Shown here: one piece after another, positions 1-64,000 of the stretch
Position numbering within the stretch: the stretch's first letter is position 1
How the letters are laid out: every line of letters starts with the position of its first letter
From: Acetobacteroides hydrogenigenes
Lineage (GTDB): Bacteria > Bacteroidota > Bacteroidia > Bacteroidales > ZOR0009
Direction: 5' to 3'
Assembly: GCF_004340205.1 (NCBI RefSeq)
Contig: NZ_SLWB01000003.1
Location: 186,001-250,000, forward strand
Length of the DNA stretch: 64,000 nt
The notes under the pieces: model-generated
The model's database searches: none
Told to the model about the DNA's origin: nothing
Seen by the model: only the letters and a program-made list of their open reading frames with translations
Translations under genes and position numbers: made by a program

Positions 1-600
1 TTCTATTCTGGCTATGCTGCTATCTACTTCACATTGCCAAAGATACACCTCTCGTACCCGTTCCTGCAAGGTTAAGTCATTTTCATGTATGTCGCTTTTC
101 CCTTGAAGGTAATCTCTGTCGTCGCCGTCGCGTTGTTCCGTAAGCTTCTTTTTTGTGAAGCTAAAAGGAACATCAAGAAAAAGGTTGATGCTAGGCTTGG
201 GAAGCTGGTAATATTCAAATTCGAGGTTGATGATCCAATCTCTTAGAGCCTTCCGTTGCTCTATGTTTTCAATCTTTGCGCATTGGAATGCAATGTTCGA
301 AGATACATATCTATCGGCGATAACAACAATTTCGTCATCGAGCCATTCCTTGATGGCGTTTTTTGCATCATTTCGGTCGCAAGCATATATGAGCGCTACC
401 AGGTAAGGGTCTACAGAATCTACTGCACCTAAGTCGCCACGTAAAAATTTTGCGATTAGATCCCCAAAAATACTGTTGTCTGTTCTTGGGAAATGGAGGA
501 ATTGGGTCCGTTTCCCTTGCTTCTCAAAATGTTCCTGTAACATTTTGACTTGTGTGGACTTACCTGCTCCGTCTAGGCCTTCAAGGACTATGAAACTCAT
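1..600 (-). CDS. tmk: Thymidylate kinase (3' end cut by window edge)
   Basis: Phosphorylates dTMP to dTDP for DNA synthesis in the cytoplasm. Translating the minus strand from the ATG at 600 gives 200 open codons up to the window edge. The P-loop GLDGAGKST lies at residues 8-16 directly after a hydrophobic strand, and the DRY-type motif (VIADRYVSS) follows in mid-protein; both are diagnostic of Tmk. Family members run about 205-230 residues, so only a short C-terminal tail is missing. The gene is divergent from folP with a 97-bp gap. The assignment is firm; the stop codon is outside the window. Confidence 0.93.
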   Translation of the reverse strand, partial: MSFIVLEGLDGAGKSTQVKMLQEHFEKQGKRTQFLHFPRTDNSIFGDLIAKFLRGDLGAVDSVDPYLVALIYACDRNDAKNAIKEWLDDEIVVIADRYVSSNIAFQCAKIENIEQRKALRDWIINLEFEYYQLPKPSINLFLDVPFSFTKKKLTEQRDGDDRDYLQGKSDIHENDLTLQERVREVYLWQCEVDSSIARIE

Positions 601-639
601 TCGTTTTTTTATTACGTAATTTACAATTGTCAATTTTAG

Positions 640-670
640 TTGAGCTTACCAACTATTGTTAGTAAATTTG
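640..670 (+). promoter_or_regulatory. Bacteroidota-type promoter of folP-cdaA
   Basis: TTG at 640-642 and TAAATTTG at 663-670 are 20 bp apart, matching the -33/-7 pattern (TTG, TAnnTTTG) of the Bacteroidota primary sigma factor. It lies 27 bp upstream of the folP start. Confidence 0.65.
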
Positions 671-697
671 CTTTTAAAGCAATGCAATTTATAAAAA

Positions 698-1570
698 ATG
701 GAGAAGGGAATAAGCTTTTTAGCGCAAAAGAGAACCATTTGTTTGGAGGGTAACCTGATAAATCTCAGCACGCCAGTGGTTATGGGGATTGCAAATGTTA
801 CTCCGGATTCGTTTTATGCTCCCAGTAGGCTAAGCGGAAGTGATGCAATACTTGCAAGAACTGAAGAGATTATTTCTCAAGGAGGTGCAATAATTGATAT
901 AGGTGGATATTCGTCACGTCCTAATGCTCCCGAAGTTCCTGTTAAAGAGGAAATTCGCAGGGTTTGCGATGCTGTATGCCTGGTGAAAAAGAAATTTCCA
1001 TTGCTGCCTGTTTCTGTAGACACCTTTCGTTCGGATGTTGTAAGTGCTGTTGTTCGCAATTGTGGTGCTATTATTGTGAATGATATTTCGGCGGGCGAAA
1101 TGGACGAAAAGATGTTTAAGACAGTGGCCCAACTAAAAGTGCCTTACATTGCTATGCATATGAAAGGGACACCTACTGATATGCAGCAAAATCCAAGCTA
1201 TCACGACATCAGAAACGAAATATTTCTTTACTTCTCTAAAAAATTGCAGCAACTGAGGCTTTTGGGTGTAGAAGAAGTTATTATTGATCCCGGTTTTGGT
1301 TTTGGTAAAACCGTAGATCATAATTACCAAATATTAAGCATGCTCGATGATTTCAAAATTTTTGGGCTTCCAATACTTGTAGGTTTTTCTCGCAAGTCTA
1401 TGATATATAGATATTTAGGAGTAGATTCGGAAGAGTCGCTTAATGGAACATCAGTACTTAATACGGTTGCTCTTCTAAGAGGAGCATCAATACTCAGGGT
1501 GCATGATGTGAAACCTGCAGTTGAAGCAATATCATTAGTCGAAAAGGTAAACTCATCAAATATAGCCTAG
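698..1570 (+). CDS. folP: Dihydropteroate synthase
   Basis: Condenses 6-hydroxymethyl-dihydropterin diphosphate with p-aminobenzoate to dihydropteroate, the sulfonamide-sensitive step of folate synthesis. The 290-residue protein shows the family signatures in order: GIANVTPDSF near residue 31, the DIGGYSSRP pterin loop near 67, SVDTF near 107, and the conserved DPGFGFGK near 200. Length is normal for the family. The ATG at 698 follows the promoter closely. Only 6 bp separate it from cdaA, so the two are probably co-transcribed, a pairing common in Bacteroidota. Confidence 0.95.
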   Translation: MEKGISFLAQKRTICLEGNLINLSTPVVMGIANVTPDSFYAPSRLSGSDAILARTEEIISQGGAIIDIGGYSSRPNAPEVPVKEEIRRVCDAVCLVKKKFPLLPVSVDTFRSDVVSAVVRNCGAIIVNDISAGEMDEKMFKTVAQLKVPYIAMHMKGTPTDMQQNPSYHDIRNEIFLYFSKKLQQLRLLGVEEVIIDPGFGFGKTVDHNYQILSMLDDFKIFGLPILVGFSRKSMIYRYLGVDSEESLNGTSVLNTVALLRGASILRVHDVKPAVEAISLVEKVNSSNIA

Positions 1571-1576
1571 GTTTTC

Positions 1577-2356
1577 ATGTTCAGTTTCATTCATATTACC
1601 CTGGTAGATGTTTTTGACATCTTCCTGGTAGCCCTTCTCTTTTATCAAATATATATGATGATACGGGGGACGGCTGCAATAAATATCTTTATTGGGATAT
1701 TTTTACTTTACGTTATATGGCTGGTAGTTAGAGCTTTAAACATGGAAATGCTAAGCACCATTTTAGGCCAAATAATAGGGGTTGGTGCGCTTGCTTTAAT
1801 TATTGTGTTTCAGCAGGAGGTCAGGAAGTTTCTTCTTTATATTGGAACTAGGTATCTTTCCAATAAGAATTTCTCAATAGATCGTTTTTTTTCATCCAAA
1901 ACTGGGAATAAAGCCCTACTTGTTGGGATTGATGCTTTAGTTAGAGCATGTCGCAATATGGCTGATGCCAAAACAGGAGCTCTTATAGTGCTAGGTCGTC
2001 GCTCTAGCCTGCAGCTTTATGTGGATACAGGCGACTACATTGATGCAACTATAGATAGTCGTCTGATAGAGACCATTTTCTTTAAGAATACGCCAATGCA
2101 CGATGGAGCAATGATAATTGTAAATGGACGTATTGTTGCTGCACGTTGCGTTCTTCCAACAACCGAAAAACTCGAAGTTCCTGCTCATTTTGGGATGAGG
2201 CATAGAGCCGCAATGGGGATTACAGAGCATACCGACTCTGTGGTTATAATAGTATCGGAAGAAACGGGTAGGATTTCAGTTGCCGAGCATGGCGAGATTA
2301 AATCAGGGTTGTCTGCGATAGAGTTAAGGCAAACGCTTGAACTTCTTTTTATATGA
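1577..2356 (+). CDS. cdaA: Membrane diadenylate cyclase CdaA
   Basis: Makes cyclic di-AMP from two ATP. The 259-residue protein has three N-terminal membrane segments (about residues 8-30, 33-52 and 60-80), then a DAC (DisA_N) domain. The catalytic DGA motif is at 176-178 (PMHDGAMI) and RHR at 208-210 (GMRHRAAMG), both intact, so the enzyme should be active. It sits 6 bp after folP. c-di-AMP is usually tied to osmotic and cell-wall homeostasis; no GdpP or PgpH phosphodiesterase is visible in the window. Confidence 0.93.
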   Translation: MFSFIHITLVDVFDIFLVALLFYQIYMMIRGTAAINIFIGIFLLYVIWLVVRALNMEMLSTILGQIIGVGALALIIVFQQEVRKFLLYIGTRYLSNKNFSIDRFFSSKTGNKALLVGIDALVRACRNMADAKTGALIVLGRRSSLQLYVDTGDYIDATIDSRLIETIFFKNTPMHDGAMIIVNGRIVAARCVLPTTEKLEVPAHFGMRHRAAMGITEHTDSVVIIVSEETGRISVAEHGEIKSGLSAIELRQTLELLFI

Positions 2357-2505
2357 TTCATCTGAGAGATCGATTGTTCAAAATAGCAAAACGGCATATT
2401 TTTTGTTTCGCAGACTTTGTCAGCAGGAGTTGATGACAGATGATAAAAGTTTTGTTTAAAGGAAATTGATGCCTAAATTGCCTGCTGTTTATCATTTATT
2501 TAGCT

Positions 2506-2949
2506 ATGAAAAAATTAGTGGCTTTTTGGGGGATTCTAATCGCATCTACGATTGCTCTTTATGCTCAGGATGGGATGAGTGTAAGTTACGATACTTTTAA
2601 GTCGTGGATGAAGCATTCGGTAGTAAGTGGATTCAATTTTGTTGAGTCCGATCAGGAAAATGATGGATATACCGCATCTTTTATGCAGCTTAATAAGATG
2701 GTAGGCGTTAAAATGCTGCCATCTGCAAGATTCGAGATCTACAAAGAGGCAAAAGGATACGATGGTGCTGCTCCATACGAATTTAAGGGTGCAAAACTGG
2801 TTTATGTGAATGGGACTTCTTCTTCTTCGCTTTTCATTCTGTCGCCTAAGGTTGGTGCTACCGTTGTTATTACAACTTCATATTTTAAGTACGATAAGAA
2901 TGCCCTCGAAAAAGTGGCCGTAGAGGTTGGTCTTGGATCTAAATTTTAG
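2506..2949 (+). CDS. Small secreted protein of unknown function
   Basis: I do not recognise this 147-residue protein. It starts with a clear signal peptide (charged MKK, hydrophobic stretch, likely cleavage after YAQ near residue 20). The mature part has no cysteines and alternates short polar and hydrophobic stretches, including a SSSSLFILSP segment, suggesting a small beta-rich periplasmic or surface domain. It is monocistronic, with 149 bp before it and 64 bp after it. Function cannot be inferred. Confidence 0.8.
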   Translation: MKKLVAFWGILIASTIALYAQDGMSVSYDTFKSWMKHSVVSGFNFVESDQENDGYTASFMQLNKMVGVKMLPSARFEIYKEAKGYDGAAPYEFKGAKLVYVNGTSSSSLFILSPKVGATVVITTSYFKYDKNALEKVAVEVGLGSKF

Positions 2950-3013
2950 TATTGCTTGTTAATAGTCTTGTAAACTAATAAGGTCATGGGCTGTTTTAAA
3001 AATAAAAAAGCCA

Positions 3014-3742
3014 ATGGCCAATCTTTTTTACTTTCCAGCAGGAGATCGAGGTCATGCCAATCAGGGATGGCTCGATACTTATCACTCGTTTAGTTTTGCC
3101 AACTACTACAATCCCCAAAGGATGGGTTTTGGAACTCTCCGTGTCCTAAATGATGATTATATACAACCATCGATGGGGTTTGGTATGCACTCTCATCTCA
3201 ATATGGAGATAATTACTATACCGTTATTGGGACAACTTGAGCATCGAGATAATTTAGGGCATACGCAAATTATTCGTGCGAATGAAGTTCAGGTAATGAG
3301 CGCTGGAACTGGAATTTTTCATAGCGAGTATAATTATAGTTCCAAAGAACTTGTCAATATTTTACAGCTTTGGATTTATCCACGTGCGAATGATTTAGAG
3401 CCTCGATATGGGATTCAGGAGTTTGATCCATCTCAACGAATGAACTGTTTTCAGCAAATAGTAGGGCCTGATAGGAAAAAGTTTAATACATGGATCAATC
3501 AAGACGCCTGGCTTTACCTGCTGGATTTGTCGTCGAACAATTCTGTAGTTTATAAGCTGAATAAACCCCATAAGAATGGTGTGTTCCTATTTCTTATTGA
3601 AGGGAGCGCTAATGTTGAAAAGCAAGAGATGTTGAGACGTGATGGTATGGGCTTGATAGAGAGAGAATTGGTAGACATTCGTGCAAATCAGGATTCTAAA
3701 TTTTTACTGGTTGAAATGCCAATGTCTAGTTCTAACTTATAA
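3014..3742 (+). CDS. Pirin family protein (YhaK-like)
   Basis: A 242-residue bicupin of the pirin family. The N-terminal cupin carries the expected metal ligands: the HSH pair in FGMHSHLNME near residue 58 and the H-x-E in GTGIFHSEY near residue 102. Some pirins act as quercetin 2,3-dioxygenases and others as redox sensors, and the sequence does not say which. Length matches the short YhaK-type branch. It stands alone on the plus strand with no operon partners. Confidence 0.9.
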   Translation: MANLFYFPAGDRGHANQGWLDTYHSFSFANYYNPQRMGFGTLRVLNDDYIQPSMGFGMHSHLNMEIITIPLLGQLEHRDNLGHTQIIRANEVQVMSAGTGIFHSEYNYSSKELVNILQLWIYPRANDLEPRYGIQEFDPSQRMNCFQQIVGPDRKKFNTWINQDAWLYLLDLSSNNSVVYKLNKPHKNGVFLFLIEGSANVEKQEMLRRDGMGLIERELVDIRANQDSKFLLVEMPMSSSNL

Positions 3743-3869
3743 TTTCGATTGTGTTTTATTGTCAAGTGTTTGTGAGTTAAATGTTTGTGCTTTAATGGGT
3801 GTTGTTGCCTGTTTGAACTTTTTTTTAGACCAATAATTGGTTATCTTAGGGGTAGATAATGATGTAATT

Positions 3870-4463
3870 ATGACTAGTAATAGCTACAACTTTTTGGGCG
3901 CTGAGTTTAAGAATAAGGATGTAAAGGCAGGAAACGTGCTCATATCTGAACCTTTTCTTAATGATAGCAACTTCAGCCGAACGGTTGTGCTTATAACTGA
4001 GCATAACGAAAAAGGATCATTTGGTTTGATTCTGAATAGACCGCTTAACAAGAATCTTGCAGACATCGTTAGTGGATTTGATAATGTGCTGATACCTCTT
4101 TTTACGGGAGGTCCTGTTGACCTTAATACTCTTCATGTTATCCATTCAATAGGACTTGAAGTTCCTGGAACTATACAGGTAAGCGAAAACCTATTTTGGG
4201 GAGGTGACTTTGACTATTTAAGGACTTTGGCAGAAAGCCATAGTCTTGATCCTCAAACGGTGAAGTTTTTTATAGGCTATTCTGGATGGATGGCCAATCA
4301 GCTTAATGCTGAAATTAAGGCAAAATCGTGGGTGGTTACTAATCTTAAACCCGAGAGAATATTTAATTTACCTCCCGAAGATATGTGGAATCTCTGCCTC
4401 GAAAGTTTAGGCGGAAAATTTAGGGAATGGCTAAATTTTCCTGTGGATCCTATTTTAAATTAG
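3870..4463 (+). CDS. YqgE/AlgH family protein
   Basis: A 197-residue member of the UPF0301 (YqgE/AlgH) family, recognised by the LISEPF start, NFSRTVVLITEHN..GSFGLILNRP, the FTGGPV core and the GYSGW motif followed by Q-L..E. The molecular function of the family is unsettled. The ATG at 3870 is preferred over a TTG at 3837, because the extra 11 residues do not fit the family N-terminus. It converges on the aminotransferase gene, with 23 bp between stop codons. Confidence 0.9.
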   Translation: MTSNSYNFLGAEFKNKDVKAGNVLISEPFLNDSNFSRTVVLITEHNEKGSFGLILNRPLNKNLADIVSGFDNVLIPLFTGGPVDLNTLHVIHSIGLEVPGTIQVSENLFWGGDFDYLRTLAESHSLDPQTVKFFIGYSGWMANQLNAEIKAKSWVVTNLKPERIFNLPPEDMWNLCLESLGGKFREWLNFPVDPILN

Positions 4464-4486
4464 CTATTTATGGGGCTTATTCTGTT

Positions 4487-5332
4487 TTAAAACATTAATT
4501 TTTCTAGTTGTTGCTGTAAGCCTCTATACTTTGTGCTGTAAAAACGTTTAGTGCCAATACCTACAATGTTTCGTATTCCAGAGACGGCATTGGTCGCAAA
4601 AGCTTCCTCAAAATCTACAAAATCTTTTTGGGTAATTGGTTTTAATTCAACGTTGTATCCTGTTTTCGGGGCAAGTTGGTGAATGATGAAATTTCTCATA
4701 ATGCCTGCAACGCACCCTTCTTGTAAAGGTGGCGTTATTAGCGTATTCTCTTTTATTCCAAAAATATTTGATGAGGATAGTTCTACGAATCGGCCGTGTT
4801 GATTGATTATAATGCTGTCGTGAAGCCTGTTGAGTTTTGCGTAGCGAGCCGCCATTACATATAAGAGCGCATTGCCTGTTTTAAAAGGCGATAGCTCTCC
4901 TGCGCATTTTATCTGGTTCGGAAAAATATCAACAATCATGCTGGATTGCTTATGCGCTAGCTTGTCGAAATCGAGTGTAGATGTTTGAATGAGATAGCTT
5001 GCCGAATTGTTTGTGGGAAGGTATAGCCCTCCAGAATTTCGGAATACCGTTAGCCTTACTCTTGTGCTTTTAAACTGCTTGTTTCTGTTGAGGAGGCGTG
5101 TTATTATTGCTGCAACAGAACTTGATGTGAATGTGGTAGGCTGCTCATAGCCTAAAACCTCCATCCCTTGAAGAAGCCTGTCGAAGTGAAGTTTGAAAAG
5201 AGGTATAAATGTTGAATATGCGTGCATGCTTTCAAATAGAGAATCTCCGAAATAAAAAGCTCGGTTATTTCCTGGTATCGAAAATTCTTGTTCTTTAATG
5301 AATTCTCCGTTAAAGCATAGGTAGTGATCCAT
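4487..5332 (-). CDS. Class IV aminotransferase (aminodeoxychorismate lyase-like)
   Basis: A 281-residue PLP enzyme of fold type IV (PabC/IlvE/Dat group). Visible features are the GNNRAFYFGDSLFE N-terminal motif, the SPFKTGNALLY segment carrying the probable Schiff-base lysine near residue 150, and the ELSSSNIF phosphate-loop motif near 186. Members cleave 4-amino-4-deoxychorismate or transaminate branched-chain or D-amino acids; sequence alone does not separate these. A role in p-aminobenzoate supply for FolP is tempting but unproven. It is the last gene of the minus-strand operon, 13 bp after the rhomboid gene. Confidence 0.82.
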   Translation of the reverse strand: MDHYLCFNGEFIKEQEFSIPGNNRAFYFGDSLFESMHAYSTFIPLFKLHFDRLLQGMEVLGYEQPTTFTSSSVAAIITRLLNRNKQFKSTRVRLTVFRNSGGLYLPTNNSASYLIQTSTLDFDKLAHKQSSMIVDIFPNQIKCAGELSPFKTGNALLYVMAARYAKLNRLHDSIIINQHGRFVELSSSNIFGIKENTLITPPLQEGCVAGIMRNFIIHQLAPKTGYNVELKPITQKDFVDFEEAFATNAVSGIRNIVGIGTKRFYSTKYRGLQQQLEKLMF

Positions 5333-5345
5333 TTCCTCTTTTTTG

Positions 5346-5972
5346 TTACTTGTTGAATGATATTAGCTGGTTTATGAAGTGCAATACCAAACTTGGGTCT
5401 ATAAGAATTGGATAAATAAAGCCGAATACGGCTCCGTAGAAGTGTGCATCGTGATTTATGTTATCGCCACCTTTCTTGCTCATATAGTTGGAATATAGTA
5501 AGTAGGCTGCTCCAAATATGATTCCTGGGATGGGGATAATTGCAAAAAGGTAAAGCGATTGCCATGGTTCAAAAAATATGGTGGCAAATACTATTGCTGA
5601 AACGGCTCCAGATGCACCTACCGACGAATAGTAGTAGTTGTTCCTATTCTTAACAATGGAACTTAGAGAGGAAATAATGATCCCACCAATATAAATTGTT
5701 AGAAAATGTTGAGTGGGTGATGCTATATATCCATTGTATAACAATTGGTTGAACCATCCTTGTAGCCCCATTCCAAAAGACCAAAGTACGAACATGTTAA
5801 CCAAAAGATGTACCCAATCGGCATGCAAAAAACCGTGACTAAGAATACGATAGTATTCCTTTTTGTGCATTACTTTATAGGGGGAAAGCAGTAGCTTTTC
5901 GAATAGTTGACCGTTGTTGAAGGCAATTATGGATATTGCACAGGTTATGGCTATTACAATTAGGGTAATCAT
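5346..5972 (-). CDS. Rhomboid family intramembrane serine protease
   Basis: A 208-residue polytopic membrane protein with six hydrophobic segments. The nucleophile motif GASG places the catalytic serine at residue 121. The partner histidine is probably residue 177, in the last segment (AHFYGAVFG). The HADWVHLLVNM stretch near residues 50-60 is the usual H-x(6)-N region that shapes the oxyanion site. Catalytic residues are intact, so it should be active; the substrate is unknown. It is 10 bp downstream of holA in the same operon. Confidence 0.9.
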   Translation of the reverse strand: MITLIVIAITCAISIIAFNNGQLFEKLLLSPYKVMHKKEYYRILSHGFLHADWVHLLVNMFVLWSFGMGLQGWFNQLLYNGYIASPTQHFLTIYIGGIIISSLSSIVKNRNNYYYSSVGASGAVSAIVFATIFFEPWQSLYLFAIIPIPGIIFGAAYLLYSNYMSKKGGDNINHDAHFYGAVFGFIYPILIDPSLVLHFINQLISFNK

Positions 5973-5982
5973 GGCTGATTGA

Positions 5983-7047
5983 TTAGTGCATTATTTTAAA
6001 AATGAGTTCCTTAAGAAGGTCATCGTCGCCAAGTGTTACATTGCCGATTCCTTTGCTTTTAAGGTCATATTCACGGAGATACTCAATGGCTTTTACGGAT
6101 TGTCCTGGGGTGTAACGTTTTGCGGTATCTTCGTAATCCCTTAATATAAAGGATGAATTTATACCTGTTGTCGAAAGTTTTTCGGCTTCCGATGGGACTT
6201 TCCCGCTTTGCTTTTTGCTGTTGAATACGAGCATTTGCAGCTTCAGTACTTTTGCAAAGTAGGTGTAAAGCTGACCTACGGTAACTACAAAAGGATGATC
6301 TTTGGGCGATTTGGCAAAGTAATCGGCTATCTTATACGATTTGGCAAAATCGCGTTTCCCGATAGCATTGCAGAGTTCAAATACGTTGTAGTCCTTGCTG
6401 ATGCCGACATTCCTCTCAATGTCGTCAACTGTAATTTGCTTTCGATCGGGAGGGAGTACGGTTTTTAGCTTTTCGATTTCATGGCTGATTTTACTAAGGT
6501 CATTTCCTAAAAAATCGGTTAGTAGAATAGCTGCCTTCTCGTTTATGGTAATTCCTTTCGATTTGGCCTCAAGGTTAATCCATTCAGGTATCTCGTTGTC
6601 GTAAAACGTGTATGTTTCAAAAACTTCGGCATGCTTTGCTGCTTCTTTGTAGGCAATGGAACGTTTATCCATTGTTTTTCCTTTCATGCAGATAACCAAA
6701 ATGGTAGATTTTAGGGGAGACTTAAAGTAAACCTCCATTTGGTTGATGTTTGCCAAGTCTTGCGCCTCGCGGATGATGATAACCTGATAATCAGACATCA
6801 TAGGGAAGCGGCGACAGGCAGTAATGGCTGAATCTACTTTGGTATCTTTGCCGTATAGCAACGTAAGATTAAATGCTTTTTCAGACTCTGATAGTACATC
6901 GTTTGCTAGTGCGTTGGAAATCTTATCAATGAACAAGGGTTCGTCGCCCATAAGTAGGTATATAGGCTTAAACTTGCGATTTTTTATGTCTGATAAGATA
7001 CGCTGGTAGTCAGCAATGATATCTTTTGCCTTTGGTTTCTTTGCCAT
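5983..7047 (-). CDS. holA: DNA polymerase III subunit delta
   Basis: The clamp-loader delta subunit opens the beta sliding clamp. The 354-residue protein has the typical layout: an N-terminal region with YLLMGDEPLFIDKI, the FNLTLLYG stretch, CRRFPMMSDYQVIIIREAQ near residue 80, and a C-terminal helical domain with DYNVFELCNAIG. Length fits the family. It begins one base after the amn stop, so translation is probably coupled, and it is followed by the rhomboid gene. Confidence 0.92.
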   Translation of the reverse strand: MAKKPKAKDIIADYQRILSDIKNRKFKPIYLLMGDEPLFIDKISNALANDVLSESEKAFNLTLLYGKDTKVDSAITACRRFPMMSDYQVIIIREAQDLANINQMEVYFKSPLKSTILVICMKGKTMDKRSIAYKEAAKHAEVFETYTFYDNEIPEWINLEAKSKGITINEKAAILLTDFLGNDLSKISHEIEKLKTVLPPDRKQITVDDIERNVGISKDYNVFELCNAIGKRDFAKSYKIADYFAKSPKDHPFVVTVGQLYTYFAKVLKLQMLVFNSKKQSGKVPSEAEKLSTTGINSSFILRDYEDTAKRYTPGQSVKAIEYLREYDLKSKGIGNVTLGDDDLLKELIFKIMH

Positions 7048-7048
7048 T

Positions 7049-7819
7049 TTAGAATCTTAAGTGCTTTACTGATTTGCCTCCAACAATTAATTCCCTTAGC
7101 GATTCGATTCCAATTATTACATGTTCGTTCACAAATTTCTCTGTAACCAATCGGTCGCTTTGCTTTGTTTTTACCCCACTCGAAATCATTGGCTGATCAG
7201 AAACTAAGAGTAGCGCACCTGTGGAAATCTCGTTAGCAAATCCTACGGTAAAGATAGTAGCTGTTTCCATATCTATTGCCATAGCACGTGTTTTTGCAAG
7301 GTAATCCTTAAATTCTTCGTCGTGCTCCCATACTCTTCGGTTGGTTGTATACACGGTTCCTGTCCAGTAATCTTTTTGATGATTGCGGATGACTGACGAT
7401 ACCGATCGTTGGAGATTGAATGCGGGGAGTGCCGGTATTTCTGGAGGCATATACGAATCAGAGGTTCCATCGTTGCGGATGGCTGCAATAGGAAGAATGA
7501 GGTCTCCTAGTTCGTTTTTTTTCTTTAGACCTCCGCATTTGCCCAGAAAAAGTACGGCCTGAGGATGAATGGCGCTCAGCAGATCCATTATTAGTGCAGC
7601 ATTTGGGCTTCCCATACCAAAGTTGATGATGGTTATACCTTCGGCAGTTGCTGTGAGCATATTTGCAGATGGATCAATGATTTGTGTGTTCATTATCTCG
7701 CAAAAAATGCGTACATATCGATTAAAGTTGGTAAGAAGAATGTACTTCCCAAAGTCTTCATTTTTTTGTCCCGTATAGCGTTCAAGCCAGTCGCTTACAA
7801 TTTCATGTTTGCTAATCAT
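7049..7819 (-). CDS. amn: AMP nucleosidase
   Basis: Hydrolyses AMP to adenine and ribose 5-phosphate. The 256-residue protein is the short, Bacteroidota-type enzyme made only of the nucleoside-phosphorylase-fold domain, without the N-terminal domain of E. coli Amn. Family features are the INFGMGSPNAALIMD loop, the FLGKCGGL motif near residue 100, the AIDMETATIF segment near 185 that contacts ribose, and VSDQPM near 209. It is first in a four-gene minus operon (amn, holA, rhomboid, aminotransferase IV). Confidence 0.9.
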   Translation of the reverse strand: MISKHEIVSDWLERYTGQKNEDFGKYILLTNFNRYVRIFCEIMNTQIIDPSANMLTATAEGITIINFGMGSPNAALIMDLLSAIHPQAVLFLGKCGGLKKKNELGDLILPIAAIRNDGTSDSYMPPEIPALPAFNLQRSVSSVIRNHQKDYWTGTVYTTNRRVWEHDEEFKDYLAKTRAMAIDMETATIFTVGFANEISTGALLLVSDQPMISSGVKTKQSDRLVTEKFVNEHVIIGIESLRELIVGGKSVKHLRF

Positions 7820-7860
7820 TGTTGTAGTATTATGTGTTTAAGTTTCAAACAACAAATATG

Positions 7861-7876
7861 AGGTCTATATAGACCT
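7861..7876. promoter_or_regulatory. 16-bp perfect palindrome in a divergent intergenic region
   Basis: AGGTCTATATAGACCT is a perfect inverted repeat with no loop, lying between the divergent amn operon (start 7819) and the HsdR_N-like gene (start 7971). Such symmetry suits a dimeric regulator operator. No regulator gene is adjacent, so this is only a candidate. Confidence 0.4.
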
Positions 7877-7970
7877 ATTTAGCACGTTAAAATACAAATA
7901 GTTTTTTGTTAATAAACATTGACAAACTAATAAGTCTGATTTATCTTGCACGAAAGAAGAAAGGAATACC

Positions 7971-8420
7971 ATGGACGTGTTAAATTTGCCAACTTGCGAC
8001 ATTAAAGTTCGGCGCAACGGCGTAAAGAAGGAAATATTTGATCCTGTTCGTAAGCGTTTTGTGGCACTGACTCCAGAAGAGTGGGTACGGCAGCATTTCG
8101 TACAATTCTTGATGAATGAACGTCACGTTCCTGCTATGCTTATAGGGGTAGAGGTTTCTCTGAAATATAATGGGCTTTCTAAACGAAGCGATATTGTTGT
8201 ATTCGACCGTATGGGGCAACCTTCTTTGGCGGTAGAATGTAAAGCGAGTAATGTAAAAATTGATCAGAAGGTTTTTGACCAACTTGCCCGTTACAATATG
8301 GTGCTAAATGTTCGTTATTTGGTTGTTACCAATGGCTTAGCGCATTACTGCTGCCAAATAGATAAAGAAAAGGGAACCTACACCTTCTTGCAGGATATCC
8401 CTCCCTTTGAAATGCTTTAG
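7971..8420 (+). CDS. HsdR_N-like single-domain nuclease-fold protein
   Basis: This 149-residue protein matches the type I restriction enzyme R-subunit N-terminal family (HSDR_N_2) but consists of that domain alone. It keeps a PD-(D/E)XK-like core: SDIVVFDR near residue 75 and AVECKAS near 89, with E-x-K intact, followed by the Q-L-A-R-Y helix. No methylase, specificity or translocase gene is nearby, so it is not part of a restriction system. Orphans of this kind often neighbour holA in Bacteroidota. Function is unknown; a nuclease-like DNA maintenance role is a guess. Confidence 0.85.
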   Translation: MDVLNLPTCDIKVRRNGVKKEIFDPVRKRFVALTPEEWVRQHFVQFLMNERHVPAMLIGVEVSLKYNGLSKRSDIVVFDRMGQPSLAVECKASNVKIDQKVFDQLARYNMVLNVRYLVVTNGLAHYCCQIDKEKGTYTFLQDIPPFEML

Positions 8421-8977
8421 CATTTTGAAATCAACGCTAGAGGGTTGATCCTTTGAAGTGTATATTCTCCTAGCCAACCATTTTTGGTTCTGATCCAGTC
8501 TTTTTTTAGTCCTACAATTTCAAAATCCTGATTTGTGAAAAGTTTCAGGCTGGGTTCGTTGTTGCTTGCAATATTGCAGTAGAGTTGGTGCAGGTGCAGG
8601 TATTCAAACGCATATGCGGTTAGTAGTTTTAATGCTTCGGTAGCATAGCCTCTACCTCGATGTTCGGTATTATGGATCAGAATTCCTACGCCGGCTCGTT
8701 GGTGAAATGGATCATAGTCAAATAGATCGATAATTCCGACAGGGTAGTTCATTAACGATGATTGGTCTTTTGCTTCAACCATCAGGCGTAGCTGTTTGGT
8801 CTGAAAAATATCGAGTTTGTAGTTTTCTATGTACTTAATGAGCGCGTGCTTTGAGAAGGGGGATATGGTGTTGCTTACTCGCCATATCTCCATGTTATTT
8901 TCCCATGCATAAAGAAGATCAACGTCTGATAGTTCGGGAGCACGGAGTTTTACAATTTCATTCTCAAGCTTAATCAT
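8417..8977 (-). CDS. GNAT family N-acetyltransferase (RimJ/RimL type)
   Basis: A 186-residue acetyltransferase. The LRAPELSDVDLLYAWENN start is typical of the RimJ/RimL/SpeG branch. The acetyl-CoA loop is visible as HRGRGYATEALKLL near residue 107, and the C-terminal NEPSLKLFTNQDFEIVG segment (N-x-x-S-x-K-L-F) is the usual motif B. It probably transfers acetyl groups to an amino group of a protein or polyamine; the substrate cannot be read. Its 3' end overlaps the convergent HsdR_N-like gene by 4 bp. Confidence 0.88.
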   Translation of the reverse strand: MIKLENEIVKLRAPELSDVDLLYAWENNMEIWRVSNTISPFSKHALIKYIENYKLDIFQTKQLRLMVEAKDQSSLMNYPVGIIDLFDYDPFHQRAGVGILIHNTEHRGRGYATEALKLLTAYAFEYLHLHQLYCNIASNNEPSLKLFTNQDFEIVGLKKDWIRTKNGWLGEYTLQRINPLALISKC

Positions 8978-9068
8978 ACAACAATACTATTGGGGTGGAT
9001 AATCACACCAAAAATAAACAATTATGCATAACATAAGGGATTTTGAGGTGGCTGTTGATCGACAAAAC

Positions 9069-9107
9069 TAAAAGGAGGAGCTTTTTTGGAAACTCCCCCT
9101 TTCGATT
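9069..9107 (-). terminator. Terminator of the aminotransferase gene
   Basis: On the minus strand an AAAGGGGGAG / CTCCTCCTTT stem with one mismatch is followed by a short T-run. It lies 48 bp past the stop of the aminotransferase at 9155. Confidence 0.5.
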
Positions 9108-9154
9108 TGCGTGTAGTAGTCTATATAGTGATAAAATGTCCGAAGAAATGTGGT

Positions 9155-10387
9155 TTAGAAAGTCGGGGTGGTCTTTTTTGCTGTTATTTCTAAGGCAATT
9201 GCCTTGGCTAGTCGCTTGATTCCTTCTTCGTTCTTTTCAAGGTTCATAAACGAGAAGTTAAGGCGCATGGTGTTTTTCCCTTCTCCATTGCAGTAGAAAG
9301 ATGTGCCCGGGACGAAGGCTACCTTTTGCTCTATGGCTGTTTGGAAGAATTCGGAGGCATCGATGTATTCGGGCAGGGTTAGGAATAGGAAAAGCCCTCC
9401 GTCAGGGGTTGTCCATGTAACATCCTTGGGCATATATTCCTGTAGGCATTTGATGAAATGCTCTTGCTTTTGCTTGTAAGCACTGGTAACTACAGCAATG
9501 TTCTTGTCTAGATATCCTTTCTCGATAAATCGGGCGGATATTCGTTGAACAAAGGCTGGTGTACAGAGGTCGGTTGCTTGCTTGGCAACTACAAACTTGT
9601 CTATGATTTCTTCGTTTGCGACAACCCAGCCAATACGGAATCCAGGAACGAATACCTTCGAGAATGTTCCTAGTTGGATTACTCTTCCTGAACGATCAAG
9701 CTCCAGCATTGTTTTTTGAGGAATGCCTGCAAATCGAACCTCGCGGTAGGGGGCGTCTTCCAAAATAATGATGTTGTACTTTTCGGCAATGGCAATAATT
9801 TCTATTCTACGCCATTCGGGCATAGAAATGCCGGTTGGGTTTTGGAAATCGGGAATGGTGTAGATAAACTTTGGATGGATTCCCTTTTCTCTCAACTCCA
9901 ATATTTTTGCTTCCAACAAATCGCTGCGCATCCCATGTTCGTCGAGGGAAACACCTTCGATGTTGGCTCCATAAGAAACGAAGGCGCTTAAAGCTCCAAG
10001 GTACGAAGGTAGCCCGCAAATTACGGTGTCGTTAGGGTTGATGAAGATTTTTGCGGAGAGATCAAGCCCTTGTTGAGAAGCCGTTGTAATAATTAAGTTC
10101 TTCTCTTGAATGTTGACACCTTGCTTTTGGTAGCGCTCAACGAGTAGCTTACGAAGGAGCGGGTCGCCCTCGGTTGTGCCGTACTGTAGGGCAAGGGTAC
10201 CTTCATTTTTTAGTACTTCAGCAGTTACTTCTGCCAACTCTGTTGTAGGGAATAGAGTTGGATCGGGGAGCCCTCCCGCAAAAGATATGATTTCGGGGCG
10301 TTGGGTTAACTTGAGAATTTCCCTTATCGCCGAACGCTTCATTCCTTTAATATTGTGAGAAAAGAAGCTTTCCAGTTCGTTTACCAT
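9155..10387 (-). CDS. PLP-dependent aminotransferase, LysN/MocR-type class I
   Basis: A 410-residue fold-type I aminotransferase resembling 2-aminoadipate aminotransferase (LysN/ARO8-like) without a GntR domain. Motifs: SFAGGLPDPTLFP near residue 35, TTASQQGLDL near 105, the PDFQNPTG cofactor loop near 184, LEDAPYREV near 219, and GTFSKVFVPGFRIGWV near 250 with the Schiff-base lysine. Substrates of this group are broad (2-aminoadipate, aromatic or branched-chain acids), so no specific reaction is claimed. It is monocistronic, with its own terminator. Confidence 0.88.
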   Translation of the reverse strand: MVNELESFFSHNIKGMKRSAIREILKLTQRPEIISFAGGLPDPTLFPTTELAEVTAEVLKNEGTLALQYGTTEGDPLLRKLLVERYQKQGVNIQEKNLIITTASQQGLDLSAKIFINPNDTVICGLPSYLGALSAFVSYGANIEGVSLDEHGMRSDLLEAKILELREKGIHPKFIYTIPDFQNPTGISMPEWRRIEIIAIAEKYNIIILEDAPYREVRFAGIPQKTMLELDRSGRVIQLGTFSKVFVPGFRIGWVVANEEIIDKFVVAKQATDLCTPAFVQRISARFIEKGYLDKNIAVVTSAYKQKQEHFIKCLQEYMPKDVTWTTPDGGLFLFLTLPEYIDASEFFQTAIEQKVAFVPGTSFYCNGEGKNTMRLNFSFMNLEKNEEGIKRLAKAIALEITAKKTTPTF

Positions 10388-10599
10388 AATCGCTGTATTT
10401 TGATCCTCAACAATCGAACTCTACTTTTTAAACGAGATAGATGGCTGAAGTGTTATTGTATAACTAAAATCAATCGCAATATTAAAAAACGTAATCTGAA
10501 AAGCAATAAGATTGATAAATTATTTTTAAAATTATTTATTTGCATTAAAAGTGTAATAATGGAATAGGTGAGTGCTATTACGGTGTAAGTAATGATTCT

Positions 10600-10640
10600 A
10601 TAAATAAAAAGGAGTGGTTTCCCACTCCTTTTTTATTTAT
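10600..10640 (-). terminator. Strong hairpin terminator after the TPR gene
   Basis: An almost perfect inverted repeat (AAAAAGGAGTGG, short loop, CCACTCCTTTTT) with A/T flanks ends the TPR gene that stops at 10658. The symmetric A and T tracts would let it work in both directions. Confidence 0.85.
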
Positions 10641-10657
10641 AGGCGTTACATTTTATT

Positions 10658-11386
10658 CTACTTAGCACATTCTACTCCATACTGTATGCAACCATTTCTG
10701 TTGCCCAACTTGCAGGCTCGCTGAAAATCGGCGCATCCATTACGCTTGTCTTTTGCCTTAAGGTAGGCCATTCCTCGACTGAAGTATGATTCCGGATTAG
10801 ATGAGTTTATGGTAATTGCCATTGAGTAGCTATCAAGGGCATCGCTGTATTCCCTGAGCTGGTATTGGGCATAGCCTAGGTTTATATAGGCGCTTTCATT
10901 CTTATCGTTTAGCGAGATCGCTTTTCGTGCATCTGCTTTAGCATTCTCTAAATCGTCAAGTTGGTTTCTCATCGAAGAGATGTTGCTATAAATTGCCGAT
11001 TTTAATGAATCGGAGGCCAGAGGTAGCGCTTTTTCGAATTCTTTAATGGCCAAGTCGTATTGGTATCGTAATCCGCACACTTTGCCACTTATGACTAGCA
11101 GGTTCGGATTTTTGGGATCTGTCTTGATTGCATTGTCAACTAAAGCCTGTACTTCTTTAAGCCTGTCGAGATGTGTATAGGCAACAACAACTCCCGAAAG
11201 CGCATCTTCGTTTGCTGGGGATGTTGAAAGAATTCCCGAAAAGGATTTTAGCGCATCGGTGTACTGCTTAGCGTTTAGCTGTTTATTCCCAATTTCTAGC
11301 ATTGCTTTTATATCCGTAGGCTGTTGGCCAAATGCGGCTATTGCTACGAATATGAAAAACGAAATTGTAGCTAGGAGCTGTTTCAT
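10658..11386 (-). CDS. Secreted tetratricopeptide-repeat protein
   Basis: A 242-residue protein with a signal peptide (MKQLLATISFFIFVAIAAFG, cut near GQQ). About five TPR units follow: residues near 26-60, 61-95, 97-132, 133-165 and 166-200, for example DALKSFSGILSTSPANEDAL and SAYINLGYAQYQLREYSDAL. The C-terminus has a short Cys-containing tail (NGCADFQRACKLGNRNGC) typical of Bacteroidota periplasmic TPR proteins, possibly a disulfide cap. It is likely a periplasmic scaffold; partners are unknown. Confidence 0.88.
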   Translation of the reverse strand: MKQLLATISFFIFVAIAAFGQQPTDIKAMLEIGNKQLNAKQYTDALKSFSGILSTSPANEDALSGVVVAYTHLDRLKEVQALVDNAIKTDPKNPNLLVISGKVCGLRYQYDLAIKEFEKALPLASDSLKSAIYSNISSMRNQLDDLENAKADARKAISLNDKNESAYINLGYAQYQLREYSDALDSYSMAITINSSNPESYFSRGMAYLKAKDKRNGCADFQRACKLGNRNGCIQYGVECAK

Positions 11387-11564
11387 ATTTCCGTTTTTAA
11401 GTGGAGTTGCTGTGTTATTACTTCTAATTATCAGATGATAGCTGCCTTTAGTAGGCTGAAATTCTATCTCTAAGGTTCGACTAATATAGCTAAAATAGCG
11501 ATTCCTACTAATGATTGATAGAGCATGCTAAGATTTGTGCCGAGCATTAACTTCTATTTGAGGA

Positions 11565-12197
11565 TTAATGGTTATCGCCAAAGGTTTTCTCGAAGGGCAT
11601 TCTATTTTTAATGGAACGGCCAAGCGTTATCTCGTCGGTGTATTCGAGCTCATCGCCAAAGCCAACTCCCCTGGCAATAGTAGATATGCTTATTGGGAAA
11701 TCTTTTATTTTTCGGTAGATGTAAAAGTTGGTTGTTTCGCCTTCCATGTTGGTGCTAAGGGCGAGTATGACCTCCTTGATTTCGCCTGAGCCAATGCGCT
11801 CAATTAGGCTGGAGATGGTTAAATCGGCAGGACCAATGCCATCCATTGGCGAAATAAGCCCTCCAAGAACATGGTATAGCCCGTTGAACTGATGCGTGTG
11901 CTCGATCGACATCACATCGCGAATGTTCTCAACGACGCAGATTATTCCGTTGTCTCTCGATGTATTCGAGCAAATGTCGCAGGTTTCGTTATCCGAAATG
12001 TTGTGGCATACCTTGCACCTTTTTACCTCGTTCTTTAGGGTGATAAAGGAGGTTCCGAATTGCTCGACCTCCTCGTTCGACCATTTAATCATGTGAAGCA
12101 CCAGGCGTAGGGCCGTCTTTTTGCCGATGCCGGGCAGCTTGGCTAGCTCGTTTATTGCGTTTTCTAGTAGTCTAGAAGGGTATTCTTGGCTATTCAT
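11565..12197 (-). CDS. recR: Recombination mediator protein RecR
   Basis: Acts with RecO (and RecF) to load RecA on SSB-coated gaps. The 210-residue protein has the helix-hairpin-helix [12 protein letters not shown] near residue 20, the four-cysteine zinc finger (CKVCHN...CDICSN) near 55-75, and a Toprim domain beginning [10 protein letters not shown] near 84. All zinc ligands are present and length is standard. A -7-like TACATTTG element lies at 12215-12222 on the minus strand, giving a predicted leader of only about a dozen bases. Confidence 0.95.
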
Positions 12198-12284
12198 GCA
12201 TTCATTTTATAGAGCAAATGTACATTTTTATGCTATAACGATTGATGCTGCTGCTCGTATAAAATGCGTCCTTATTCTCAACGG

Positions 12285-13355
12285 CTATTTTTTCGCCGTA
12301 TCTTTTAGGGCATCAATAGCGGGTTGATAGCCATTGCCGGCAGCTTTTTCGAGCCAGCTTTTCCCCTTTTCGGTGTTGGATTCTACCCCTTTCCCGTTCA
12401 GTAGAAGCATGCCAAGGCTGTACTGGGCTCCTACATGACCATGTTCGGCGGCTCTGGTGTACCAATCCTCGGCTTGACGTATGTCTTTGGGGAATACAGA
12501 TCCTTTTTCGAGCAGCTGTCCGATATAGAATTCAGCCTCGGGGTAGCTGTTGGCTCCAGCCTTTAGCAGCCAGGTCGTTCCTGTGCGGTTGTCCTTTACT
12601 TCGTTAAGGTATTGCAGGGCAAGCTCGAACTGCGCTTTGGGATAGTCGAGGTTGGCTGCCATGGTAAGGTAGTCGATTGCCATTTTCTTATCCTTCGCTA
12701 CGCCATCTCCTTTTTGGTACATTTGGCTAAGCCAAAGGTATGCCTCAGGATTCTTGCTATTCCCAGCGCTGGTAAATAGCTCTAGGGCCTTAAGGTTGTC
12801 CGGAGTGACGCCTAGTCCTTTAAGGTAAAGTTCTCCGAGGGCAACCTGCGCATCGGAGTTGCCGCCCCCAACCGATAGCTGCAGGTATTCGGCTGCCTTG
12901 GCGTAATCTTTTGCCACTCCATCGCCATTCTTAAGCATGCAGCCGTACAAGTACTGCGCATCGGTGTTGCCTTGCTGGGCAGAGCGAAGTATCCATTCTG
13001 AAGCTTTCTCTGCACTCTTCTTCACCACTATTCCTTCGTAGTACATGAGCCCAACCTGAAGCTGCCCTTGGCTGTTGAAGCGGCTTGCCGCCTGCATGTA
13101 CCATTCGAACGCCTTGTTGTAGTCTTTGGCGACGCCGTAGCCGTTGAAGTACATGGTGCCTAAGTACAGGTCGCCGTTCGACTCGCCATCGTCCGAGGCT
13201 CTTTTAAAGTACTCGAAGGCGGTGGTGTAGTCCTTTTTTACGTACTTCCGGAGGCCTTCGCGGAAGTTCAGCGTGGCGTTGCTTGGTTTTTGGGCGAAGA
13301 GGGACAGTGAAGCGGCTATAAATGCCAGCAGTATGGTGGCGCTTTTGATTTTCAT
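12285..13355 (-). CDS. Secreted Sel1-repeat protein
   Basis: 356 residues from the ATG at 13355, which gives a good signal peptide (MKIKSATILLAFIAASLSLFAQ); the longer in-frame start at 13433 would bury it and is rejected. About eight Sel1-like repeats of 36-37 residues follow, each with the A-x-x-x-G-x-x-Y/L and G-x-G-V-x-x-D signatures (GNTDAQYLYGCMLKNGDGV, GHVGAQYSLGMLLLNGKGV). Such proteins are solvent-exposed adaptor scaffolds, here presumably periplasmic. Base composition is noticeably GC-richer than the AT-rich genes around 0-11 kb. Confidence 0.88.
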   Translation of the reverse strand: MKIKSATILLAFIAASLSLFAQKPSNATLNFREGLRKYVKKDYTTAFEYFKRASDDGESNGDLYLGTMYFNGYGVAKDYNKAFEWYMQAASRFNSQGQLQVGLMYYEGIVVKKSAEKASEWILRSAQQGNTDAQYLYGCMLKNGDGVAKDYAKAAEYLQLSVGGGNSDAQVALGELYLKGLGVTPDNLKALELFTSAGNSKNPEAYLWLSQMYQKGDGVAKDKKMAIDYLTMAANLDYPKAQFELALQYLNEVKDNRTGTTWLLKAGANSYPEAEFYIGQLLEKGSVFPKDIRQAEDWYTRAAEHGHVGAQYSLGMLLLNGKGVESNTEKGKSWLEKAAGNGYQPAIDALKDTAKK

Positions 13356-13511
13356 TCTACCTTTTGTTAGCTGTTTTGGATATAACGTCAAAAGTAGTAA
13401 AATGATTGTGGGCAATTTCTCAGGCCTCGGCATTTCGTATTCTTTAGGGGAATCCTTAATGGATAGCTAAGGGTGGGGGCTTGCGCCTAGCCATTATGGG
13501 CGGGTGTTTGC

Positions 13512-13542
13512 TTGGTTGTTGTTCTTTCTTTTGTTAAACTTG
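13512..13542 (+). promoter_or_regulatory. Promoter of the sodium/solute symporter
   Basis: TTG at 13512-13514, 20 bp, then TAAACTTG at 13535-13542 (one mismatch to TAnnTTTG). It overlaps the longest possible open frame and supports the shorter start at 13563. Confidence 0.5.
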
Positions 13543-13562
13543 TTGCCCTAAATTCAGATAAA

Positions 13563-15020
13563 ATGTCACCACTGTTTATTGCGCTAATTATTGCTATCTA
13601 CTTTGCAGGGCTGGTGCTGATTTCGTACCTCACAACGCGTAAAGTTGACTCGCTAAGCTTTTTCAACGGAAACCGAAAATCGCCTTGGTATATTGTTGCC
13701 ATAGGGATGATCGGTACATCTATCTCGGGGGTAACCTTTATTTCGGTGCCCGGTTGGGTAATGACCAGCCAGTTCTCCTACCTTCAAATGGTGCTGGGGT
13801 ATCTGCTGGGCTACTTTGTGATTGCCAATGTGCTACTGCCGCTCTACTACCGGCTCAACCTTACCTCCATATACACCTACCTGCAGCAGCGGTTTGGCTT
13901 TTGGTCGTACAAAACGGGGGCTTCTTTCTTCTTGCTCAGCAAGCTGCTGGGGGCTTCGGTTCGTCTCTTCCTTGTGTCGATGGTGCTGCAAACGCTGGTT
14001 TTCGACCCTCTTGGCGTTCCGTTTTGGGCCACCGTTGCCGGAACCATTGGGCTGATTTACATCTACACGTTTAAGGGCGGCATTAAAACGATCATTTGGA
14101 CAGATTTGGCGCAAACCGTGGCCATGATTTCGGGGATGGTGCTTGCGCTGTTCCTTATTAAGGATGCGATGAGTTTCTCGTTTTCCGAGATGGTGTCGAC
14201 CGTTGCCAACAGCAAGCTCTCGCGCGTGTGGTTTTTCGACGATCCCAACTCGGAGCTCTACTTCTGGAAGCAGTTTCTTGGTGGCGCATTTACCACCATC
14301 GTTATGACGGGGCTCGACCAGGACATGATGCAGAAGAACCTCTCGTGCCGCAGCCTGAAGGATGCCAAGAAGAATATGTACACCTACGGCTTCATGTTCC
14401 TTCCGATAAACCTGCTCTTCCTTTCGTTGGGCGCGCTTTTAGGAATTTTTGCCATGACGCATGGCGTTGCCATACCCGACAAAACCGATACGCTTTTCCC
14501 CATGCTGGCAACCGGAGGCTACTTCCACGCCTCGCTCGGCATTGTGTTTATTATTGGGATTATTGCGGCCGCCTACTCGAGCGCCGACTCGGCCCTTGCC
14601 GCGCTCACCACCTCGTTTACGCTGGACATCCTCGAATCGAACCGCCACAGCGCCGAACGGATGAAGCGAACCCGATCGATCGTGCACCTCTGCATGTCGG
14701 TTGCGGTTATCGTCGTGATTTTGCTCTTTAAGATGCTCAACAACGACGCGGTGGTTAAGGCGGTATTCGTTATCGCCGGATACACCTACGGTCCGCTGCT
14801 GGGGCTTTACGCCTTTGGGCTCTTTACCAAGTACCCGGTTCGCGATCGAATCGTTCCCTATATTGCCGTCGCCGCACCCGTTATCTGCTATATCCTTAGC
14901 GCCAACTCTACGGTTTGGTTCAACGGCTACAAGTTCGGCTTCGAGCTGCTGATTATTAACGGGGCGATTGTCTTCGTCGGGTTGCTGGTTACCAGCATCG
15001 GGCTTACCAAGCGCGGATAA
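13563..15020 (+). CDS. Sodium:solute symporter family transporter
   Basis: 485 residues from the ATG at 13563, about 13 transmembrane segments, member of the SSS family (SLC5/PutP/SglT). Family signals are the LISYLTTRKV.S...FFNGNRKSPW region after TM1, GTSISGVTFISVPGW in TM2, the TFKGGIKTIIWTDLAQ signature near residue 180, and the GLDQDMMQKNLSCRSLKDAKK loop near 255. The Na+-binding A-A-Y-S-S-A-D-S-A stretch near 336 is intact. The substrate is unknown. Codon use is GC-rich. It ends in a strong terminator whose palindrome is repeated in the array that follows. Confidence 0.88.
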   Translation: MSPLFIALIIAIYFAGLVLISYLTTRKVDSLSFFNGNRKSPWYIVAIGMIGTSISGVTFISVPGWVMTSQFSYLQMVLGYLLGYFVIANVLLPLYYRLNLTSIYTYLQQRFGFWSYKTGASFFLLSKLLGASVRLFLVSMVLQTLVFDPLGVPFWATVAGTIGLIYIYTFKGGIKTIIWTDLAQTVAMISGMVLALFLIKDAMSFSFSEMVSTVANSKLSRVWFFDDPNSELYFWKQFLGGAFTTIVMTGLDQDMMQKNLSCRSLKDAKKNMYTYGFMFLPINLLFLSLGALLGIFAMTHGVAIPDKTDTLFPMLATGGYFHASLGIVFIIGIIAAAYSSADSALAALTTSFTLDILESNRHSAERMKRTRSIVHLCMSVAVIVVILLFKMLNNDAVVKAVFVIAGYTYGPLLGLYAFGLFTKYPVRDRIVPYIAVAAPVICYILSANSTVWFNGYKFGFELLIINGAIVFVGLLVTSIGLTKRG

Positions 15021-15064
15021 ACGACGCTGCGGCACGATCGTTTCCTCCGATGTCGCCGCCCAAT

Positions 15065-15100
15065 AGGGCAACCTCAAGCTGAGGTTGCCCTATTTTTTTT
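15065..15100 (+). terminator. Strong terminator after the symporter gene
   Basis: A perfect 12-bp stem, AGGGCAACCTCA and TGAGGTTGCCCT, closes on an AGC loop and is followed by eight T residues. The core CCTCA-AGC-TGAGG is the same palindrome found in each unit of the downstream tandem array. Confidence 0.9.
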
Positions 15101-15112
15101 AGGGAGCGTCTT

Positions 15113-15435
15113 CCCTCAAGCTGAGGTTCTATGGTTTCTCATCATCAGCCTAAAACCTCAAGTTGAGGGTAAACGATTTTTCATCATCAGCCCAAAACCT
15201 CAAGCTGAGGGTAGGTGATTTTCCATCATCAGCCTAAAACCTCAAGTTGAGGGTAGATGTTTTTCCGTCATCAACCCAAAACCTCAAGCTGAGGGTGAAC
15301 GATTTTTCGTCATCAGCCTAAAACCTCAAGCTGAGGGTGAACGATTTTTCGTCATCAGCCTAAAACCTCAAGCTGAGGGTAGATGATTTTTCATCATCAA
15401 CCTAAAACCTCAAGCTGAGGGTAGACGCCCGTTTC
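15113..15435. repeat. 42-bp tandem repeat array, about 7.7 units
   Basis: Units start at 15113, 15155, 15197, 15239, 15281, 15323, 15365 and 15407 (last one partial), each exactly 42 bp. Every unit opens with CCTCAAGCTGAGG or CCTCAAGTTGAGG, an imperfect palindrome identical to the core of the upstream terminator. Then comes a T-rich stretch that can fold as ACGA-TTTT-TCGT (units at 15281 and 15323) or ATGA-TTTT-TCAT (unit at 15365), a compensated change. No reading frame stays open through the array. It fills the 499-bp gap between the symporter and the next gene; nothing else is visible there. Confidence 0.9.
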
Positions 15436-15519
15436 TAGCTTATTTAGCTTCACCTCTTGCAAACGTTAATGTTTTTGATTTTATTTAACAAATAAATCCT
15501 TTCAAGCCACGATGTACGC

Positions 15520-16278
15520 ATGAAAACGAAATCAATCCATTTTGCGGCCCTTCAAGTTGGAGAGGTATTCAGCTTCATCCTGCAGGTTGTCGCCATTTTT
15601 CGCTCGAGCGATAGCCTTAACGCTAGGCTGCACGAGCGGGTAGAGGGGCTTTCGAAGACCATTGTTGAGATGGAGGGGGTTATTTCGAGGGCCTCCTTTG
15701 CCGTCGAAGGTAAGAAAAGGAAGGCGACGGATTCGAAGCGCGATAGCGAATACCTCTGCTTTAAAAGCTTTATAGAGGCGTTTATCCATAGCACCAACCC
15801 GGCCATCAACGAGGCGGCCAACCTCATCTTTGCAACGCTTAAGGAAGCCGGAAGCGTGCAGCGCTTGAAGCTCGACAAGGAAACCTCGGCGATATACGGG
15901 CTGAATAGCCTATTCTCCACCAACGAGCGGTACATCGCAGCGCTGAAAACGCTCAACGGCCGCTCGCAGTGGGATGTGGTAATGGCCGCACAGCTGGAGT
16001 TCGAGGAGGAGTCTAAAATGCTAGGTGCGGTAAAGGTTAAGGAGGCGGAGCCGCTTTCGGCCTACAAGCTATCGGTGGTGGCCCGCAGGCAGTGCGCCGA
16101 CATCCTGGAGATGCTCAACGCGCTCAACCTGGTAGATCCACGTCCCGAATACGACGAGCTGGTTGCCAGGGTAAACCTCGAGATTGATACCGTGATGCAG
16201 CAGGTGCGCACGCGCAAGACCCTTGCGGCTAAGGCCAAGAAGAAAGCGGAGGGCGATGCCGAAGAAAAGGAGAGCTAA
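15520..16278 (+). CDS. DUF6261-like helical protein, unknown function
   Basis: 252 residues, no signal peptide, predicted almost entirely alpha-helical. The central KRDSEYLCFKSFIEAFIHSTNPAINEAA region and the KETSAIYGLNSLF segment recall the DUF6261 family of Bacteroidota, whose function is unknown; I recognise this by pattern only. The C-terminus is a charged Lys/Ala/Glu tail. It lies about 85 bp after the 42-bp array and 26 bp before the DUF2752 gene, so the three genes 15520-16952 may form one transcript. Composition is GC-rich. Confidence 0.7.
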   Translation: MKTKSIHFAALQVGEVFSFILQVVAIFRSSDSLNARLHERVEGLSKTIVEMEGVISRASFAVEGKKRKATDSKRDSEYLCFKSFIEAFIHSTNPAINEAANLIFATLKEAGSVQRLKLDKETSAIYGLNSLFSTNERYIAALKTLNGRSQWDVVMAAQLEFEEESKMLGAVKVKEAEPLSAYKLSVVARRQCADILEMLNALNLVDPRPEYDELVARVNLEIDTVMQQVRTRKTLAAKAKKKAEGDAEEKES

Positions 16279-16304
16279 TTTAAGGTTGTAAAAAAACGTC
16301 GGTC

Positions 16305-16595
16305 ATGCTACTACGTCTTGCAAGCTGGCTTCAGCAGCATCTATTCCCCTGCGTCTTTAAGCAGTGCTTTGGCGTCGATTGCCCAACCTGCGGCATGCAG
16401 CGGGCTTTTATAGAGTTGCTGAAGGGGGATATGTCGGCCAGCCTTGGCTACCATTGGGCCTTAATCCCAACGCTTTTGCTCTTCGCATTCCTAGTTCTGC
16501 ACCTAATCTTTCCGCTAAAATATGGAACGGTGGTCATCAAGGCCCTATTTGCGATTGATGTTGCCACCATCGTACTGAACTATATCTTCAACTAA
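16305..16595 (+). CDS. DUF2752 family small membrane protein
   Basis: 96 residues with two membrane helices in the C-terminal half and the defining DUF2752 motif C-P-T-C-G-M-Q-R-A near residue 26 preceded by C-F-G-V. The cysteine pair suggests metal or redox binding, but no function is established. It sits 15 bp upstream of the CCC-motif protein, a pairing common in this phylum. Confidence 0.85.
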   Translation: MLLRLASWLQQHLFPCVFKQCFGVDCPTCGMQRAFIELLKGDMSASLGYHWALIPTLLLFAFLVLHLIFPLKYGTVVIKALFAIDVATIVLNYIFN

Positions 16596-16610
16596 AATTT
16601 GCAATAACCT

Positions 16611-16952
16611 ATGGAAGAGATTCGCTTTCAACAACCGCTCCCAAACGCCAACCTGGTGCTTACGCTTGCGGTTCTATCGCTGGTAACCTGCTGCTGTTTT
16701 GGGCTTACCGGTTTTGTTCTTGCCGCCATAGCCCTTGTGCTGGCCAATAAGGATCTTAGGCTGTACACCGAGAATCCCGGCAACTATTTTGCCAGCTCCT
16801 ACAGCAACCTGTCAACCGGGCGCGTATTGGCGGTGATTTCCCTTATTCTGAACTCGGGCGTGATCGTGATGATGATCCTAAAGATTTTCTTTGCAATACT
16901 GTTCCCGTTTGGATTCCTAAACGGCTGGTTCGATCAGATAGGCTGCTGGTAG
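16611..16952 (+). CDS. CCC-motif membrane protein
   Basis: 113 residues with three hydrophobic segments. The first contains a run of three cysteines (VTCCCFGLTG, residues near 26), the hallmark of the Bacteroidota CCC-motif family (DUF4190-like fold). The loop ENPGNYFASSYSNLSTGRVLA between segments 2 and 3 is also typical. Function is unknown. It is last of the 15520-16952 group, followed by a bidirectional terminator. Confidence 0.85.
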   Translation: MEEIRFQQPLPNANLVLTLAVLSLVTCCCFGLTGFVLAAIALVLANKDLRLYTENPGNYFASSYSNLSTGRVLAVISLILNSGVIVMMILKIFFAILFPFGFLNGWFDQIGCW

Positions 16953-16968
16953 AGGTGATCGTATAAAA

Positions 16969-17000
16969 TGGGAGCCTAGCGGTTTTCCGGCTAGGCTCCT
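16969..17000. terminator. Bidirectional terminator between convergent genes
   Basis: GGAGCCTAGC at 16971-16980 pairs with GCTAGGCTCC at 16990-16999, with flanking A and T residues. It separates the CCC-motif gene from the convergent cdd. Confidence 0.8.
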
Positions 17001-17005
17001 ATGCC

Positions 17006-17479
17006 TTATTTTTCGAAGATGAAGTGGAGTGGGAGTAGGCTTGCGGTTGATGGAACCTCCACAATTTGGCTGGCGCCGTAGCATATAACCCTTATCGGTT
17101 TACCGTTGCGCTGTTCGCTCTCGAGCAGCACCTGTCGGCACGAGCCGCATGGGAATACTGGCTTACGGTTAGGCACTTTGGCCGTGGCCGAGGTGATTGC
17201 AATAGCCGCGATCGCTTTGTCAGGATAGTTCGCTTGGGCGTAGAACATTGCGGTACGCTCGGCGCATAAGCCCGATGGGTAGGCCGCATTTTCCTGGTTG
17301 TTTCCGCTAATCATTGTTCCATCTTCAAAAAGGATTGCCGCTCCAACCTGAAAGTTTGAGTATGCCGCGTAGGCCTTTCCTTGGGCTTCGAGAGCACAGT
17401 ATACCAGCTTTTTGTCGGTTTCAGGTAAATCATCTAGCGATGAATACTCCTTATAGGTAAAGGTGTACGTTTTTTCCAT
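17006..17479 (-). CDS. cdd: Cytidine deaminase
   Basis: Deaminates cytidine and deoxycytidine to uridine forms in pyrimidine salvage. The 157-residue protein has the zinc motif C-A-E-R-T-A near residue 72 and P-C-G-S-C-R-Q near 109, giving three cysteine zinc ligands and the catalytic glutamate, as in the homotetrameric class. The YSNFQVGAAI substrate loop is near residue 40. Length is slightly longer than the 130-140 usual because of an N-terminal extension. Confidence 0.94.
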   Translation of the reverse strand: MEKTYTFTYKEYSSLDDLPETDKKLVYCALEAQGKAYAAYSNFQVGAAILFEDGTMISGNNQENAAYPSGLCAERTAMFYAQANYPDKAIAAIAITSATAKVPNRKPVFPCGSCRQVLLESEQRNGKPIRVICYGASQIVEVPSTASLLPLHFIFEK

Positions 17480-17516
17480 TTGGACTATTTATAGTTGGTT
17501 TAATTTTGCATTCCGA

Positions 17517-17548
17517 TTTGTAAAAGTAACCCTTTGAAATTACTTTAG
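17517..17548 (+). promoter_or_regulatory. Probable promoter of the glucosaminidase gene
   Basis: TTTG at 17517-17520, 20 bp, then TACTTTAG at 17541-17548 (one mismatch to TAnnTTTG), 24 bp before the start codon. Confidence 0.45.
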
Positions 17549-17572
17549 CACCAACAAACCCCATTTTTTATA

Positions 17573-18574
17573 ATGACAAGTATGCGACCATTAGCGTTTG
17601 GAGCTATTTTCCTCTTGCTAACTACCGTTGGCTTTGCCCAGCGAATAACTAAAGAACAGTATATAGAAAAGTATAAGGGTATAGCCATCGAGCAAATGAA
17701 GAAGAATGGCGTTCCGGCGTCAATCATTATGGCTCAGGCTCTCATCGAATCGGCCAACGGGAATGGTCGCCTTGCCGTAGAGGCAAACAACCATTTCGGG
17801 ATAAAGTGCCACAAGGACTGGAAAGGCCCAACCATTCATCACGACGACGATGCTCCGCAGGAATGCTTCAGAAAGTACGATGATGTACGCCAGTCGTTCG
17901 AAGATCATTCAACGTACCTGCTCTCCAATAAGCGCTATGCATTTCTTTTCGAGCTCTCGGCTACCGACTACAAGTCGTGGGCATACGGGCTAAAAAAGGC
18001 TGGCTATGCTACCAATCCTCGCTATGCCGAAATCCTAATAAAGCAAATAGAGGATAATCAGCTGTACTTGCTAGACCAAGGCGTTGATATCACCTTCGCA
18101 AGCAAGCCTAGCGTTACTACAAATTCTAAGAAGAGGGGCGGCTCTAAGGCTTCTCGCGATGAGGGGTTTGTTGTAGATATCTACAACAGGCATAGCACAT
18201 CGGAGTGTAATGGCGTTAAGTTTGTGGTTGCAAAAGATGGCGATTCTATTGATAAGCTGGCCGACCAGTATGGGCTAATGCGCTGGCAGCTCTATAAGTA
18301 TAACGAGCTAACAGCAGATTCGGTAATTCGTTCGGGACAGCGCGTTTACGTTCAACCAAAAAGGAATAGGGCCTCCAAAGGCAACGAATTCTATACGGTT
18401 AAGGAAGGCGATACCATGTATCAAATTGCACAGAGCTACGGTATAAAGCTTAAGGCTCTTTACAAAAAGAATGAGATGAAGCCGGGCGAAGAGCCTGCTG
18501 TGGGCCAAAAGATTTACCTGCGCAGCTTTAAATCGGGCAAAAGTTGGCTCGAACGCCTTTTTAGTGGCAACTAG
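17573..18574 (+). CDS. Secreted N-acetylglucosaminidase with two LysM domains
   Basis: 333 residues: a signal peptide (cut near FAQ, residue 22), a FlgJ/LytG-type glucosaminidase domain (about 25-165) with the catalytic glutamate in AQALIESANG and the NNHFGIKCH motif, a basic linker, then LysM domains near 205-255 and 270-320 (KDGDSIDKLADQYG; KEGDTMYQIAQSYG). It hydrolyses peptidoglycan glycan strands during cell-wall turnover, with LysM providing wall anchoring. It is monocistronic, with its own terminator. Confidence 0.92.
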   Translation: MTSMRPLAFGAIFLLLTTVGFAQRITKEQYIEKYKGIAIEQMKKNGVPASIIMAQALIESANGNGRLAVEANNHFGIKCHKDWKGPTIHHDDDAPQECFRKYDDVRQSFEDHSTYLLSNKRYAFLFELSATDYKSWAYGLKKAGYATNPRYAEILIKQIEDNQLYLLDQGVDITFASKPSVTTNSKKRGGSKASRDEGFVVDIYNRHSTSECNGVKFVVAKDGDSIDKLADQYGLMRWQLYKYNELTADSVIRSGQRVYVQPKRNRASKGNEFYTVKEGDTMYQIAQSYGIKLKALYKKNEMKPGEEPAVGQKIYLRSFKSGKSWLERLFSGN

Positions 18575-18593
18575 CCACCCCAAATAGCACATG

Positions 18594-18631
18594 AATCCTT
18601 GTGGAGCATCTTTCTCTACAAGGATTTTTTT
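18594..18631 (+). terminator. Terminator after the glucosaminidase gene
   Basis: AATCCTTGTGGAG pairs with CTCTACAAGGATT (one G-T pair) and is followed by a T-run. It ends 20 bp past the stop codon of the glucosaminidase. Confidence 0.8.
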
Positions 18632-18688
18632 GTTGAAAAAACAATTGATGCCCTTAGGCGTTTTTATTGTATTCAAAAAAGGAAGCCA

Positions 18689-19015
18689 ATGAGGATAAAG
18701 ATAGAAGAGGATGTTCTAGAGGAGCTGAACCTAAATGATGCGTTAGCCGTTGAGCGGACTAACTTGGCTGTTGAAAGAACTTTTTTGGCCTATTTCCGTA
18801 CTTCTGTCGTATTCGCCAGTGCTGGTTTTACCATTATTAGGGTTGCTGCACTTGAGCAGATAGAGGAACTAGGGTTGCTGCTTCTTTGGGTTGCCCCGTT
18901 AATCTTAGTGGTTGGCATTTGGCGCTATATAGCTGTTTACCGAAAGGTTCGAAAGCAATATTTTCGATTGGTGGAGAGGATCCGAAAGGCAAAGCACAAG
19001 GGGGGAAATCTGTAA
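18689..19015 (+). CDS. DUF202 family membrane protein
   Basis: 108 residues from the ATG at 18689, which is preceded by a purine-rich AAAAAAGGAA; the longer frame from 18599 runs through the terminator and is rejected. The DUF202 (YidH-like) signature L-A-x-E-R-T-x-L-A-x-x-R-T is clear at about residues 29-42, followed by two membrane helices (about 44-60 and 68-85) and a basic C-terminus. The physiological role is unknown. Confidence 0.87.
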   Translation: MRIKIEEDVLEELNLNDALAVERTNLAVERTFLAYFRTSVVFASAGFTIIRVAALEQIEELGLLLLWVAPLILVVGIWRYIAVYRKVRKQYFRLVERIRKAKHKGGNL

Positions 19016-19020
19016 ATCGT

Positions 19021-19058
19021 AAGAAAAGGCCTGACTCCAATAAAGTCAGGCCTTTCTT
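19021..19058. terminator. Bidirectional terminator between convergent genes
   Basis: AAAGGCCTGACT and AGTCAGGCCTTT form a long stem with A and T flanks between DUF202 (ends 19015) and DUF4831 (ends 19083). Confidence 0.88.
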
Positions 19059-19082
19059 CTTTATGCTATAGCTACGTATTCC

Positions 19083-20174
19083 TTACTTTTTTCCTGTTTG
19101 AGGGAATAGTATTGGCATACGAACAACCTTGCCTGCTTGCGATACGGCGGCTTTCGATGAAAATAGGGTCTCCTTCCCATCAATAACTTTTACGGAACAA
19201 ACTTCGGGATAGCGAGCCATTATTACGGCTTCTTTGCCCTTGTCATTTACATTGCTAGGTAGCTGCTGAATGGCGTTTAGAGGGGTAACCTCTACCATTA
19301 CAGGCTTGCCCGATAGGTCGTTGTCGGCAACAACCCCTTTACTCTCAGAAAAACGGAATAGGATGGCCGATGATTTGCTGCTTCCGTTTTTAGGCGTATA
19401 GTCGAAGGTGTAGGATAACGAGTCTACGTAGGTTTTACCGATAAACAGCGATAAGTACTCCTTTTCGAGGCGGTTAATCTCGTTGAGGGCAACCTTTAAC
19501 GCTTCGCCATTATTAAATACGTTGTCGATATCCCCTGATATTAGATCGACTCTGCGCTTGCGTAGGTTAAAGATGAAGTTTGCCGCATCCGAAGCTCTTG
19601 TTTCTGGGCTTTTCTCGACCAGCATGCTTTTTTGTACGGGAACCTTTACGAATGCGGTGTCCATTTTTACATCCGAAAAGAAGGTTGCCTTTTCCTTGTA
19701 TATCGAGGGATCGGAACCTAAATCGGTAAACGGAGGCGCAATTTTAATCTCTTTCGAAGGAATTGGCTGTGCAGGTGTTTGGGCTACAAACGCTGTTGGG
19801 ATAATTAGCCCTTGGTTGGTAAGCTCAAGAAACGACATGTCGGTGCCTGGTGCTACCTCTGCAACGTATAGGTTTTGTGAGTCGGCTTCTTCTCTGGTTT
19901 CGCCGCTGATGCTTAGTAGGCGGTAGTACTCCTTATCCGACTGCTCGGCATCGGTAATCCCCAAGTACTTTTGAGCAAACTGTGCGTACGGACCGCTTTT
20001 GAAGGATAGATGGGCAGCCTTCACCTTAAAGTTAAGCGTTGTGATTGGCAGCGAATATACGTAGCTGCCGGCTTTAATTCCATCCGATATTGGGTATGAA
20101 TTCACGATTTTCTGCCCCATTCCTATTGTCGCTCCCAATAGTAAGGCTGTTGTTAAGCAATATCTTTTCGTCAT
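19083..20174 (-). CDS. DUF4831 family secreted protein
   Basis: 363 residues with a signal peptide (MTKRYCLTTALLLGATIGMG). The body matches DUF4831, a Bacteroidota-specific exported family: the SDGIKAGSYVYSLPITTLNFKV start, YLGI near residue 70, and an LRKRRVDLISGDID segment in mid-protein. It is predicted beta-rich and periplasmic or outer-membrane associated. No biochemical role is established. It is monocistronic. Confidence 0.85.
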   Translation of the reverse strand: MTKRYCLTTALLLGATIGMGQKIVNSYPISDGIKAGSYVYSLPITTLNFKVKAAHLSFKSGPYAQFAQKYLGITDAEQSDKEYYRLLSISGETREEADSQNLYVAEVAPGTDMSFLELTNQGLIIPTAFVAQTPAQPIPSKEIKIAPPFTDLGSDPSIYKEKATFFSDVKMDTAFVKVPVQKSMLVEKSPETRASDAANFIFNLRKRRVDLISGDIDNVFNNGEALKVALNEINRLEKEYLSLFIGKTYVDSLSYTFDYTPKNGSSKSSAILFRFSESKGVVADNDLSGKPVMVEVTPLNAIQQLPSNVNDKGKEAVIMARYPEVCSVKVIDGKETLFSSKAAVSQAGKVVRMPILFPQTGKK

Positions 20175-20248
20175 AACGCTTTGTTTTAAATGATCGACAG
20201 TCCCATTGCTGTTATGCTAGGACTTTCGTTGAGTTTGGCTTTACAAAC

Positions 20249-21778
20249 TTACAAATTTCTGATTTCCCAAAGGAATTTAAATGCTCTTCCAATACTGTCT
20301 ACAATACTAGAAGCAATAAGAGCCTCTTGGCTTTCTTCTTTTGCGGCTATATCGCCTGCTAATCCGTGAAGATGTACTCCAAGAATGGATGCTTCTTCTG
20401 GAGAATACCCTTGTCCAAGTAAGCTTAGGATGATTCCCGTAAGAACGTCGCCGCTTCCTGCTGTTGCCATTCCTGGGTTACCAACAGAGGCAAACCAAAG
20501 GCGACCATCTGGCGATGCTACTATAGTGTGAGCCCCTTTAAGTACAATGTAGGCACTATGCTCTTTGGCAAACTGGTATAGCCGCTCTATTTTCTCAATG
20601 TCGTTATTCCAACTCCCCGCGAGGCGCTCAAATTCCTTAGGATGAGGGGTAAGGATGGCAAACTTAGGAAGAGTCTTAAGCAACTCCTTGTTGTAGGCTA
20701 AGATGTTCAGCCCATCAGCATCTATAACCATTGGCATTCTACGCGCGTCGGTGAGCAGCTGAGCCAACGTGGCTATAGTTGTTGTGTTGGTTCCTAAGCC
20801 AGGTCCAACCCCTATTGCATCATAATTTGTAATGCTGGAGTATTGTGTGAAACACTCAGTGTTGCTGTCCTGATCTATCATAACTTCAGGAACAGCAATA
20901 TTTAAAGCAGTTTGTAGCCCAGCTGGAATATGCGTCGTAAGCAGTCCTGCTCCAGTTTTCATGCACGCTTTTGATGATAGGATAGCGGCTCCAAGCATCT
21001 TTTGAGATCCTGCAATTAGGTAACAGTGCCCGAAGGTTCCTTTATGGGCAAACTTGCGCCTTTTGTAGAGCATCTTAGATGCCATTTCGTTTGTTATAAA
21101 GTGCATGTTACTGGGAAATCCTTCAAGAGCTTTTGGGTGAAGGCCTATGGGGACAATGCTTAGCTCTCCAACGTATTGCTCATTTTCAGGAAGAAGAAGG
21201 GCTAGTTTGGGGAGTTCTAAGGTTATCGTGTAATCAGCTCGGATGATAGCGTCGGGATCATTCGTCGAGTTATCTTCGGCCATAAGTCCAGATGGCAGAT
21301 CTACCGATATAATTGTACAGCCACTATCGTTAATATACTCAACCATGTGCTTGTTAAAAGCATCAAGTGGTCGATTGACTCCCGAACCAAATAGGGTATC
21401 AATAATTACCGTTTCTGGAGTAACGTATGGTATAACAGCCTCCGGTTTCAGAGTCTCGATGGTAAGGTTTTCAGATGGAACAATACGCCCAAGATTAATG
21501 GCCGTATCGGAAGTAGTGCTTGGAGTAGTCTGAATGAAATAGATTTGGGTGCGGTATCCTTGTTGCGAAAGCATTCGAGCGATGGCCAACCCGTCGCCCC
21601 CGTTGTTGCCCGAACCTGCAAAAATGGAGAATTCTTGGTTAGACTCAGGGTATAGTTCCATAACCTTAGACGTAACGGCCATTGATGCTCTCTCCATTAA
21701 GTCTATGGATGCTATAGGTTCATTGGCAATAGTATACTGATCAATGGCCTTAACTAGTTCTGCAGGAAATATCTTCAT
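20249..21778 (-). CDS. nnr: Bifunctional NAD(P)H-hydrate epimerase / dehydratase
   Basis: Repairs damaged NAD(P)H hydrates. 509 residues from the ATG at 21778; a 49-residue upstream extension has no family counterpart and is rejected. The N-terminal YjeF_N epimerase half (about 1-210) has FAGSGNNGGDGLAIAR. The C-terminal ADP-dependent dehydratase half (about 225-505) has KGTFGHCYLIAGS, GPGLGTN, TPHPKEFERL and the GSGDVLTG anion hole. Both domains look complete. It is monocistronic. Confidence 0.93.
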   Translation of the reverse strand: MKIFPAELVKAIDQYTIANEPIASIDLMERASMAVTSKVMELYPESNQEFSIFAGSGNNGGDGLAIARMLSQQGYRTQIYFIQTTPSTTSDTAINLGRIVPSENLTIETLKPEAVIPYVTPETVIIDTLFGSGVNRPLDAFNKHMVEYINDSGCTIISVDLPSGLMAEDNSTNDPDAIIRADYTITLELPKLALLLPENEQYVGELSIVPIGLHPKALEGFPSNMHFITNEMASKMLYKRRKFAHKGTFGHCYLIAGSQKMLGAAILSSKACMKTGAGLLTTHIPAGLQTALNIAVPEVMIDQDSNTECFTQYSSITNYDAIGVGPGLGTNTTTIATLAQLLTDARRMPMVIDADGLNILAYNKELLKTLPKFAILTPHPKEFERLAGSWNNDIEKIERLYQFAKEHSAYIVLKGAHTIVASPDGRLWFASVGNPGMATAGSGDVLTGIILSLLGQGYSPEEASILGVHLHGLAGDIAAKEESQEALIASSIVDSIGRAFKFLWEIRNL

Positions 21779-22057
21779 AGTTATGGATTTTTGGCGTTGT
21801 TTTCTTGTGGAAGCAAAGATAGGTAACAGAAGGGAGTCTGGAAGCCGTTCGCAAAACGATTTGCTGCAATTTTTTACAGTTTGAGTGAACTTTGGGGTGG
21901 CAGATATTGGCGGTTTCGGGGGCATTCAATCCTAATGTCAGCTACGAAATGTAATGTTTTGTTGTGATTTAATGTTGGTTGTGTTTAAAACATCTAGAAT
22001 CTACTTTGGAAATGAAATTATAGGATGAATAATTGTTTATAAATGGAAGCAGCTTAC

Positions 22058-22087
22058 TTGTAAAAATAGGGTTTATTAATATCTTTG
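22058..22087 (+). promoter_or_regulatory. Promoter of the POT transporter gene
   Basis: TTG at 22058-22060, 19 bp, then TATCTTTG at 22080-22087: a full match to the Bacteroidota consensus. It implies a leader of about 40 bases. Confidence 0.7.
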
Positions 22088-22133
22088 TCCAAGCTCATGT
22101 TAAAGTTAACACTAATTAAAAACAACAACCGAT

Positions 22134-23708
22134 ATGTTTAAAGGTCAACCGAAAGGGCTTATTGCAGCAGCCTTAGCCAACATGGGGGAGCGTTTTGGCT
22201 TCTACATCATGATGGCGATACTTACGCTGTTTATTTCCGCTAAGTTTGGCTTAGCAGAAACCACAACCGGATATATTTATTCGGCATTCTACGCTTCAAT
22301 TTATTTGCTGGCTTTAGTTGGCGGTGTTATTGCCGACAAAACTAAAAACTACAAAGGCACAATTCTATTTGGGCTTATTCTAATGGCTGTCGGATATCTT
22401 TTAATTTCGATACCAACACCTACACCTGTTCCAAATTTTGGGTTATACCTAACCCTAACCTGTTTGGGACTTCTTGTTATTGCTTTAGGTAATGGCCTTT
22501 TCAAGGGAAATCTTCAAGCTCTTGTTGGTCAGATGTACGACAACAAAGAGTATAGCGATAAGAGAGACTTTGGCTTTCAGATTTTCTACATGTTCATCAA
22601 CATCGGAGGTTTCTTTGCTCCATTTATTGCAATTGGTGTAAGAAACTGGTGGTTGAAGGTTAATAACTTTGACTACAATGCTAGCCTTCCAGAACTTTGC
22701 CATAAGTATCTTGCCGAAGGTAGCAACATGAACACTGAATCGCTTGCTCGCCTTCAGGATTATGCCAATGCTGCAGTTCTTGATAAAACTCCAGTAGCCG
22801 ATCTTTCTGTTTTTGTTAACAGTTACCTTGATGTTTTCAACCGTGGTTTCCAGTATGCTTTCATGGCTGCTATCGTAGCAATGGTTATTTCGCTGGTAGT
22901 TTTCTTGGTGAATAAGAATAAATTCCCTGATCCTGCAAAGAAAGCTGTTGTGAAAGGTGGTGAGCATAAGATTACCAAAGAAGAGGTTCAAATGAGCGCG
23001 CATGAGATTAAACAGCGCATTTACGCTCTATTTGCCGTTTTCGGTGTGGTAATTTTCTTTTGGCTTTCGTTCCATCAAAATGGGTACTCGCTAACCTATT
23101 TTGCCCGCGACTATGTAGATTTGAGCGTTATCAATATTAACTTAGGATTTACAAGCATCAAAGGTGCAGAAATTTTCCAAAGCGTTAACCCATTCTTTGT
23201 GGTTACCCTGACCCCATTTATTATGTGGTTCTTCGGTACGTTGAAACGTAAGCGTATTGAGCCATCAACCCCAATGAAGATTGCTATCGGTATGGGTATT
23301 GCTGCTTTGGCATACATTTTCCTAATGATATTCTCGTTTGTACTACCTTCTAAAGAGGCTCTTAGCACTATGTCTGAGACTCAGATTAGTGCAATCCGAG
23401 TTACTCCTTGGATTATGGTTATCCTTTACTTTATCCTAACTGTAGCCGAACTATTTATTTCTCCACTTGGACTTTCTTTCGTTTCGAAGGTTGCTCCTCC
23501 ACATCTTCAAGGTTTGATGCAGGGTGCTTGGTTGGCTGCTACAGCAGTAGGTAACTCTCTACTATTTATAGGAGGTATTCTTTACACATCCGTGCCTATT
23601 TGGGCTTGCTGGTTGGTATTTGTTGGGGCAACTGCTGCTTCGATGATTGTAATGCTTTCGATGGTAAAGTGGCTTGAGAGGGTTACTTTAAACTCATCAA
23701 AAGCGTAA
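22134..23708 (+). CDS. POT/PTR family proton-dependent oligopeptide transporter
   Basis: 524 residues with 12-14 membrane helices. The POT signature N-M-G-E-R-F-G-F-Y lies in TM1 near residue 17, and GGVIADKTKNYKGTI, the MFS A-motif, is near 63. GFQIFYMFINIGGFFAPF near 145 is the second PTR2 signature. A long loop at about 185-235 and a cytoplasmic insert at 265-290 are as in bacterial family members. It imports di- and tripeptides with protons. It has its own promoter and terminator. Confidence 0.9.
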   Translation: MFKGQPKGLIAAALANMGERFGFYIMMAILTLFISAKFGLAETTTGYIYSAFYASIYLLALVGGVIADKTKNYKGTILFGLILMAVGYLLISIPTPTPVPNFGLYLTLTCLGLLVIALGNGLFKGNLQALVGQMYDNKEYSDKRDFGFQIFYMFINIGGFFAPFIAIGVRNWWLKVNNFDYNASLPELCHKYLAEGSNMNTESLARLQDYANAAVLDKTPVADLSVFVNSYLDVFNRGFQYAFMAAIVAMVISLVVFLVNKNKFPDPAKKAVVKGGEHKITKEEVQMSAHEIKQRIYALFAVFGVVIFFWLSFHQNGYSLTYFARDYVDLSVININLGFTSIKGAEIFQSVNPFFVVTLTPFIMWFFGTLKRKRIEPSTPMKIAIGMGIAALAYIFLMIFSFVLPSKEALSTMSETQISAIRVTPWIMVILYFILTVAELFISPLGLSFVSKVAPPHLQGLMQGAWLAATAVGNSLLFIGGILYTSVPIWACWLVFVGATAASMIVMLSMVKWLERVTLNSSKA

Positions 23709-23730
23709 TCGAGTTACGGCTTATACTACA

Positions 23731-23763
23731 AAAAGGCTACCTTTGGGTGGCCTTTTCTTTTTA
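23731..23763 (+). terminator. Terminator after the POT transporter
   Basis: AAAAGGCTACC and GGTGGCCTTTT pair with one G-T pair and are followed by T residues. Confidence 0.8.
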
Positions 23764-23775
23764 TCTCGATTGAAC

Positions 23776-23991
23776 ATGAAGAAAATTGAATTTGCTCTCA
23801 CCAAGGGCGATTACATACAGCTCAGCCAACTGATAAAGGCTGTAAATATTGCAGCAAATGGTGCCGAAGCCGGCGTTATGGTGGACGATGGTATTGTGAA
23901 ACTGAACGGTGCTGTAGAAAGCCGTAAGCGCGCTAAAATTCGCGTCGGAGATGTGGTGGAGATATTAGATTATACTATTTACGTGGAGTAG
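23776..23991 (+). CDS. S4-domain RNA-binding protein (YbcJ-like)
   Basis: 71 residues from the ATG at 23776; the frame can be extended upstream to 23743, but that part lies in the preceding terminator. A single S4 domain: KGDYIQLSQLIKAVN, GAEAGVMVDDGIVKLNG, then ESRKRAKIRVGD. This matches the small YbcJ/YaaA-type RNA-binding proteins. It likely binds structured RNA, perhaps at the ribosome; no specific target can be named. Confidence 0.88.
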   Translation: MKKIEFALTKGDYIQLSQLIKAVNIAANGAEAGVMVDDGIVKLNGAVESRKRAKIRVGDVVEILDYTIYVE

Positions 23992-24070
23992 GTATTGACT
24001 TTTTTGCTAGAAATACCTATCTATATTTATAGTCTATAAGATTTTGTCTGCATTGCATCGTTATGTTGAG

Positions 24071-24108
24071 AAATAAAAAAGGAGGCGAACAGCCTCCTTT
24101 TTTATTTT
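24071..24108. terminator. Bidirectional terminator between convergent genes
   Basis: AAATAAAAAAGGAGGC and GCCTCCTTTTTTATTT form a near-perfect stem between the S4 gene and the NupG-like gene. Confidence 0.88.
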
Positions 24109-24120
24109 CATCAACGAAAC

Positions 24121-25422
24121 CTAAATTTTAGATGCCGATGCTTGCATTTCTTTCTCAGATTCCATATTTGTCGAATTAGATTGCTCTGAAACGTTTGGGT
24201 TGTGCTTATGCTTAAAGAAAAAGGCAAATAGAATTGCAACTGTTAACGCATAGATAGCAAATATTAGCCAGATCCCGTTCCAATCTTTAATGCCGTTATG
24301 TGTAAAGTATTTGTCGATAATAATTCCGCTTGATAGGCTTCCCATTACAGCGCCAAATCCGTTCGTCATCATCATGAACAACCCTTGAGCACTAGAACGA
24401 ATTTTTGCATCGGTTGTAGTTTCAACAAACAGTGAGCCTGAAATGTTAAAGAAATCGAATGCCATGCCGTATACGATACACGAAAGAATGATCATCCAAA
24501 GGCCTTCTTGAGGATCGCCAAACGCAAACAGCCCAAATCTAAGTACCCAAGCAAGCATACTAATGAGCATTACATTTTTAATTCCAAATCGTTTCAAGAA
24601 AAATGGAATGGCTAGAATAAATAGCGTTTCGGATATCTGAGATATGGACATGATGATAGTAGAATACTTTACCACAAATGAATCTGCATATTCTGGGATA
24701 TTCTTAAAATCATCTAAGAAAGTGTCTCCGTAGGCGTTAGTTAGTTGTAGCGCTGCTCCAAGGAACATAGAGAAAATAAAGAAGAGCGCCATTTTGTAGT
24801 TGGCAAATAGTTTAAATGCATTGAGACCAAAGCTCTCCACCCATGATTTACCGGCTGCTGAGCCCTTTTGTGGAGGACATTTAGGGAGGGTAAACGAGAA
24901 AAGGAATAGAATTACCGAAGCTGTTGCTGAAATGTAGAATTGAAACTCTGTTGCTTTGTTTCCTGAAAGATTGGTAACCCACATTGCAACAATAAAACCT
25001 ACGGTTCCCCAAACGCGGATTGGAGGAAATGATTTAATTACATCGTATCCGTTGCTTTTAAGCGCATTGTATGCTATAGAGTTTGATAGCGCAATGGTTG
25101 GCATGTAAAAGAACATTGCTAAGAGCATTATAATGAAGAAATGCTCTGGGTTTCCTGCAAGTGTTAAGCAAAAAATGAAGCCTCCACTAAGTAGATGAAT
25201 TGCTCCATATAGTTTTTCTGCATTAATCCAGCGATCGGCAATGATACCAATTAGAGCAGGCATGAAAATAGAGGAAATGCCCATTGTAGAAAATATAGCC
25301 CCAAATTCGGAGCCACTCCATTGCTTTGTTGCAAACCAGTAGTTGCCAATAGTTATAAGCCAAGCTCCCCACACAAAGAACTGTAAGAAACTCATTAGCG
25401 TAAGACGATTCTTTATTCCCAT
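24121..25422 (-). CDS. NupG-like nucleoside/H+ symporter (MFS)
   Basis: 433 residues from the ATG at 25422 (MGIKNRLTLMSFLQFFVWG), the usual family start; the 19-residue extension to 25479 is rejected. Twelve membrane helices. The LMSFLQFFVWGAWLITIGNY start, FMPALIGIIADRW near 52 and the FFNISGSLFVE segment near 345 match the NHS/NupG branch. It probably imports nucleosides with protons, fitting the nucleoside salvage genes elsewhere in the window. Xanthosine or other ligands are possible. Confidence 0.82.
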   Translation of the reverse strand: MGIKNRLTLMSFLQFFVWGAWLITIGNYWFATKQWSGSEFGAIFSTMGISSIFMPALIGIIADRWINAEKLYGAIHLLSGGFIFCLTLAGNPEHFFIIMLLAMFFYMPTIALSNSIAYNALKSNGYDVIKSFPPIRVWGTVGFIVAMWVTNLSGNKATEFQFYISATASVILFLFSFTLPKCPPQKGSAAGKSWVESFGLNAFKLFANYKMALFFIFSMFLGAALQLTNAYGDTFLDDFKNIPEYADSFVVKYSTIIMSISQISETLFILAIPFFLKRFGIKNVMLISMLAWVLRFGLFAFGDPQEGLWMIILSCIVYGMAFDFFNISGSLFVETTTDAKIRSSAQGLFMMMTNGFGAVMGSLSSGIIIDKYFTHNGIKDWNGIWLIFAIYALTVAILFAFFFKHKHNPNVSEQSNSTNMESEKEMQASASKI

Positions 25423-25585
25423 ATTGTGTCTGTTAACGGTTGATTTGTAATTAAGGTAAAAGGGTGATGAATTTAGCAAAAAATAGTATACGCAAACCGT
25501 TTCGAGAATATTTTCTGTTTAAAAAGTAAAAAAGAGGGAAATTTTCGATTAGTTCAACAAAATTGGAAGTGAGGAATGGCATAAC

Positions 25586-25619
25586 AAAAAAAGGCACTCC
25601 GTAAAGAAGTACCTTTTTC
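25586..25619 (-). terminator. Probable terminator after tRNA-Met
   Basis: On the minus strand an AAAAAGGTACT / AGTGCCTTTTT stem (one mismatch) ends in T residues, about 56 bases past the tRNA. Confidence 0.6.
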
Positions 25620-25674
25620 CCCAAAACTAACTATTAACTAATAACTAAAAGAAACCCTGCCGTGACAGGAGTCG

Positions 25675-25748
25675 TAGCGAGAGACGGGCTTGAACCGTCG
25701 ACCTCATGATTATGAATCATGCGCTCTAACCAGCTGAGCTACCTCGCC
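25675..25748 (-). tRNA. tRNA-Met (CAT)
   Basis: 74 bases on the minus strand fold as a cloverleaf: acceptor GGCGAGG with TCTCGCT, D-arm GCTC..GAGC, anticodon stem CATGA/TCATG with loop TTCATAA (anticodon CAT at 25712-25714), and T-arm GACGG-TTCAAGC-CCGTC. CCA is not encoded. The acceptor begins with a G-T pair, and the anticodon stem lacks the three G-C pairs of an initiator, so an elongator is likely. The 344-bp stretch from here to lptF holds only a possible -7 element (TAACTTTG, 26035-26042). Confidence 0.95.
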
Positions 25749-26092
25749 ATCTTTTCTGAGGTGTTACCCTCTCGATTGCGGATGCAAAGGTAGGTATATT
25801 TTCTATTCTTGCAAGAGTTGTAATGAAAAAAAAGCACGATGAATACTGAACAAAGGAAGTCGTATAGGTGCATTTGAAAGGTTATGAATACTTTAGTTTG
25901 TTCATTTTTTTTGCGAAAAGTATCTATGGATTTTAGGATTCTATGATTCTTGTTTTTGCGAAATGCCTTTTCGATAGTTTTATCCCTGTTATCATTAAAT
26001 AGGATTAAAGGCAGTGAGGCTTGGAAAAATCGTTTAACTTTGCGCATAAATCCATCTTTGGTAAAAATTACGAGATAACATACCATTCGTCG

Positions 26093-27541
26093 ATGAAGGC
26101 ATTAGATAGGTTTGTCCTAAAACATTTTTTTGGTCCATTTACGCTTAGCTTTGTGCTGGTGATGTTTGTGCTGCTTATGCAATTCTTGTGGAAGTGGGTA
26201 GACGAACTGGTAGGAAAGGGGCTAGATTGGACTGTTTTCGTGGAGCTTATGACCTATATAGGTATAAGCTTAATGCCGCTGGCATTGCCCCTAGCCATGC
26301 TGCTTTCCACACTTATGGCCATGGGGAATATGGGCGAGAATAACGAAACGTTAGCCCTTAAAGCAGCAGGTGTTTCTTTAGCACGTATTATGAGTCCACT
26401 CTTTTTTACGGTGGCGATTTTTACTGTTGGTGCGTTTTTTCTATCCAACAACGTAGTACCATACATAAATTTAAAAGCATTCTCGTTACTCTACGATGTA
26501 CAGCAGAAGCGACCAGAGTTGCAAATACGCGAAGGTGTATTTTACAATGGAATCCCTAATATAAGCCTTAAGATTGGGGCGAAAGACGAGAAAACCAACC
26601 TTTTAAAACGAATTCTTATTTATAACCATAAGCAAGCAAATGGAAACGTTGATGTTACATATGCCGATTCTGGTTACATGAAGATTACGGATGATCAGCG
26701 TTACCTCGTAGTAACCCTCTATAATGGGAATACCTATCAAGATGAGCAAGGATCTGCTACTCCAGATGCTTATGAGAAGAAGCCTTTTCGTCACACATAT
26801 TTTGGGAAGCAGCAAATTATTGTAGAAATTAATAACTACAAGTTTGATAGGACCAATGAGAACCTATTTAAGGATAGTGAGCGCATGCAGAATATCGATC
26901 AACTCGCTAAAAGTCGTGACTCGCTCGATAAGCAACGTCAGTATAAGGTGAGCATGTATCTGAGTGGATTCCTTCATACGGGCTATTTTAGGAAGGCGAA
27001 TGAGATTGATACAACTCTTAAAACAAAAGCGCTTGAAAAACTAGAGACTTTTAAATTCGATTCGACCTATAAGTCGCTTGACAACCGAATGAAGATGCAA
27101 GTTGTGGATAATGCTCTTTCGAGTGCTCAGTCTGCCCAACAATATATTACGTCTAACAGTTGGGATTTGCAGTTAAATACGGAGCAGATAAATAGAATGG
27201 GCGTGGAAATGAATAAGAAGTTTACCCTCTCGTTAGCGGCACTGCTCTTCTTCTTTATTGGTGCTCCTCTCGGGGCTATTATCCGTAAAGGGGGCTTCGG
27301 AATGCCAATTGTTGTTTCAGTCCTATTCTTCATTGCTTACTACATAATTTCAATAACAGGGGAGAAGTTTGCACGCGAAGGCGTATGGTCTATTTTTGCA
27401 GGAACTTGGTTCTCATCATTTATATTACTGGCTATAGGTATATTCTTGTCATATAAGTCGATGAACGAATCGCAGATGTTTAACACTGACGCGTACGTGC
27501 AATTCTTTAAGCGGATTGTTCGCTTTAAGCAAAGAAAGTAA
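26093..27541 (+). CDS. LptF/LptG family lipopolysaccharide export permease
   Basis: 482 residues from the ATG at 26093 (MKALDRFVLKHFFGPF), the usual family start; a 24-residue upstream extension overlaps the likely promoter. Three membrane segments at the N-terminus (about 12-33, 55-80, 100-120), a periplasmic beta-jellyroll (about 140-360) and three at the C-terminus. This is the YjgP/YjgQ layout, which with LptB and LptC extracts LPS from the inner membrane. Only one of the pair is present here. An unusually strong terminator follows. Confidence 0.9.
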   Translation: MKALDRFVLKHFFGPFTLSFVLVMFVLLMQFLWKWVDELVGKGLDWTVFVELMTYIGISLMPLALPLAMLLSTLMAMGNMGENNETLALKAAGVSLARIMSPLFFTVAIFTVGAFFLSNNVVPYINLKAFSLLYDVQQKRPELQIREGVFYNGIPNISLKIGAKDEKTNLLKRILIYNHKQANGNVDVTYADSGYMKITDDQRYLVVTLYNGNTYQDEQGSATPDAYEKKPFRHTYFGKQQIIVEINNYKFDRTNENLFKDSERMQNIDQLAKSRDSLDKQRQYKVSMYLSGFLHTGYFRKANEIDTTLKTKALEKLETFKFDSTYKSLDNRMKMQVVDNALSSAQSAQQYITSNSWDLQLNTEQINRMGVEMNKKFTLSLAALLFFFIGAPLGAIIRKGGFGMPIVVSVLFFIAYYIISITGEKFAREGVWSIFAGTWFSSFILLAIGIFLSYKSMNESQMFNTDAYVQFFKRIVRFKQRK

Positions 27542-27581
27542 AACTTCAAAAGTTGCCTGAAAGGCAACTTTTGAAGTTTTT
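27540..27581 (+). terminator. Strong terminator after lptF/G
   Basis: AAACTTCAAAAGTTGCCT and AGGCAACTTTTGAAGTTT form a perfect 18-bp stem with a GAA loop, beginning at the stop codon. Confidence 0.92.
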
Positions 27582-27649
27582 ATAGTTCTAATTACTTTAT
27601 TTCAAGCAGGAAAAAGAGTTAATTTTGCCTTGATAATCATTAATTCAGC

Positions 27650-28930
27650 ATGAAAAATTCAGAAAAGATGTCTGAAGTTCAAGATAACCCAAATCGTTTT
27701 AAATTGAATACCATTGCAGAAGCATTGGTTGAACTAAAGAGTGGACGACCTATTATTGTGGTCGATAACGAAGATCGGGAGAACGAAGGCGATTTTGTGG
27801 TCGCTGCCGAAACAATTACCCCCGAACTTGTAAACTTTATGGCAACACATGGGCGTGGGCTTATTTGTGCTGCGCTTACCGAGCAGCGTTGCGAAGAATT
27901 GGAGCTGGAAATGATGGTAGGCCGTAATTCTTCTCTTCACGAAACGGCGTTTACTGTTTCGGTTGATTTACTTGGAAATGGCTGTACAACAGGTATCTCG
28001 GCAAGCGATAGAGCAAAGACCATTAAAGCATTAGTAGATCGAAATACGAAGCCAGAGGATTTAGGACGTCCGGGGCACATCTTTCCTTTAAAGGCAAAGG
28101 AGAAAGGCGTCCTTCGTCGTCCAGGTCATACCGAAGCTGTTGTTGACCTTACCCGAATGGCAGGTTTATACCCTGGAGGTGCGCTTGTCGAGATTATGAA
28201 TGAAGATGGAACAATGGCTCGTCTACCCGAACTGGTTGAAATAGCAAAGAAATTTGATCTAAAAATTGTTTCCATAGCCGATCTCATAAAACTTCGTCTA
28301 GAGCAAGAAAGTCTTATAGAGAAGGGTGAAAAGGTTATGATGCCAACAGAATTTGGTACTTTTTCGCTTATCCCATTCCGACAAAAAAGTAATGGATTGG
28401 AGCACGTCGCTCTTATTAAAGGAGAATGGACTGAAGATGAGGCTGTACTTGTACGTGTTCACTCATCCTGTGTAACTGGTGATATCTTTGGCTCGTATCG
28501 TTGCGATTGTGGACCTCAGCTGCACGAAGCGCTTCGTATGGTTGATAAGGAAGGCAAAGGAGCCGTTGTTTACATGAACCAGGAAGGACGAGGAATTGGG
28601 CTATTCAATAAGATTCATGCCTATAAGCTTCAGGAAGAGGGGTACGATACCGTAGAGGCAAACCTTATGCTAGGCTTTGGCTCCGACGAGCGCGATTATG
28701 GTGTTGGTGCTGCAATTCTTCGTGAACTTGGCATTAAAAAAATGCGCCTTATGACCAATAACCCAACGAAGAGAGTCGGTCTTGAAGGATACGGTTTGGA
28801 GATAGTAGAGAATGTTGCAATTGTTATAGAGCCTAACGAGCATAACGAGTTTTACCTTAAGACTAAGGAAGAAAAGATGGGACACTGGTTAGGACTCTTT
28901 AAAACAAAAGCCGAGCATAATAATAAGTAG
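27650..28930 (+). CDS. ribBA: Bifunctional DHBP synthase / GTP cyclohydrolase II
   Basis: Provides both starting branches of riboflavin synthesis. 426 residues: RibB domain (about 15-220) with the acidic active-site loop [12 protein letters not shown] and [10 protein letters not shown], and RibA domain (about 225-415) with zinc cysteines in [17 protein letters not shown] and the catalytic NQEGRGIGL. Both halves look functional. A -7-like TAATTTTG is at 27620-27627. No FMN riboswitch fits in the 68-bp leader. fmt follows after 5 bp, so the two are co-transcribed. Its product line feeds the FMN used by Nqr. Confidence 0.95.
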
Positions 28931-28935
28931 TACAG

Positions 28936-29898
28936 ATGAAGAGGCTACGCATTGTATTTATGGGGACTCCTGAGTTTGCAGTGGCATCGCTCAATGCGCT
29001 GCTCAATAGCCAACACGAGGTGGTTGCGGTGGTAACGGTTCCGGATAAACCCGCTGGTCGTGGGCAAAAACTACACCAGTCAGATGTAAAGCAGTTTGCT
29101 GTAAGCAAAGGACTTCCAGTTCTTCAGCCCGAGAAATTGCGTGATGAAGCCTTTTTGGAAGAACTTAGAGGGTATGCCGCAGATTTGTTTGTAGTGGTTG
29201 CCTTTAGAATGCTTCCTGAGGTAGTTTGGCAAATGCCTCCTATTGGGACGTTTAATTTGCACGGTTCTCTGCTCCCTCGTTACCGTGGTGCTGCTCCAAT
29301 TAATTGGGCCATTATTAATGGCGATAGCAAGTCCGGTGTTACTACATTCTTCCTTAAACACGAAATAGATACAGGAAATATTCTTTTTCAGGAAGAGGTT
29401 GAGATAGGCTCTGAAGATAATGCCGGTGTCCTACATGATAATCTGATGGAGGTCGGGGCTAAACTTGTTGTAAAAACAGCGAATGCAATTGCCAACGGTG
29501 ATGCGAAGTTCATTGATCAGGAAGAGCTTATTAAGCGCGGTAATGAACCTGTTCATGCCCCTAAAATATTTAAGGAAGATTGCCGTATTGTATGGTCGAA
29601 TGGGGTAGATGCGATACATAACCGCATTCGAGGTTTGTCTCCATATCCTGCTGCTTGGTTCGAAATGGTTAAGGAAGAACATTCTGTAAATGTAAAAGTA
29701 TATAAGTCGCAAAAGGAGAAAATTTTGCATAGTCATTCAATTGGAACGATTGTTTCTGATGGGAAAAACTTTGTAAAGGTAGCCTGTGCCGATGGCTATA
29801 TTTCTATAGCAGAGTTGCAGCTTGCAGGCAAGAAGCGAATGCCTGTAAAAGATTTTCTTCTAGGCTTTAAAGATATCACGAACTATACTGCACAATAA
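28936..29898 (+). CDS. fmt: Methionyl-tRNA formyltransferase
   Basis: Formylates initiator Met-tRNA. 320 residues, standard length: MGTPEFAVASLNAL at the N-terminus, PDKPAGRGQKL near residue 37, the formyl-folate site SLLPRYRGAAPINWAI near 112, DTGNILFQEEV near 145, and the C-terminal anticodon-side domain from about 210. It is 5 bp after ribBA on the same transcript. Confidence 0.95.
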   Translation: MKRLRIVFMGTPEFAVASLNALLNSQHEVVAVVTVPDKPAGRGQKLHQSDVKQFAVSKGLPVLQPEKLRDEAFLEELRGYAADLFVVVAFRMLPEVVWQMPPIGTFNLHGSLLPRYRGAAPINWAIINGDSKSGVTTFFLKHEIDTGNILFQEEVEIGSEDNAGVLHDNLMEVGAKLVVKTANAIANGDAKFIDQEELIKRGNEPVHAPKIFKEDCRIVWSNGVDAIHNRIRGLSPYPAAWFEMVKEEHSVNVKVYKSQKEKILHSHSIGTIVSDGKNFVKVACADGYISIAELQLAGKKRMPVKDFLLGFKDITNYTAQ

Positions 29899-29902
29899 AC
29901 AT

Positions 29903-29938
29903 AATAAGAAAGGAGGGCGTTAGTCCTCCTTTCTTATT
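29903..29938. terminator. Bidirectional terminator overlapping the tcdA 3' end
   Basis: AATAAGAAAGGAGG and CCTCCTTTCTTATT form a 14-bp stem. Its right arm includes the last codons and stop of tcdA (29920), so the hairpin is partly coding on the minus strand. Confidence 0.88.
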
Positions 29939-30660
29939 TCTATCTCGCCAAGGAGCCCTCTAATAACAACTGAAGCACAGTGGCATCCAAATAGCGGTGG
30001 CATGTAAGAGATGGTTCCAACCGTTGATTTTTTATTCTGTTCGTTTTCTACTAGGATTACTGCTTCTGGGCGTGCTAGTTCAGAAGAGAATACCACTTGG
30101 AATCCTTTTTTTATGCCTAGTTTCCCTAGTCGTTTGCGAAGCATATGGGCAAGAGGACAATGGTGCGATTTGGAAATATCTTTTATTTCAATTTTGGTAG
30201 GATCAGTTTTTGCTCCTGCCCCCATGCTGCTTACGAGCGGTATCTTGCGATCTAACGTTTTCTTAATAAGGTTAACCTTGGGTGCAAGTGTGTCAATGCA
30301 GTCAACAACGAAATCGAATTTTGCAGAATCAAGCAGAATGTCTGTTTCTTCGTCCTTAATATATTTGGCGATTACGTTTAGCTTAATCTTTGGGTTGATG
30401 TCCAATAATCGGGATTGCATAACATCCGATTTTAGCAATCCATGGGTTGATTCCAATGCCGGCAGCTGCCTGTTTCGGTTTGAAGGTGAAATCACGTCGG
30501 CATCAACAATAGTCATCTCTCCAACTCCTGCGCGGCAGATCATTTCGGCAGCATATGCACCAACACCTCCCAACCCAACTACTAATACGTGTGCCTTTTC
30601 TAGTTTTTTATAGTTCTCTTCTCCAATAAGAAGGAGTGTTCGCTCGTTCCAGTTGCTCAT
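29920..30660 (-). CDS. tcdA: tRNA threonylcarbamoyladenosine dehydratase
   Basis: Cyclises t6A37 to ct6A in ANN-decoding tRNAs using ATP. 246 residues, E1-like ThiF/HesA fold: GLGGVGAYAAEMICRAGVG near residue 30, VDADVISPSNRNRQLPA near 53 and DCIDTLAPKVNLI near 116. The C-terminal LGCHCASVVIRGLLG-type end is typical. It overlaps the tatD stop by one base (TAATG arrangement), so it is translationally coupled, and it is the last gene of the 31911-29920 operon. Confidence 0.92.
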   Translation of the reverse strand: MSNWNERTLLLIGEENYKKLEKAHVLVVGLGGVGAYAAEMICRAGVGEMTIVDADVISPSNRNRQLPALESTHGLLKSDVMQSRLLDINPKIKLNVIAKYIKDEETDILLDSAKFDFVVDCIDTLAPKVNLIKKTLDRKIPLVSSMGAGAKTDPTKIEIKDISKSHHCPLAHMLRKRLGKLGIKKGFQVVFSSELARPEAVILVENEQNKKSTVGTISYMPPLFGCHCASVVIRGLLGEIEIRKED

Positions 30661-31295
30661 TAAAATAAGTTTGTGTAGTTATTGTAGAGTTGCTCTCTTA
30701 ATACTTTAATATCTATGCTTATAGCCTTAGATGCCAAAGTGTAGACATCTTCAATTTCAGTGCCGCTTTCGTCTGTTTCTAAGAAAAGCCTATTAGCGGG
30801 TATGCTTCTAATAAGAGTAGTACCTTTGGAACGCTGAAGTTCCCTTATTCCCATAGAAAAGAAGGTGTTATAAGGTAGTAAACATCGAAGGATTTGTTGG
30901 CTAGCATAAAACCCATGGAAAATATAGGTTATCTTTTTATATTTCGGAATGATTGCAAGCATGTCTGAATATGCCTTAACGCAGTGAATCATAACTGGTA
31001 GACTATGCTTTTTAGCGATGTCCAGCTGTGCTAAAAAAATTTTAGTTTGTTTGCTGATAGGAATTTTAATTGCTCTATCTAATCCAATTTCACCCAGTGC
31101 AACAATTTCATCTAGGTAGGGACTAAATTTGAGTTCTAAATTGCTGGTTGAAATGTCTGAATGCCATGGATGTATCCCTATACTAAAAGGCTTTTGTATC
31201 TCCGCTATATTTTCACCTAAAAAGGCCGAAGTAACTGTGATATTACTACTTCGGCACTTGTTATGCGAGTGGATGTCTACAAAGGGTACTTCCAT
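30660..31295 (-). CDS. TatD family metal-dependent hydrolase (short form)
   Basis: 211 residues against about 255-265 for classical TatD. The metal ligands are still there: VDIHSHN (HxH) near residue 7, GEIGLD near 68, MIHCVKAY near 100, FHGFYAS near 125 and LETDESG near 176. Family members are 3'-5' DNA exonucleases or deoxyribonucleases. The compact form with several shortened loops is common in Bacteroidota. It starts 2 bp after the GroES-like gene. Confidence 0.87.
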   Translation of the reverse strand: MEVPFVDIHSHNKCRSSNITVTSAFLGENIAEIQKPFSIGIHPWHSDISTSNLELKFSPYLDEIVALGEIGLDRAIKIPISKQTKIFLAQLDIAKKHSLPVMIHCVKAYSDMLAIIPKYKKITYIFHGFYASQQILRCLLPYNTFFSMGIRELQRSKGTTLIRSIPANRLFLETDESGTEIEDVYTLASKAISIDIKVLREQLYNNYTNLF

Positions 31296-31297
31296 TG

Positions 31298-31681
31298 CTA
31301 TTGGAAGAGATCTTGATTGCTAATAATGAGCAGAATGGAGTTGTGAGGTACAATAAAAAATTTTTCTCCATTCAGTTCAACTTCCCAAGCGCTGCTTTGC
31401 AGATAAACAACCAAATCTCCTTCAAGAGGTTGAAGGGGGACGTATTTTACTTGCTCCTTGTTATCTTTCCATGGCTCATCCGGATCGGTAATAGCAGGAA
31501 TAGGATAGCCTGGGCCTACTGTAACAACGTAGCCTGCTTGGATGTACTCCTTTTCTTGTACGCCAGGAGGAAGAAATAGACCCGTCTTGGTTCTATCCTG
31601 TTCGCTTTTAGGTTTAACAAGTACGCGATCGCCAACTAAAGCTATATTCGAAAAGTTGACATTGTCGATTGAAAGAGGCAT
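31298..31681 (-). CDS. GroES-like co-chaperone family protein
   Basis: 127 residues from the ATG at 31681; a TTG start at 31708 would add nine residues. The GroES beta-barrel is recognisable: ALVGDRVLVKPK near the start, a mobile-loop-like EQDRTKTGLFLPPGVQEKE stretch, GYVVTVGPG, then a long insert (about 65-90, rich in D, E, P and K) and the closing GDLVVYLQ..AWEVELNGEKFFIVPHNSILLII. No groL is adjacent. It probably differs from housekeeping GroES, and its role is unclear. Confidence 0.82.
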   Translation of the reverse strand: MPLSIDNVNFSNIALVGDRVLVKPKSEQDRTKTGLFLPPGVQEKEYIQAGYVVTVGPGYPIPAITDPDEPWKDNKEQVKYVPLQPLEGDLVVYLQSSAWEVELNGEKFFIVPHNSILLIISNQDLFQ

Positions 31682-31728
31682 TAAATGGATTCTTAAAAGT
31701 TCTGACAATTAAATTGGAGGAAATGTTT

Positions 31729-31911
31729 TTAAGAATGCTTTAGCTCGTAGTAGCATCGTTTAGGCGATACGAGCGCACCTTCTTTTACCATTTCCTTGAT
31801 AATCTTGTCGGTTTCTTTTTTATCAACATTAGCCAGTTCTGCTGCTTCTCCTGACTTTAATGGTTTGCCAGCTTGGGTAAAGGCCTGAACAATTTTTTCT
31901 TTGTTTTCCAT
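31729..31911 (-). CDS. 60-residue winged-helix-like protein
   Basis: A mini-protein with the pattern of a lone winged helix: KIVQAFTQAGKPLKSGEAAELANVD (helices 1-2), KKETDKIIKEMVKEGAL (recognition helix), then VSPKRCYYELKH (wing strands). It has no other domain. It could be a small DNA-binding regulator of the operon it heads (GroES-like, tatD, tcdA), but evidence is limited to position and fold pattern. It has a well-formed promoter. Confidence 0.8.
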   Translation of the reverse strand: MENKEKIVQAFTQAGKPLKSGEAAELANVDKKETDKIIKEMVKEGALVSPKRCYYELKHS

Positions 31912-31932
31912 AACTTGTCCTTTTTAAAATTG

Positions 31933-31963
31933 CAAAATTGCGAGTTTTACGGATGTATTCAAA
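31933..31963 (-). promoter_or_regulatory. Promoter of the wHTH-groES-tatD-tcdA operon
   Basis: Reading the minus strand, TTTG (31963-31960), 19 bp, then CAATTTTG (31940-31933), one mismatch to TAnnTTTG. It lies 21 bp before the start codon. Confidence 0.55.
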
Positions 31964-32063
31964 TAGTTAAAGGTATTAATTAATGCATATGCTTTGCAAT
32001 AAATATACTAGAATGCTAACTTTTTGTGGTTATTTGGAGAGTTCTATAATTATACTAGAGAAT

Positions 32064-32122
32064 AAACACCGCATGTTATTTTTTTTCTGTTTGATGTTTT
32101 TAACGGGTGAGATGCGGTGTTT
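32064..32122. repeat. 11-bp inverted repeat in a 314-bp gap
   Basis: AAACACCGCAT (32064-32074) and ATGCGGTGTTT (32112-32122) are perfectly complementary across a 37-base T-rich loop; the right arm runs into TTTAACG. It lies in the gap between the wHTH promoter (31963) and the tRNA-Glu promoter (32226), where I see no gene. It could be a terminator of an unseen short transcript or a small structured RNA. Confidence 0.55.
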
Positions 32123-32225
32123 TTAACGTGTTGTTTGTCAGTTTTTAATTAGAGGTGTTTGTTGCTTGTAACCTTTAAATCGATTCGTTTCGATTACACT
32201 TCGTGATGTTTTTTATAGTTAGGTC

Positions 32226-32255
32226 TTGTAAGTATGAAAATTTGAACTACCTTTG
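32226..32255 (+). promoter_or_regulatory. Promoter of the first tRNA-Glu
   Basis: TTG at 32226-32228, 19 bp, then TACCTTTG at 32248-32255: full consensus match, 36 bp before the tRNA. Confidence 0.75.
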
Positions 32256-32291
32256 CACTCGCAATCAGGATAAGGGGTTGTACCGCAAAAT

Positions 32292-32363
32292 GGTCCATTC
32301 GTCTAGGGGTTAGGACGCAAGATTTTCATTCTTGTAACAGGGGTTCGATTCCCCTATGGACTA
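32292..32363 (+). tRNA. tRNA-Glu (TTC), copy 1
   Basis: 72 bases folding as a cloverleaf: acceptor GGTCCAT with ATGGACT, anticodon stem CAAGA/TCTTG with loop TTTTCAT (anticodon TTC at 32325-32327), T-arm AGGGG-TTCGATT-CCCCT. CCA is not encoded. It is identical to copy 2 at 32514. Confidence 0.96.
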
Positions 32364-32364
32364 C

Positions 32365-32395
32365 AAAGACTACTGAGAAGTAGCCTTTTTTATTT
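32365..32395 (+). terminator. Terminator after tRNA-Glu copy 1
   Basis: AAAGACTACT and AGTAGCCTTT pair with one mismatch around GAGA and are followed by a T-run. It starts two bases after the tRNA. Confidence 0.7.
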
Positions 32396-32513
32396 AGTGA
32401 AATTAGATGTTAATTTTATTAAGTAAAGTGCGCAGAATTAATTGCGAAAAGTTGTTTTTGCAAATGTATGATCTTTGCACTTGCAATCCGAATAGTTGAT
32501 TGCACCACAAGAT

Positions 32514-32585
32514 GGTCCATTCGTCTAGGGGTTAGGACGCAAGATTTTCATTCTTGTAACAGGGGTTCGATTCCCCTATGGACTA
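32514..32585 (+). tRNA. tRNA-Glu (TTC), copy 2
   Basis: Identical in sequence to copy 1, anticodon TTC at 32547-32549. Its roughly 45-base leader (from CTTTGCACTTGCAATC) is also a diverged copy of that of copy 1. It has its own -7-like GATCTTTG at 32470-32477 and its own terminator, so the whole transcription unit was duplicated. Confidence 0.96.
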
Positions 32586-32586
32586 C

Positions 32587-32617
32587 AAAGGCTACCAAGC
32601 GGTAGCCTTTTTTATTT
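32587..32617 (+). terminator. Terminator after tRNA-Glu copy 2
   Basis: AAAGGCTACC and GGTAGCCTTT form a perfect stem with an AAGC loop and a T-run. Confidence 0.85.
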
Positions 32618-32625
32618 TCAATTTG

Positions 32626-32656
32626 TTTGGTAAAAATTGAAAGTTTACTAACTTTA
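32626..32656 (+). promoter_or_regulatory. Promoter of the nucleoside phosphorylase gene
   Basis: TTTG at 32626-32629, 19 bp, then TAACTTTA at 32649-32656 (one mismatch). It lies 26 bp before the start codon. Confidence 0.55.
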
Positions 32657-32682
32657 ATTTCTAACCTAAAAAAGTAAGTAAT

Positions 32683-33555
32683 ATGCGGGTAATTGAACCT
32701 TCAGAACTATTGATTAAAGATGATGGAAGTATTTACCATTTACACCTCCGTCCAGAACAACTTGCCGATGTTGTTATACTAGTAGGCGATCCTGGCCGAG
32801 TTGAGACTGTAGCCTCGTTTTTTGGTGAGATTGAATGTAAAGTCTCAAATAGAGAGTTTTATACCATTACAGGTAAGTACAATAACAAGAGAGTATCTGT
32901 AGTATCAACAGGTATTGGTACGGATAATATTGATATTGTAGTTAATGAACTTGATGCGCTGGTAAACATAGACTTCGCAACACGTACCATTAAACCAGAA
33001 CATAAAAAGTTGACCTTGGTGAGACTAGGTACTTCGGGAGCTATTCAAGGGGATATTCCGTTGGGAGCCCATTTGTTATCGGCTATTTCTGTTGGTTTTG
33101 ATGGGCTTTTGAACTTTTATGGCAATCGAGATTCGGTTTGTGAACTGGAACTTGAAGATGAATTTAAGCACCATGTTGGCTGGAACCCTAAACTTACAAG
33201 TCCCTATTTTGTTTCGTCTTCTAAAGAACTTTTAGACCTCTTTGCTGGTTTTACCATAGCAGGAACAACCATTTCGGCTCCTGGATTTTATGGTCCTCAA
33301 GGAAGGGTGCTTCGTTTGCCTCTTGCTGATCCGAATATCAACGAAAAAATAGAATCTTTCGAGCATAACGGAGTCAAAATAACAAATTTCGAAATGGAAA
33401 GCTCTGCGCTTGCAGGATTGGCTAAGTTGTTGGGACATGATGCTACTACAATTTGTACTATCATTGCCAATAGAGTAAATAAAACAGCTCTTGCCAATTA
33501 TTCTCAGGCCGTAAACGAGATGATTGAAAAAACTCTTAAGTGCTTGCTACCGTAA
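32683..33555 (+). CDS. Nucleoside phosphorylase (uridine phosphorylase-like)
   Basis: 290 residues of the PNP/UDP family (NP-I fold). VILVGDPGRVETVA near residue 30 binds phosphate, VVSTGIGTDNIDIVVNEL near 68, VRLGTSGAI near 112 and the ribose-contact region ITNFEMESSALAGL near 235. It phosphorolyses nucleosides to base and ribose 1-phosphate; uridine is the best guess from the GDPGR..G-T-S-G pattern. It is followed after 5 bp by the SirB1-like gene. Confidence 0.88.
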   Translation: MRVIEPSELLIKDDGSIYHLHLRPEQLADVVILVGDPGRVETVASFFGEIECKVSNREFYTITGKYNNKRVSVVSTGIGTDNIDIVVNELDALVNIDFATRTIKPEHKKLTLVRLGTSGAIQGDIPLGAHLLSAISVGFDGLLNFYGNRDSVCELELEDEFKHHVGWNPKLTSPYFVSSSKELLDLFAGFTIAGTTISAPGFYGPQGRVLRLPLADPNINEKIESFEHNGVKITNFEMESSALAGLAKLLGHDATTICTIIANRVNKTALANYSQAVNEMIEKTLKCLLP

Positions 33556-33560
33556 AATTT

Positions 33561-34427
33561 ATGGTGAACGAGGAAGTAAAAGCGTTAATTGCTCTTATAG
33601 ATGATCCCTCTCCGGATGTTTTCGAAGCGGTATCCCAGCGCTTGTTCGAATTGGGTCGAGATGCAATCCCTAGTCTCGAAGAATTCTGGGCGCATTCGGC
33701 TACAGAACGGCAACAACGGCTTATCGAAAACGTACTTCAGCGCATAAACGACAATTTGATGGGCGATGAGGTACAACGATGGGTTGATAGTAGATGCTCA
33801 AACATTATAGAGGGGGCTCATTTGGTCGCTCTGCTGCTTTTCCCTGAACTGCAGTTGGCTGACTTGAAGGATCAGGTTGAACAAATGTCGAAAGAGGTTT
33901 GGCTTGGGATTAGCAGCAATCTTACGGCTTTCGAAAAGGTGAAGGTTATCAACCATGTACTTTACGAGAAATATCATTTTTCGCCAGATCCATTAAATCT
34001 TTTTGCGCCACACTACTTTGCTTTAAACCATGTTATTCTTACCCAGAAGGGCAATCCACTAAGTTTGTCGCTGCTGTATATGGCTGTAGGACAACAACTG
34101 GGAATGCCTATTTACGGGATAAGCTTACCTCGTAACTTTATTTTGGCGTATAAAGACCCTTATCATGGAGATGATGAGGGTCTTCCTGTTTCTCAACGAG
34201 TGCTCTTTTACATAAACCCGTTTAATAGAGGGAGCGTTCTAAGCAAAAAGGAAATAGACTACTATTTGAATCAGATTAAGGAGGCACCTCAAGAATCATA
34301 TTACTTGCCCTGCGACAATAGAACATCTATAGTTAAAATTCTAGAGAATTTGAAGCTGGTTTATGAACAAGCGAAAAATGATGTGCAGGTGCATCGAATT
34401 GAGATGATACTTAATAAGCTTGCTTAA
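33561..34427 (+). CDS. SirB1-like transglutaminase-fold protein
   Basis: 288 residues from the ATG at 33561; a GTG at 33540 would overlap the upstream gene. The SirB1 family pattern is clear: LLLFPEL, DQVEQMSKEVW, FEKVKVINHVLYEKYHFS, then GNPLSLSLLYMAVGQQLGMPIYGISLPRNFIL. The catalytic cysteine of transglutaminases is not seen at the NPLSLS position, as usual for this family. Function is unknown. It is co-transcribed with the phosphorylase and overlaps the convergent BFD-like gene by 4 bp. Confidence 0.85.
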   Translation: MVNEEVKALIALIDDPSPDVFEAVSQRLFELGRDAIPSLEEFWAHSATERQQRLIENVLQRINDNLMGDEVQRWVDSRCSNIIEGAHLVALLLFPELQLADLKDQVEQMSKEVWLGISSNLTAFEKVKVINHVLYEKYHFSPDPLNLFAPHYFALNHVILTQKGNPLSLSLLYMAVGQQLGMPIYGISLPRNFILAYKDPYHGDDEGLPVSQRVLFYINPFNRGSVLSKKEIDYYLNQIKEAPQESYYLPCDNRTSIVKILENLKLVYEQAKNDVQVHRIEMILNKLA

Positions 34428-34630
34428 TCAAATTTGATTCTTAGTTGAGAGTTTTTATTGAATATTTTGGTTTGCTCTTTTTCTAGCATGCTAATAATTA
34501 CATTTTTACATCTACCGCAACCCGTGGATGCCTTGGTTTTAATTTGAATGTCAGTAATTGATTGGGCTCCATTTTTAATGGCGGAAAGAATCTCTTTTTT
34601 TGTTACTCCTTTACAGCTGCAAATAATCAT
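34424..34630 (-). CDS. BFD-like [2Fe-2S]-binding protein
   Basis: 68 residues with the bacterioferritin-associated ferredoxin pattern: C4-x-C6 at the N-terminus (IICSCKGVTKKEI) and C38-x-x-C41 (GCGRC), the four ligands of a [2Fe-2S] cluster. Known relatives reduce bacterioferritin or act as domains of nitrite reductases. No bacterioferritin gene is nearby, so the partner is unknown. Confidence 0.88.
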   Translation of the reverse strand: MIICSCKGVTKKEILSAIKNGAQSITDIQIKTKASTGCGRCKNVIISMLEKEQTKIFNKNSQLRIKFD

Positions 34631-34658
34631 AGAATAAAGTTAACTGAAGGTGAAATAA

Positions 34659-34689
34659 TTTGCGAATTAAGTAAAAAGGCGTAACTTTG
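34659..34689 (+). promoter_or_regulatory. Promoter of the rpsF-rpsR-rplI operon
   Basis: TTTG at 34659-34662, exactly 19 bp, then TAACTTTG at 34682-34689: a textbook Bacteroidota promoter, 35 bp before rpsF. Confidence 0.82.
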
Positions 34690-34724
34690 CGACCTATTTT
34701 AACAAAACAATAAAACAACGTCGT

Positions 34725-35078
34725 ATGTTAAATCAGTACGAAACCGTTTTCATCCTAACTCCCGTTTTATCTGACACCCAGGTAAAGGAAACGGTAACCA
34801 AGTTTAAAAACGTGATCGCTGAAAATGGTGGCGAGATCGTTTACGAAGAAGATTGGGGCCTTAAGAAATTAGCTTACCCTATCAACAAGAAAACTACAGG
34901 TTTTTACTACCTTATTGAGTTTAAGGCCAATGGCGAAACCATTGATAAGTTAGAAACTCAGTATCGTCGTGACGAGCGCGTAATTCGCTTCTTAACTTTC
35001 AAATTGGATAAGTTTGCTGCTGAATACGCTATTAAGAGAAGAAGTAATAAATCTGTAGAAAAAAAAGTGGAGGAATAA
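34725..35078 (+). CDS. rpsF: Small ribosomal subunit protein bS6
   Basis: 117 residues. YETVFILTP at the start, the [22 protein letters not shown] core, and [18 protein letters not shown] are typical of bS6, which pairs with bS18 on the platform of the 30S subunit. It is first gene of the three-gene operon. No ssb or priB lies between it and rpsR, as in other Bacteroidota. Confidence 0.97.
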
Positions 35079-35081
35079 GCC

Positions 35082-35351
35082 ATGGCTCAAGGACAAAGCG
35101 AAATCAGATATCTTAACCCACCTACAGTAGACGTTAAGAAGAAGAAGTACTGCCGTTTCAAAAAGAATGGCATTAAGTATGTAGACTATAAGGATCCAGA
35201 ATTCCTTAAGAAATTCTTGAACGAGCAAGGTCGAATTCTTCCTCGCCGTATCACTGGAACTTCTCTTAAATTCCAACGTAGAGTTGCTCAAGCAGTTAAA
35301 AGAGCACGTCATCTTGCGCTGCTTCCATTTGTAACCGACATGTTGAAGTAA
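35082..35351 (+). CDS. rpsR: Small ribosomal subunit protein bS18
   Basis: 89 residues, basic, with the family core [42 protein letters not shown] and [13 protein letters not shown]. It binds next to bS6. It starts 3 bp after rpsF. Confidence 0.97.
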
Positions 35352-35372
35352 AAACCAGGAGGATTAGAAGAA

Positions 35373-35813
35373 ATGGAAATCATACTAAAGCAAGATGTAG
35401 AGAACCTTGGTCACAAGGATGATGTAGTAGTGGTTCGTGATGGTTATGCTAATAACTTCCTTATTCCTACTGGTCAAGCAATCGTTGCCACTCCTTCTGC
35501 AAAGAAGATGCACGCTGAAAACCTTAAGCAACGTGCTCACAAAGAGGCTAAGATTAAGAACGATGCTATTGAATTAGGTAAGAAAATCGAGGAGCTAACC
35601 CTTACTATTGGCGCTAAGGTTTCTAATACTGGTAAGATCTTTGGATCTGTTAATAACATACAGATTGCAGAAGCTCTTGAAGCCGAAGGTTTCAGCATCG
35701 ATCGTAAGATGATTGCTGTTAGCGATGTTAAGGAGGTTGGCACTTATACTGCTGATGTTAAGCTTCATCGCGAAGTGAAAGTTAAAGTAAACTTTACTGT
35801 TGTTGCTGAATAA
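35373..35813 (+). CDS. rplI: Large ribosomal subunit protein bL9
   Basis: 146 residues. The N-terminal domain (MEIILKQDVENLGHKDDVVVVRDGYANNFLIPTG pattern) binds 23S rRNA, a long helix follows (about 42-75), and the C-terminal domain carries GKIFGSVNN. It is preceded by a good AGGAGG sequence (35357-35362), rare in this window. Last gene of the operon. Confidence 0.97.
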   Translation: MEIILKQDVENLGHKDDVVVVRDGYANNFLIPTGQAIVATPSAKKMHAENLKQRAHKEAKIKNDAIELGKKIEELTLTIGAKVSNTGKIFGSVNNIQIAEALEAEGFSIDRKMIAVSDVKEVGTYTADVKLHREVKVKVNFTVVAE

Positions 35814-35832
35814 GCAAAACGTGAAAATATGG

Positions 35833-35868
35833 AAAGGCCACCGCATTGCGGTGGCCTTTTTTATTTTT
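35833..35868 (+). terminator. Terminator of the ribosomal protein operon
   Basis: AAAGGCCACCGC and GCGGTGGCCTTT form a perfect 12-bp stem with an ATT loop, followed by a T-rich run. Confidence 0.92.
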
Positions 35869-35932
35869 GTTCTAGCCAATAACCTATTTATTCGGTAAAT
35901 TTATAGGCTATGATATCTATTTGTAAGTTTGT

Positions 35933-38446
35933 ATGAAAGAAGAAGTAAATCAGCCGCTTAATTTAGCATTCGAGTACGTTAACTTCACAAGTAAAAATAT
36001 TTTCCTGACAGGTAAGGCTGGTACAGGTAAAACAACTTTTCTTCATGACTTGAAAAAAGAATCTGTGAAGCGCATGATTGTGGTTGCACCTACGGGCGTT
36101 GCGGCAATAAACGCTGGTGGAGTTACAATTCATTCTTTCTTTCAATTGGCATTTGGTCCTCATATTCCAAAAGATTCAGAGGTTGATAGAGGAATTGAAA
36201 TACCTGTTCTGGCTGATAATTTACCTTCATATCAAAAATTTAGCAAGGAGAAGATCAACATCATTCGTAGCCTTGATTTGCTGGTTATTGATGAAATAAG
36301 CATGGTTCGATCAGATTTGCTGGATGGAATTGATGAGGTTTTACGTCGCTACCGAAACCGCTACAAGCCGTTTGGAGGTGTACAACTTTTAATGATTGGT
36401 GATCTGCAGCAGCTCTCTCCTGTGGTAAAAGAAGATGAATGGTCGTTGCTTAATAAGTACTACGAGACGCCATTCTTTTTTAGTAGTCGTGCGCTTAGGC
36501 AAACAGAGCTTGTCTCGATAGAACTAAAGCACATTTATAGGCAGAGTGATGCTATATTTATTGATATTCTTAATAAGGTACGCGAGAACCATATTGATGA
36601 AGCAGCTCTTACCGAACTGAATAAACGATATATCCCGAACTTGGAAAGGAGAGATGGCGATGACTACATAACACTTACAACTCATAATAGTCAAGCTCAT
36701 TCCATCAATGATGCTCAGCTGTCTAAAATTGGAAAGGAGAGTTTTAAGTATAGGGCTACGATAACAGGTAATTTCCCGGAATATTCCTATCCTACAGAGC
36801 AGGAACTTGAACTTAAAGTTGGTGCTCAGGTAATGTTTGTAAAGAACGACTCCTCGCCAGAAAAACTATTTTATAATGGTAAAATTGGGGTTGTTTCTGA
36901 TATTGATGATGATGGAATTTGGGTGCAATGCTCAGATGATGATAGTCCTATAAACGTATTACTTGCCCGTTGGGATAATACGAAGTATTGTCTAGATCCG
37001 GCAACAGATGCGATAGTAGAAGAGGTTGTGGGTAGTTTCGAGCAGTATCCGTTGAAACTTGCATGGGCAATTACTATCCATAAAAGCCAAGGCTTGACTT
37101 TTGAAAAGGTTGTCGTTGATGCAAAGGCGGCATTTGCCAGTGGACAGGTGTACGTTGCTCTTAGCCGCTGTAAAACGTTGGAAGGTTTGGTACTTAGTTC
37201 TCCAATTTCATCTAATAACATTAAAACCGACTCTGTTGTTAAGTCTTTCTCCCAAAAGGTGGAAAAGAATGTACCAACGCTTCTGCATCTTGAGCAGGGT
37301 AAACGAGACTATCAAAAACAGCTGCTGCTAGAGTTATTTATGTTTGATTCCATTATTCGTTCGCTAAACTATTGTCGAAAGTTGTCAACTGAGCATTCCG
37401 ATGCAATAAATGAAGTGCTTAGGACATCGATTCTTGGTATTATTAGTAGGTTTAAAGGTGAGGTGCTAGATGTATCTGATAAATTTAGAAATCAGCTGGT
37501 CTCTTTAGTTGCGCAAAATGAGGGTGATGTAGAAAATAATGATGTAATTAAGGAAAGAGTAAATAAGGGGTGTGCTTACTTTGCTGAAAAGATAAATGAA
37601 ATTGCTTTAAAAGGAATCGAAAGTTTGTCTATTGATATCGACAATAAGGCGGTGAATAAGTCCTTTACCGATTCGATACGTAGGGTAGAGGATGAAATAA
37701 GAATAAAGTTGCAATGTTTAGGGGCTTTACAATCGGGGTTTAAAGTAAAAATCTACTTAGAGTCTCGTGCAAAGGCGTCAATAGATAAAGGAGTCGGAAA
37801 GGTTGAACGAAAAAAGACAGAATCGAAATTGCTTGCGAATGTTGTCAATCCGGAACTTTATCTTGCACTTAAATCGTGGCGCGAAAGTAAAGCAGAGGAA
37901 CTCGATGTGCCTATTTATATGGTTTTTCCGCAAAAGACCCTTTACGACCTGCTTCTTAAGTTGCCGACAAAAATGGCTGATCTAAAAAGCATAAAGGGAT
38001 TTGGAGATAAAAGACTTAAGCAATTTGGGCCTGAAATAATTGATATCATTGCCGACTATTGTGAGGATAATGGGTTGGCATACGAGAAATCGTATCAAAT
38101 TGAATATTCAGAAAGGAAGGAGAAAAAGCAAAAAACTGCTGAAAAGGTCGATACAAAGAAGGTTTCTCTTGACCTTTTTAAGGAAGGCTTGACAATAGAG
38201 CGGATTGCGAGTGAAAGAGGTTTGGCTGTGTCAACAGTAGAAGGGCATCTCTCTCATTTTTTAGTTGCTGGAGAATTAGATATTTATCAAATTATAAACT
38301 CTAACAAAGTAGATAAGATTGTTGACTACTTTGAAAACCAAGCAGATCAAGGTCTCTTAGATGCAAAGATTGCGCTAGGGGATGATTGCTCTTATGGCGA
38401 GATACGAATGGTAAAAGCGTACCTTAGAAGTAAATATAATCTGTAG
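35933..38446 (+). CDS. Pif1-like helicase with HRDC and C-terminal HTH domains
   Basis: 837 residues. The N-terminal two-thirds is an SF1B Pif1/RecD-like helicase: Walker A GKAGTGKTT (27-35), APTGVAAINAGGVTIHSFF, LLVIDEISMVRSDLLD (motif II), IGDLQQLSPV (motif III) and the C-terminal AWAITIHKSQGLTFEKV and YVALSRC motifs. After a helical linker come an HRDC domain (about 640-715; ending SIKGFGDKRLKQFG) and an HTH_40-type domain (about 735-800; LFKEGLTIERIASERGLAVSTVEGHL). It likely unwinds structured or stalled DNA. It is monocistronic. Confidence 0.9.
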   Translation: MKEEVNQPLNLAFEYVNFTSKNIFLTGKAGTGKTTFLHDLKKESVKRMIVVAPTGVAAINAGGVTIHSFFQLAFGPHIPKDSEVDRGIEIPVLADNLPSYQKFSKEKINIIRSLDLLVIDEISMVRSDLLDGIDEVLRRYRNRYKPFGGVQLLMIGDLQQLSPVVKEDEWSLLNKYYETPFFFSSRALRQTELVSIELKHIYRQSDAIFIDILNKVRENHIDEAALTELNKRYIPNLERRDGDDYITLTTHNSQAHSINDAQLSKIGKESFKYRATITGNFPEYSYPTEQELELKVGAQVMFVKNDSSPEKLFYNGKIGVVSDIDDDGIWVQCSDDDSPINVLLARWDNTKYCLDPATDAIVEEVVGSFEQYPLKLAWAITIHKSQGLTFEKVVVDAKAAFASGQVYVALSRCKTLEGLVLSSPISSNNIKTDSVVKSFSQKVEKNVPTLLHLEQGKRDYQKQLLLELFMFDSIIRSLNYCRKLSTEHSDAINEVLRTSILGIISRFKGEVLDVSDKFRNQLVSLVAQNEGDVENNDVIKERVNKGCAYFAEKINEIALKGIESLSIDIDNKAVNKSFTDSIRRVEDEIRIKLQCLGALQSGFKVKIYLESRAKASIDKGVGKVERKKTESKLLANVVNPELYLALKSWRESKAEELDVPIYMVFPQKTLYDLLLKLPTKMADLKSIKGFGDKRLKQFGPEIIDIIADYCEDNGLAYEKSYQIEYSERKEKKQKTAEKVDTKKVSLDLFKEGLTIERIASERGLAVSTVEGHLSHFLVAGELDIYQIINSNKVDKIVDYFENQADQGLLDAKIALGDDCSYGEIRMVKAYLRSKYNL

Positions 38447-38452
38447 TAAAAT

Positions 38453-38480
38453 AAAAAAGGCGCAAAAAGCGCCTTTTACT
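38453..38480. terminator. Bidirectional terminator between convergent genes
   Basis: AAAAGGCGC and GCGCCTTTT pair around AAAAA, with A and T flanks, between the helicase and the NlpC/P60 gene. Confidence 0.82.
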
Positions 38481-38495
38481 ATAATTTTAGTTTTC

Positions 38496-39074
38496 TTAAT
38501 TCTTTGAGGTTGAGGGATCAGGCATTACTCGCTTTGCTTTAATAAAGCGCTTTTTAAAGTAAGCAGACTTCGTAATATCTTCAACTACTACACCTCGAGA
38601 AGTAGAGGAATGGACCATAAGCACGCTACTGTCATTGGCTTGAACCACCATTCCAACATGTCCAACACCGCTTCTTCTTCCTCTGCCCTTAAAGAAAACA
38701 AGATCGCCTGGTTTTAAGGAACCTTTTTCTACTGATTCTCCAACTTTTGCCATCGCAGAACTACTTCGAGGAAGTTCTAACCCTTTTGATTTAAAAAGAT
38801 GGCCTACGAATCCAGAACAATCAAATCCGGAAGAGGTTGATCCGCTATAGCGGTAAGGCGTTCCTAGGTACTGTTTAGAAAACGAAATAAGCCCTTCGAC
38901 AACTGTGTCTGCAACATTAGTTAGCGCCTTTTCAAGGATGAACTTTTCCTTCTTTATAGCAGTAGAGTCGGCCTTACGAACTACATGTCGCTTATGCACA
39001 CGTCTTGCTGAAGAATCAATAGATAGCAACAGCAAAAAAGCAACAGTCAGCGTTATTATAGTTGTTTTCGACAT
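38496..39074 (-). CDS. Secreted NlpC/P60 (C40) peptidoglycan endopeptidase
   Basis: 192 residues from the ATG at 39074, which yields a clean signal peptide (MSKTTIITLTVAFLLLLSIDSSA). A basic linker leads to an NlpC/P60 domain: FDCSGFVGHLF with the catalytic cysteine, GDLVFFKG, GVGHVGMVV with the catalytic histidine and MVHSSTSRGV. It cleaves D-Glu-mDAP-type stem peptide bonds in cell-wall remodelling. It may cooperate with the glucosaminidase at 17573, although they are far apart. Confidence 0.92.
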   Translation of the reverse strand: MSKTTIITLTVAFLLLLSIDSSARRVHKRHVVRKADSTAIKKEKFILEKALTNVADTVVEGLISFSKQYLGTPYRYSGSTSSGFDCSGFVGHLFKSKGLELPRSSSAMAKVGESVEKGSLKPGDLVFFKGRGRRSGVGHVGMVVQANDSSVLMVHSSTSRGVVVEDITKSAYFKKRFIKAKRVMPDPSTSKN

Positions 39075-39240
39075 AAAACTAATTACTCTCGTTTTCTGCA
39101 AAAATAGAAGATTATTTTAGATAATCTAATTTTATCGAATATTTGCGATGCTACCATTTCAAATATGATTGCTACATTTGATGGCTCAAATGCTGAGATT
39201 AAGGCGTTTATACGAGGTGTTAATAAAATGTTAAACGTTT

Positions 39241-39723
39241 ATGGCAGAGGATATTTTGATATCAGATAATGCAACAAAAGAGGAGAGCTACAAGGAACTT
39301 TTACCTCAAATAGAGGCTCTTGTTAGTTATGAGCAGGATCTTACAGCAAATCTTGCAAATATTGCCGCAGCCCTTAAGTTTGGCCTTAACTTTTTTTGGG
39401 TGGGGTTTTACAGGGTTGCTGATGGAGAACTTGTTTTAGGCCCTTTTCAGGGACCTGTTGCTTGTACTCGCATTGCTTATAATAAGGGCGTTTGCGGAGT
39501 TGCTTATGCGCAAAAGAAGACGATAGTGGTAGAGGATGTAGACAAATTTCCTGGACATATAGCTTGTAGCTCGCTATCTAAATCGGAAATTGTAGTGCCA
39601 ATAATTAAAGGTGGGGAGGTGGCTCTTATTCTCGATATTGACAGTGAGTATCTTTCATCGTTCGATGAGATTGATGAAAGATACCTTAATGAGTTGGCCA
39701 AAATTATCAAGGAAAAGCTGTAG
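39241..39723 (+). CDS. Free methionine-(R)-sulfoxide reductase (GAF domain)
   Basis: 160 residues, single GAF domain. The three cysteines of the fRMsr family are at 75, 85 and 109 (ACTR, GVCGVAYA, HIACSS); spacings of 10 and 24 match the known catalytic set. FFWVGFYRV and the LGPFQGPVAC strand are also characteristic. It reduces free Met-R-sulfoxide with thioredoxin, repairing oxidised methionine pools. A TACATTTG -7-like element lies at 39173-39180. Confidence 0.92.
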   Translation: MAEDILISDNATKEESYKELLPQIEALVSYEQDLTANLANIAAALKFGLNFFWVGFYRVADGELVLGPFQGPVACTRIAYNKGVCGVAYAQKKTIVVEDVDKFPGHIACSSLSKSEIVVPIIKGGEVALILDIDSEYLSSFDEIDERYLNELAKIIKEKL

Positions 39724-39733
39724 GCCTTGCCTG

Positions 39734-40351
39734 TTAGGAAATATTTATACTGTAATCGGAGTTATTCTCTTTAAACCCCATTTTTAAAAGGTATTTTTTG
39801 TGGGCAGAGGTGTGAGCTTTTGCCCATACTTTTTCGATGCCAAGGTCTTTAAGCGTTGATGATTTTGTAAACAGAAATTTTCCTGGCTTGTAATCTCTAT
39901 TTTGAGGAGACGTATAGTCTACAATAATCTCAAGTTCGTTATCTTTTTTGTTGCCTGCAACCACTCCAATTACCTCCATATTCCGCACTTGTAGCGCTAC
40001 AATATTGCAGTTTTCTAGCATGTTATTGTATTTCGGGAAAATAGAGGCAATATCTTTAGAGTGTTTTGATAGAAAAAGATCTAGAATTTTCTCTTTTGAA
40101 TCGACAAGAAGAACCTTAAAAGCACTGGAAGATTTATAGATATGGATAAGATAGTAAGCATCAATAATGATGATTAAACTGTTGAAAAAGCCAACAGGAA
40201 GGGCTCCAATTAGGAAGCCGTATGCGGCAAAAAGAGTAGATCCAGCCAGATTAAGCCATCGGAGTTTTAGTGGTGCGCTCATTAGGAGTGATGTGGCAGT
40301 AACGAGTGATGCCAAATAGCCGAGCCATGTTAGTAATTCTATATTCTGCAT
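39734..40351 (-). CDS. YgjV-like membrane protein with a GNAT-like C-terminal domain
   Basis: 205 residues. The first 75 form three membrane helices of the YgjV/SemiSWEET-like type (LTWLGYLASLVTATSLL, LRWLNLAGSTLFAAYGF, FFNSLIIIIDAYYLIHIY). The remaining 130 are soluble and end like an acetyltransferase (VDYTSPQNRDYKPGKFL; then KVWAKAHTSAHKKYLLKMGF), though an acetyl-CoA loop is not obvious. So this is a membrane-anchored GNAT-like protein of unknown substrate. It converges on the fRMsr gene, 10 bp apart. Confidence 0.75.
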   Translation of the reverse strand: MQNIELLTWLGYLASLVTATSLLMSAPLKLRWLNLAGSTLFAAYGFLIGALPVGFFNSLIIIIDAYYLIHIYKSSSAFKVLLVDSKEKILDLFLSKHSKDIASIFPKYNNMLENCNIVALQVRNMEVIGVVAGNKKDNELEIIVDYTSPQNRDYKPGKFLFTKSSTLKDLGIEKVWAKAHTSAHKKYLLKMGFKENNSDYSINIS

Positions 40352-40425
40352 GTTTTAAAAATTTTAAAAAGGCAACAAATATAGATATTATACCTAACTA
40401 TTGCGGCATTTGTTGTTTTTTTCTT

Positions 40426-40920
40426 TTAGGGCTGTTTGATTTCTCCCATGAAGGTTATGCTCTCTCGGTCTATAGACACAACATTCAGAGAGGCATAGCC
40501 ATTTTTTGAAATGGAAAGATATAACTCAAATCTCGATTTAGTATCTTTGGTTTTGATTGTAATTAACCAACCTCCATGTTTTGTCTGCTTTTTAGTGTAG
40601 CTAAATTGTGTGCTTGTAAACATTATTCCTGCTTCTTCAGAAGATAATGGAGCCGTATATGCTCTGCCAAAAAATGGAAGGTAGGCAATGATCGTGTCTT
40701 TGGTTACTTTAAGATCGTAGTTAGGGGTAAGATTGCGAACCTGCCCTCTTGTGGGCGAAACAATATTAGCAATAAATGTAAAGCGAGGTGCTTCTATTGC
40801 TGTTTCTAGCGAATCGGTTTTTTGTATGCTAGTAAATAGAGTATTCTTGTTACTATTACTTGCTGCAACTAGTAGAGTAGATGCTAGCACTAAATTGAAA
40901 ATAAATACACCTTTTTTCAT
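40426..40920 (-). CDS. DUF4251 family secreted protein
   Basis: 164 residues with a signal peptide (MKKGVFIFNLVLASTLLVAA). The DUF4251 pattern is visible: RFTFIANIVSPTRGQVRNLTPNYDLKVTKDTIIAYLPFFGRAY, then SFTYTKKQTKHGGWLITIKTKD-like strands. This is a small beta-rich Bacteroidota envelope family of unknown function. It is monocistronic. Confidence 0.87.
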   Translation of the reverse strand: MKKGVFIFNLVLASTLLVAASNSNKNTLFTSIQKTDSLETAIEAPRFTFIANIVSPTRGQVRNLTPNYDLKVTKDTIIAYLPFFGRAYTAPLSSEEAGIMFTSTQFSYTKKQTKHGGWLITIKTKDTKSRFELYLSISKNGYASLNVVSIDRESITFMGEIKQP

Positions 40921-41009
40921 GGCTGTGCATGTTGATAAGAAACGTTTTATGTAAATATCAACCCATTATACACCAAATTTTGTGCCAGGAGGTTATTTAT
41001 TCTTTAGCA

Positions 41010-42278
41010 TTATTTCGATGCTTTTTTATTTTGTTCGATAGTTGTAGTTGATATAAGACGTGTGTAGGTGTCTCGGATTCCTTTGTAGTAGGTACAAATT
41101 TGATATGAATTTTCAGTTTGGCTGAAGTTTCCTTCTGGTGAAAGTTGCATTAAAGCGTCTCCATTATGATTTCTCACAACATACACGTAACTGTAAAAAC
41201 CTTGTTTGAGAAGAAGCGGAATTTCATAGCAGTTGGTGGTGTTGTTATACAGCATTTTAGCGTGGTTAGAAGGTCCCCATCCCGTAAGTTCTCCTTCTAG
41301 GTAAACATCAAAAGAATCTCCCAAGTAGGGTGTACTTAACGAGAACATTACGCTATAATAGTCGCAGTCTGTGTTGGGATTGTTAACGTTTAATCCCGCA
41401 ATAACCATTTTACCATTATAGTCGAAAGTGTAAGCGTATGGGGAATCGTCACGCGATTTATCTGGGCGAAGAAGAATGTAGTACAGATCTTGTCCTTGTT
41501 TAATTGAACTTACATTGGTTGATGTATAGTGTACATCTCGTATATCTATTGTTCGAAATTCATTACCAGCAGGATATATGTTTTTATCTGTACGGCTGTA
41601 AAAAATCGAGTTTAATCCTGTATTTACGGATTGTGGCTGAAGGGAGTCCGGAAGTTCAACGTAATTTTGATATACTTTAGTTTTTACATCACGGGTCGGG
41701 TTTGTTACGTTTAGTTCTTGAAGTAAAACGGTTAGATTAAGCTGATGCGAGGTCTGATAGCTGCTGTTGGTTGGGATTGCAATAGAGGCAATATGGGAGG
41801 CTCGCTTTTCTACAACCATAAAACCGGCTTTGAGTAGCGGTTGTTGCGTGTCCGTATCTGAAATAATAATCATGTAGTTGCCAGATATTTTCGGCTTTAC
41901 ATCGTTGTTTGGAAAGTTAATAGAGTAGTGCACATATCGGGTTAATGTATTGTTCGAAAAACCGCTATTGTACAAAGGCTGCTCCTGAAACCCATCGAGA
42001 AAGGTTGCTTGAAACAGGTTTTCGTCTGTCCAATTCTCATCGCAGTGCACTATTTTATACGTCAAATTTCGAGGTGCATTAGGGTGGAGGTCGTCGAAGG
42101 TAATGGATATTACCTCGTTACTGTTTAAATTGATGCTAGGAAAGGTGCTGATATTCTGATTCGCAAATATCTGTAGGCTTTTAATCTCCGTATCAATAAT
42201 TTTAATACGATGCTGAGCTTGGCTTGGCTCAAAACAGAGCAAGAAAAGCAGACCAGCTATAAACTTGTGATAGGTCAT
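41010..42278 (-). CDS. Type IX secretion system plug-like protein (DUF5103)
   Basis: 422 residues with a signal peptide cut near SQAQ. The DUF5103 pattern is clear: IKSLQIF, the central P-x-I-x-L-x-S-x-E-x-I-x-I-x-F-D-D-L, YKIVHCDENW, and a C-terminal carbohydrate-binding-like fold (GELTGWGPSNHAKMLYN). In Flavobacterium a DUF5103 protein is the Plug that closes the SprA channel of the T9SS. That role is inferred here; no other T9SS gene or T9SS cargo domain is in this window. Confidence 0.83.
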   Translation of the reverse strand: MTYHKFIAGLLFLLCFEPSQAQHRIKIIDTEIKSLQIFANQNISTFPSINLNSNEVISITFDDLHPNAPRNLTYKIVHCDENWTDENLFQATFLDGFQEQPLYNSGFSNNTLTRYVHYSINFPNNDVKPKISGNYMIIISDTDTQQPLLKAGFMVVEKRASHIASIAIPTNSSYQTSHQLNLTVLLQELNVTNPTRDVKTKVYQNYVELPDSLQPQSVNTGLNSIFYSRTDKNIYPAGNEFRTIDIRDVHYTSTNVSSIKQGQDLYYILLRPDKSRDDSPYAYTFDYNGKMVIAGLNVNNPNTDCDYYSVMFSLSTPYLGDSFDVYLEGELTGWGPSNHAKMLYNNTTNCYEIPLLLKQGFYSYVYVVRNHNGDALMQLSPEGNFSQTENSYQICTYYKGIRDTYTRLISTTTIEQNKKASK

Positions 42279-42303
42279 TTGGGATAGAACATTTTATAGT
42301 TGA

Positions 42304-42334
42304 CAATGATAAACGACAAACTTTGTTGCAGCAA
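42304..42334 (-). promoter_or_regulatory. Promoter of the DUF5103 plug gene
   Basis: Reading the minus strand, TTG (42334-42332), 20 bp, then TATCATTG (42311-42304), one mismatch to the consensus. It lies 25 bp before the start codon. Confidence 0.6.
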
Positions 42335-42454
42335 GGTTTTAATTAAAATTAGTAAAGTTCTTCTTAATATATGTCCTAAAATATAGATTCGTAGCCTTAA
42401 ATTAATAAACTATTTCTTTCCTTTGTGTTTGCGTTTTCACAGAAAAGGGAAGCC

Positions 42455-42462
42455 TATATTTG
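42455..42462 (+). promoter_or_regulatory. Probable -7 element of the nqr operon
   Basis: TATATTTG matches TAnnTTTG, 50 bp before nqrA. No well-placed -33 TTG is seen; the nearest TTTG is 23 bp away. Confidence 0.45.
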
Positions 42463-42512
42463 TGAACAACGCAATAGCATGTAAAGTTAGTCTATAATAC
42501 AAATACACAAGC

Positions 42513-43865
42513 ATGTCAAACGTTTATAAGATAACTAAAGGCTTAGACATCCGAATGGTTGGAAAAGCTGAAACAGTTGTCACAAAAGCCCCGTTAGCAG
42601 TCGCTTATGCGATTAAGCCTGCTGATTTTCAGGGACTAGTTCCCAAGTTGCTTGTAAAGGTAGGAGACAAGGTTAAGGCTGGTACTGCCGTTATGTTCGA
42701 CAAGTACAACCATAACATTGTTTTTGCATCTCCTGTTAGCGGCGAGGTTACTGCAATAAATCGAGGAGAAAGAAGGCTTCTTTTAGAGGTTGTGATTACT
42801 CCTGATGCAGAGCAGCAGTACGAGTCGTTCGAGGTAGGTGACCTTTTATCGATAACCCGAGAGCAGGTAGTTGAAAAGCTGCTAGTTTCAGGTTGTTGGC
42901 CTTTTATTAAGCAGCGACCTTATGGCATTATAGCCAATCCAAACACCACACCTAAAGGTATTTTTATCTCTTGCTTCGACTCTTCGCCGTTAGCACCAGA
43001 TTACGATATTCTTTTAAGGGGAGAAGAGGAGCATTTCTATAAGGGAATAGAGGTGCTAAAAAAGCTTACCGATGGTAAGGTTCATTTGGGGGTTAATGCT
43101 AAATATTCTTCCCCTGTTTTTGAAAAGTGTACAGGTGTCGAAATCAATAAATTTCAGGGACCACACCCAGCTGGTAATGTAGGGACTCAAATAAGCCGCA
43201 TTTCACCTATAAACAAGGGGGAGATTGTTTGGACTATCGACCCCCAACATGTTGCCGCAATTGGACGACTTGCTGCCACTGGCCGATATGATGTACAAAA
43301 GACCGTAGCTGCTGTGGGTTCTGAAGTTAAAAAGCCTCGTTACTACAAGGTTATTCAAGGTGCATCTATTAAGAACTTGCTAGAAGGAGGGGTTTCGTCT
43401 GATAAAAATGTTCGTTTTGTGAGCGGAAGCGTTTTGTCGGGTACGAAGATCTCTTCGGAAGGATTTATTGGATTTTACGATAATATGCTGGCTGTTATTC
43501 CCGAGGGAGACCAATATGAGTTCTTCGGTTGGGCTCTACCTGGGTTGGATAAATTCAGCTTCTCCAAGTCTTTCCTATCGTGGCTTACTCCTAGCAAGGA
43601 GTACGTTTTAAACACAAACTACCATGGTGGTGAGCGTGCATTTGTAATGAGCGATGTTTATGGGAAAGTATTTCCCTTCGATATTTACCCTGTATACCTT
43701 CTAAAAGCAATCCTAGCAGAAGATATTGATGCTATGGAAAAGCTAGGAATTTACGAGGTGGTAGAAGAAGACTTCGCTCTTTGCGAGTTTGTAGATCCAT
43801 CAAAAATCGAAATTCAGGCAATTGTTCGTAAGGGCTTGAATTTGATGATTAAGGAGATGAACTAA
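42513..43865 (+). CDS. nqrA: Na+-NQR subunit A
   Basis: 450 residues. Peripheral cytoplasmic subunit of the Na+-translocating NADH:quinone oxidoreductase. It starts KITKGLDIRMVGKAE, has the barrel-sandwich lipoyl-like region (VKVGDKVKAGTAV..FASPVSGEV), the family block FKGIEVLKKLT, and GPHPAGNVGTQI..ISPINKGE near 215. Length is standard. First gene of nqrABCDEF. Confidence 0.96.
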   Translation: MSNVYKITKGLDIRMVGKAETVVTKAPLAVAYAIKPADFQGLVPKLLVKVGDKVKAGTAVMFDKYNHNIVFASPVSGEVTAINRGERRLLLEVVITPDAEQQYESFEVGDLLSITREQVVEKLLVSGCWPFIKQRPYGIIANPNTTPKGIFISCFDSSPLAPDYDILLRGEEEHFYKGIEVLKKLTDGKVHLGVNAKYSSPVFEKCTGVEINKFQGPHPAGNVGTQISRISPINKGEIVWTIDPQHVAAIGRLAATGRYDVQKTVAAVGSEVKKPRYYKVIQGASIKNLLEGGVSSDKNVRFVSGSVLSGTKISSEGFIGFYDNMLAVIPEGDQYEFFGWALPGLDKFSFSKSFLSWLTPSKEYVLNTNYHGGERAFVMSDVYGKVFPFDIYPVYLLKAILAEDIDAMEKLGIYEVVEEDFALCEFVDPSKIEIQAIVRKGLNLMIKEMN

Positions 43866-43890
43866 TCCATAACCCTTAATTCGTTTAAAA

Positions 43891-45054
43891 ATGTCGTTAA
43901 GAAGTTTTATTGATAAAATAAAGCCAAACTTCGAGAAGGGCGGAAAATATGCGAAGCTTCAATCTACGTTTGATGCCTTCGAATCTTTCCTTTACGTTCC
44001 GAAGAAGGTAACAACTCATGGCAGCCAAATTAGGGATGCGGTGGATTTGAAGCGTATAATGTCAGTTGTTATTATTGCGCTTGTGCCTGCTCTACTTTTC
44101 GGTATGTGGAACGTTGGCTTCCAGCATGCACGCTCTCTTGGACAAGTTGATACGTGGACATTCTGGCAAATGTTCGGCTTTGGTGCCCTTAAGGTGATGC
44201 CTATTGTCGTTGTTTCGTACGTTGTTGGTCTGGGTATAGAGTTTATTGCCGCACAAATGCGCGGGCATGAGGTAAACGAGGGATTTCTTGTTTCCGGAAT
44301 GCTTATTCCGCTTATTATGCCGGTTGATGCACCACTTTGGATGGTTGCCGTATCTACTGCTTTTGCCGTAATTTTTGGCAAGGAGGTTTTTGGAGGTACC
44401 GGAATGAATATCTTCAACCCTGCACTACTTGCGCGTGCCTTTATGTTCTTTGCCTATCCGTCAAAGATCTCTGGTGACTTTGTTTGGATTGCCGGACTTA
44501 CCGGTGGCGATGGTGTTGTAGATGGCTTCTCTGGCGCTACTCCGCTTGCTATTGCAAAGTCTAACCTCGTTGATAAGCTCCCTAGCGCCTACGATATGTT
44601 CATGGGGTATATCCCAGGTTCTATTGGCGAAACATCAACCCTTGCAATTCTTATTGGAGCTGCTATCCTAATCTTCACCGGAATCGGTAATTGGAAGATT
44701 ATGCTGAGCGTATTTGCTGGTGGTGCTGTTATGGGGCTAATCTTCAATGTTATTGGGATTAACCCATACATGGAACTGCCGTTCTACTACCACTTCATTA
44801 TGGGTGGATTCGCTTTTGGAGCAGTATTTATGGCTACCGATCCTGTTACCGCTGCACAAACCGAGCGTGGTAAGTGGATTTACGGTTTCCTAGTCGGATT
44901 GATGGCCGTTCTGATTCGCGTATTCAACCCTGCTTATCCAGAAGGTATGATGCTTTCAATCCTTTTACTCAACACTTTTGCTCCGCTTATCGACCACTTT
45001 GTAGTAGAGTCGAATATCAAGCGCAGGCTAAAACGTGCAAAGGTAAAGGCATAA
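43891..45054 (+). CDS. nqrB: Na+-NQR subunit B
   Basis: 387 residues, about ten membrane helices, holding covalently bound FMN and riboflavin and part of the Na+ path. The flavinylation motif DGFSGATPLA puts the FMN threonine at residue 217. The RAFMFFAYPSKISGDFVW and MATDPVTAAQT blocks are family hallmarks. It starts 25 bp after nqrA. Confidence 0.96.
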   Translation: MSLRSFIDKIKPNFEKGGKYAKLQSTFDAFESFLYVPKKVTTHGSQIRDAVDLKRIMSVVIIALVPALLFGMWNVGFQHARSLGQVDTWTFWQMFGFGALKVMPIVVVSYVVGLGIEFIAAQMRGHEVNEGFLVSGMLIPLIMPVDAPLWMVAVSTAFAVIFGKEVFGGTGMNIFNPALLARAFMFFAYPSKISGDFVWIAGLTGGDGVVDGFSGATPLAIAKSNLVDKLPSAYDMFMGYIPGSIGETSTLAILIGAAILIFTGIGNWKIMLSVFAGGAVMGLIFNVIGINPYMELPFYYHFIMGGFAFGAVFMATDPVTAAQTERGKWIYGFLVGLMAVLIRVFNPAYPEGMMLSILLLNTFAPLIDHFVVESNIKRRLKRAKVKA

Positions 45055-45072
45055 CAACAAAACAGATCAGCC

Positions 45073-45798
45073 ATGAACAAAGAGAAAAATTCCTATATTT
45101 TTACCTACTCGGCCGTAATGGTTATCCTTGTTGCCATTGCTTTAACCTTGGCTAACATTTTCTTAACTCCTGCACAACAGGCTAATATCCTTGTTGAGCA
45201 GCAGTGGCAAATCCTCAAGTCGGTAGGAAAAGCACTTGATGCAGATGCCCAACCAAACAAGGTGGAGTATATCAAGGGGATGTACGAGAAGTATATTGTA
45301 GAATCTTTTGCTGTTAGCAGCGAAGGAAAGAAACTTGAAGGTAAAGATGCCTTTAAGATTGATTTAAAAGCAGAACAAAAGAAACCTCTAGAACAGCGCG
45401 AACTTCCTGTATTTGTATACAAGGGAGATAATGGCGAGTCTAAAGTAATTGTTCCAATCCGCGGTAATGGTCTTTGGGGACCAGTATGGGGATACGTTGC
45501 ATTGGAGGCCGATTACAATACCATTTGTGGTGCTGTATTCGATCATGAGGGAGAAACTCCAGGCCTAGGTGCTGAAATTAACACTCCTGAATTCCAAAAG
45601 CGTTTTGTAGGGAAGAAGATTTTTGAAGGAGAAACCTTTACTTCTGTACGCCTGATAAAGGGTGGTGCAGATCCCTCCAATCAGCATGGTGTTGATGCCA
45701 TTTCTGGAGGAACGCTTACCAGCAACGGTTTGGATGCTGCTTTAAGTAATAGCTTGAGCCCTTATCAAGCATTCTTTAAATCTCAAATGAAAAAATAA
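45073..45798 (+). CDS. nqrC: Na+-NQR subunit C
   Basis: 241 residues, one N-terminal membrane anchor (about 10-32) and a periplasmic FMN_bind domain. The flavinylation site is ISGGTLTSNG with Thr 214; alanine of the SGAT consensus is replaced by glycine. GLWGPVWGYVAL near 134 and HEGETPGLGAEI near 158 are family signatures. FMN is attached by ApbE, encoded downstream. Confidence 0.95.
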   Translation: MNKEKNSYIFTYSAVMVILVAIALTLANIFLTPAQQANILVEQQWQILKSVGKALDADAQPNKVEYIKGMYEKYIVESFAVSSEGKKLEGKDAFKIDLKAEQKKPLEQRELPVFVYKGDNGESKVIVPIRGNGLWGPVWGYVALEADYNTICGAVFDHEGETPGLGAEINTPEFQKRFVGKKIFEGETFTSVRLIKGGADPSNQHGVDAISGGTLTSNGLDAALSNSLSPYQAFFKSQMKK

Positions 45799-45801
45799 GC
45801 C

Positions 45802-46452
45802 ATGAGCCAAAAAGAATCATTGTTTTCAGCAAAAAACATGAAGCTGCTCACTGGGCCGCTTGATAGAGAGAATCCGGTTACCATTCAAATTCTCGGTATT
45901 TGTTCGGCATTGGCGGTAACCGCTCAGCTTAAGCCAGCACTAGTTATGGCAATTTCGGTAACTGTGGTTACTGCTTTTTCGAACCTCATCATCTCCATGA
46001 TGCGCAATGGAATTCCAAACCGTATTCGTATCATTGTTCAGCTGGTGGTGGTTGCTGCTCTTGTAATTTTGGTAGACCAAATTCTTCGTGCCTACGTTTA
46101 CGATGTAAGTAAAAAACTATCCGTATTTGTGGGGCTTATTATTACCAACTGTATCATCATGGGTCGCTTGGAGGCATTTGCGCTTGGCAATAAGCCTTGG
46201 CCTTCGTTCCTAGATGGGTTGGGTAACGGTATGGGATACGGCTTAATTCTTGTAATTATTGCGTTCTTCCGCGAAATATTTGGTTCTGGAACCTTGCTCG
46301 GAATGCGCATTATTCCAGAGTCGCTGTACATCTCGAATGGCGGTTTTTACGCCAATAATGGATTTATGATTCTTCCTCCTGCAGCTCTTATTATTGTAGG
46401 GTGTATTATCTGGTTCCAAAAAAGCCGAAATAAGGATTTACAAGAGAAATAA
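45802..46452 (+). CDS. nqrD: Na+-NQR subunit D
   Basis: 216 residues, six membrane helices, RnfE/NqrD family. NPVTIQILGICSALAVT near residue 20, DQILRAYVYDVSKKLSVFVGLIITNCIIMGR near 95 and the DGLGNGMGYGLIL block near 138 are diagnostic. The cysteines in the LGICS and TNCI segments coordinate the intramembrane iron cluster together with NqrE. It starts 3 bp after nqrC. Confidence 0.96.
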   Translation: MSQKESLFSAKNMKLLTGPLDRENPVTIQILGICSALAVTAQLKPALVMAISVTVVTAFSNLIISMMRNGIPNRIRIIVQLVVVAALVILVDQILRAYVYDVSKKLSVFVGLIITNCIIMGRLEAFALGNKPWPSFLDGLGNGMGYGLILVIIAFFREIFGSGTLLGMRIIPESLYISNGGFYANNGFMILPPAALIIVGCIIWFQKSRNKDLQEK

Positions 46453-46462
46453 GACTTGAGGT

Positions 46463-47080
46463 ATGGAAAACTTACTTAATATATTCGTCAAGTCGATCTT
46501 TATCGACAACATGATTTTCGCCTTCTTCTTGGGAATGTGCTCTTACTTGGCGGTTTCTAAGACAGTTAAGACGGCGTTAGGACTAGGTATTGCGGTTGTT
46601 TTTGTGATGATTATTACCGTACCTGTAGACTTCCTTCTTAACAAGTATGTACTTGTTCCGGGAGCTCTTTCTTGGTTAGGTGCCGATTTCGATTCTGTAG
46701 ATTTGAGCTACCTATCCTTTATCATCTTTATTGCGGTAATTGCTGCAATTGTGCAAATTGTAGAGATGGCGGTTGAGAAATTTTCTCCATCTCTATATGC
46801 TAACCTTGGAATTTTCCTTCCGCTGATTGCTGTAAACTGCGCCATTCTTGGTGGTTCTCTATTTATGCAAAAGCGCGAGTACGAAACCTTAGGTGAGGCA
46901 ACCTCTTTTGCTGCAGGTTCGGGGATTGGCTGGTTCTTGGCCATTGTTGCCCTTGCCGCAATTCGTGAAAAGATGAAGTACTCGAATGTGCCAGCACCGC
47001 TTAAGGGTATCGGTATTACCTTTATCGTAACCGGTTTGATGGGGATTGCATTTATGAGCTTCCTAGGTATTAAGTTGTAA
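46463..47080 (+). CDS. nqrE: Na+-NQR subunit E
   Basis: 205 residues, six membrane helices, RnfA/NqrE family. [25 protein letters not shown] at the N-terminus and [12 protein letters not shown] near 120 contain the cysteines that share the [2Fe-2S] centre with Nqr[20 protein letters not shown] near 152 is typical. It starts 10 bp after nqrD. Confidence 0.96.
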
Positions 47081-47094
47081 TTATTAAAAACAGA

Positions 47095-48354
47095 ATGATG
47101 ATTTTGCTATTTAGTCAAACATCGCTTATCATAACAGCTGTCATCGTCTTCCTTTCGTTGACTTTGCTTTTGGTATGGTTAATTCTATTCCTAAAGAAGA
47201 AGCTTACGCCTGGAGGATTGGCCACAATTGACATCAACGGCGAAAGACAGCTTGAGGTGGAGTCGGGATCTACCTTGCTTAGCACTCTTGGAAATAACGG
47301 AATTTTTCTCCCATCAGCATGTGGTGGTGGTGGTTCTTGCGGTATGTGTAAGTGTAAGGTTACCGATGGTGGTGGCGAAATTCTACCTACCGAAACGGGT
47401 TTCTTTTCGCGTAAGCAGCAGCAAGAAAAATGGCGCCTTGCCTGTCAGGTTAAGGTAAAAGAGGATATGAAGGTTGAAGTTCCCGAAGAGGTTCTTGGTA
47501 TCAAGAAGTGGGAATGCGAGGTGGTTTCGAACCGCAACGTGGCAACCTTTATCAAGGAGTTCGTGGTTAAGCTTCCTGAAGGGGAAAACCTTAAGTTTAA
47601 GTCTGGTGGTTACATCCAAATTGATGTACCAAAGTTTGAAACAAACTTCTCTGACTTTAATATCGAAAAGGAGTACCACGAAGATTGGGATAGCCTGAAG
47701 TTGTGGGATCTTAAGACAAAGAACGAGGAGGAAACCTTCCGTGCATACTCTATGGCCAACCACCCTGCAGAGGGTAATATTGTAATGCTAAACATTCGTA
47801 TTGCCACTCCACCATGGGATCGTGCTAAGGGTGCTTTCATGAATGTTAACCCTGGTATCTGCTCGTCTTATATTTTCTCACGTAAGCCTGGCGATAAGGT
47901 AACCGTTTCAGGACCTTACGGAGAGTTCTTCCTGAAGCAAACCAAAAACGAGAAGATGTTTATTGGTGGTGGTGCAGGTATGGCCCCTATGCGTTCGCAT
48001 ATCTTCCACCTGTTCCATACAGAGAAGCATCAGGAGAAAGCTACTTTTTGGTACGGTGCTCGCTCGCTTCGTGAGGTATTCTACGAGGATGAGTTTAGGG
48101 CTATTGAAAAGGATTTCCCTAACTTCAAGTTTAATCTTGCGCTATCAGAGCCTAAGCCAGAGGATAACTGGACCGGTCCTACCGGCTTTATCCACCAGGT
48201 GATTTTTGAGAACTATCTCAAGAATCATGATGCACCAGAGGATATCGAGTACTACCTATGCGGTCCTCCTATGATGAATGCAGCTGTAGAGAAGATGCTA
48301 TTCGACTTGGGAGTTCCAAAAGAAAACATCATGTTCGACGACTTTGGAGGTTAA
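47095..48354 (+). CDS. nqrF: Na+-NQR subunit F (NADH dehydrogenase)
   Basis: 419 residues: a membrane anchor (about 10-33), a [2Fe-2S] ferredoxin domain with cysteines 76, 82, 85 and 117, an FAD-binding domain (RAYSMANHP near 217) and an NADH-binding domain ([14 protein letters not shown] near 288, [16 protein letters not shown] near 384). It takes electrons from NADH into the complex. Last gene before the terminator. Confidence 0.96.
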
Positions 48355-48368
48355 TCCCTATATCATTT

Positions 48369-48399
48369 AAGGCTCTCTATTCTGAGAGCCTTATTTTTT
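48369..48399 (+). terminator. Terminator between nqrF and apbE
   Basis: AAGGCTCTC and GAGAGCCTT pair around TATTCT, followed by a T-run. It may be partly read through into apbE, which starts 23 bp further on with no clear promoter of its own. Confidence 0.82.
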
Positions 48400-48421
48400 C
48401 TATCCTTAAAAACGTCATAAT

Positions 48422-49429
48422 ATGAAGATAAAATTGGCTATTACGATTGCCGCAGTAGCAATACTTGCATCGTGTAGCAGTAGAGAAAAGGAGTATGTGC
48501 GATTTGGCGGTTTTGCGCAGGGAACAACATACAGCATCTCGTATCGAGACCCTGAAAAGCGAAATTTGCAGCCACAAGTAGATTCTCTGCTGAACGATTT
48601 TGACAATTCACTCTCCATCTACAACAAAAAGAGCATCATTTCTAGGATGAACGATAACGATACCTCGGTAGCTGCAGATGGCTATTTGACCGAATGCTTT
48701 AGCTATGCTGTAGAGGTTTACAAGGCTACCAATGGGGCATTTGATATTACCGTTGGTCCTCTTGTGCGCGCTTGGGGCTTTGGCTTGAAAAATAAGGATA
48801 AGATCAGCCAGCAGCATATCGATAGCTTGCTTACTCTTGTTGGTATGGAAAAGGTGAAGCTGGTGGCAGGAAAGCTGCAAAAGAGCAACCGAAAGATTTT
48901 TGTTGATGTTAACGCTATTGCTCAGGGGTATTCTGTTGATGTGGTTGCTAGATACCTCGAGAGTAAAGGGATAACCGATTATCTGGTGGAGATAGGAGGG
49001 GAAACCTTTGGAAAAGGGCTTAATTCGAGAGGAAAAGCATGGACAATTGGCATTGATAAGCCCTACGATGGTAACGTTACCCCAGGTGAAGATCTACAGG
49101 CCAAGGTGGAGCTACCTAGCGGGAAAGCTTTGGCAACATCTGGGAACTACCGCAAGTTTTACGTAGAAAATGGGGTTAAATATTCGCATACTATCGATCC
49201 TAAAACGGGTTATCCTGCCCGCAACACGCTACTATGCATATCGGTAATTGCTGGCAACTGCGCATATGCTGATGCTTATGCTACGGCTTTTATGGTTATG
49301 GGGGTTGATAAGGCTAAGGAGTTCTTAGCTGCTCATCCTGAATTTGAGGCGTATATGGTATACTCTGGTAAGAATGGCGCATTTGAAACTTTTGCTACGC
49401 CAGGATTTGAGAAACTGATTCTGAAGTAG
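48422..49429 (+). CDS. apbE: FAD:protein FMN transferase (lipoprotein)
   Basis: 335 residues with a lipoprotein signal (AVAILASC, cysteine near 18). It attaches FMN from FAD to threonines of NqrB and NqrC. Family blocks: FAQGTTYSISY near 30, GAFDITVGPLVRAWGFG near 110, VDVNAIAQGYSVDVVARYLE near 162, LVEIGGETFGKG near 190, SGNYRKF near 238 and TIDPKTGYPA near 258 (Mg2+ and FAD site). Its position just after nqrF fits its maturation role. Confidence 0.94.
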   Translation: MKIKLAITIAAVAILASCSSREKEYVRFGGFAQGTTYSISYRDPEKRNLQPQVDSLLNDFDNSLSIYNKKSIISRMNDNDTSVAADGYLTECFSYAVEVYKATNGAFDITVGPLVRAWGFGLKNKDKISQQHIDSLLTLVGMEKVKLVAGKLQKSNRKIFVDVNAIAQGYSVDVVARYLESKGITDYLVEIGGETFGKGLNSRGKAWTIGIDKPYDGNVTPGEDLQAKVELPSGKALATSGNYRKFYVENGVKYSHTIDPKTGYPARNTLLCISVIAGNCAYADAYATAFMVMGVDKAKEFLAAHPEFEAYMVYSGKNGAFETFATPGFEKLILK

Positions 49430-49456
49430 GAAAAAGGACTTGAATGCTGAAAATAT

Positions 49457-49490
49457 AAGGGCTGTCAACAACTGTTGACAGCCCTTTTTA
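49457..49490. terminator. Bidirectional terminator between apbE and the Cys-rich gene
   Basis: AAGGGCTGTCAAC and GTTGACAGCCCTT form a perfect 13-bp stem with an AACT loop, then T residues. It separates the two convergent genes. Confidence 0.9.
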
Positions 49491-49502
49491 GTGCTTTCTA
49501 TC

Positions 49503-49742
49503 CTAATGGCTGCCGCAGGTAGAGCAGCAAGAGCTGCAGCTCCCAAAATCGGTGCCTGTTTGTTCGCAGTGGGCTTCCCATTCCTCCTGTTTGGCGCATT
49601 TGATGCCCATTTTTTGCATAGCCGGATTGGTTTCTACCTCGGTGTCGGGGAACTTGCCCTTAATCCATATTCTGATGCCTAGCCCTGCAAATGCAATTGC
49701 CAGCAACCCGATAACTACAGCTAAGGTTTTAAGTAGTACCAT
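49503..49742 (-). CDS. Small Cys-rich membrane protein, possible NQR maturation factor
   Basis: 79 residues from the ATG at 49742; the longer frame to 49811 adds a non-hydrophobic extension and is rejected. One membrane helix (residues 3-26, ending IRIWIKGKF), then a soluble tail with six cysteines, two in the middle (IKCAKQEEWEAHC) and four at the end (GSCSSCCSTCGSH). The layout, one helix plus a terminal Cys cluster, resembles NqrM (DUF539), which is needed to assemble NQR, but the sequence is not clearly homologous. Its place beside nqr-apbE supports a related role; this is inference. Confidence 0.75.
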   Translation of the reverse strand: MVLLKTLAVVIGLLAIAFAGLGIRIWIKGKFPDTEVETNPAMQKMGIKCAKQEEWEAHCEQTGTDFGSCSSCCSTCGSH

Positions 49743-49895
49743 TGTTGTTGTTTTTTGCAAAGGTACTATTCTTCGTAAATCTATACTTCCAAAATGTGCT
49801 AAACATGGCATCTATTCGTTCGAAGGATTTTGGATGCTACAGAATGTATACACGCGCTTTTTTATAAATTAACCCCAATTTTTAAGCATAGTATT

Positions 49896-50450
49896 ATGGA
49901 TCGAAAACAAGCATTAGAGCTGCTGCATGACCGTATTAAGAACCCCAGAATGGTTGCCCATTGCCTAGCTTCGGAAGCCGTAATGAGACGGTTGGCGGTT
50001 CACTTTAACGAGGATGTAAACCTATGGGGGCTTGCTGGGCTTCTTCACGATTTGGATGTGGAAGAAACGGAGGGGGACCACGAGCAGCATGGCAATGTTG
50101 CCGCCGATTTCCTTAAAGAAAACGGACTCCAACAGGTTGCTGTTGATGCCATTCGTAGGCATAATGAAATGGCTACTCCTGAGCCTAGAACTACTTTGCT
50201 AGACCATGCTCTTGCTGCTGGCGAAACAATTACGGGCCTTATTACCGCAACGGCAATGGTTTACCCCGATAAGAAGGTGGCTTCCGTCAAGCCGTCGTCG
50301 GTGGTAAAGCGGATGAAGGAGAAGAGCTTTGCAGCATCTGTTAAGCGCGAGAATATCATGGAATGCGAGCTGATTGGCATTCCCATTGCCGCATTTGCTG
50401 GGATATCGGTGGTGGCGATGCGCGAAATTGCCGAGGATATTGGGCTCTAG
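49896..50450 (+). CDS. HDIG/HD-domain phosphohydrolase-like protein
   Basis: 184 residues from the ATG at 49896; the 22-residue extension from 49830 is unlikely. An HD domain with H-C-L-A-S-E near residue 25, the metal-binding HD pair in LLHDLDVEE near 52, the HGNVAADFL histidine near 69 and the IRRHNEM histidine near 92. It probably hydrolyses a phosphomonoester or nucleotide; the substrate is unknown. The terminal segment lacks other domains. It is monocistronic. Confidence 0.87.
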   Translation: MDRKQALELLHDRIKNPRMVAHCLASEAVMRRLAVHFNEDVNLWGLAGLLHDLDVEETEGDHEQHGNVAADFLKENGLQQVAVDAIRRHNEMATPEPRTTLLDHALAAGETITGLITATAMVYPDKKVASVKPSSVVKRMKEKSFAASVKRENIMECELIGIPIAAFAGISVVAMREIAEDIGL

Positions 50451-50464
50451 GTTGGGGGTAAAAG

Positions 50465-50497
50465 AAAAGCCGCAGATGTTCTACGGCTTTTTTATTT
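50465..50497. terminator. Bidirectional terminator between convergent genes
   Basis: AAAAGCCG and CGGCTTTT, extended by AGA/TCT after one mismatch, with a T-run. It lies between the HD gene and yitT. Confidence 0.72.
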
Positions 50498-50513
50498 GAG
50501 CTTCGTGCGTGCT

Positions 50514-51395
50514 TTAGGCGTGTGGTTGGAAACCATTTCCGAGAATCTCGCCCGCACCGGTAACGTTTACGAACGCCTTAGGGTCGATCTTGCGGATCTC
50601 CTGCTTTAGGATTTCCACCTCGCGACGGTTGAGCACTACGTATATCATCTTACGGTCCTGCTCCTGGTAAAGCCCCTTTACGTTAATAAGGGTGCCTCCA
50701 CGATCGAGGTCTTTTAGGATCACCTGGCGGATCTTCTCGTACTCGTCCGAGATAATCATCACCGTTTTGTTAAACCCTTCTTGGGTAACAATCATATCGA
50801 TAATCTTGCTTTGGATATAGATCAGAATCCATGCGTAGCAAGGGAGCTTCCAGTCGCCAAAGGCAGGTACGGTAATAAGGGTGATGATCGAGTCGACGAT
50901 GAGCACCAGCTTACCCAGCGACATGTGGGTGTACTTGTGCAGGATCATCGAAATGATATCGCTACCGCCCGAGGTGGCCTTCGACTTGAAGATGATGCCC
51001 ATGGCAACACCGTAAAGGACTCCGGCAAAGATGGAGGCTAGGAGTGGATCGTCGATTAGCGGTTGACCCGAGGTCCATATTTGGGTTTCGAATAGCCAGG
51101 TGAAGCCTAGCCCTGCCGCTGTCGCAAGCGCAGTTTTAAATCCGAAGATGGGGCCAAGAACGAGGGTGCCTATTAGTAGAAGCGGCCAGTCGAGGAAGGC
51201 AACTGCCGTACTGATGTTCCATCCAAAGAGGTGGTGAAGCACGATCCCGATTCCATAGGTGCCTCCAGGGGCAATCTTGAAGGGGGAAACGAGCATGACG
51301 ATAGCCATCGTAAAGATGAAGCTGCCCAGAAGAATGTAGCCAACGGCCTTCCACCATTCGGCCGAAAACATTTTTTCCTGTTGAATTTGCGACAT
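50514..51395 (-). CDS. YitT family membrane protein
   Basis: 293 residues: five membrane helices (about 15-190; family blocks VSPFKIAPGGTYGIGIVLHH and ATSGGSDIISMIL), then a cytoplasmic DUF2179 domain (about 205-285; GFNKTVMIISDEYEKI..ILKDLDRGGTLINVKGLY). Function of the YitT family is not settled; transport or sensing is suspected. Composition is GC-richer than the nqr region. No partner genes. Confidence 0.9.
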   Translation of the reverse strand: MSQIQQEKMFSAEWWKAVGYILLGSFIFTMAIVMLVSPFKIAPGGTYGIGIVLHHLFGWNISTAVAFLDWPLLLIGTLVLGPIFGFKTALATAAGLGFTWLFETQIWTSGQPLIDDPLLASIFAGVLYGVAMGIIFKSKATSGGSDIISMILHKYTHMSLGKLVLIVDSIITLITVPAFGDWKLPCYAWILIYIQSKIIDMIVTQEGFNKTVMIISDEYEKIRQVILKDLDRGGTLINVKGLYQEQDRKMIYVVLNRREVEILKQEIRKIDPKAFVNVTGAGEILGNGFQPHA

Positions 51396-51548
51396 GTTGC
51401 GAGATTTAAGTTACGGTTTGTAATCGATTACAAAGGTAATAGAGGGAAATTGTTCGTCAATGGGTCTATTTAGCTTACGGATATGTTTAATGACATCAAA
51501 AAAGCTTGCGATTATATTTGGATAATTGGTTTCCGCTAAGCCGATGCG

Positions 51549-52874
51549 CTACCACGAGACCCCGATGGTGGGCTTTAGCTTCTTTACGGGCTGGTTGCGA
51601 ACCGCTTTAACCAGCTCGTGGGCCAGCTGGCGCCGTACGGCCACAAAGGCCGACTTGTCGAGGATGTCTATCCGGCCAATATCGCTCTTTTCGATGCCTC
51701 CCTTCTGGATCAGGAATCCTACTACATCCACCTTGCTGAGCTTATCCTTCTTGCCTGCGCCAATGTAGATGGTGGTCCAATCGGGTTGGGGGGGCAGCTC
51801 GGCCTCCTTCGAGAGCGGCAGCTGCTCGATGTCGGTGCTGGCGTAGTGGGGGAGGTCTTCGGATTCGGCAAGTACGAGTACCGCACACCCGTTGGCCTTC
51901 ATGCGGGCGGTACGGCCGTTGCGGTGGACGAACGCCTCCTCGGTTTCGGGTAGCTGGTAGTGCACCACGTGACCGATCTCGGGGATGTCGAGCCCGCGCG
52001 AGGCGAGATCGGTGGCAACGAGGATCTTTATGCTTCCATTTCTGAACTTAATGAGCGAGCGCTCGCGCTCGGGCTGCTCGAGCCCTCCGTGGAAGACGTC
52101 GGAGATGATGCCCTCCTCCATGAGCATGGTGCAAAGGCGGTCGGCGGCATCGCGGTGGTTTACGAAGACGAGCATGGTGCTTTCGCCCAGCTGGCAGATC
52201 AGGTTTACCAGCGCCCCAAACTTGTCGTGGTGCTCCGAGCGTACGATCTTTAGCTCCAGCCGTTCGGTGGTGCTTGGCCCATCGAGGTACGATAGCTTGT
52301 GGGGGCTGTTCAGGCCGACGAAGGGTGGTATTTCGAGCGCATCGGTGGCTGAGGTAAGCACCTTCTTGCCCAGATTCTCCAGGTTCTCCATAATTTGCGC
52401 CATCTCCTCGTCGAAGCCCAGCTCCAGGCACTTGTCGAACTCGTCGAGCACCAAAAAGCTGACGAGCTCGGGGCTGATGGTGCCGCGGCGGATATGGTCG
52501 GCGATGCGCCCGGGGGTGCCAACGAGCAGCGCAGGTGGCTCCTTTAGGCTGTTGGCCTCCATCCAAAAGGGGTGGCCGCCGTAGCAGCATACCACCTTGA
52601 AGCGCGTTTTTAGGTGGCGGAAAACCTGCTCGATCTGCAGCGCCAGCTCGCGCGTGGGCGTAAGCACCAGCGCCTGCACGAACCCCGCGTTGGGGCGCAG
52701 GTGGTGCACAATGGGGATCAGGAAGGCCAGCGTCTTGCCCGATCCGGTGGGCGATAGCACAACAACTTCGGGGTGCTCCTCTACGGCCTCGATAACCTCC
52801 TCCTGCATGGGGGTCAGGTGGGCGATGCCCATGTTGGCCAGCCCATTCGATACGATCTGCTTGCGGTTTTCCAT
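51549..52874 (-). CDS. DbpA-like DEAD-box RNA helicase
   Basis: 441 residues. Helicase motifs in order: Q-motif LTPMQEEVIEAV near 20, Walker A SPTGSGKT near 41, PTRELALQ near 93, GTPGR near 140, motif II written DEFD (LVLDEFDKCLELGF) near 168, SAT near 195, and motifs IV-VI ending HRNGRTAR near 325. The last 75 residues are a DbpA-type RNA-binding domain (IYIGAGKKDKLSKVDVVGFLIQKGG). The family assists 50S assembly at 23S helix 92. Start at 52874 by ATG; the mRNA may be leaderless. High GC makes long shadow frames here. Confidence 0.9.
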   Translation of the reverse strand: MENRKQIVSNGLANMGIAHLTPMQEEVIEAVEEHPEVVVLSPTGSGKTLAFLIPIVHHLRPNAGFVQALVLTPTRELALQIEQVFRHLKTRFKVVCCYGGHPFWMEANSLKEPPALLVGTPGRIADHIRRGTISPELVSFLVLDEFDKCLELGFDEEMAQIMENLENLGKKVLTSATDALEIPPFVGLNSPHKLSYLDGPSTTERLELKIVRSEHHDKFGALVNLICQLGESTMLVFVNHRDAADRLCTMLMEEGIISDVFHGGLEQPERERSLIKFRNGSIKILVATDLASRGLDIPEIGHVVHYQLPETEEAFVHRNGRTARMKANGCAVLVLAESEDLPHYASTDIEQLPLSKEAELPPQPDWTTIYIGAGKKDKLSKVDVVGFLIQKGGIEKSDIGRIDILDKSAFVAVRRQLAHELVKAVRNQPVKKLKPTIGVSW

Positions 52875-52879
52875 GGGGG

Positions 52880-52887
52880 CAAAGGTA
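52880..52887 (-). promoter_or_regulatory. -7 element of the DbpA-like gene, almost on the start codon
   Basis: On the minus strand TACCTTTG is followed by CCCCC and then the ATG. It is identical to the -7 box of the first tRNA-Glu. With start of transcription normally 4-7 bases after this box, the transcript would begin at or next to the ATG. A -33 element is not evident. Confidence 0.5.
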
Positions 52888-52985
52888 CAATATTCTGAGC
52901 TGTATGCTATAGTTTGCCCATAATGAGCAATCGTATGCTAAGGATATCCAACGGAATCTTCTGTTAAGGTTTTTCCCTATTCTTT

Positions 52986-53195
52986 CTCTTCAACTACTTG
53001 TTCTGGGAACGCTTTTGCCTTGTCTTTCTCTTCAACTACTTGTTCTGGGAACGCTTTTACCTTGTCTTTCTCTTCAACTACTTGTTCTGGGTACGCTTCT
53101 ACCTTGTCTTTCTCTCCAAATATCTGTTCTGGGGATGCTTCTACTTTGTCTTTCTCTCCAACGACCTATTCTGTGAGAGCAACTACCTGTCCTAG
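52986..53195. repeat. 42-bp tandem repeat, five units
   Basis: Units start at 52986, 53028, 53070, 53112 and 53154, each 42 bp, the first two nearly identical and later ones diverged. On the minus strand each reads as a 14-residue peptide (consensus KVEAYPEQVVEEKD, charged and proline-containing) with no stop through four and a half units. A TAG interrupts the last, and no start codon is present. It fills most of the 396-bp gap between the DbpA-like gene and the gene at 53271. Confidence 0.88.
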
Positions 53196-53222
53196 GTACG
53201 CTACTGCCTTAACTGTAAAAGC

Positions 53223-53256
53223 AAGAAGGGCTACACAAACGGTAGCCCTTCTTTTA
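53223..53256. terminator. Terminator after the gene at 53271
   Basis: AAGAAGGGCTAC and GTAGCCCTTCTT pair around a short loop, with T residues on either side depending on strand. It lies 15 bp past the minus-strand stop at 53271. Confidence 0.75.
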
Positions 53257-53270
53257 TACTTGTATATTGC

Positions 53271-53999
53271 TTACTTAGTGGGTGGAGTGGTAGGGTTCGT
53301 CTTTTTTACAGATGGCACGTACCCCTGAGCCTTAAGCGCATTGGTGAAGTTAAACTGGTCGACAAGCACCTTGTTGTCGGCAAAGTAGGTGCTCACGAGC
53401 TTGCATACAGAGATAACCTCGTCGTAGATGTCGTTTAGCTCCTCTACGTTCACCGAGTTTACGGTTTTACGGTTAACCTTCAGCGATTCCTGTCTATCGT
53501 TTGCTTCAATAAGCTGAACAGCTTGCTGCAGTAGCGAGTCGATAGCCGTAGGGTTTGCACCTGCCTGAACCAGTTCGGTCTTTACCTCTGGGGTAAGGTT
53601 GCTCTTGAGCGTTTGTAGCATATTTACGTAGCCAGCCTGTGTGGTGTTCTTTTTAGGCAGCTTGTTGTAGCCAAGTAGGATTAGTAGGGCATCCATGCGG
53701 GTTGGGTTCTTTCTGAAGCCAACCTCAATTTCAACCTTAAGATCCATAATACCACGGTGAGCAGTTGCAATTGTGTCCGTTACCGTTGCGGTAGCTTCCT
53801 TAATTTGAGAGAGGATGTCTACACCGATATTCTTATCGAATGCAGTGGAGATTCTTGATTTCAGGTCGAGGAAGAAAGGGCTCTTCCACTGAGGGCGGCG
53901 AGCGCTGAGGATATCAACATGCTCAATTCCGCGTTCGGCAATTTGGCTCGATGCCATCAGCATTTGTGCATCGGTTCCTTTATACTGACGTTGCGTCAT
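53271..53999 (-). CDS. Cytoplasmic helical protein, unknown function
   Basis: 242 residues; I do not recognise a family. No signal peptide or membrane segment. It looks mostly alpha-helical (LKSRISTAFDKNIGVDILSQIKEATATVTDTIATAHRG...), with a KVEIEVGFRKNPTRMDALLILLGY block and a proline/threonine-rich end (NPTTPPTK). The size and all-helical style resemble the DUF6261-like protein at 15520, but no alignable motif is visible. It is single-gene, preceded by an AT-rich gap and followed by a terminator and the 42-bp array. Confidence 0.8.
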   Translation of the reverse strand: MTQRQYKGTDAQMLMASSQIAERGIEHVDILSARRPQWKSPFFLDLKSRISTAFDKNIGVDILSQIKEATATVTDTIATAHRGIMDLKVEIEVGFRKNPTRMDALLILLGYNKLPKKNTTQAGYVNMLQTLKSNLTPEVKTELVQAGANPTAIDSLLQQAVQLIEANDRQESLKVNRKTVNSVNVEELNDIYDEVISVCKLVSTYFADNKVLVDQFNFTNALKAQGYVPSVKKTNPTTPPTK

Positions 54000-54292
54000 A
54001 CGTAAAAGTATTGGTTAGTATTTTTTAGTAACGTTTAAAAGTATAAAAAGATTTTCTAGTTGTTGCAGCTTGTGGTTATTTTTTTATGGTATTCTCCCAG
54101 TCAAAAGAATAAATGTAGGTTGGCCATATAGTCGTTGCACTGCAACGTTCATACACACCTTCCCCAAATAGATTCTGTAGTAAACCTCATAAAATAACAG
54201 GAGGTCGCTTCATGTACTGAAACGACCCCTTACTTTATACTAATAATATCTCAAATCTCAAATCGCATATCTCAAATCGCACATCACTCATC
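54000..54292. other. AT-rich intergenic region, no gene seen
   Basis: 293 bp between two minus-strand genes. It contains a short TATCTCAAAT/CTCAAATCGCATATCTCAAATCG direct repeat near 54247-54282 and no convincing open frame or hairpin terminator. Confidence 0.6.
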
Positions 54293-57200
54293 TTATTTCT
54301 TCAGCTGCTTATACCGGGCGGCCACAATGTCCACCAAGCGGTCGTCGGCGTTGGTGTAGCTGTACAGCGTTAGCCACATGTTCTGCTTGATGCTGCGCTT
54401 CTTGTTGCTGGTTTTGGCAATGGGGGTGTTAAAGGCTTCGTTGGTCGACGAGGCAAACATGTTGCCGGCCGAGGTGTAGACGAAGGTGTAGAACTGGTTG
54501 TTGCCCAGGTCGAGGTGCAGGTACATCCGATGATCCTGGTAGGGCATAAGCTCTATGAAGCCCTTCACCTTTCGGTTGACCTGCTTGCCGCCGATGTTGG
54601 CGATGCCAATGTCGCCCTTCGAGATGTAGGAGCGCGATTTTTTGTCCCACCTTAGCTGCATATCGGTAAGGGTGAGCGTGTGCAGGTACTCCTCCGGAAG
54701 CTTTTCGGGCGTAGGCGTCTTGGCGTAGCTGGCAATAATGGCCTCGGCCTTGGCGTCGCCCAGCAGCTCGCGTAGGGCAACCCTCGAGTTGGGGGTGCTG
54801 TAGTCGAGGGCGGTTTTGGCTCCGGCGGCAACGTCGGCGGCCAGCACGTTAAGCGCTTCGGTGTTGAACAGGAAGTCGAGGGTTACCATTCCGGTAAAGC
54901 TGAGCTCCTTGCTGCCGATGTTCTGAACGGCCTTTCCGGCGGTGGCCAGCTTCACCTCGCCGAGGTCGACGCCCAGCTTCAGCTTGCCCTCGTTCACCAG
55001 CAGGTCGAAGTCGGAGTAGAGGCTCACCATATCGCCGGCGGTATTGGGCCTGCGGATTTTGTCGATGGAGCTCAGCTGGTAGTAGCTGCCGTTGTCGTTG
55101 TAGTAGAGGAAGCCGTTGGGCTGCACGAATGCCGAATCTTCGGTGTACTTGCGTCCGGTAAAGAAGGTGGGGTATACGCTCAGCGAGTCCCTTCGCAGGT
55201 AGGTTCCGGCGTAAACCCGAATCTTATCCACCGTTTGGTAGGGGTTGCTGATGGGGATCATCACCGAGTCGGGCGCTATCTCGGCGGTAAACCTCATCCA
55301 GTTCTTGGGTAGCGACTCGTACTTGTGGGTGAGGCGTGCCCCGCCATCGAAGGTCAGGTGCTTCTTATCCGAGAAGGCCGTTACCTTCCCCTTAAAGCGG
55401 AAGTAGGGGCTTAGGAAGAAGCTGTCCTCGTCCATGATGTTGGCAAACGCGGTGGTCTTGTACTCCCTGTCCACGGTAATGGTGCCAAAGGTGATGGTGT
55501 CTACCTTGCCGTACTTGTCGATGTAGCTGTACAGCCCCTGCCCGTTGAAGCCGTTTCGGCCGCCTACGCTGATGTCCACATCGTAGAAGTGGTGGCTCTT
55601 GGTTTGGCGGTTGGCGTACAGGTCGGCCTTGTAGAGCTTGTCCATAAAGCCCTTGGTGTGTAGGGTTACCGTATCGCGCTTGGGGTTTAGGATTAGCGCA
55701 GCATCGGCAATCAGCAGGTGCCTAACCTTGTTGGCCTGCAGAGTCTTGTTCCGCATGTTGTAGTAGGCCATCGGGGAGGCAAAGCAGAGCGAATCCTGCT
55801 CCTTTACGGTGGCAACAAAGGCGCTTCCCGGAGGAACCTTCCCCTCGTAGGCTAGCGCGTAGCGGTCGGTAATGCTCGGCGGCAGCTGCAGGCTTTCGGG
55901 GGTCGAAACCGTCAGCAGCTGGTTGTTCATGTCCCAGCCCACGCGCTTGGCGTAGGCCAAGTAGGCTAAGTCGGGGTAGAACGAGGTAAAGATGTCGTTC
56001 TTCTTCTCGAACTTGCCCTGGTAGCTCTTCAGGTCGATGCTCGAGGCGATCCCGTTTGATGCAAACAGCCTATTCTCGCGCTTGTCGTCGTAGATCACAA
56101 CGTTGGAGGTATCGCCCTTAAAGGTGTAGGCGGCCATGTCGAAGTTTTTCGACGCTATGGTGGCCGTGTTGACGTCGAGCACGCCGTTGCCCCTTAACCC
56201 GAGAGGCTCAATCACCAGATCGCCGTTGAACGTAACCTGGTTGTCGTATAGGTTAAAGGGCGTTTTGTCCTTAAAGAACTTCATGGTGTTCTGGTAGGGT
56301 CGCCACTTCATCAGGTGCTGCTTGGCGTTTCCGTTGGGATACTCGATGCCCAGCAGCGTGCGCTCTATGGTCATCGACTTCAGGATCGATACGCAGCTGT
56401 CGGGGAAGAAGAGGAAGTCGTTGGAGTTCGACATCGAGCTCAGGTACTTTATCGAACCCTTCCCAATTAGCCCTTCGTTGCTCAGCTTAATGGTGTTGTA
56501 GAACTTACCCTTGCTCTTGTACAGCGTCACCCCCGTGGTGTCCACCTTACGGCTAAAGCCCAGCGACTGGTCGGGCTGAACCACCAGCGTTTCCTGGAAG
56601 GGGGCAAATATATCGGCCGAGTTGAGCTCGCCCTTAAAGCCTAAACTCTCCTTCTCGAAGGTGTTTAGGCTGTCAATCTCGTAGGGGTACACCTTAAAGT
56701 AGAACTTGTCGCGCTTGTATATCCCCCCAAATATGGCCGGATCGTCGTAGTAGATGTACGAATCCTTCTTGCTGGCAAACTTTGGGTAGCTGGGTCGCCG
56801 TTTAAGCCCCGACTTGTTGTTGGGCTCATCTATTCGCAGCGATCCGGTGATGTTCTCCATGGTGGAGGTGATGTTGCTCAGCATTCGGTTTCCCTTGTTG
56901 TCGTACTTGTCGGTTCGGTAGTCGAAGTTCATGGAAACCACCTTGTCCATGTTGATGCTAAAGGCGTCGTAGTCGAACTTAAAGCCATCGCCCTTAAACG
57001 ATACCAGTCCGGCTCGAATCTCTCCATCAAACTCCATATCCCTGTTCTTTTTAAGGATGATGGAGTTGTTCTTTGGGTAAACCTTTACGTTTTGGGTGTC
57101 GGAGAGGTTAATTTGGGGAATCCCAAAGATGGTAAGGTTAAAGTTGCTAAGGTCGAGTATGGCGTTGTTCTGGTTCTTCTTGTTTTCGGAGTTGAAGAGG

Positions 57201-58813
57201 ATGGCGTCGTAGTCCTGTGCGCCATTGCGCGCTCTTAGCGCCTCGCGCAGCTTTGGTGTTGTGGTAAAGACCTTGCTCTCCGAGTCGTACACAACATAGC
57301 CAAGAAAGCCCATCTCTTTAAGCAGGATGTCGCAATCGGCGTTGCTGCGCTTGGCAAAGCGGCTAAGGCCGTCGCAGGTTAGGGGGCTAACCTTTTTCTT
57401 TTGCTGCTCCTTCTCGTACTGTCGGATAAGCGATATCGGATGCTTATCGTCGCGGCGCATCAGGCCGTCGAACATGTCCTGGTTAAAGAAGTTTATCGAT
57501 TCGAAAATGGCCTCACTCTCCGAGCTGCCAAAGGGGGCGTTGAAGTTTAGCACATCCTTCCTCATGTTCCAGTATAGCTGCTCGGAGTAGATTCCAATCT
57601 TGTGGTACGAGTCGAGGTAGGGTGCCCTTGTTAGCATGTTTTGGTTGTCGGATGTAAGCCTGAGCTCGCGCCTTCGGCTATCGAAGTCGAGCAGCTTATT
57701 GGTGTGGACGATAGAATCGGCAAGTAGCCTAATGGTAACCGAAGCGCCGCTCGAGGAGAAGCCATCGCTTCGGATAATGAACGACGGGCTAAGCGCAGTT
57801 ATAAAAGGCTTTTTTGTTCTGATAAAGGTAACCCTTGCTGGTTCCTGCTTCGATCCGTACCCCAGCAGCGTGTGCCCCTTAATGGCAATTCCTCCCTTGT
57901 AGTTGATGGAGTCGAACAAGTTGGTAATGCTGATATTCCTGTTGTAGCTGTAGAAGTGGGGGTAGTACACCAGCTCCTTGGTGTTAACGCTGTTGGGCGA
58001 AAGCGTAAGGGTGCCCAGCAGCGGATTTTTGAATACATCGGTAAAGTAGAAGCTAACGGAGTCAAAATCCTGCTTGGCTTTCACGAAGTTCAGCCGGTAG
58101 CTTTTAAGATCGGCATATACCTTTGTGGTGTCGTAGCCTGCCTTTTTCCAGAAGATCCTGCCGTTTTTCCCTATAAATTGAGATGTAAATGGTAGTACTG
58201 TTCCTGTGGTTCCGAATATGCTTACCGTGTCGTGTTCGGCAATGTACGATATGCGCGAGTTGGATGTGCTGAGGTAAAGCGTAGTGTCAAACCTGTAGGT
58301 AAACTCTTTGTCGGAAAGGCTCCATTTGATGTAGTTGTTCGCATAAAACGCCTTCTCCTTGTTAAGGGTTGTGGGGCTTTCAAAAATAGAAAGAACGAGA
58401 GGTTTGGGGTATTTTTTGTGGCTAAGCAATAGCTTAACAGCCTTGCTCCATGCTTCAAATCCTTTTATCATAGAGGTCGAATCGAAGAAAACCATCATAC
58501 TCTTAAGGTAGCTGGTAAGGAAAGGGTCGGCAGTAAGGTTTCGTTCTTCGAATTGAGACGTGGTTTCTACTATTACCTTTCGTTGCTCGTCATTTAGCGA
58601 TGGCGATTGCCAAAACTTTGCGAAATCGGCCAGAAACTTGGTATTTGCTTCGCTTTTGTGGCTTGCTAGCCTGTTGGCAACATCAAGGGGGAATGCTTTA
58701 AGATCATCGGGAAGCTCTACTTTATCCTTTTTGCTAGGATACGATAGGCACACAAGAAGCAGCAAAAAAGCCGTAGCTGCTAACGAAACGATATGCTTAC
58801 TGTTGGTTTTCAA
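54293..58813 (-). CDS. Giant exported beta-rich protein, unknown function
   Basis: 1506 residues. The N-terminus is a signal peptide or anchor (MKTNSKHIVSLAATAFLLLLVCLS). Residues about 35-170 are helical; the rest is dominated by alternating beta-strands with recurring blocks of the kind FKGELNS, FNGDLVIEPLGLRGNGVLD, FDGEIRAGLVSFKGDGF and FKGKVTAFSDKKHLTFDGG, that is, a strand-G-strand pattern ending in G-D/N. It recalls the repetitive strands of AsmA- or LptD-like envelope proteins but no named domain is recognisable. Probably periplasmic or outer-membrane associated. GC-rich in its 3' two-thirds. Confidence 0.82.
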   Translation of the reverse strand: MKTNSKHIVSLAATAFLLLLVCLSYPSKKDKVELPDDLKAFPLDVANRLASHKSEANTKFLADFAKFWQSPSLNDEQRKVIVETTSQFEERNLTADPFLTSYLKSMMVFFDSTSMIKGFEAWSKAVKLLLSHKKYPKPLVLSIFESPTTLNKEKAFYANNYIKWSLSDKEFTYRFDTTLYLSTSNSRISYIAEHDTVSIFGTTGTVLPFTSQFIGKNGRIFWKKAGYDTTKVYADLKSYRLNFVKAKQDFDSVSFYFTDVFKNPLLGTLTLSPNSVNTKELVYYPHFYSYNRNISITNLFDSINYKGGIAIKGHTLLGYGSKQEPARVTFIRTKKPFITALSPSFIIRSDGFSSSGASVTIRLLADSIVHTNKLLDFDSRRRELRLTSDNQNMLTRAPYLDSYHKIGIYSEQLYWNMRKDVLNFNAPFGSSESEAIFESINFFNQDMFDGLMRRDDKHPISLIRQYEKEQQKKKVSPLTCDGLSRFAKRSNADCDILLKEMGFLGYVVYDSESKVFTTTPKLREALRARNGAQDYDAILFNSENKKNQNNAILDLSNFNLTIFGIPQINLSDTQNVKVYPKNNSIILKKNRDMEFDGEIRAGLVSFKGDGFKFDYDAFSINMDKVVSMNFDYRTDKYDNKGNRMLSNITSTMENITGSLRIDEPNNKSGLKRRPSYPKFASKKDSYIYYDDPAIFGGIYKRDKFYFKVYPYEIDSLNTFEKESLGFKGELNSADIFAPFQETLVVQPDQSLGFSRKVDTTGVTLYKSKGKFYNTIKLSNEGLIGKGSIKYLSSMSNSNDFLFFPDSCVSILKSMTIERTLLGIEYPNGNAKQHLMKWRPYQNTMKFFKDKTPFNLYDNQVTFNGDLVIEPLGLRGNGVLDVNTATIASKNFDMAAYTFKGDTSNVVIYDDKRENRLFASNGIASSIDLKSYQGKFEKKNDIFTSFYPDLAYLAYAKRVGWDMNNQLLTVSTPESLQLPPSITDRYALAYEGKVPPGSAFVATVKEQDSLCFASPMAYYNMRNKTLQANKVRHLLIADAALILNPKRDTVTLHTKGFMDKLYKADLYANRQTKSHHFYDVDISVGGRNGFNGQGLYSYIDKYGKVDTITFGTITVDREYKTTAFANIMDEDSFFLSPYFRFKGKVTAFSDKKHLTFDGGARLTHKYESLPKNWMRFTAEIAPDSVMIPISNPYQTVDKIRVYAGTYLRRDSLSVYPTFFTGRKYTEDSAFVQPNGFLYYNDNGSYYQLSSIDKIRRPNTAGDMVSLYSDFDLLVNEGKLKLGVDLGEVKLATAGKAVQNIGSKELSFTGMVTLDFLFNTEALNVLAADVAAGAKTALDYSTPNSRVALRELLGDAKAEAIIASYAKTPTPEKLPEEYLHTLTLTDMQLRWDKKSRSYISKGDIGIANIGGKQVNRKVKGFIELMPYQDHRMYLHLDLGNNQFYTFVYTSAGNMFASSTNEAFNTPIAKTSNKKRSIKQNMWLTLYSYTNADDRLVDIVAARYKQLKK

Positions 58814-59041
58814 TCTTTATAGGGTAATGGTAGCGTTGTATTCTTTCCAAAAAAAGCAATTTTTTGCGAATATATACTATTTGAGATGTAAGGACAATTA
58901 TTGAAACGGCATAAATACCATTTAAAAGAATTGGTTAGTAATGGTTTTGAAGAAGATGGTTGGTGTTATTGTGAACAAAATAATTGGGAGTTGTGTTAAA
59001 GGATGTGTTGTAAGTGTTTATTAACCAAACAATCTTTTCTT

Positions 59042-59545
59042 ATGAAAAAATTCTTTTTAGTAGTAGCTGTGGTATTGGTTGCAGCTATAGCAGGTAATGC
59101 TCAGGACAAAAAGTGGAACGTAGGAGTAGGTGGAGGCTTATCTATACCTACCGGTGATGCTTCAGATTTTGTTAAGACAGGATTTAATGGTTTCGTACTT
59201 GGAACCTACAATTTTACTCCAAAGTTTGCTGCAGGTGTAGAGATGAACTATACCATTCTTCCAGGTAAAAGCATTGGTGGTTATGATATTTCCGACTCCG
59301 AAGTTGCCGCATTCCTAGCAAAAGGTATTTACACCTTTACAGAAGAAGGATTCCGTCCCTATGTTAGCGGTGCACTTGGACTTTATTCTCATAAGGATGG
59401 TGACACTAAGGCTGGTATTGCTGCAGAGGCAGGCGTTAAGTACAACCAATTTGGACTTGGTGCTGCATACCATATGGCTGGAGAAGAGAATGACTTTACC
59501 TTCTCATACATTCAGCTAAACTTCACCTACACCTTTAGCTTCTAG
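59042..59545 (+). CDS. Outer-membrane beta-barrel protein (8-strand type)
   Basis: 167 residues from the ATG at 59042, giving a signal peptide (MKKFFLVVAVVLVAAIAGNAQ). The mature part is a small OmpA/OmpX-like barrel: VGVGGGLSIPTGDASDF, GFNGFVLGTYNFTPKFAAGVEMNYTI, FRPYVSGALGLY, and the aromatic end FTYTFSF expected for BAM recognition. Paralogous to the gene at 60474. It has its own terminator. Confidence 0.9.
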   Translation: MKKFFLVVAVVLVAAIAGNAQDKKWNVGVGGGLSIPTGDASDFVKTGFNGFVLGTYNFTPKFAAGVEMNYTILPGKSIGGYDISDSEVAAFLAKGIYTFTEEGFRPYVSGALGLYSHKDGDTKAGIAAEAGVKYNQFGLGAAYHMAGEENDFTFSYIQLNFTYTFSF

Positions 59546-59562
59546 AGAAATTATTATAGTAC

Positions 59563-59600
59563 AACAAAAAGCCACTTCTTTTCGGAGTGGCTTTTTTGTT
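59563..59600 (+). terminator. Terminator after the first barrel gene
   Basis: AACAAAAAGCCACTTC and GGAGTGGCTTTTTTGTT pair with one G-T pair. Confidence 0.88.
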
Positions 59601-59727
59601 TATCTAGTATATATAGCAGAACCTCCCTTTTGTATTACTTAATAGTTGGTGTTTGATTGTATCGGCGTAAAGTTTGAAGGTATCCCTACTTTTGTGCCGA
59701 TTTACTAATCAAAATAAAAAGGTAACT

Positions 59728-60348
59728 ATGAAGAAAGTTTTTTTGGTAGTAGCAATAGCTCTTGCTGCGGTAGCTGCAAATGCTCAAGTAAAATTTGGTC
59801 CTAAGGTAGGTTTGAACTTCTCTACCATGTCATCTAAGGGAGGTGGATTTTCTGCCGATGCAAAAATGCGTACCGGATACCAAATTGGTATGGTTTTTCA
59901 GGGAGATATTGCTCCAAATGTATTCGTTCAACCAAGCATCCTTTTTTCGTCTAAGGGATCGAAGTATGATAATGGCCTTATTGAAAAAGTAGTGGCAAAC
60001 TACATTGATGTACCTGTAAACTTTGGCTACAGAATCAATTTGGGGGGCGCTAACCTTAACCTTTTGGCGGGTCCTTATTTCGCGTATGGTGTTGGAGGGA
60101 AAGTTACCTCTACATTGGATGTAATCTTGGGAAAGATTACTGTTGAGGAAGATATTAAATGGGGATCTGATAAGGATAAGGATCATTTTAAGCCATTTGA
60201 CATGGGGATTAACCTTGGCGGCGGAGTTGAGTTTAACAGCTTTCAGGTGTCGCTTCAGTACGGATTTGGCTTGCTAAACATCAACCCAAATTCTGATATT
60301 ACAAACAAAAATGGGGTGTTAAGCCTTTCTGCTGCATTCCTTTTCTAG
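59728..60348 (+). CDS. Outer-membrane beta-barrel protein (PorT-like domain)
   Basis: 206 residues from the ATG at 59728 (preceded by AAAAAGG). Signal peptide MKKVFLVVAIALAAVAANAQ. The start KFGPKVGLNFSTM and the GYQIGMVFQGDIAPNVFVQPSILFSSKGSK block are typical of the Bacteroidota outer-membrane beta-barrel domain (PF13568). It ends LSLSAAFLF. A -7-like TACTTTTG is at 59687-59694. Function unknown. Confidence 0.9.
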   Translation: MKKVFLVVAIALAAVAANAQVKFGPKVGLNFSTMSSKGGGFSADAKMRTGYQIGMVFQGDIAPNVFVQPSILFSSKGSKYDNGLIEKVVANYIDVPVNFGYRINLGGANLNLLAGPYFAYGVGGKVTSTLDVILGKITVEEDIKWGSDKDKDHFKPFDMGINLGGGVEFNSFQVSLQYGFGLLNINPNSDITNKNGVLSLSAAFLF

Positions 60349-60360
60349 AATAGCTCATAA

Positions 60361-60400
60361 GACAAAAAAAGGAGGGACTCTTTGGGTCCCTTTTTTTGTC
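60361..60400 (+). terminator. Terminator after the second barrel gene
   Basis: GACAAAAAAAGG..GGGAC pairs with GTCCC..TTTTTTTGTC around TCTTTGG. Confidence 0.85.
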
Positions 60401-60473
60401 TATTGCTTGAAATTTGAGATGGCTTGGCGTAGATTTCTGAATGTTTCGAATCGGCATCAAATCTGAGTTTGCC

Positions 60474-61022
60474 ATGAAAACGCTTGCTTTAATCGTAGCT
60501 ATTCTGATGTTTTGTGTAGCAGGTAATGCACAAAATAGGATGTTGGGCTTCGGGTTTGGTGGTGGGATTGCCATTCCTACCGACGATGCTGCCGATTATA
60601 GCAAGATAGGTTTTGATGGCTTTGTAAATGGGATGTTAAGCTTCTCCTCTAGTTTTAATGCCGGAGTTATTTTGGGCTACGCTTCCTTTCCTTCAAAGAT
60701 GGTAGATACGCTGAATCTGCCAAATACTGTAGTAAGGGCATTTCTTTTGAGAGGAGCCTATACGTTTACTTCCGAACAGCGTATTCATCCATATATTGCA
60801 GCATTTGGTGGGCTATACCATACTAAAATAAACAAGTGCCTTACTGTTACAGGGAACGAGGTGGTATCGGTAAATATTACAGATAGCAGCTACGGGTATG
60901 GCGTAGAAGCCGGTGTGCGGCGAGGTCATCTTTCTGTTGGGGTTGCATACCATGTTGTTGGATTCGATTTTAAGTACGTACTTGTTAATGTAGGGTACAG
61001 CCTCTTTTTTAAAATACGGTAG
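60474..61022 (+). CDS. Outer-membrane beta-barrel protein, paralog of 59042
   Basis: 182 residues from the ATG at 60474. Signal peptide MKTLALIVAILMFCVAGNAQ. It aligns by eye with the first barrel: GFGGGIAIPTDDAADYSKIGFDGFVNGML against GVGGGLSIPTGDASDFVKTGFNGFVLGTY, and VRAFLLRGAYTFTSEQ against VAAFLAKGIYTFTEEG. It ends VNVGYSLFFKIR. It is therefore a diverged duplicate with an unrelated barrel gene in between. Confidence 0.88.
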   Translation: MKTLALIVAILMFCVAGNAQNRMLGFGFGGGIAIPTDDAADYSKIGFDGFVNGMLSFSSSFNAGVILGYASFPSKMVDTLNLPNTVVRAFLLRGAYTFTSEQRIHPYIAAFGGLYHTKINKCLTVTGNEVVSVNITDSSYGYGVEAGVRRGHLSVGVAYHVVGFDFKYVLVNVGYSLFFKIR

Positions 61023-61110
61023 CTTTGAACCATCTGCTTTAGTCGTATCTCCATGGTATTTGTTCAAGTTTTCTTAGCTTTGCAGGCTAACAAACCCAGA
61101 ATAGGTAGCT

Positions 61111-62658
61111 ATGCGTTATAAGTTAAGGGGATTTCTTTTAGCAGCCAGCACTATACTCCCTTATACGCTATTGGCCGATAGGCCATCCGACAGCGTTGCT
61201 GTAAGGAAACCCAATATTGTAGTAGTTCTTGCCAGCGATCTTGGTTATGGCGATCTAGGAGTATATGGTCAATCGAAGATCGAAACGCCCTATATCGACC
61301 GGTTGGCATCTCAAGGGGCTCGTTTTACCAATTTTTACAGCGGATCGTCTTCGTTTGCGCCATCGCTTTGTAGCATGCTTACTGGAAAGCATGTAGGGAA
61401 GGCTGCGATTCGTGGAACCGACGAATGGGTAGAGCGTGGCAGCGTAATGAACTACGTTAAGGTTCTCATGGATTCTACCCTAGAAGGTCAGCGTCCTATG
61501 CCACTTGGCGAAGAAACGATTGCCAACAGGGTTAGGGAAAAGGGGTATGTCACCGGAGCTGTTGGTCTGTGGGGCTTAGGCTCTGCTACTACCCAAGGCT
61601 CTCCTTTGCTCCATGGTTTTGACTCGTTCTATGGCTACACATGCCTTCGCCAGGCGCAAACGTACTATCCAAAGTACCTGTGGCGAAACGATAGTAAGGT
61701 ATCGATGGATAATGCGCTTGTTTTTCCTAATATGAAGCTTCCTACTAATGCCGATCCTTACAAGGACGAGAGCTATCTGTCGTATACGCTCGAACACTAT
61801 GCACCAGATTCTATACTGATGGCTGCGCTAAGGTTTGTTGAAGTAAACAAGTCAAATCCGTTTTTCCTGCTTTACTCTGCACAGCTTCCACAAGCTCCGC
61901 TACAAGTACCACAAGAGCGTGTAAGACGGTATCGCCTAAAGTTTGGCGAAGAGGAACCGTACCTTGGCTTGAATGGAGGCTGTCCGAACCGAACTCCACG
62001 AGCAACATATGCCGCTATGGTATCGTACCTCGACGATCAGGTAGGAATGCTAGTTGAGAAACTAAAGGCCGAAGGGGTGTACGATAATACGATCATCATC
62101 TTTACATCGGCAACAGGAGCAGCTTCGCAGTCGGGTGTGGATGGCGCGTTTTTTGAGAGTGCAGGAAAGCACCCGCTAGGTAAGGGGAGAGGTAGTGGGT
62201 TCCTTTTCGAATCGGGGATTAAAGTACCTATGATAGCAGTATGGCCATCTGTTATTGCACCTAATCAGGTTGTCGATCAGATTGGGATTGGCTACGATGT
62301 TTTTTCAACTCTTGCGGATGTGGCCGGGGTAGATAGCGTGGCATCTGGCGATGGAATTAGCCTGCTGCCGGTACTGAAGGGAAAGTCTCAGGAGAATCAG
62401 CATGAGTACCTTTACTGGGAGAATGCCGATAACCTAGGGCATATTGCCCTAAGGATGGGAAAGTGGAAGCTGCTAGGGCGTAACATGAGCTACGACGAAC
62501 CCTACTTTGAACTATACGATTTGGAGGCCGATCCAGAGGAAAACAACGACGTTTCGGAGCAAAATCCTGATGTTGTTTGTCGGATGGTGGATCTGATTCT
62601 TAATGCTCGAACATCGCCCTCAATTTCGAGTTTCAAGCTACGGTATTTGGAGGATTGA
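61111..62658 (+). CDS. Sulfatase-fold protein with a substituted active site (pseudo-sulfatase)
   Basis: 515 residues, signal peptide to about LLAD, then a full-length arylsulfatase A-like fold with family landmarks PNIVVVL, LGYGDLGVYG, TPYIDRLASQGARF, LHGFDSFYGY, YYPKYLWRND, KVPMIAVWP and ELYDLEADPEENND. Yet the key residues differ: the C-x-P-S-R site reads F82-A-P-S-L86, the first metal Asp of the DD pair is Ser 42, D-N is Ala 334-Thr 335, LPHAPLQ is LPQAPLQ, and GKWGLG is GLWGLG. Hydrolysis is not expected. Own -7-like TAGCTTTG at 61075-61082. No frameshift; selection seems to keep the fold. Confidence 0.9.
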   Translation: MRYKLRGFLLAASTILPYTLLADRPSDSVAVRKPNIVVVLASDLGYGDLGVYGQSKIETPYIDRLASQGARFTNFYSGSSSFAPSLCSMLTGKHVGKAAIRGTDEWVERGSVMNYVKVLMDSTLEGQRPMPLGEETIANRVREKGYVTGAVGLWGLGSATTQGSPLLHGFDSFYGYTCLRQAQTYYPKYLWRNDSKVSMDNALVFPNMKLPTNADPYKDESYLSYTLEHYAPDSILMAALRFVEVNKSNPFFLLYSAQLPQAPLQVPQERVRRYRLKFGEEEPYLGLNGGCPNRTPRATYAAMVSYLDDQVGMLVEKLKAEGVYDNTIIIFTSATGAASQSGVDGAFFESAGKHPLGKGRGSGFLFESGIKVPMIAVWPSVIAPNQVVDQIGIGYDVFSTLADVAGVDSVASGDGISLLPVLKGKSQENQHEYLYWENADNLGHIALRMGKWKLLGRNMSYDEPYFELYDLEADPEENNDVSEQNPDVVCRMVDLILNARTSPSISSFKLRYLED

Positions 62659-62672
62659 ATTTCACGATAAGG

Positions 62673-62705
62673 AAAAGGGGATGGTCGAAAGCCACCCCCT
62701 TTTTT
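62673..62705. terminator. Bidirectional terminator between convergent genes
   Basis: AAAAGGGGATGG and CCACCCCCTTTT pair with one mismatch around TCGAAAG, followed by T residues. Confidence 0.78.
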
Positions 62706-62709
62706 ATGC

Positions 62710-63699
62710 TTACTCTAGCGTTATTCTGTTAATCGCGTCTATTTCTTCTTGGCTGAAACTGGTATTCTCCAACGCCTTCAGGTTTTCGGCAATTTGCTGA
62801 ACTCGGCTTGCACCAATAAGAACAGAGGTTACCCTATCATCGTGCAGCTGCCAGCTGATGGCCATTTGGGCAATAGTTTGTTCGCGTTTTATGGCAATCT
62901 CGCGAAGGGCCATCACCTCGTTCATCTTTGGAGCAACCTCTTCCACTTTTAGAAAGCCCTCTGCCTTGGCTGCTCTGGAATCTTGAGGAATACCACTAAT
63001 GTACTTATCGGTTAGTAGGCCTTGAGCAAGTGGCGAGAAGGTAATCGTCCCTAGACCATGCTCCTTGTTATACCCAAGAATTTCTTTTTCGGGTTCGCGA
63101 ACCAGCATCGAGTACTTAAGCTGATGGATGATTACGGGAACCCCAGCCTCCTTTAGGTAGTTTAGCACCACATCGGCCGCAAAGGCAGGATACTTCGAAA
63201 TGCCGATGTAGAGGGCCTTCCCTTGCTTGTAGATGGTTTCTAGAGCCGATGCTGTTTCTTCGAGCGGAGTGTTGGGGTCGTATCGGTGGGTATAAAAAAT
63301 ATCGACATACTCCAGCCCCATTCGTTTAAGGCTCTCGTTACAGCTTTCGATAAGGTATTTACGAGACCCTCCATCTCCGTATGGGCCAGGCCACATAAGG
63401 TGTCCAGCCTTGCTCGATATTACCATTTCGTGGCGTAACCCCATGAAATCTTTGCTAAGAATACGGCCAAATGTTTCCTCGGCAGAGCCAAGAGGTGGAC
63501 CGTAGTTGTTGGCCAGATCGAAGTGGGTGATGCCTGCATCGAATGCAAATCGGATCATGTCGCGGGCAACGGCAAAGCTATCGGTTTCGCCAAAGTTATG
63601 CCACAGGCCAAGCGATAGCTCTGGAAGCGCTAGTCCGCTATTGCCCGAACGGCGGTAACGCATAGTGCTGTAGCGTTCAGGATTGGGTAAGTAGCTCAT
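62710..63699 (-). CDS. Aldo/keto reductase (YghZ/GprA-like)
   Basis: 329 residues, TIM-barrel NADPH-dependent reductase. MRYRRSGNSGLALPELSLGLWHNFG at the N-terminus is typical of the YghZ (L-glyceraldehyde 3-phosphate reductase) branch. Catalytic set: D60-region FDLANNYGPPLGSAEE with Tyr near 66, lysine in VISSKAGHLMWPGPYGDGGSRK, and FYTHRYDPNTPLEE. SPLAQGLLTDKYI near 222 and the C-terminal VLIGASRVQQIAENL are cofactor motifs. It detoxifies aldehydes such as methylglyoxal. Confidence 0.92.
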   Translation of the reverse strand: MSYLPNPERYSTMRYRRSGNSGLALPELSLGLWHNFGETDSFAVARDMIRFAFDAGITHFDLANNYGPPLGSAEETFGRILSKDFMGLRHEMVISSKAGHLMWPGPYGDGGSRKYLIESCNESLKRMGLEYVDIFYTHRYDPNTPLEETASALETIYKQGKALYIGISKYPAFAADVVLNYLKEAGVPVIIHQLKYSMLVREPEKEILGYNKEHGLGTITFSPLAQGLLTDKYISGIPQDSRAAKAEGFLKVEEVAPKMNEVMALREIAIKREQTIAQMAISWQLHDDRVTSVLIGASRVQQIAENLKALENTSFSQEEIDAINRITLE

Positions 63700-63837
63700 G
63701 TGATGTGTGTAAAGTTTGTCTTAATAAGTCCATTTGTTGGAAGTGGTAAATATCGAAAATTTGAAGCATTTGTTAGACGATTGGGAGAAGTTATTTCGGA
63801 AGTTAGATGGAGTTAGAAGAATATAACGGTTAAGTAG

Positions 63838-63930
63838 GCCGCTGCTCGAGATCTTCTCGACTCCGCTCGAAGACCTTTTTGGTTTCGCTCGAAGATCTTC
63901 TCGGAGCCCGAGCGGAGTCTAGGGCGAAGT
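63838..63930. repeat. Interlocking palindromic intergenic element
   Basis: GACTCCGCTCG (63859-63869) is perfectly inverted at CGAGCGGAGTC (63909-63919). Between them lies the palindrome GAAGATCTTC (63891-63900), and GATCTTCTCG occurs twice (63850, 63894). The element is GC-rich in an otherwise AT-rich 301-bp end region that has no gene. It looks like a mobile-type intergenic repeat; only one copy is in view. Confidence 0.6.
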
Positions 63931-64000
63931 CAAGGCCGGATTCCCAAAAAAACAAGCGTAGCGAGGATCGCCATAATTTTGTCGTTTACGACGAAAAAAA

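Follow-up and report, generated by a model that had tools for sequence, protein, structure and literature searches.

A catalytically dismantled S1_20-type sulfatase retained under purifying selection in Acetobacteroides hydrogenigenes

The window analysed here, a 64,000-nt stretch of the Acetobacteroides hydrogenigenes genome (contig NZ_SLWB01000003.1, positions 186,001 to 250,000), contains at 61111-62658 (+) an open frame of 515 aa without stop whose product is a sulfatase homolog designated below as the pseudo-sulfatase. The location of this gene, of its annotated parts and of the flanking genes is given in Table 1. All three genomes of the genus returned by our searches (the genome of the window, G000, and those of two congeners, G001 and G002) carry the gene and have the same gene order, namely the 1506-aa gene in divergent orientation, the barrel gene or genes, and the pseudo-sulfatase, with three barrel genes in G000 and G002 and one in G001. 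The barrel genes of the window (59042-61022) are small and arranged in tandem, the first and third being mutually related. The 1506-aa protein represents a widespread uncharacterised family that was matched at 1e-40 in 72 of 99 genomes (its own, the two congeners and the rest from the same order). In G002, a 710-aa gene (L124:7127-9259) that looks glycoside-hydrolase-3-like by eye occurs between an aldo-keto reductase gene and the pseudo-sulfatase and is absent from that place in the window. A Pfam scan of nine neighbouring proteins revealed none of the SusC/SusD type and no other product of a polysaccharide-utilisation gene.

Table 1. Features of the pseudo-sulfatase locus (positions in the window)
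Feature	Position	Strand	Remark
1506-aa conserved protein, divergent, syntenic in 3/3 species	54293..58813	-	no Pfam/NCBIfam match
Outer-membrane beta-barrel protein 1, syntenic in 3/3 species	59042..59545	+	
Outer-membrane beta-barrel protein 2, at this place in 2/3 species	59728..60348	+	
Outer-membrane beta-barrel-like protein 3, at this place in 2/3 species	60474..61022	+	21 bits, below Pfam cut-off of 28.7
TAGCTTTG, match to Bacteroidota -7 promoter element (TAnnTTTG)	61075..61082	+	same 8-mer upstream of 3/3 orthologs
Pseudo-sulfatase gene, 515 aa, S1_20-like fold	61111..62658	+	frame, Pfam, tree, structure match
Signal-peptide region, ca. residues 1-23	61111..61179	+	by eye; no lipobox Cys seen
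Codon 42, metal-ligand Asp to Ser	61234..61236	+	
Codons 82-86, former C/S-x-P-x-R formylglycine motif, now FAPSL	61354..61368	+	
Codons 97-138, segment of extra constraint in the three orthologs, probably pocket rim; includes E105	61399..61524	+	
Codon 153, catalytic Lys to Leu	61567..61569	+	
Codons 166-190, second highly conserved segment (LRQAQTYYP), H183 to Gln in 3/3 species	61606..61680	+	
Codon 261, active-site His to Gln in 3/3 species	61891..61893	+	
Codons 334-335, metal-ligand Asp-Asn to Ala-Thr	62110..62115	+	
Codon 362, conserved active-site Lys to Ser	62194..62196	+	

The exact octamer TAGCTTTG, which we take to be a Bacteroidota -7 element (consensus TAnnTTTG), occurs no more than 60 bases upstream of the start codon of each ortholog, while 0.06 occurrences per 100 bases are expected from the window. 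An 18-base stretch around it is common to G000 and G002, in which it is found once per genome, and is absent from G001; a generic promoter scan yielded no more sites than were found in shuffled sequences. The barrel genes and the pseudo-sulfatase probably form separate units, because terminators follow barrel gene 1 (detected by scan) and barrel gene 2 (seen by eye).

In agreement with the initial annotation, which had described an intact full-length arylsulfatase-like frame, the product matches Pfam Sulfatase with 144 bits over residues 34-407 (119 bits above the cut-off of 25) and Pfam SGSH_C with 63 bits. Its AlphaFold2 model, computed from an alignment of 31 rows that did not include the two orthologs and from which L076 and L089 were omitted owing to a stop within their stated ranges, has a pLDDT of 88.1 and a pTM of 0.89, with values below 50 confined to residues 1-29 and to residues 47-51 that adjoin the former metal site. 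No membrane helix was seen by eye beyond the signal peptide and, by a crude count, the single hydrophobic stretch of the G002 ortholog (L134) is its signal peptide, with no N-terminal transmembrane domain. The protein looks soluble and secreted.

Residue by residue, the substitutions to S42, F82, L86 and A334-T335 reported in the initial annotation were recovered, and the Lys to Leu change in GLWGLG and the His to Gln change in LPQAP fall on residues 153 and 261, respectively. The HAH to QAQ replacement is also real, although it had been placed at 182-184 and lies at 181-183, the lost His being residue 183. A further loss, absent from that annotation, is a Lys to Ser change at 362. That every catalytic or metal-binding position is altered holds for nearly all of them but not for the second metal Asp (D43) or for Pro84, which are both kept. 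In the window protein, D43 is the sole survivor of the calcium ligand set (D42, D43, D334, N335), and R86, K153, H261 and K362, presumably the sulfate contacts and catalytic acid/base in S1 sulfatases, have become L, L, Q and S. The formylglycine motif C/S-x-P/A-x-R is absent from the window protein (FAPSL) as well as from its orthologs in G002 (FAPSQ) and G001 (DAPSL). By comparison, D42, D43, P84, R86, K153, H183, H261, D334, N335 and K362 are kept by all 93 enzymes of the surrounding clade, with Cys (80) or Ser (13) at position 82. The single base that separates codon 82 from a Cys codon has no diagnostic value, since Ser may have been present ancestrally; indeed, the ten sulfatases of the same genus that have the motif and were inspected are all Ser-type.

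Close homologs were gathered from the order (393 genomes), the class (395 genomes) and at least 80 loci of a named collection; the order and class searches reported nothing weaker than E 1e-125 and 1e-140, with at most three candidates scored per genome. This resulted in 127 frames, 108 of which were distinct, full-length and retained. D42, R86, K153 and H261 are present in 105 of these, with Cys in 90 and Ser in 15 at position 82, and the remaining three are the orthologs described here. In a tree of 110 rows (the 108 homologs and two PDB chains; quick method, midpoint root), these three form one clade (SH-aLRT 100) with a stem of 1.47 changes per site, nested among S1_20-like enzymes inside the clade that contains 7ana. 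Removing 14 distant rows left 93 enzyme-like and 3 pseudo-sulfatase rows for the clade analyses. No relative was confirmed in viral contigs.

The orthologs of G002 and G001 have full frames with 75% and 59% identity to the window protein, and both have lost the active site, with LASDL / FAPSQ / GLWG / RQAQ / LPQ / SANG motifs in the former and LGNDL / DAPSL / GQWG / RQAQ / LAQ / SDNG motifs in the latter. Seven new residues are common to all three proteins (V81S, N103T, Q179L, H183Q, H261Q, Y290G and G368S), and the three differ from one another at positions 82 (F, F, D), 42, 86, 153, 334, 335 and 362. The G001 ortholog retains D43, D334, N335 and K362 and has an Asp at the place of the nucleophile; the loss of the active site looks stepwise when read from these alignments, since D334, N335 and K362 are still present in G001. 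Each pseudo-sulfatase has 5-6 His, compared with 11-16 in the eight enzymes counted.

Selection on the frame was estimated from three orthologs only, whose dS of 1.8-3.0 is near saturation: pairwise dN/dS is 0.089, 0.100 and 0.109 under a codon model, with log-likelihood gains over neutrality of 182, 134 and 128, and 0.090, 0.110 and 0.121 over the whole frame. Values were lower (0.007-0.086) in all 13 enzyme pairs of the clade, which were hand-picked from close tree pairs and several of which are saturated. The constraint on the pseudo-sulfatase therefore looks strong but weaker than that on the clade enzymes. An active sulfatase pair of another subfamily within the same genus gave a higher value (0.134), a second such pair being too saturated, and the neighbour genes compared between G000 and G002 range from 0.03 to 0.12. 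When neutral drift was simulated, the frame stayed free of stops in 10 of 300 runs at 0.05 changes per site and in none of 300 at 0.1.

Conservation of at least 95% in the 93 clade enzymes is found at 131 positions, and all three pseudo-sulfatases have kept the conserved residue at 103 of them. The ten active-site positions included in this set account for 5 losses in all three proteins and 8 in at least one, versus 8 and 20 for the other 121 positions (Fisher p 0.0008 for the all-three comparison). Blocks of differing constraint had been chosen post hoc after viewing the alignment, and the test was redone as a whole-protein scan with a maximum statistic against matched enzyme trios, which share rows and hence are not independent. 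The strongest excess of constraint corresponds to residues 97-138 (z 5.7), where a 42-residue window as extreme occurred in none of 1000 trios; with 25 residues the excess is at 114-138 (0/1000), while the 15-residue scan is weaker, its excess being equalled in 38 of 1000. Deficits were found around the lost His261, at 240-281 (42 residues, 3/1000) and 267-281 (15 residues, 1/1000), and in the metal loop at 39-63 (25 residues, 8/1000). Segment 166-190 is 0.88 identical among the three pseudo-sulfatases, but the enzymes conserve it as well, with 12 of 400 trios reaching this level, and blocks 222-258 and 280-312 do not differ between pseudo-sulfatases and enzymes. Overall, constraint is relaxed in the active-site regions and increased at 97-138.

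The best solved relatives by sequence are 7ana (449 bits) and 7an1 (261 bits), and the best structure match of the model is 7anb (Z 60.3, rmsd 1.5 over 470 residues, 45% identity), with a Z of 46.7 for 7an1. The latter shares its sequence with 7oqd/9thu, and 7oqd and 9thu-9thw are assigned to the S1_20 sulfatase BT1636 in PMC13383068, which also provides fluorogenic 3S-Gal and 3S-GalNAc substrates. The 7ana/7anb entries probably represent a second S1_20 enzyme, BT1622, a label that we infer. Subfamily S1_15 was considered and rejected, the S1_15 structures 7oze, 7p26, 7ozc and 6s20 scoring far below the S1_20 ones. By alignment and entry numbering, E105 and Q183 of the window protein correspond to E100 and H177 of BT1636, which we take to contact galactose O2 and O4, respectively. 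PMC10154612 describes for S1_20 a Glu and an Arg that contact galactose O2 and a His that contacts O4. Q183, present in all three pseudo-sulfatases, probably occupies the place of such a His. Judged by the alignment of E105 with E100 and by these residue roles, segment 97-138 probably forms the sugar-pocket rim, so that the segment under extra constraint would contain the retained sugar-contact Glu, and the losses affect the sulfate site, the O4 His and most of the metal site. The same segment could equally be a protein interface. The pocket has been remodelled and may not hold galactose, because N103, Q179, Y290 and G368, besides H183, are replaced in all three proteins.

Ser-type sulfatases and one anaerobic maturase each were found in G000 and G001. 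In contrast, G002, a single-contig genome that is 96% complete, gave no match to the anaerobic maturase at 1e-30 and no match to the window protein at 1e-8 other than the ortholog. Its eight other sulfatase-superfamily frames (even numbers L136-L150) comprise five multi-spanning and three shorter ones, none with a credible formylglycine motif, the only look-alike being SRAAR in the multi-spanning L140. The own genome has a paralog with 43% identity to the window protein (G000:C10:61580-62938; L020/L001) which adjoins the anaerobic maturase gene and which differs from it in having intact LADDM/SAPSR/GKWG/QAH/PH/SDNG motifs. A Ser-type sulfatase gene on the same contig (L003, G000:C10:75918-77045) displays an in-frame TAG and is possibly a truly decaying gene, in contrast to the one in the window.

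These data indicate that 61111-62658 encodes an S1_20-type sulfatase whose catalytic site has been dismantled and whose fold and frame remain intact, under purifying selection. Its most probable present function, to which we give about an even chance, is that of a non-catalytic secreted binding protein, predicted to reuse the galactoside pocket most likely in a lectin-like manner. The ancestor would have been a secreted 3-O-sulfogalactoside (3S-Gal/GalNAc) sulfatase, and the lineage would have lost the nucleophile and the sulfate-binding cations, then more of the metal site, while the rim of the sugar subsite (probably 97-138, with E105) was kept and tightened. The present-day protein, presumably exported, would then act as a binding protein in the periplasm or at the cell surface that most likely recognises, lectin-like and without hydrolysis, a neutral glycan corresponding to the old product and not to the old substrate, with Gln183 taking over from the His by which S1_20 enzymes recognise galactose O4. 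The favoured ligand, with a probability that comes close to even, is a neutral glycan bound in the sugar subsite. Binding of the old sulfated substrate via the sulfate site seems unlikely because the window protein lacks R86, K153, H183, H261 and K362, along with three of the four metal ligands examined. The sulfated-glycan binding suggested in the initial annotation is thus improbable at the classical sulfate subsite, which has lost its cationic residues, whereas a glycan at the pocket rim is plausible and preferred. More tentatively, the whole history may be that of a secreted galactoside-3-O-sulfatase turned into a sugar-binding or sensing protein by removal of the sulfate subsite and hardening of the rim, and kept even in a species without a detectable working formylglycine sulfatase or anaerobic maturase.

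Other readings of the locus were weighed against this one. The protein might instead be a non-catalytic envelope scaffold or sensor, a platform for protein or lipid binding like the periplasmic domain of YejM/PbgA that works together with its barrel neighbours; a barrel gene adjoins the pseudo-sulfatase in all three species and the over-constrained 97-138 segment could serve as an interface, but the species differ in having one or three barrel genes, no membrane helix was seen beyond the signal peptide, and the terminators after barrel genes 1 and 2 together with a -7-like element proper to the pseudo-sulfatase leave co-expression unsupported. This role ranks second in probability and is less likely than not. 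It is less probable still that a different chemistry, based on another nucleophile or free of metal, now operates in the pocket. Purifying selection on the frame, the seven new residues common to the three orthologs and the G001 protein, with D43, D334, N335, K362 and an Asp at the nucleophile place, would be in line with a new enzyme, yet the nucleophile position and positions 42, 86, 153, 334, 335 and 362 vary among the orthologs, which a conserved mechanism should not allow, and the proteins are poor in His (5-6 versus 11-16 in the enzymes).

An auxiliary role towards active sulfatases or their maturase, be it as helper, decoy or regulator, close to the regulatory function that had been envisaged in the initial annotation, would be conceivable in G000 and G001, where Ser-type sulfatases and a maturase coexist with the pseudo-sulfatase. 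G002 argues against it, since the gene is kept there at 75% identity with neither another formylglycine sulfatase nor an anaerobic maturase detected, which makes this role very improbable; a helper of active sulfatases is contradicted unless such sulfatases are encoded in sequence missing from this 96% complete genome. Finally, a decaying pseudogene or a sequencing error was rejected and is the least probable reading of all. Many active-site changes and a dN/dS above that of the 13 clade enzyme pairs (several of them saturated) might be read as decay, but the loss is common to three separate genomes with intact frames, dN/dS is ca. 0.1 and below the 0.134 of the active pair in the same genus, the promoter-like element and gene order are shared by the three, and stop-free frames soon disappear in the drift simulation. 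The error or fresh pseudogene that the initial annotation had named as its refutation is therefore not what was found in the congeners; its proposal of a conserved non-enzyme is supported, as a prediction from sequence, by three syntenic orthologs devoid of an active site, each with a -7-like element and all under purifying selection.

Compared with the S1_20 enzymes of Bacteroides thetaiotaomicron, the window protein has the same whole-length fold and belongs to the clade of 7ana, with BT1636 outside that clade. Fold and tree place are thus those of S1_20, whereas the formylglycine site, the complete calcium set (three ligands being lost), the sulfate contacts and the galactose-O4 His, now Gln, are not. 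Loss of catalytic residues common to the orthologs and purifying selection, which together define a pseudoenzyme, are both found here, and the protein is accordingly predicted to be inactive. Genome surveys often equate sulfatase genes with sulfatase activity, and the present gene, whose Pfam Sulfatase score lies 119 bits above the cut-off, would be miscounted as one. If glycan binding were confirmed, it would represent a soluble S1-type pseudo-sulfatase in which the stepwise loss can be traced and the gain in constraint is mapped, that is, a tractable case of an enzyme turning into a receptor.

Pseudoenzymes as such are known, and YejM is a known pseudo-hydrolase of this superfamily; among the matches listed in the open-licence literature, no paper dealt with a soluble, genus-conserved S1_20 pseudo-sulfatase. 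PMC13125744 describes the periplasmic domain of YejM/PbgA/LapC as an arylsulfatase/LtaS-type fold devoid of catalytic residues and presents YejM as an LPS-sensing pseudo-hydrolase scaffold, in which a catalytically dead fold has been retained for binding with a regulatory purpose. The window protein resembles it in fold and in the loss of catalytic residues. Unlike YejM, which resides in the inner membrane, it seems to be soluble and secreted, and it is not a member of the YejM family, scoring 24.2 bits against the curated YejM model with a cut-off of 825. By analogy, YejM can nevertheless be regarded as its nearest functional counterpart, and the reuse seen in YejM/PbgA (PMC13125744) indicates that a sulfatase-type fold can become a binding scaffold.
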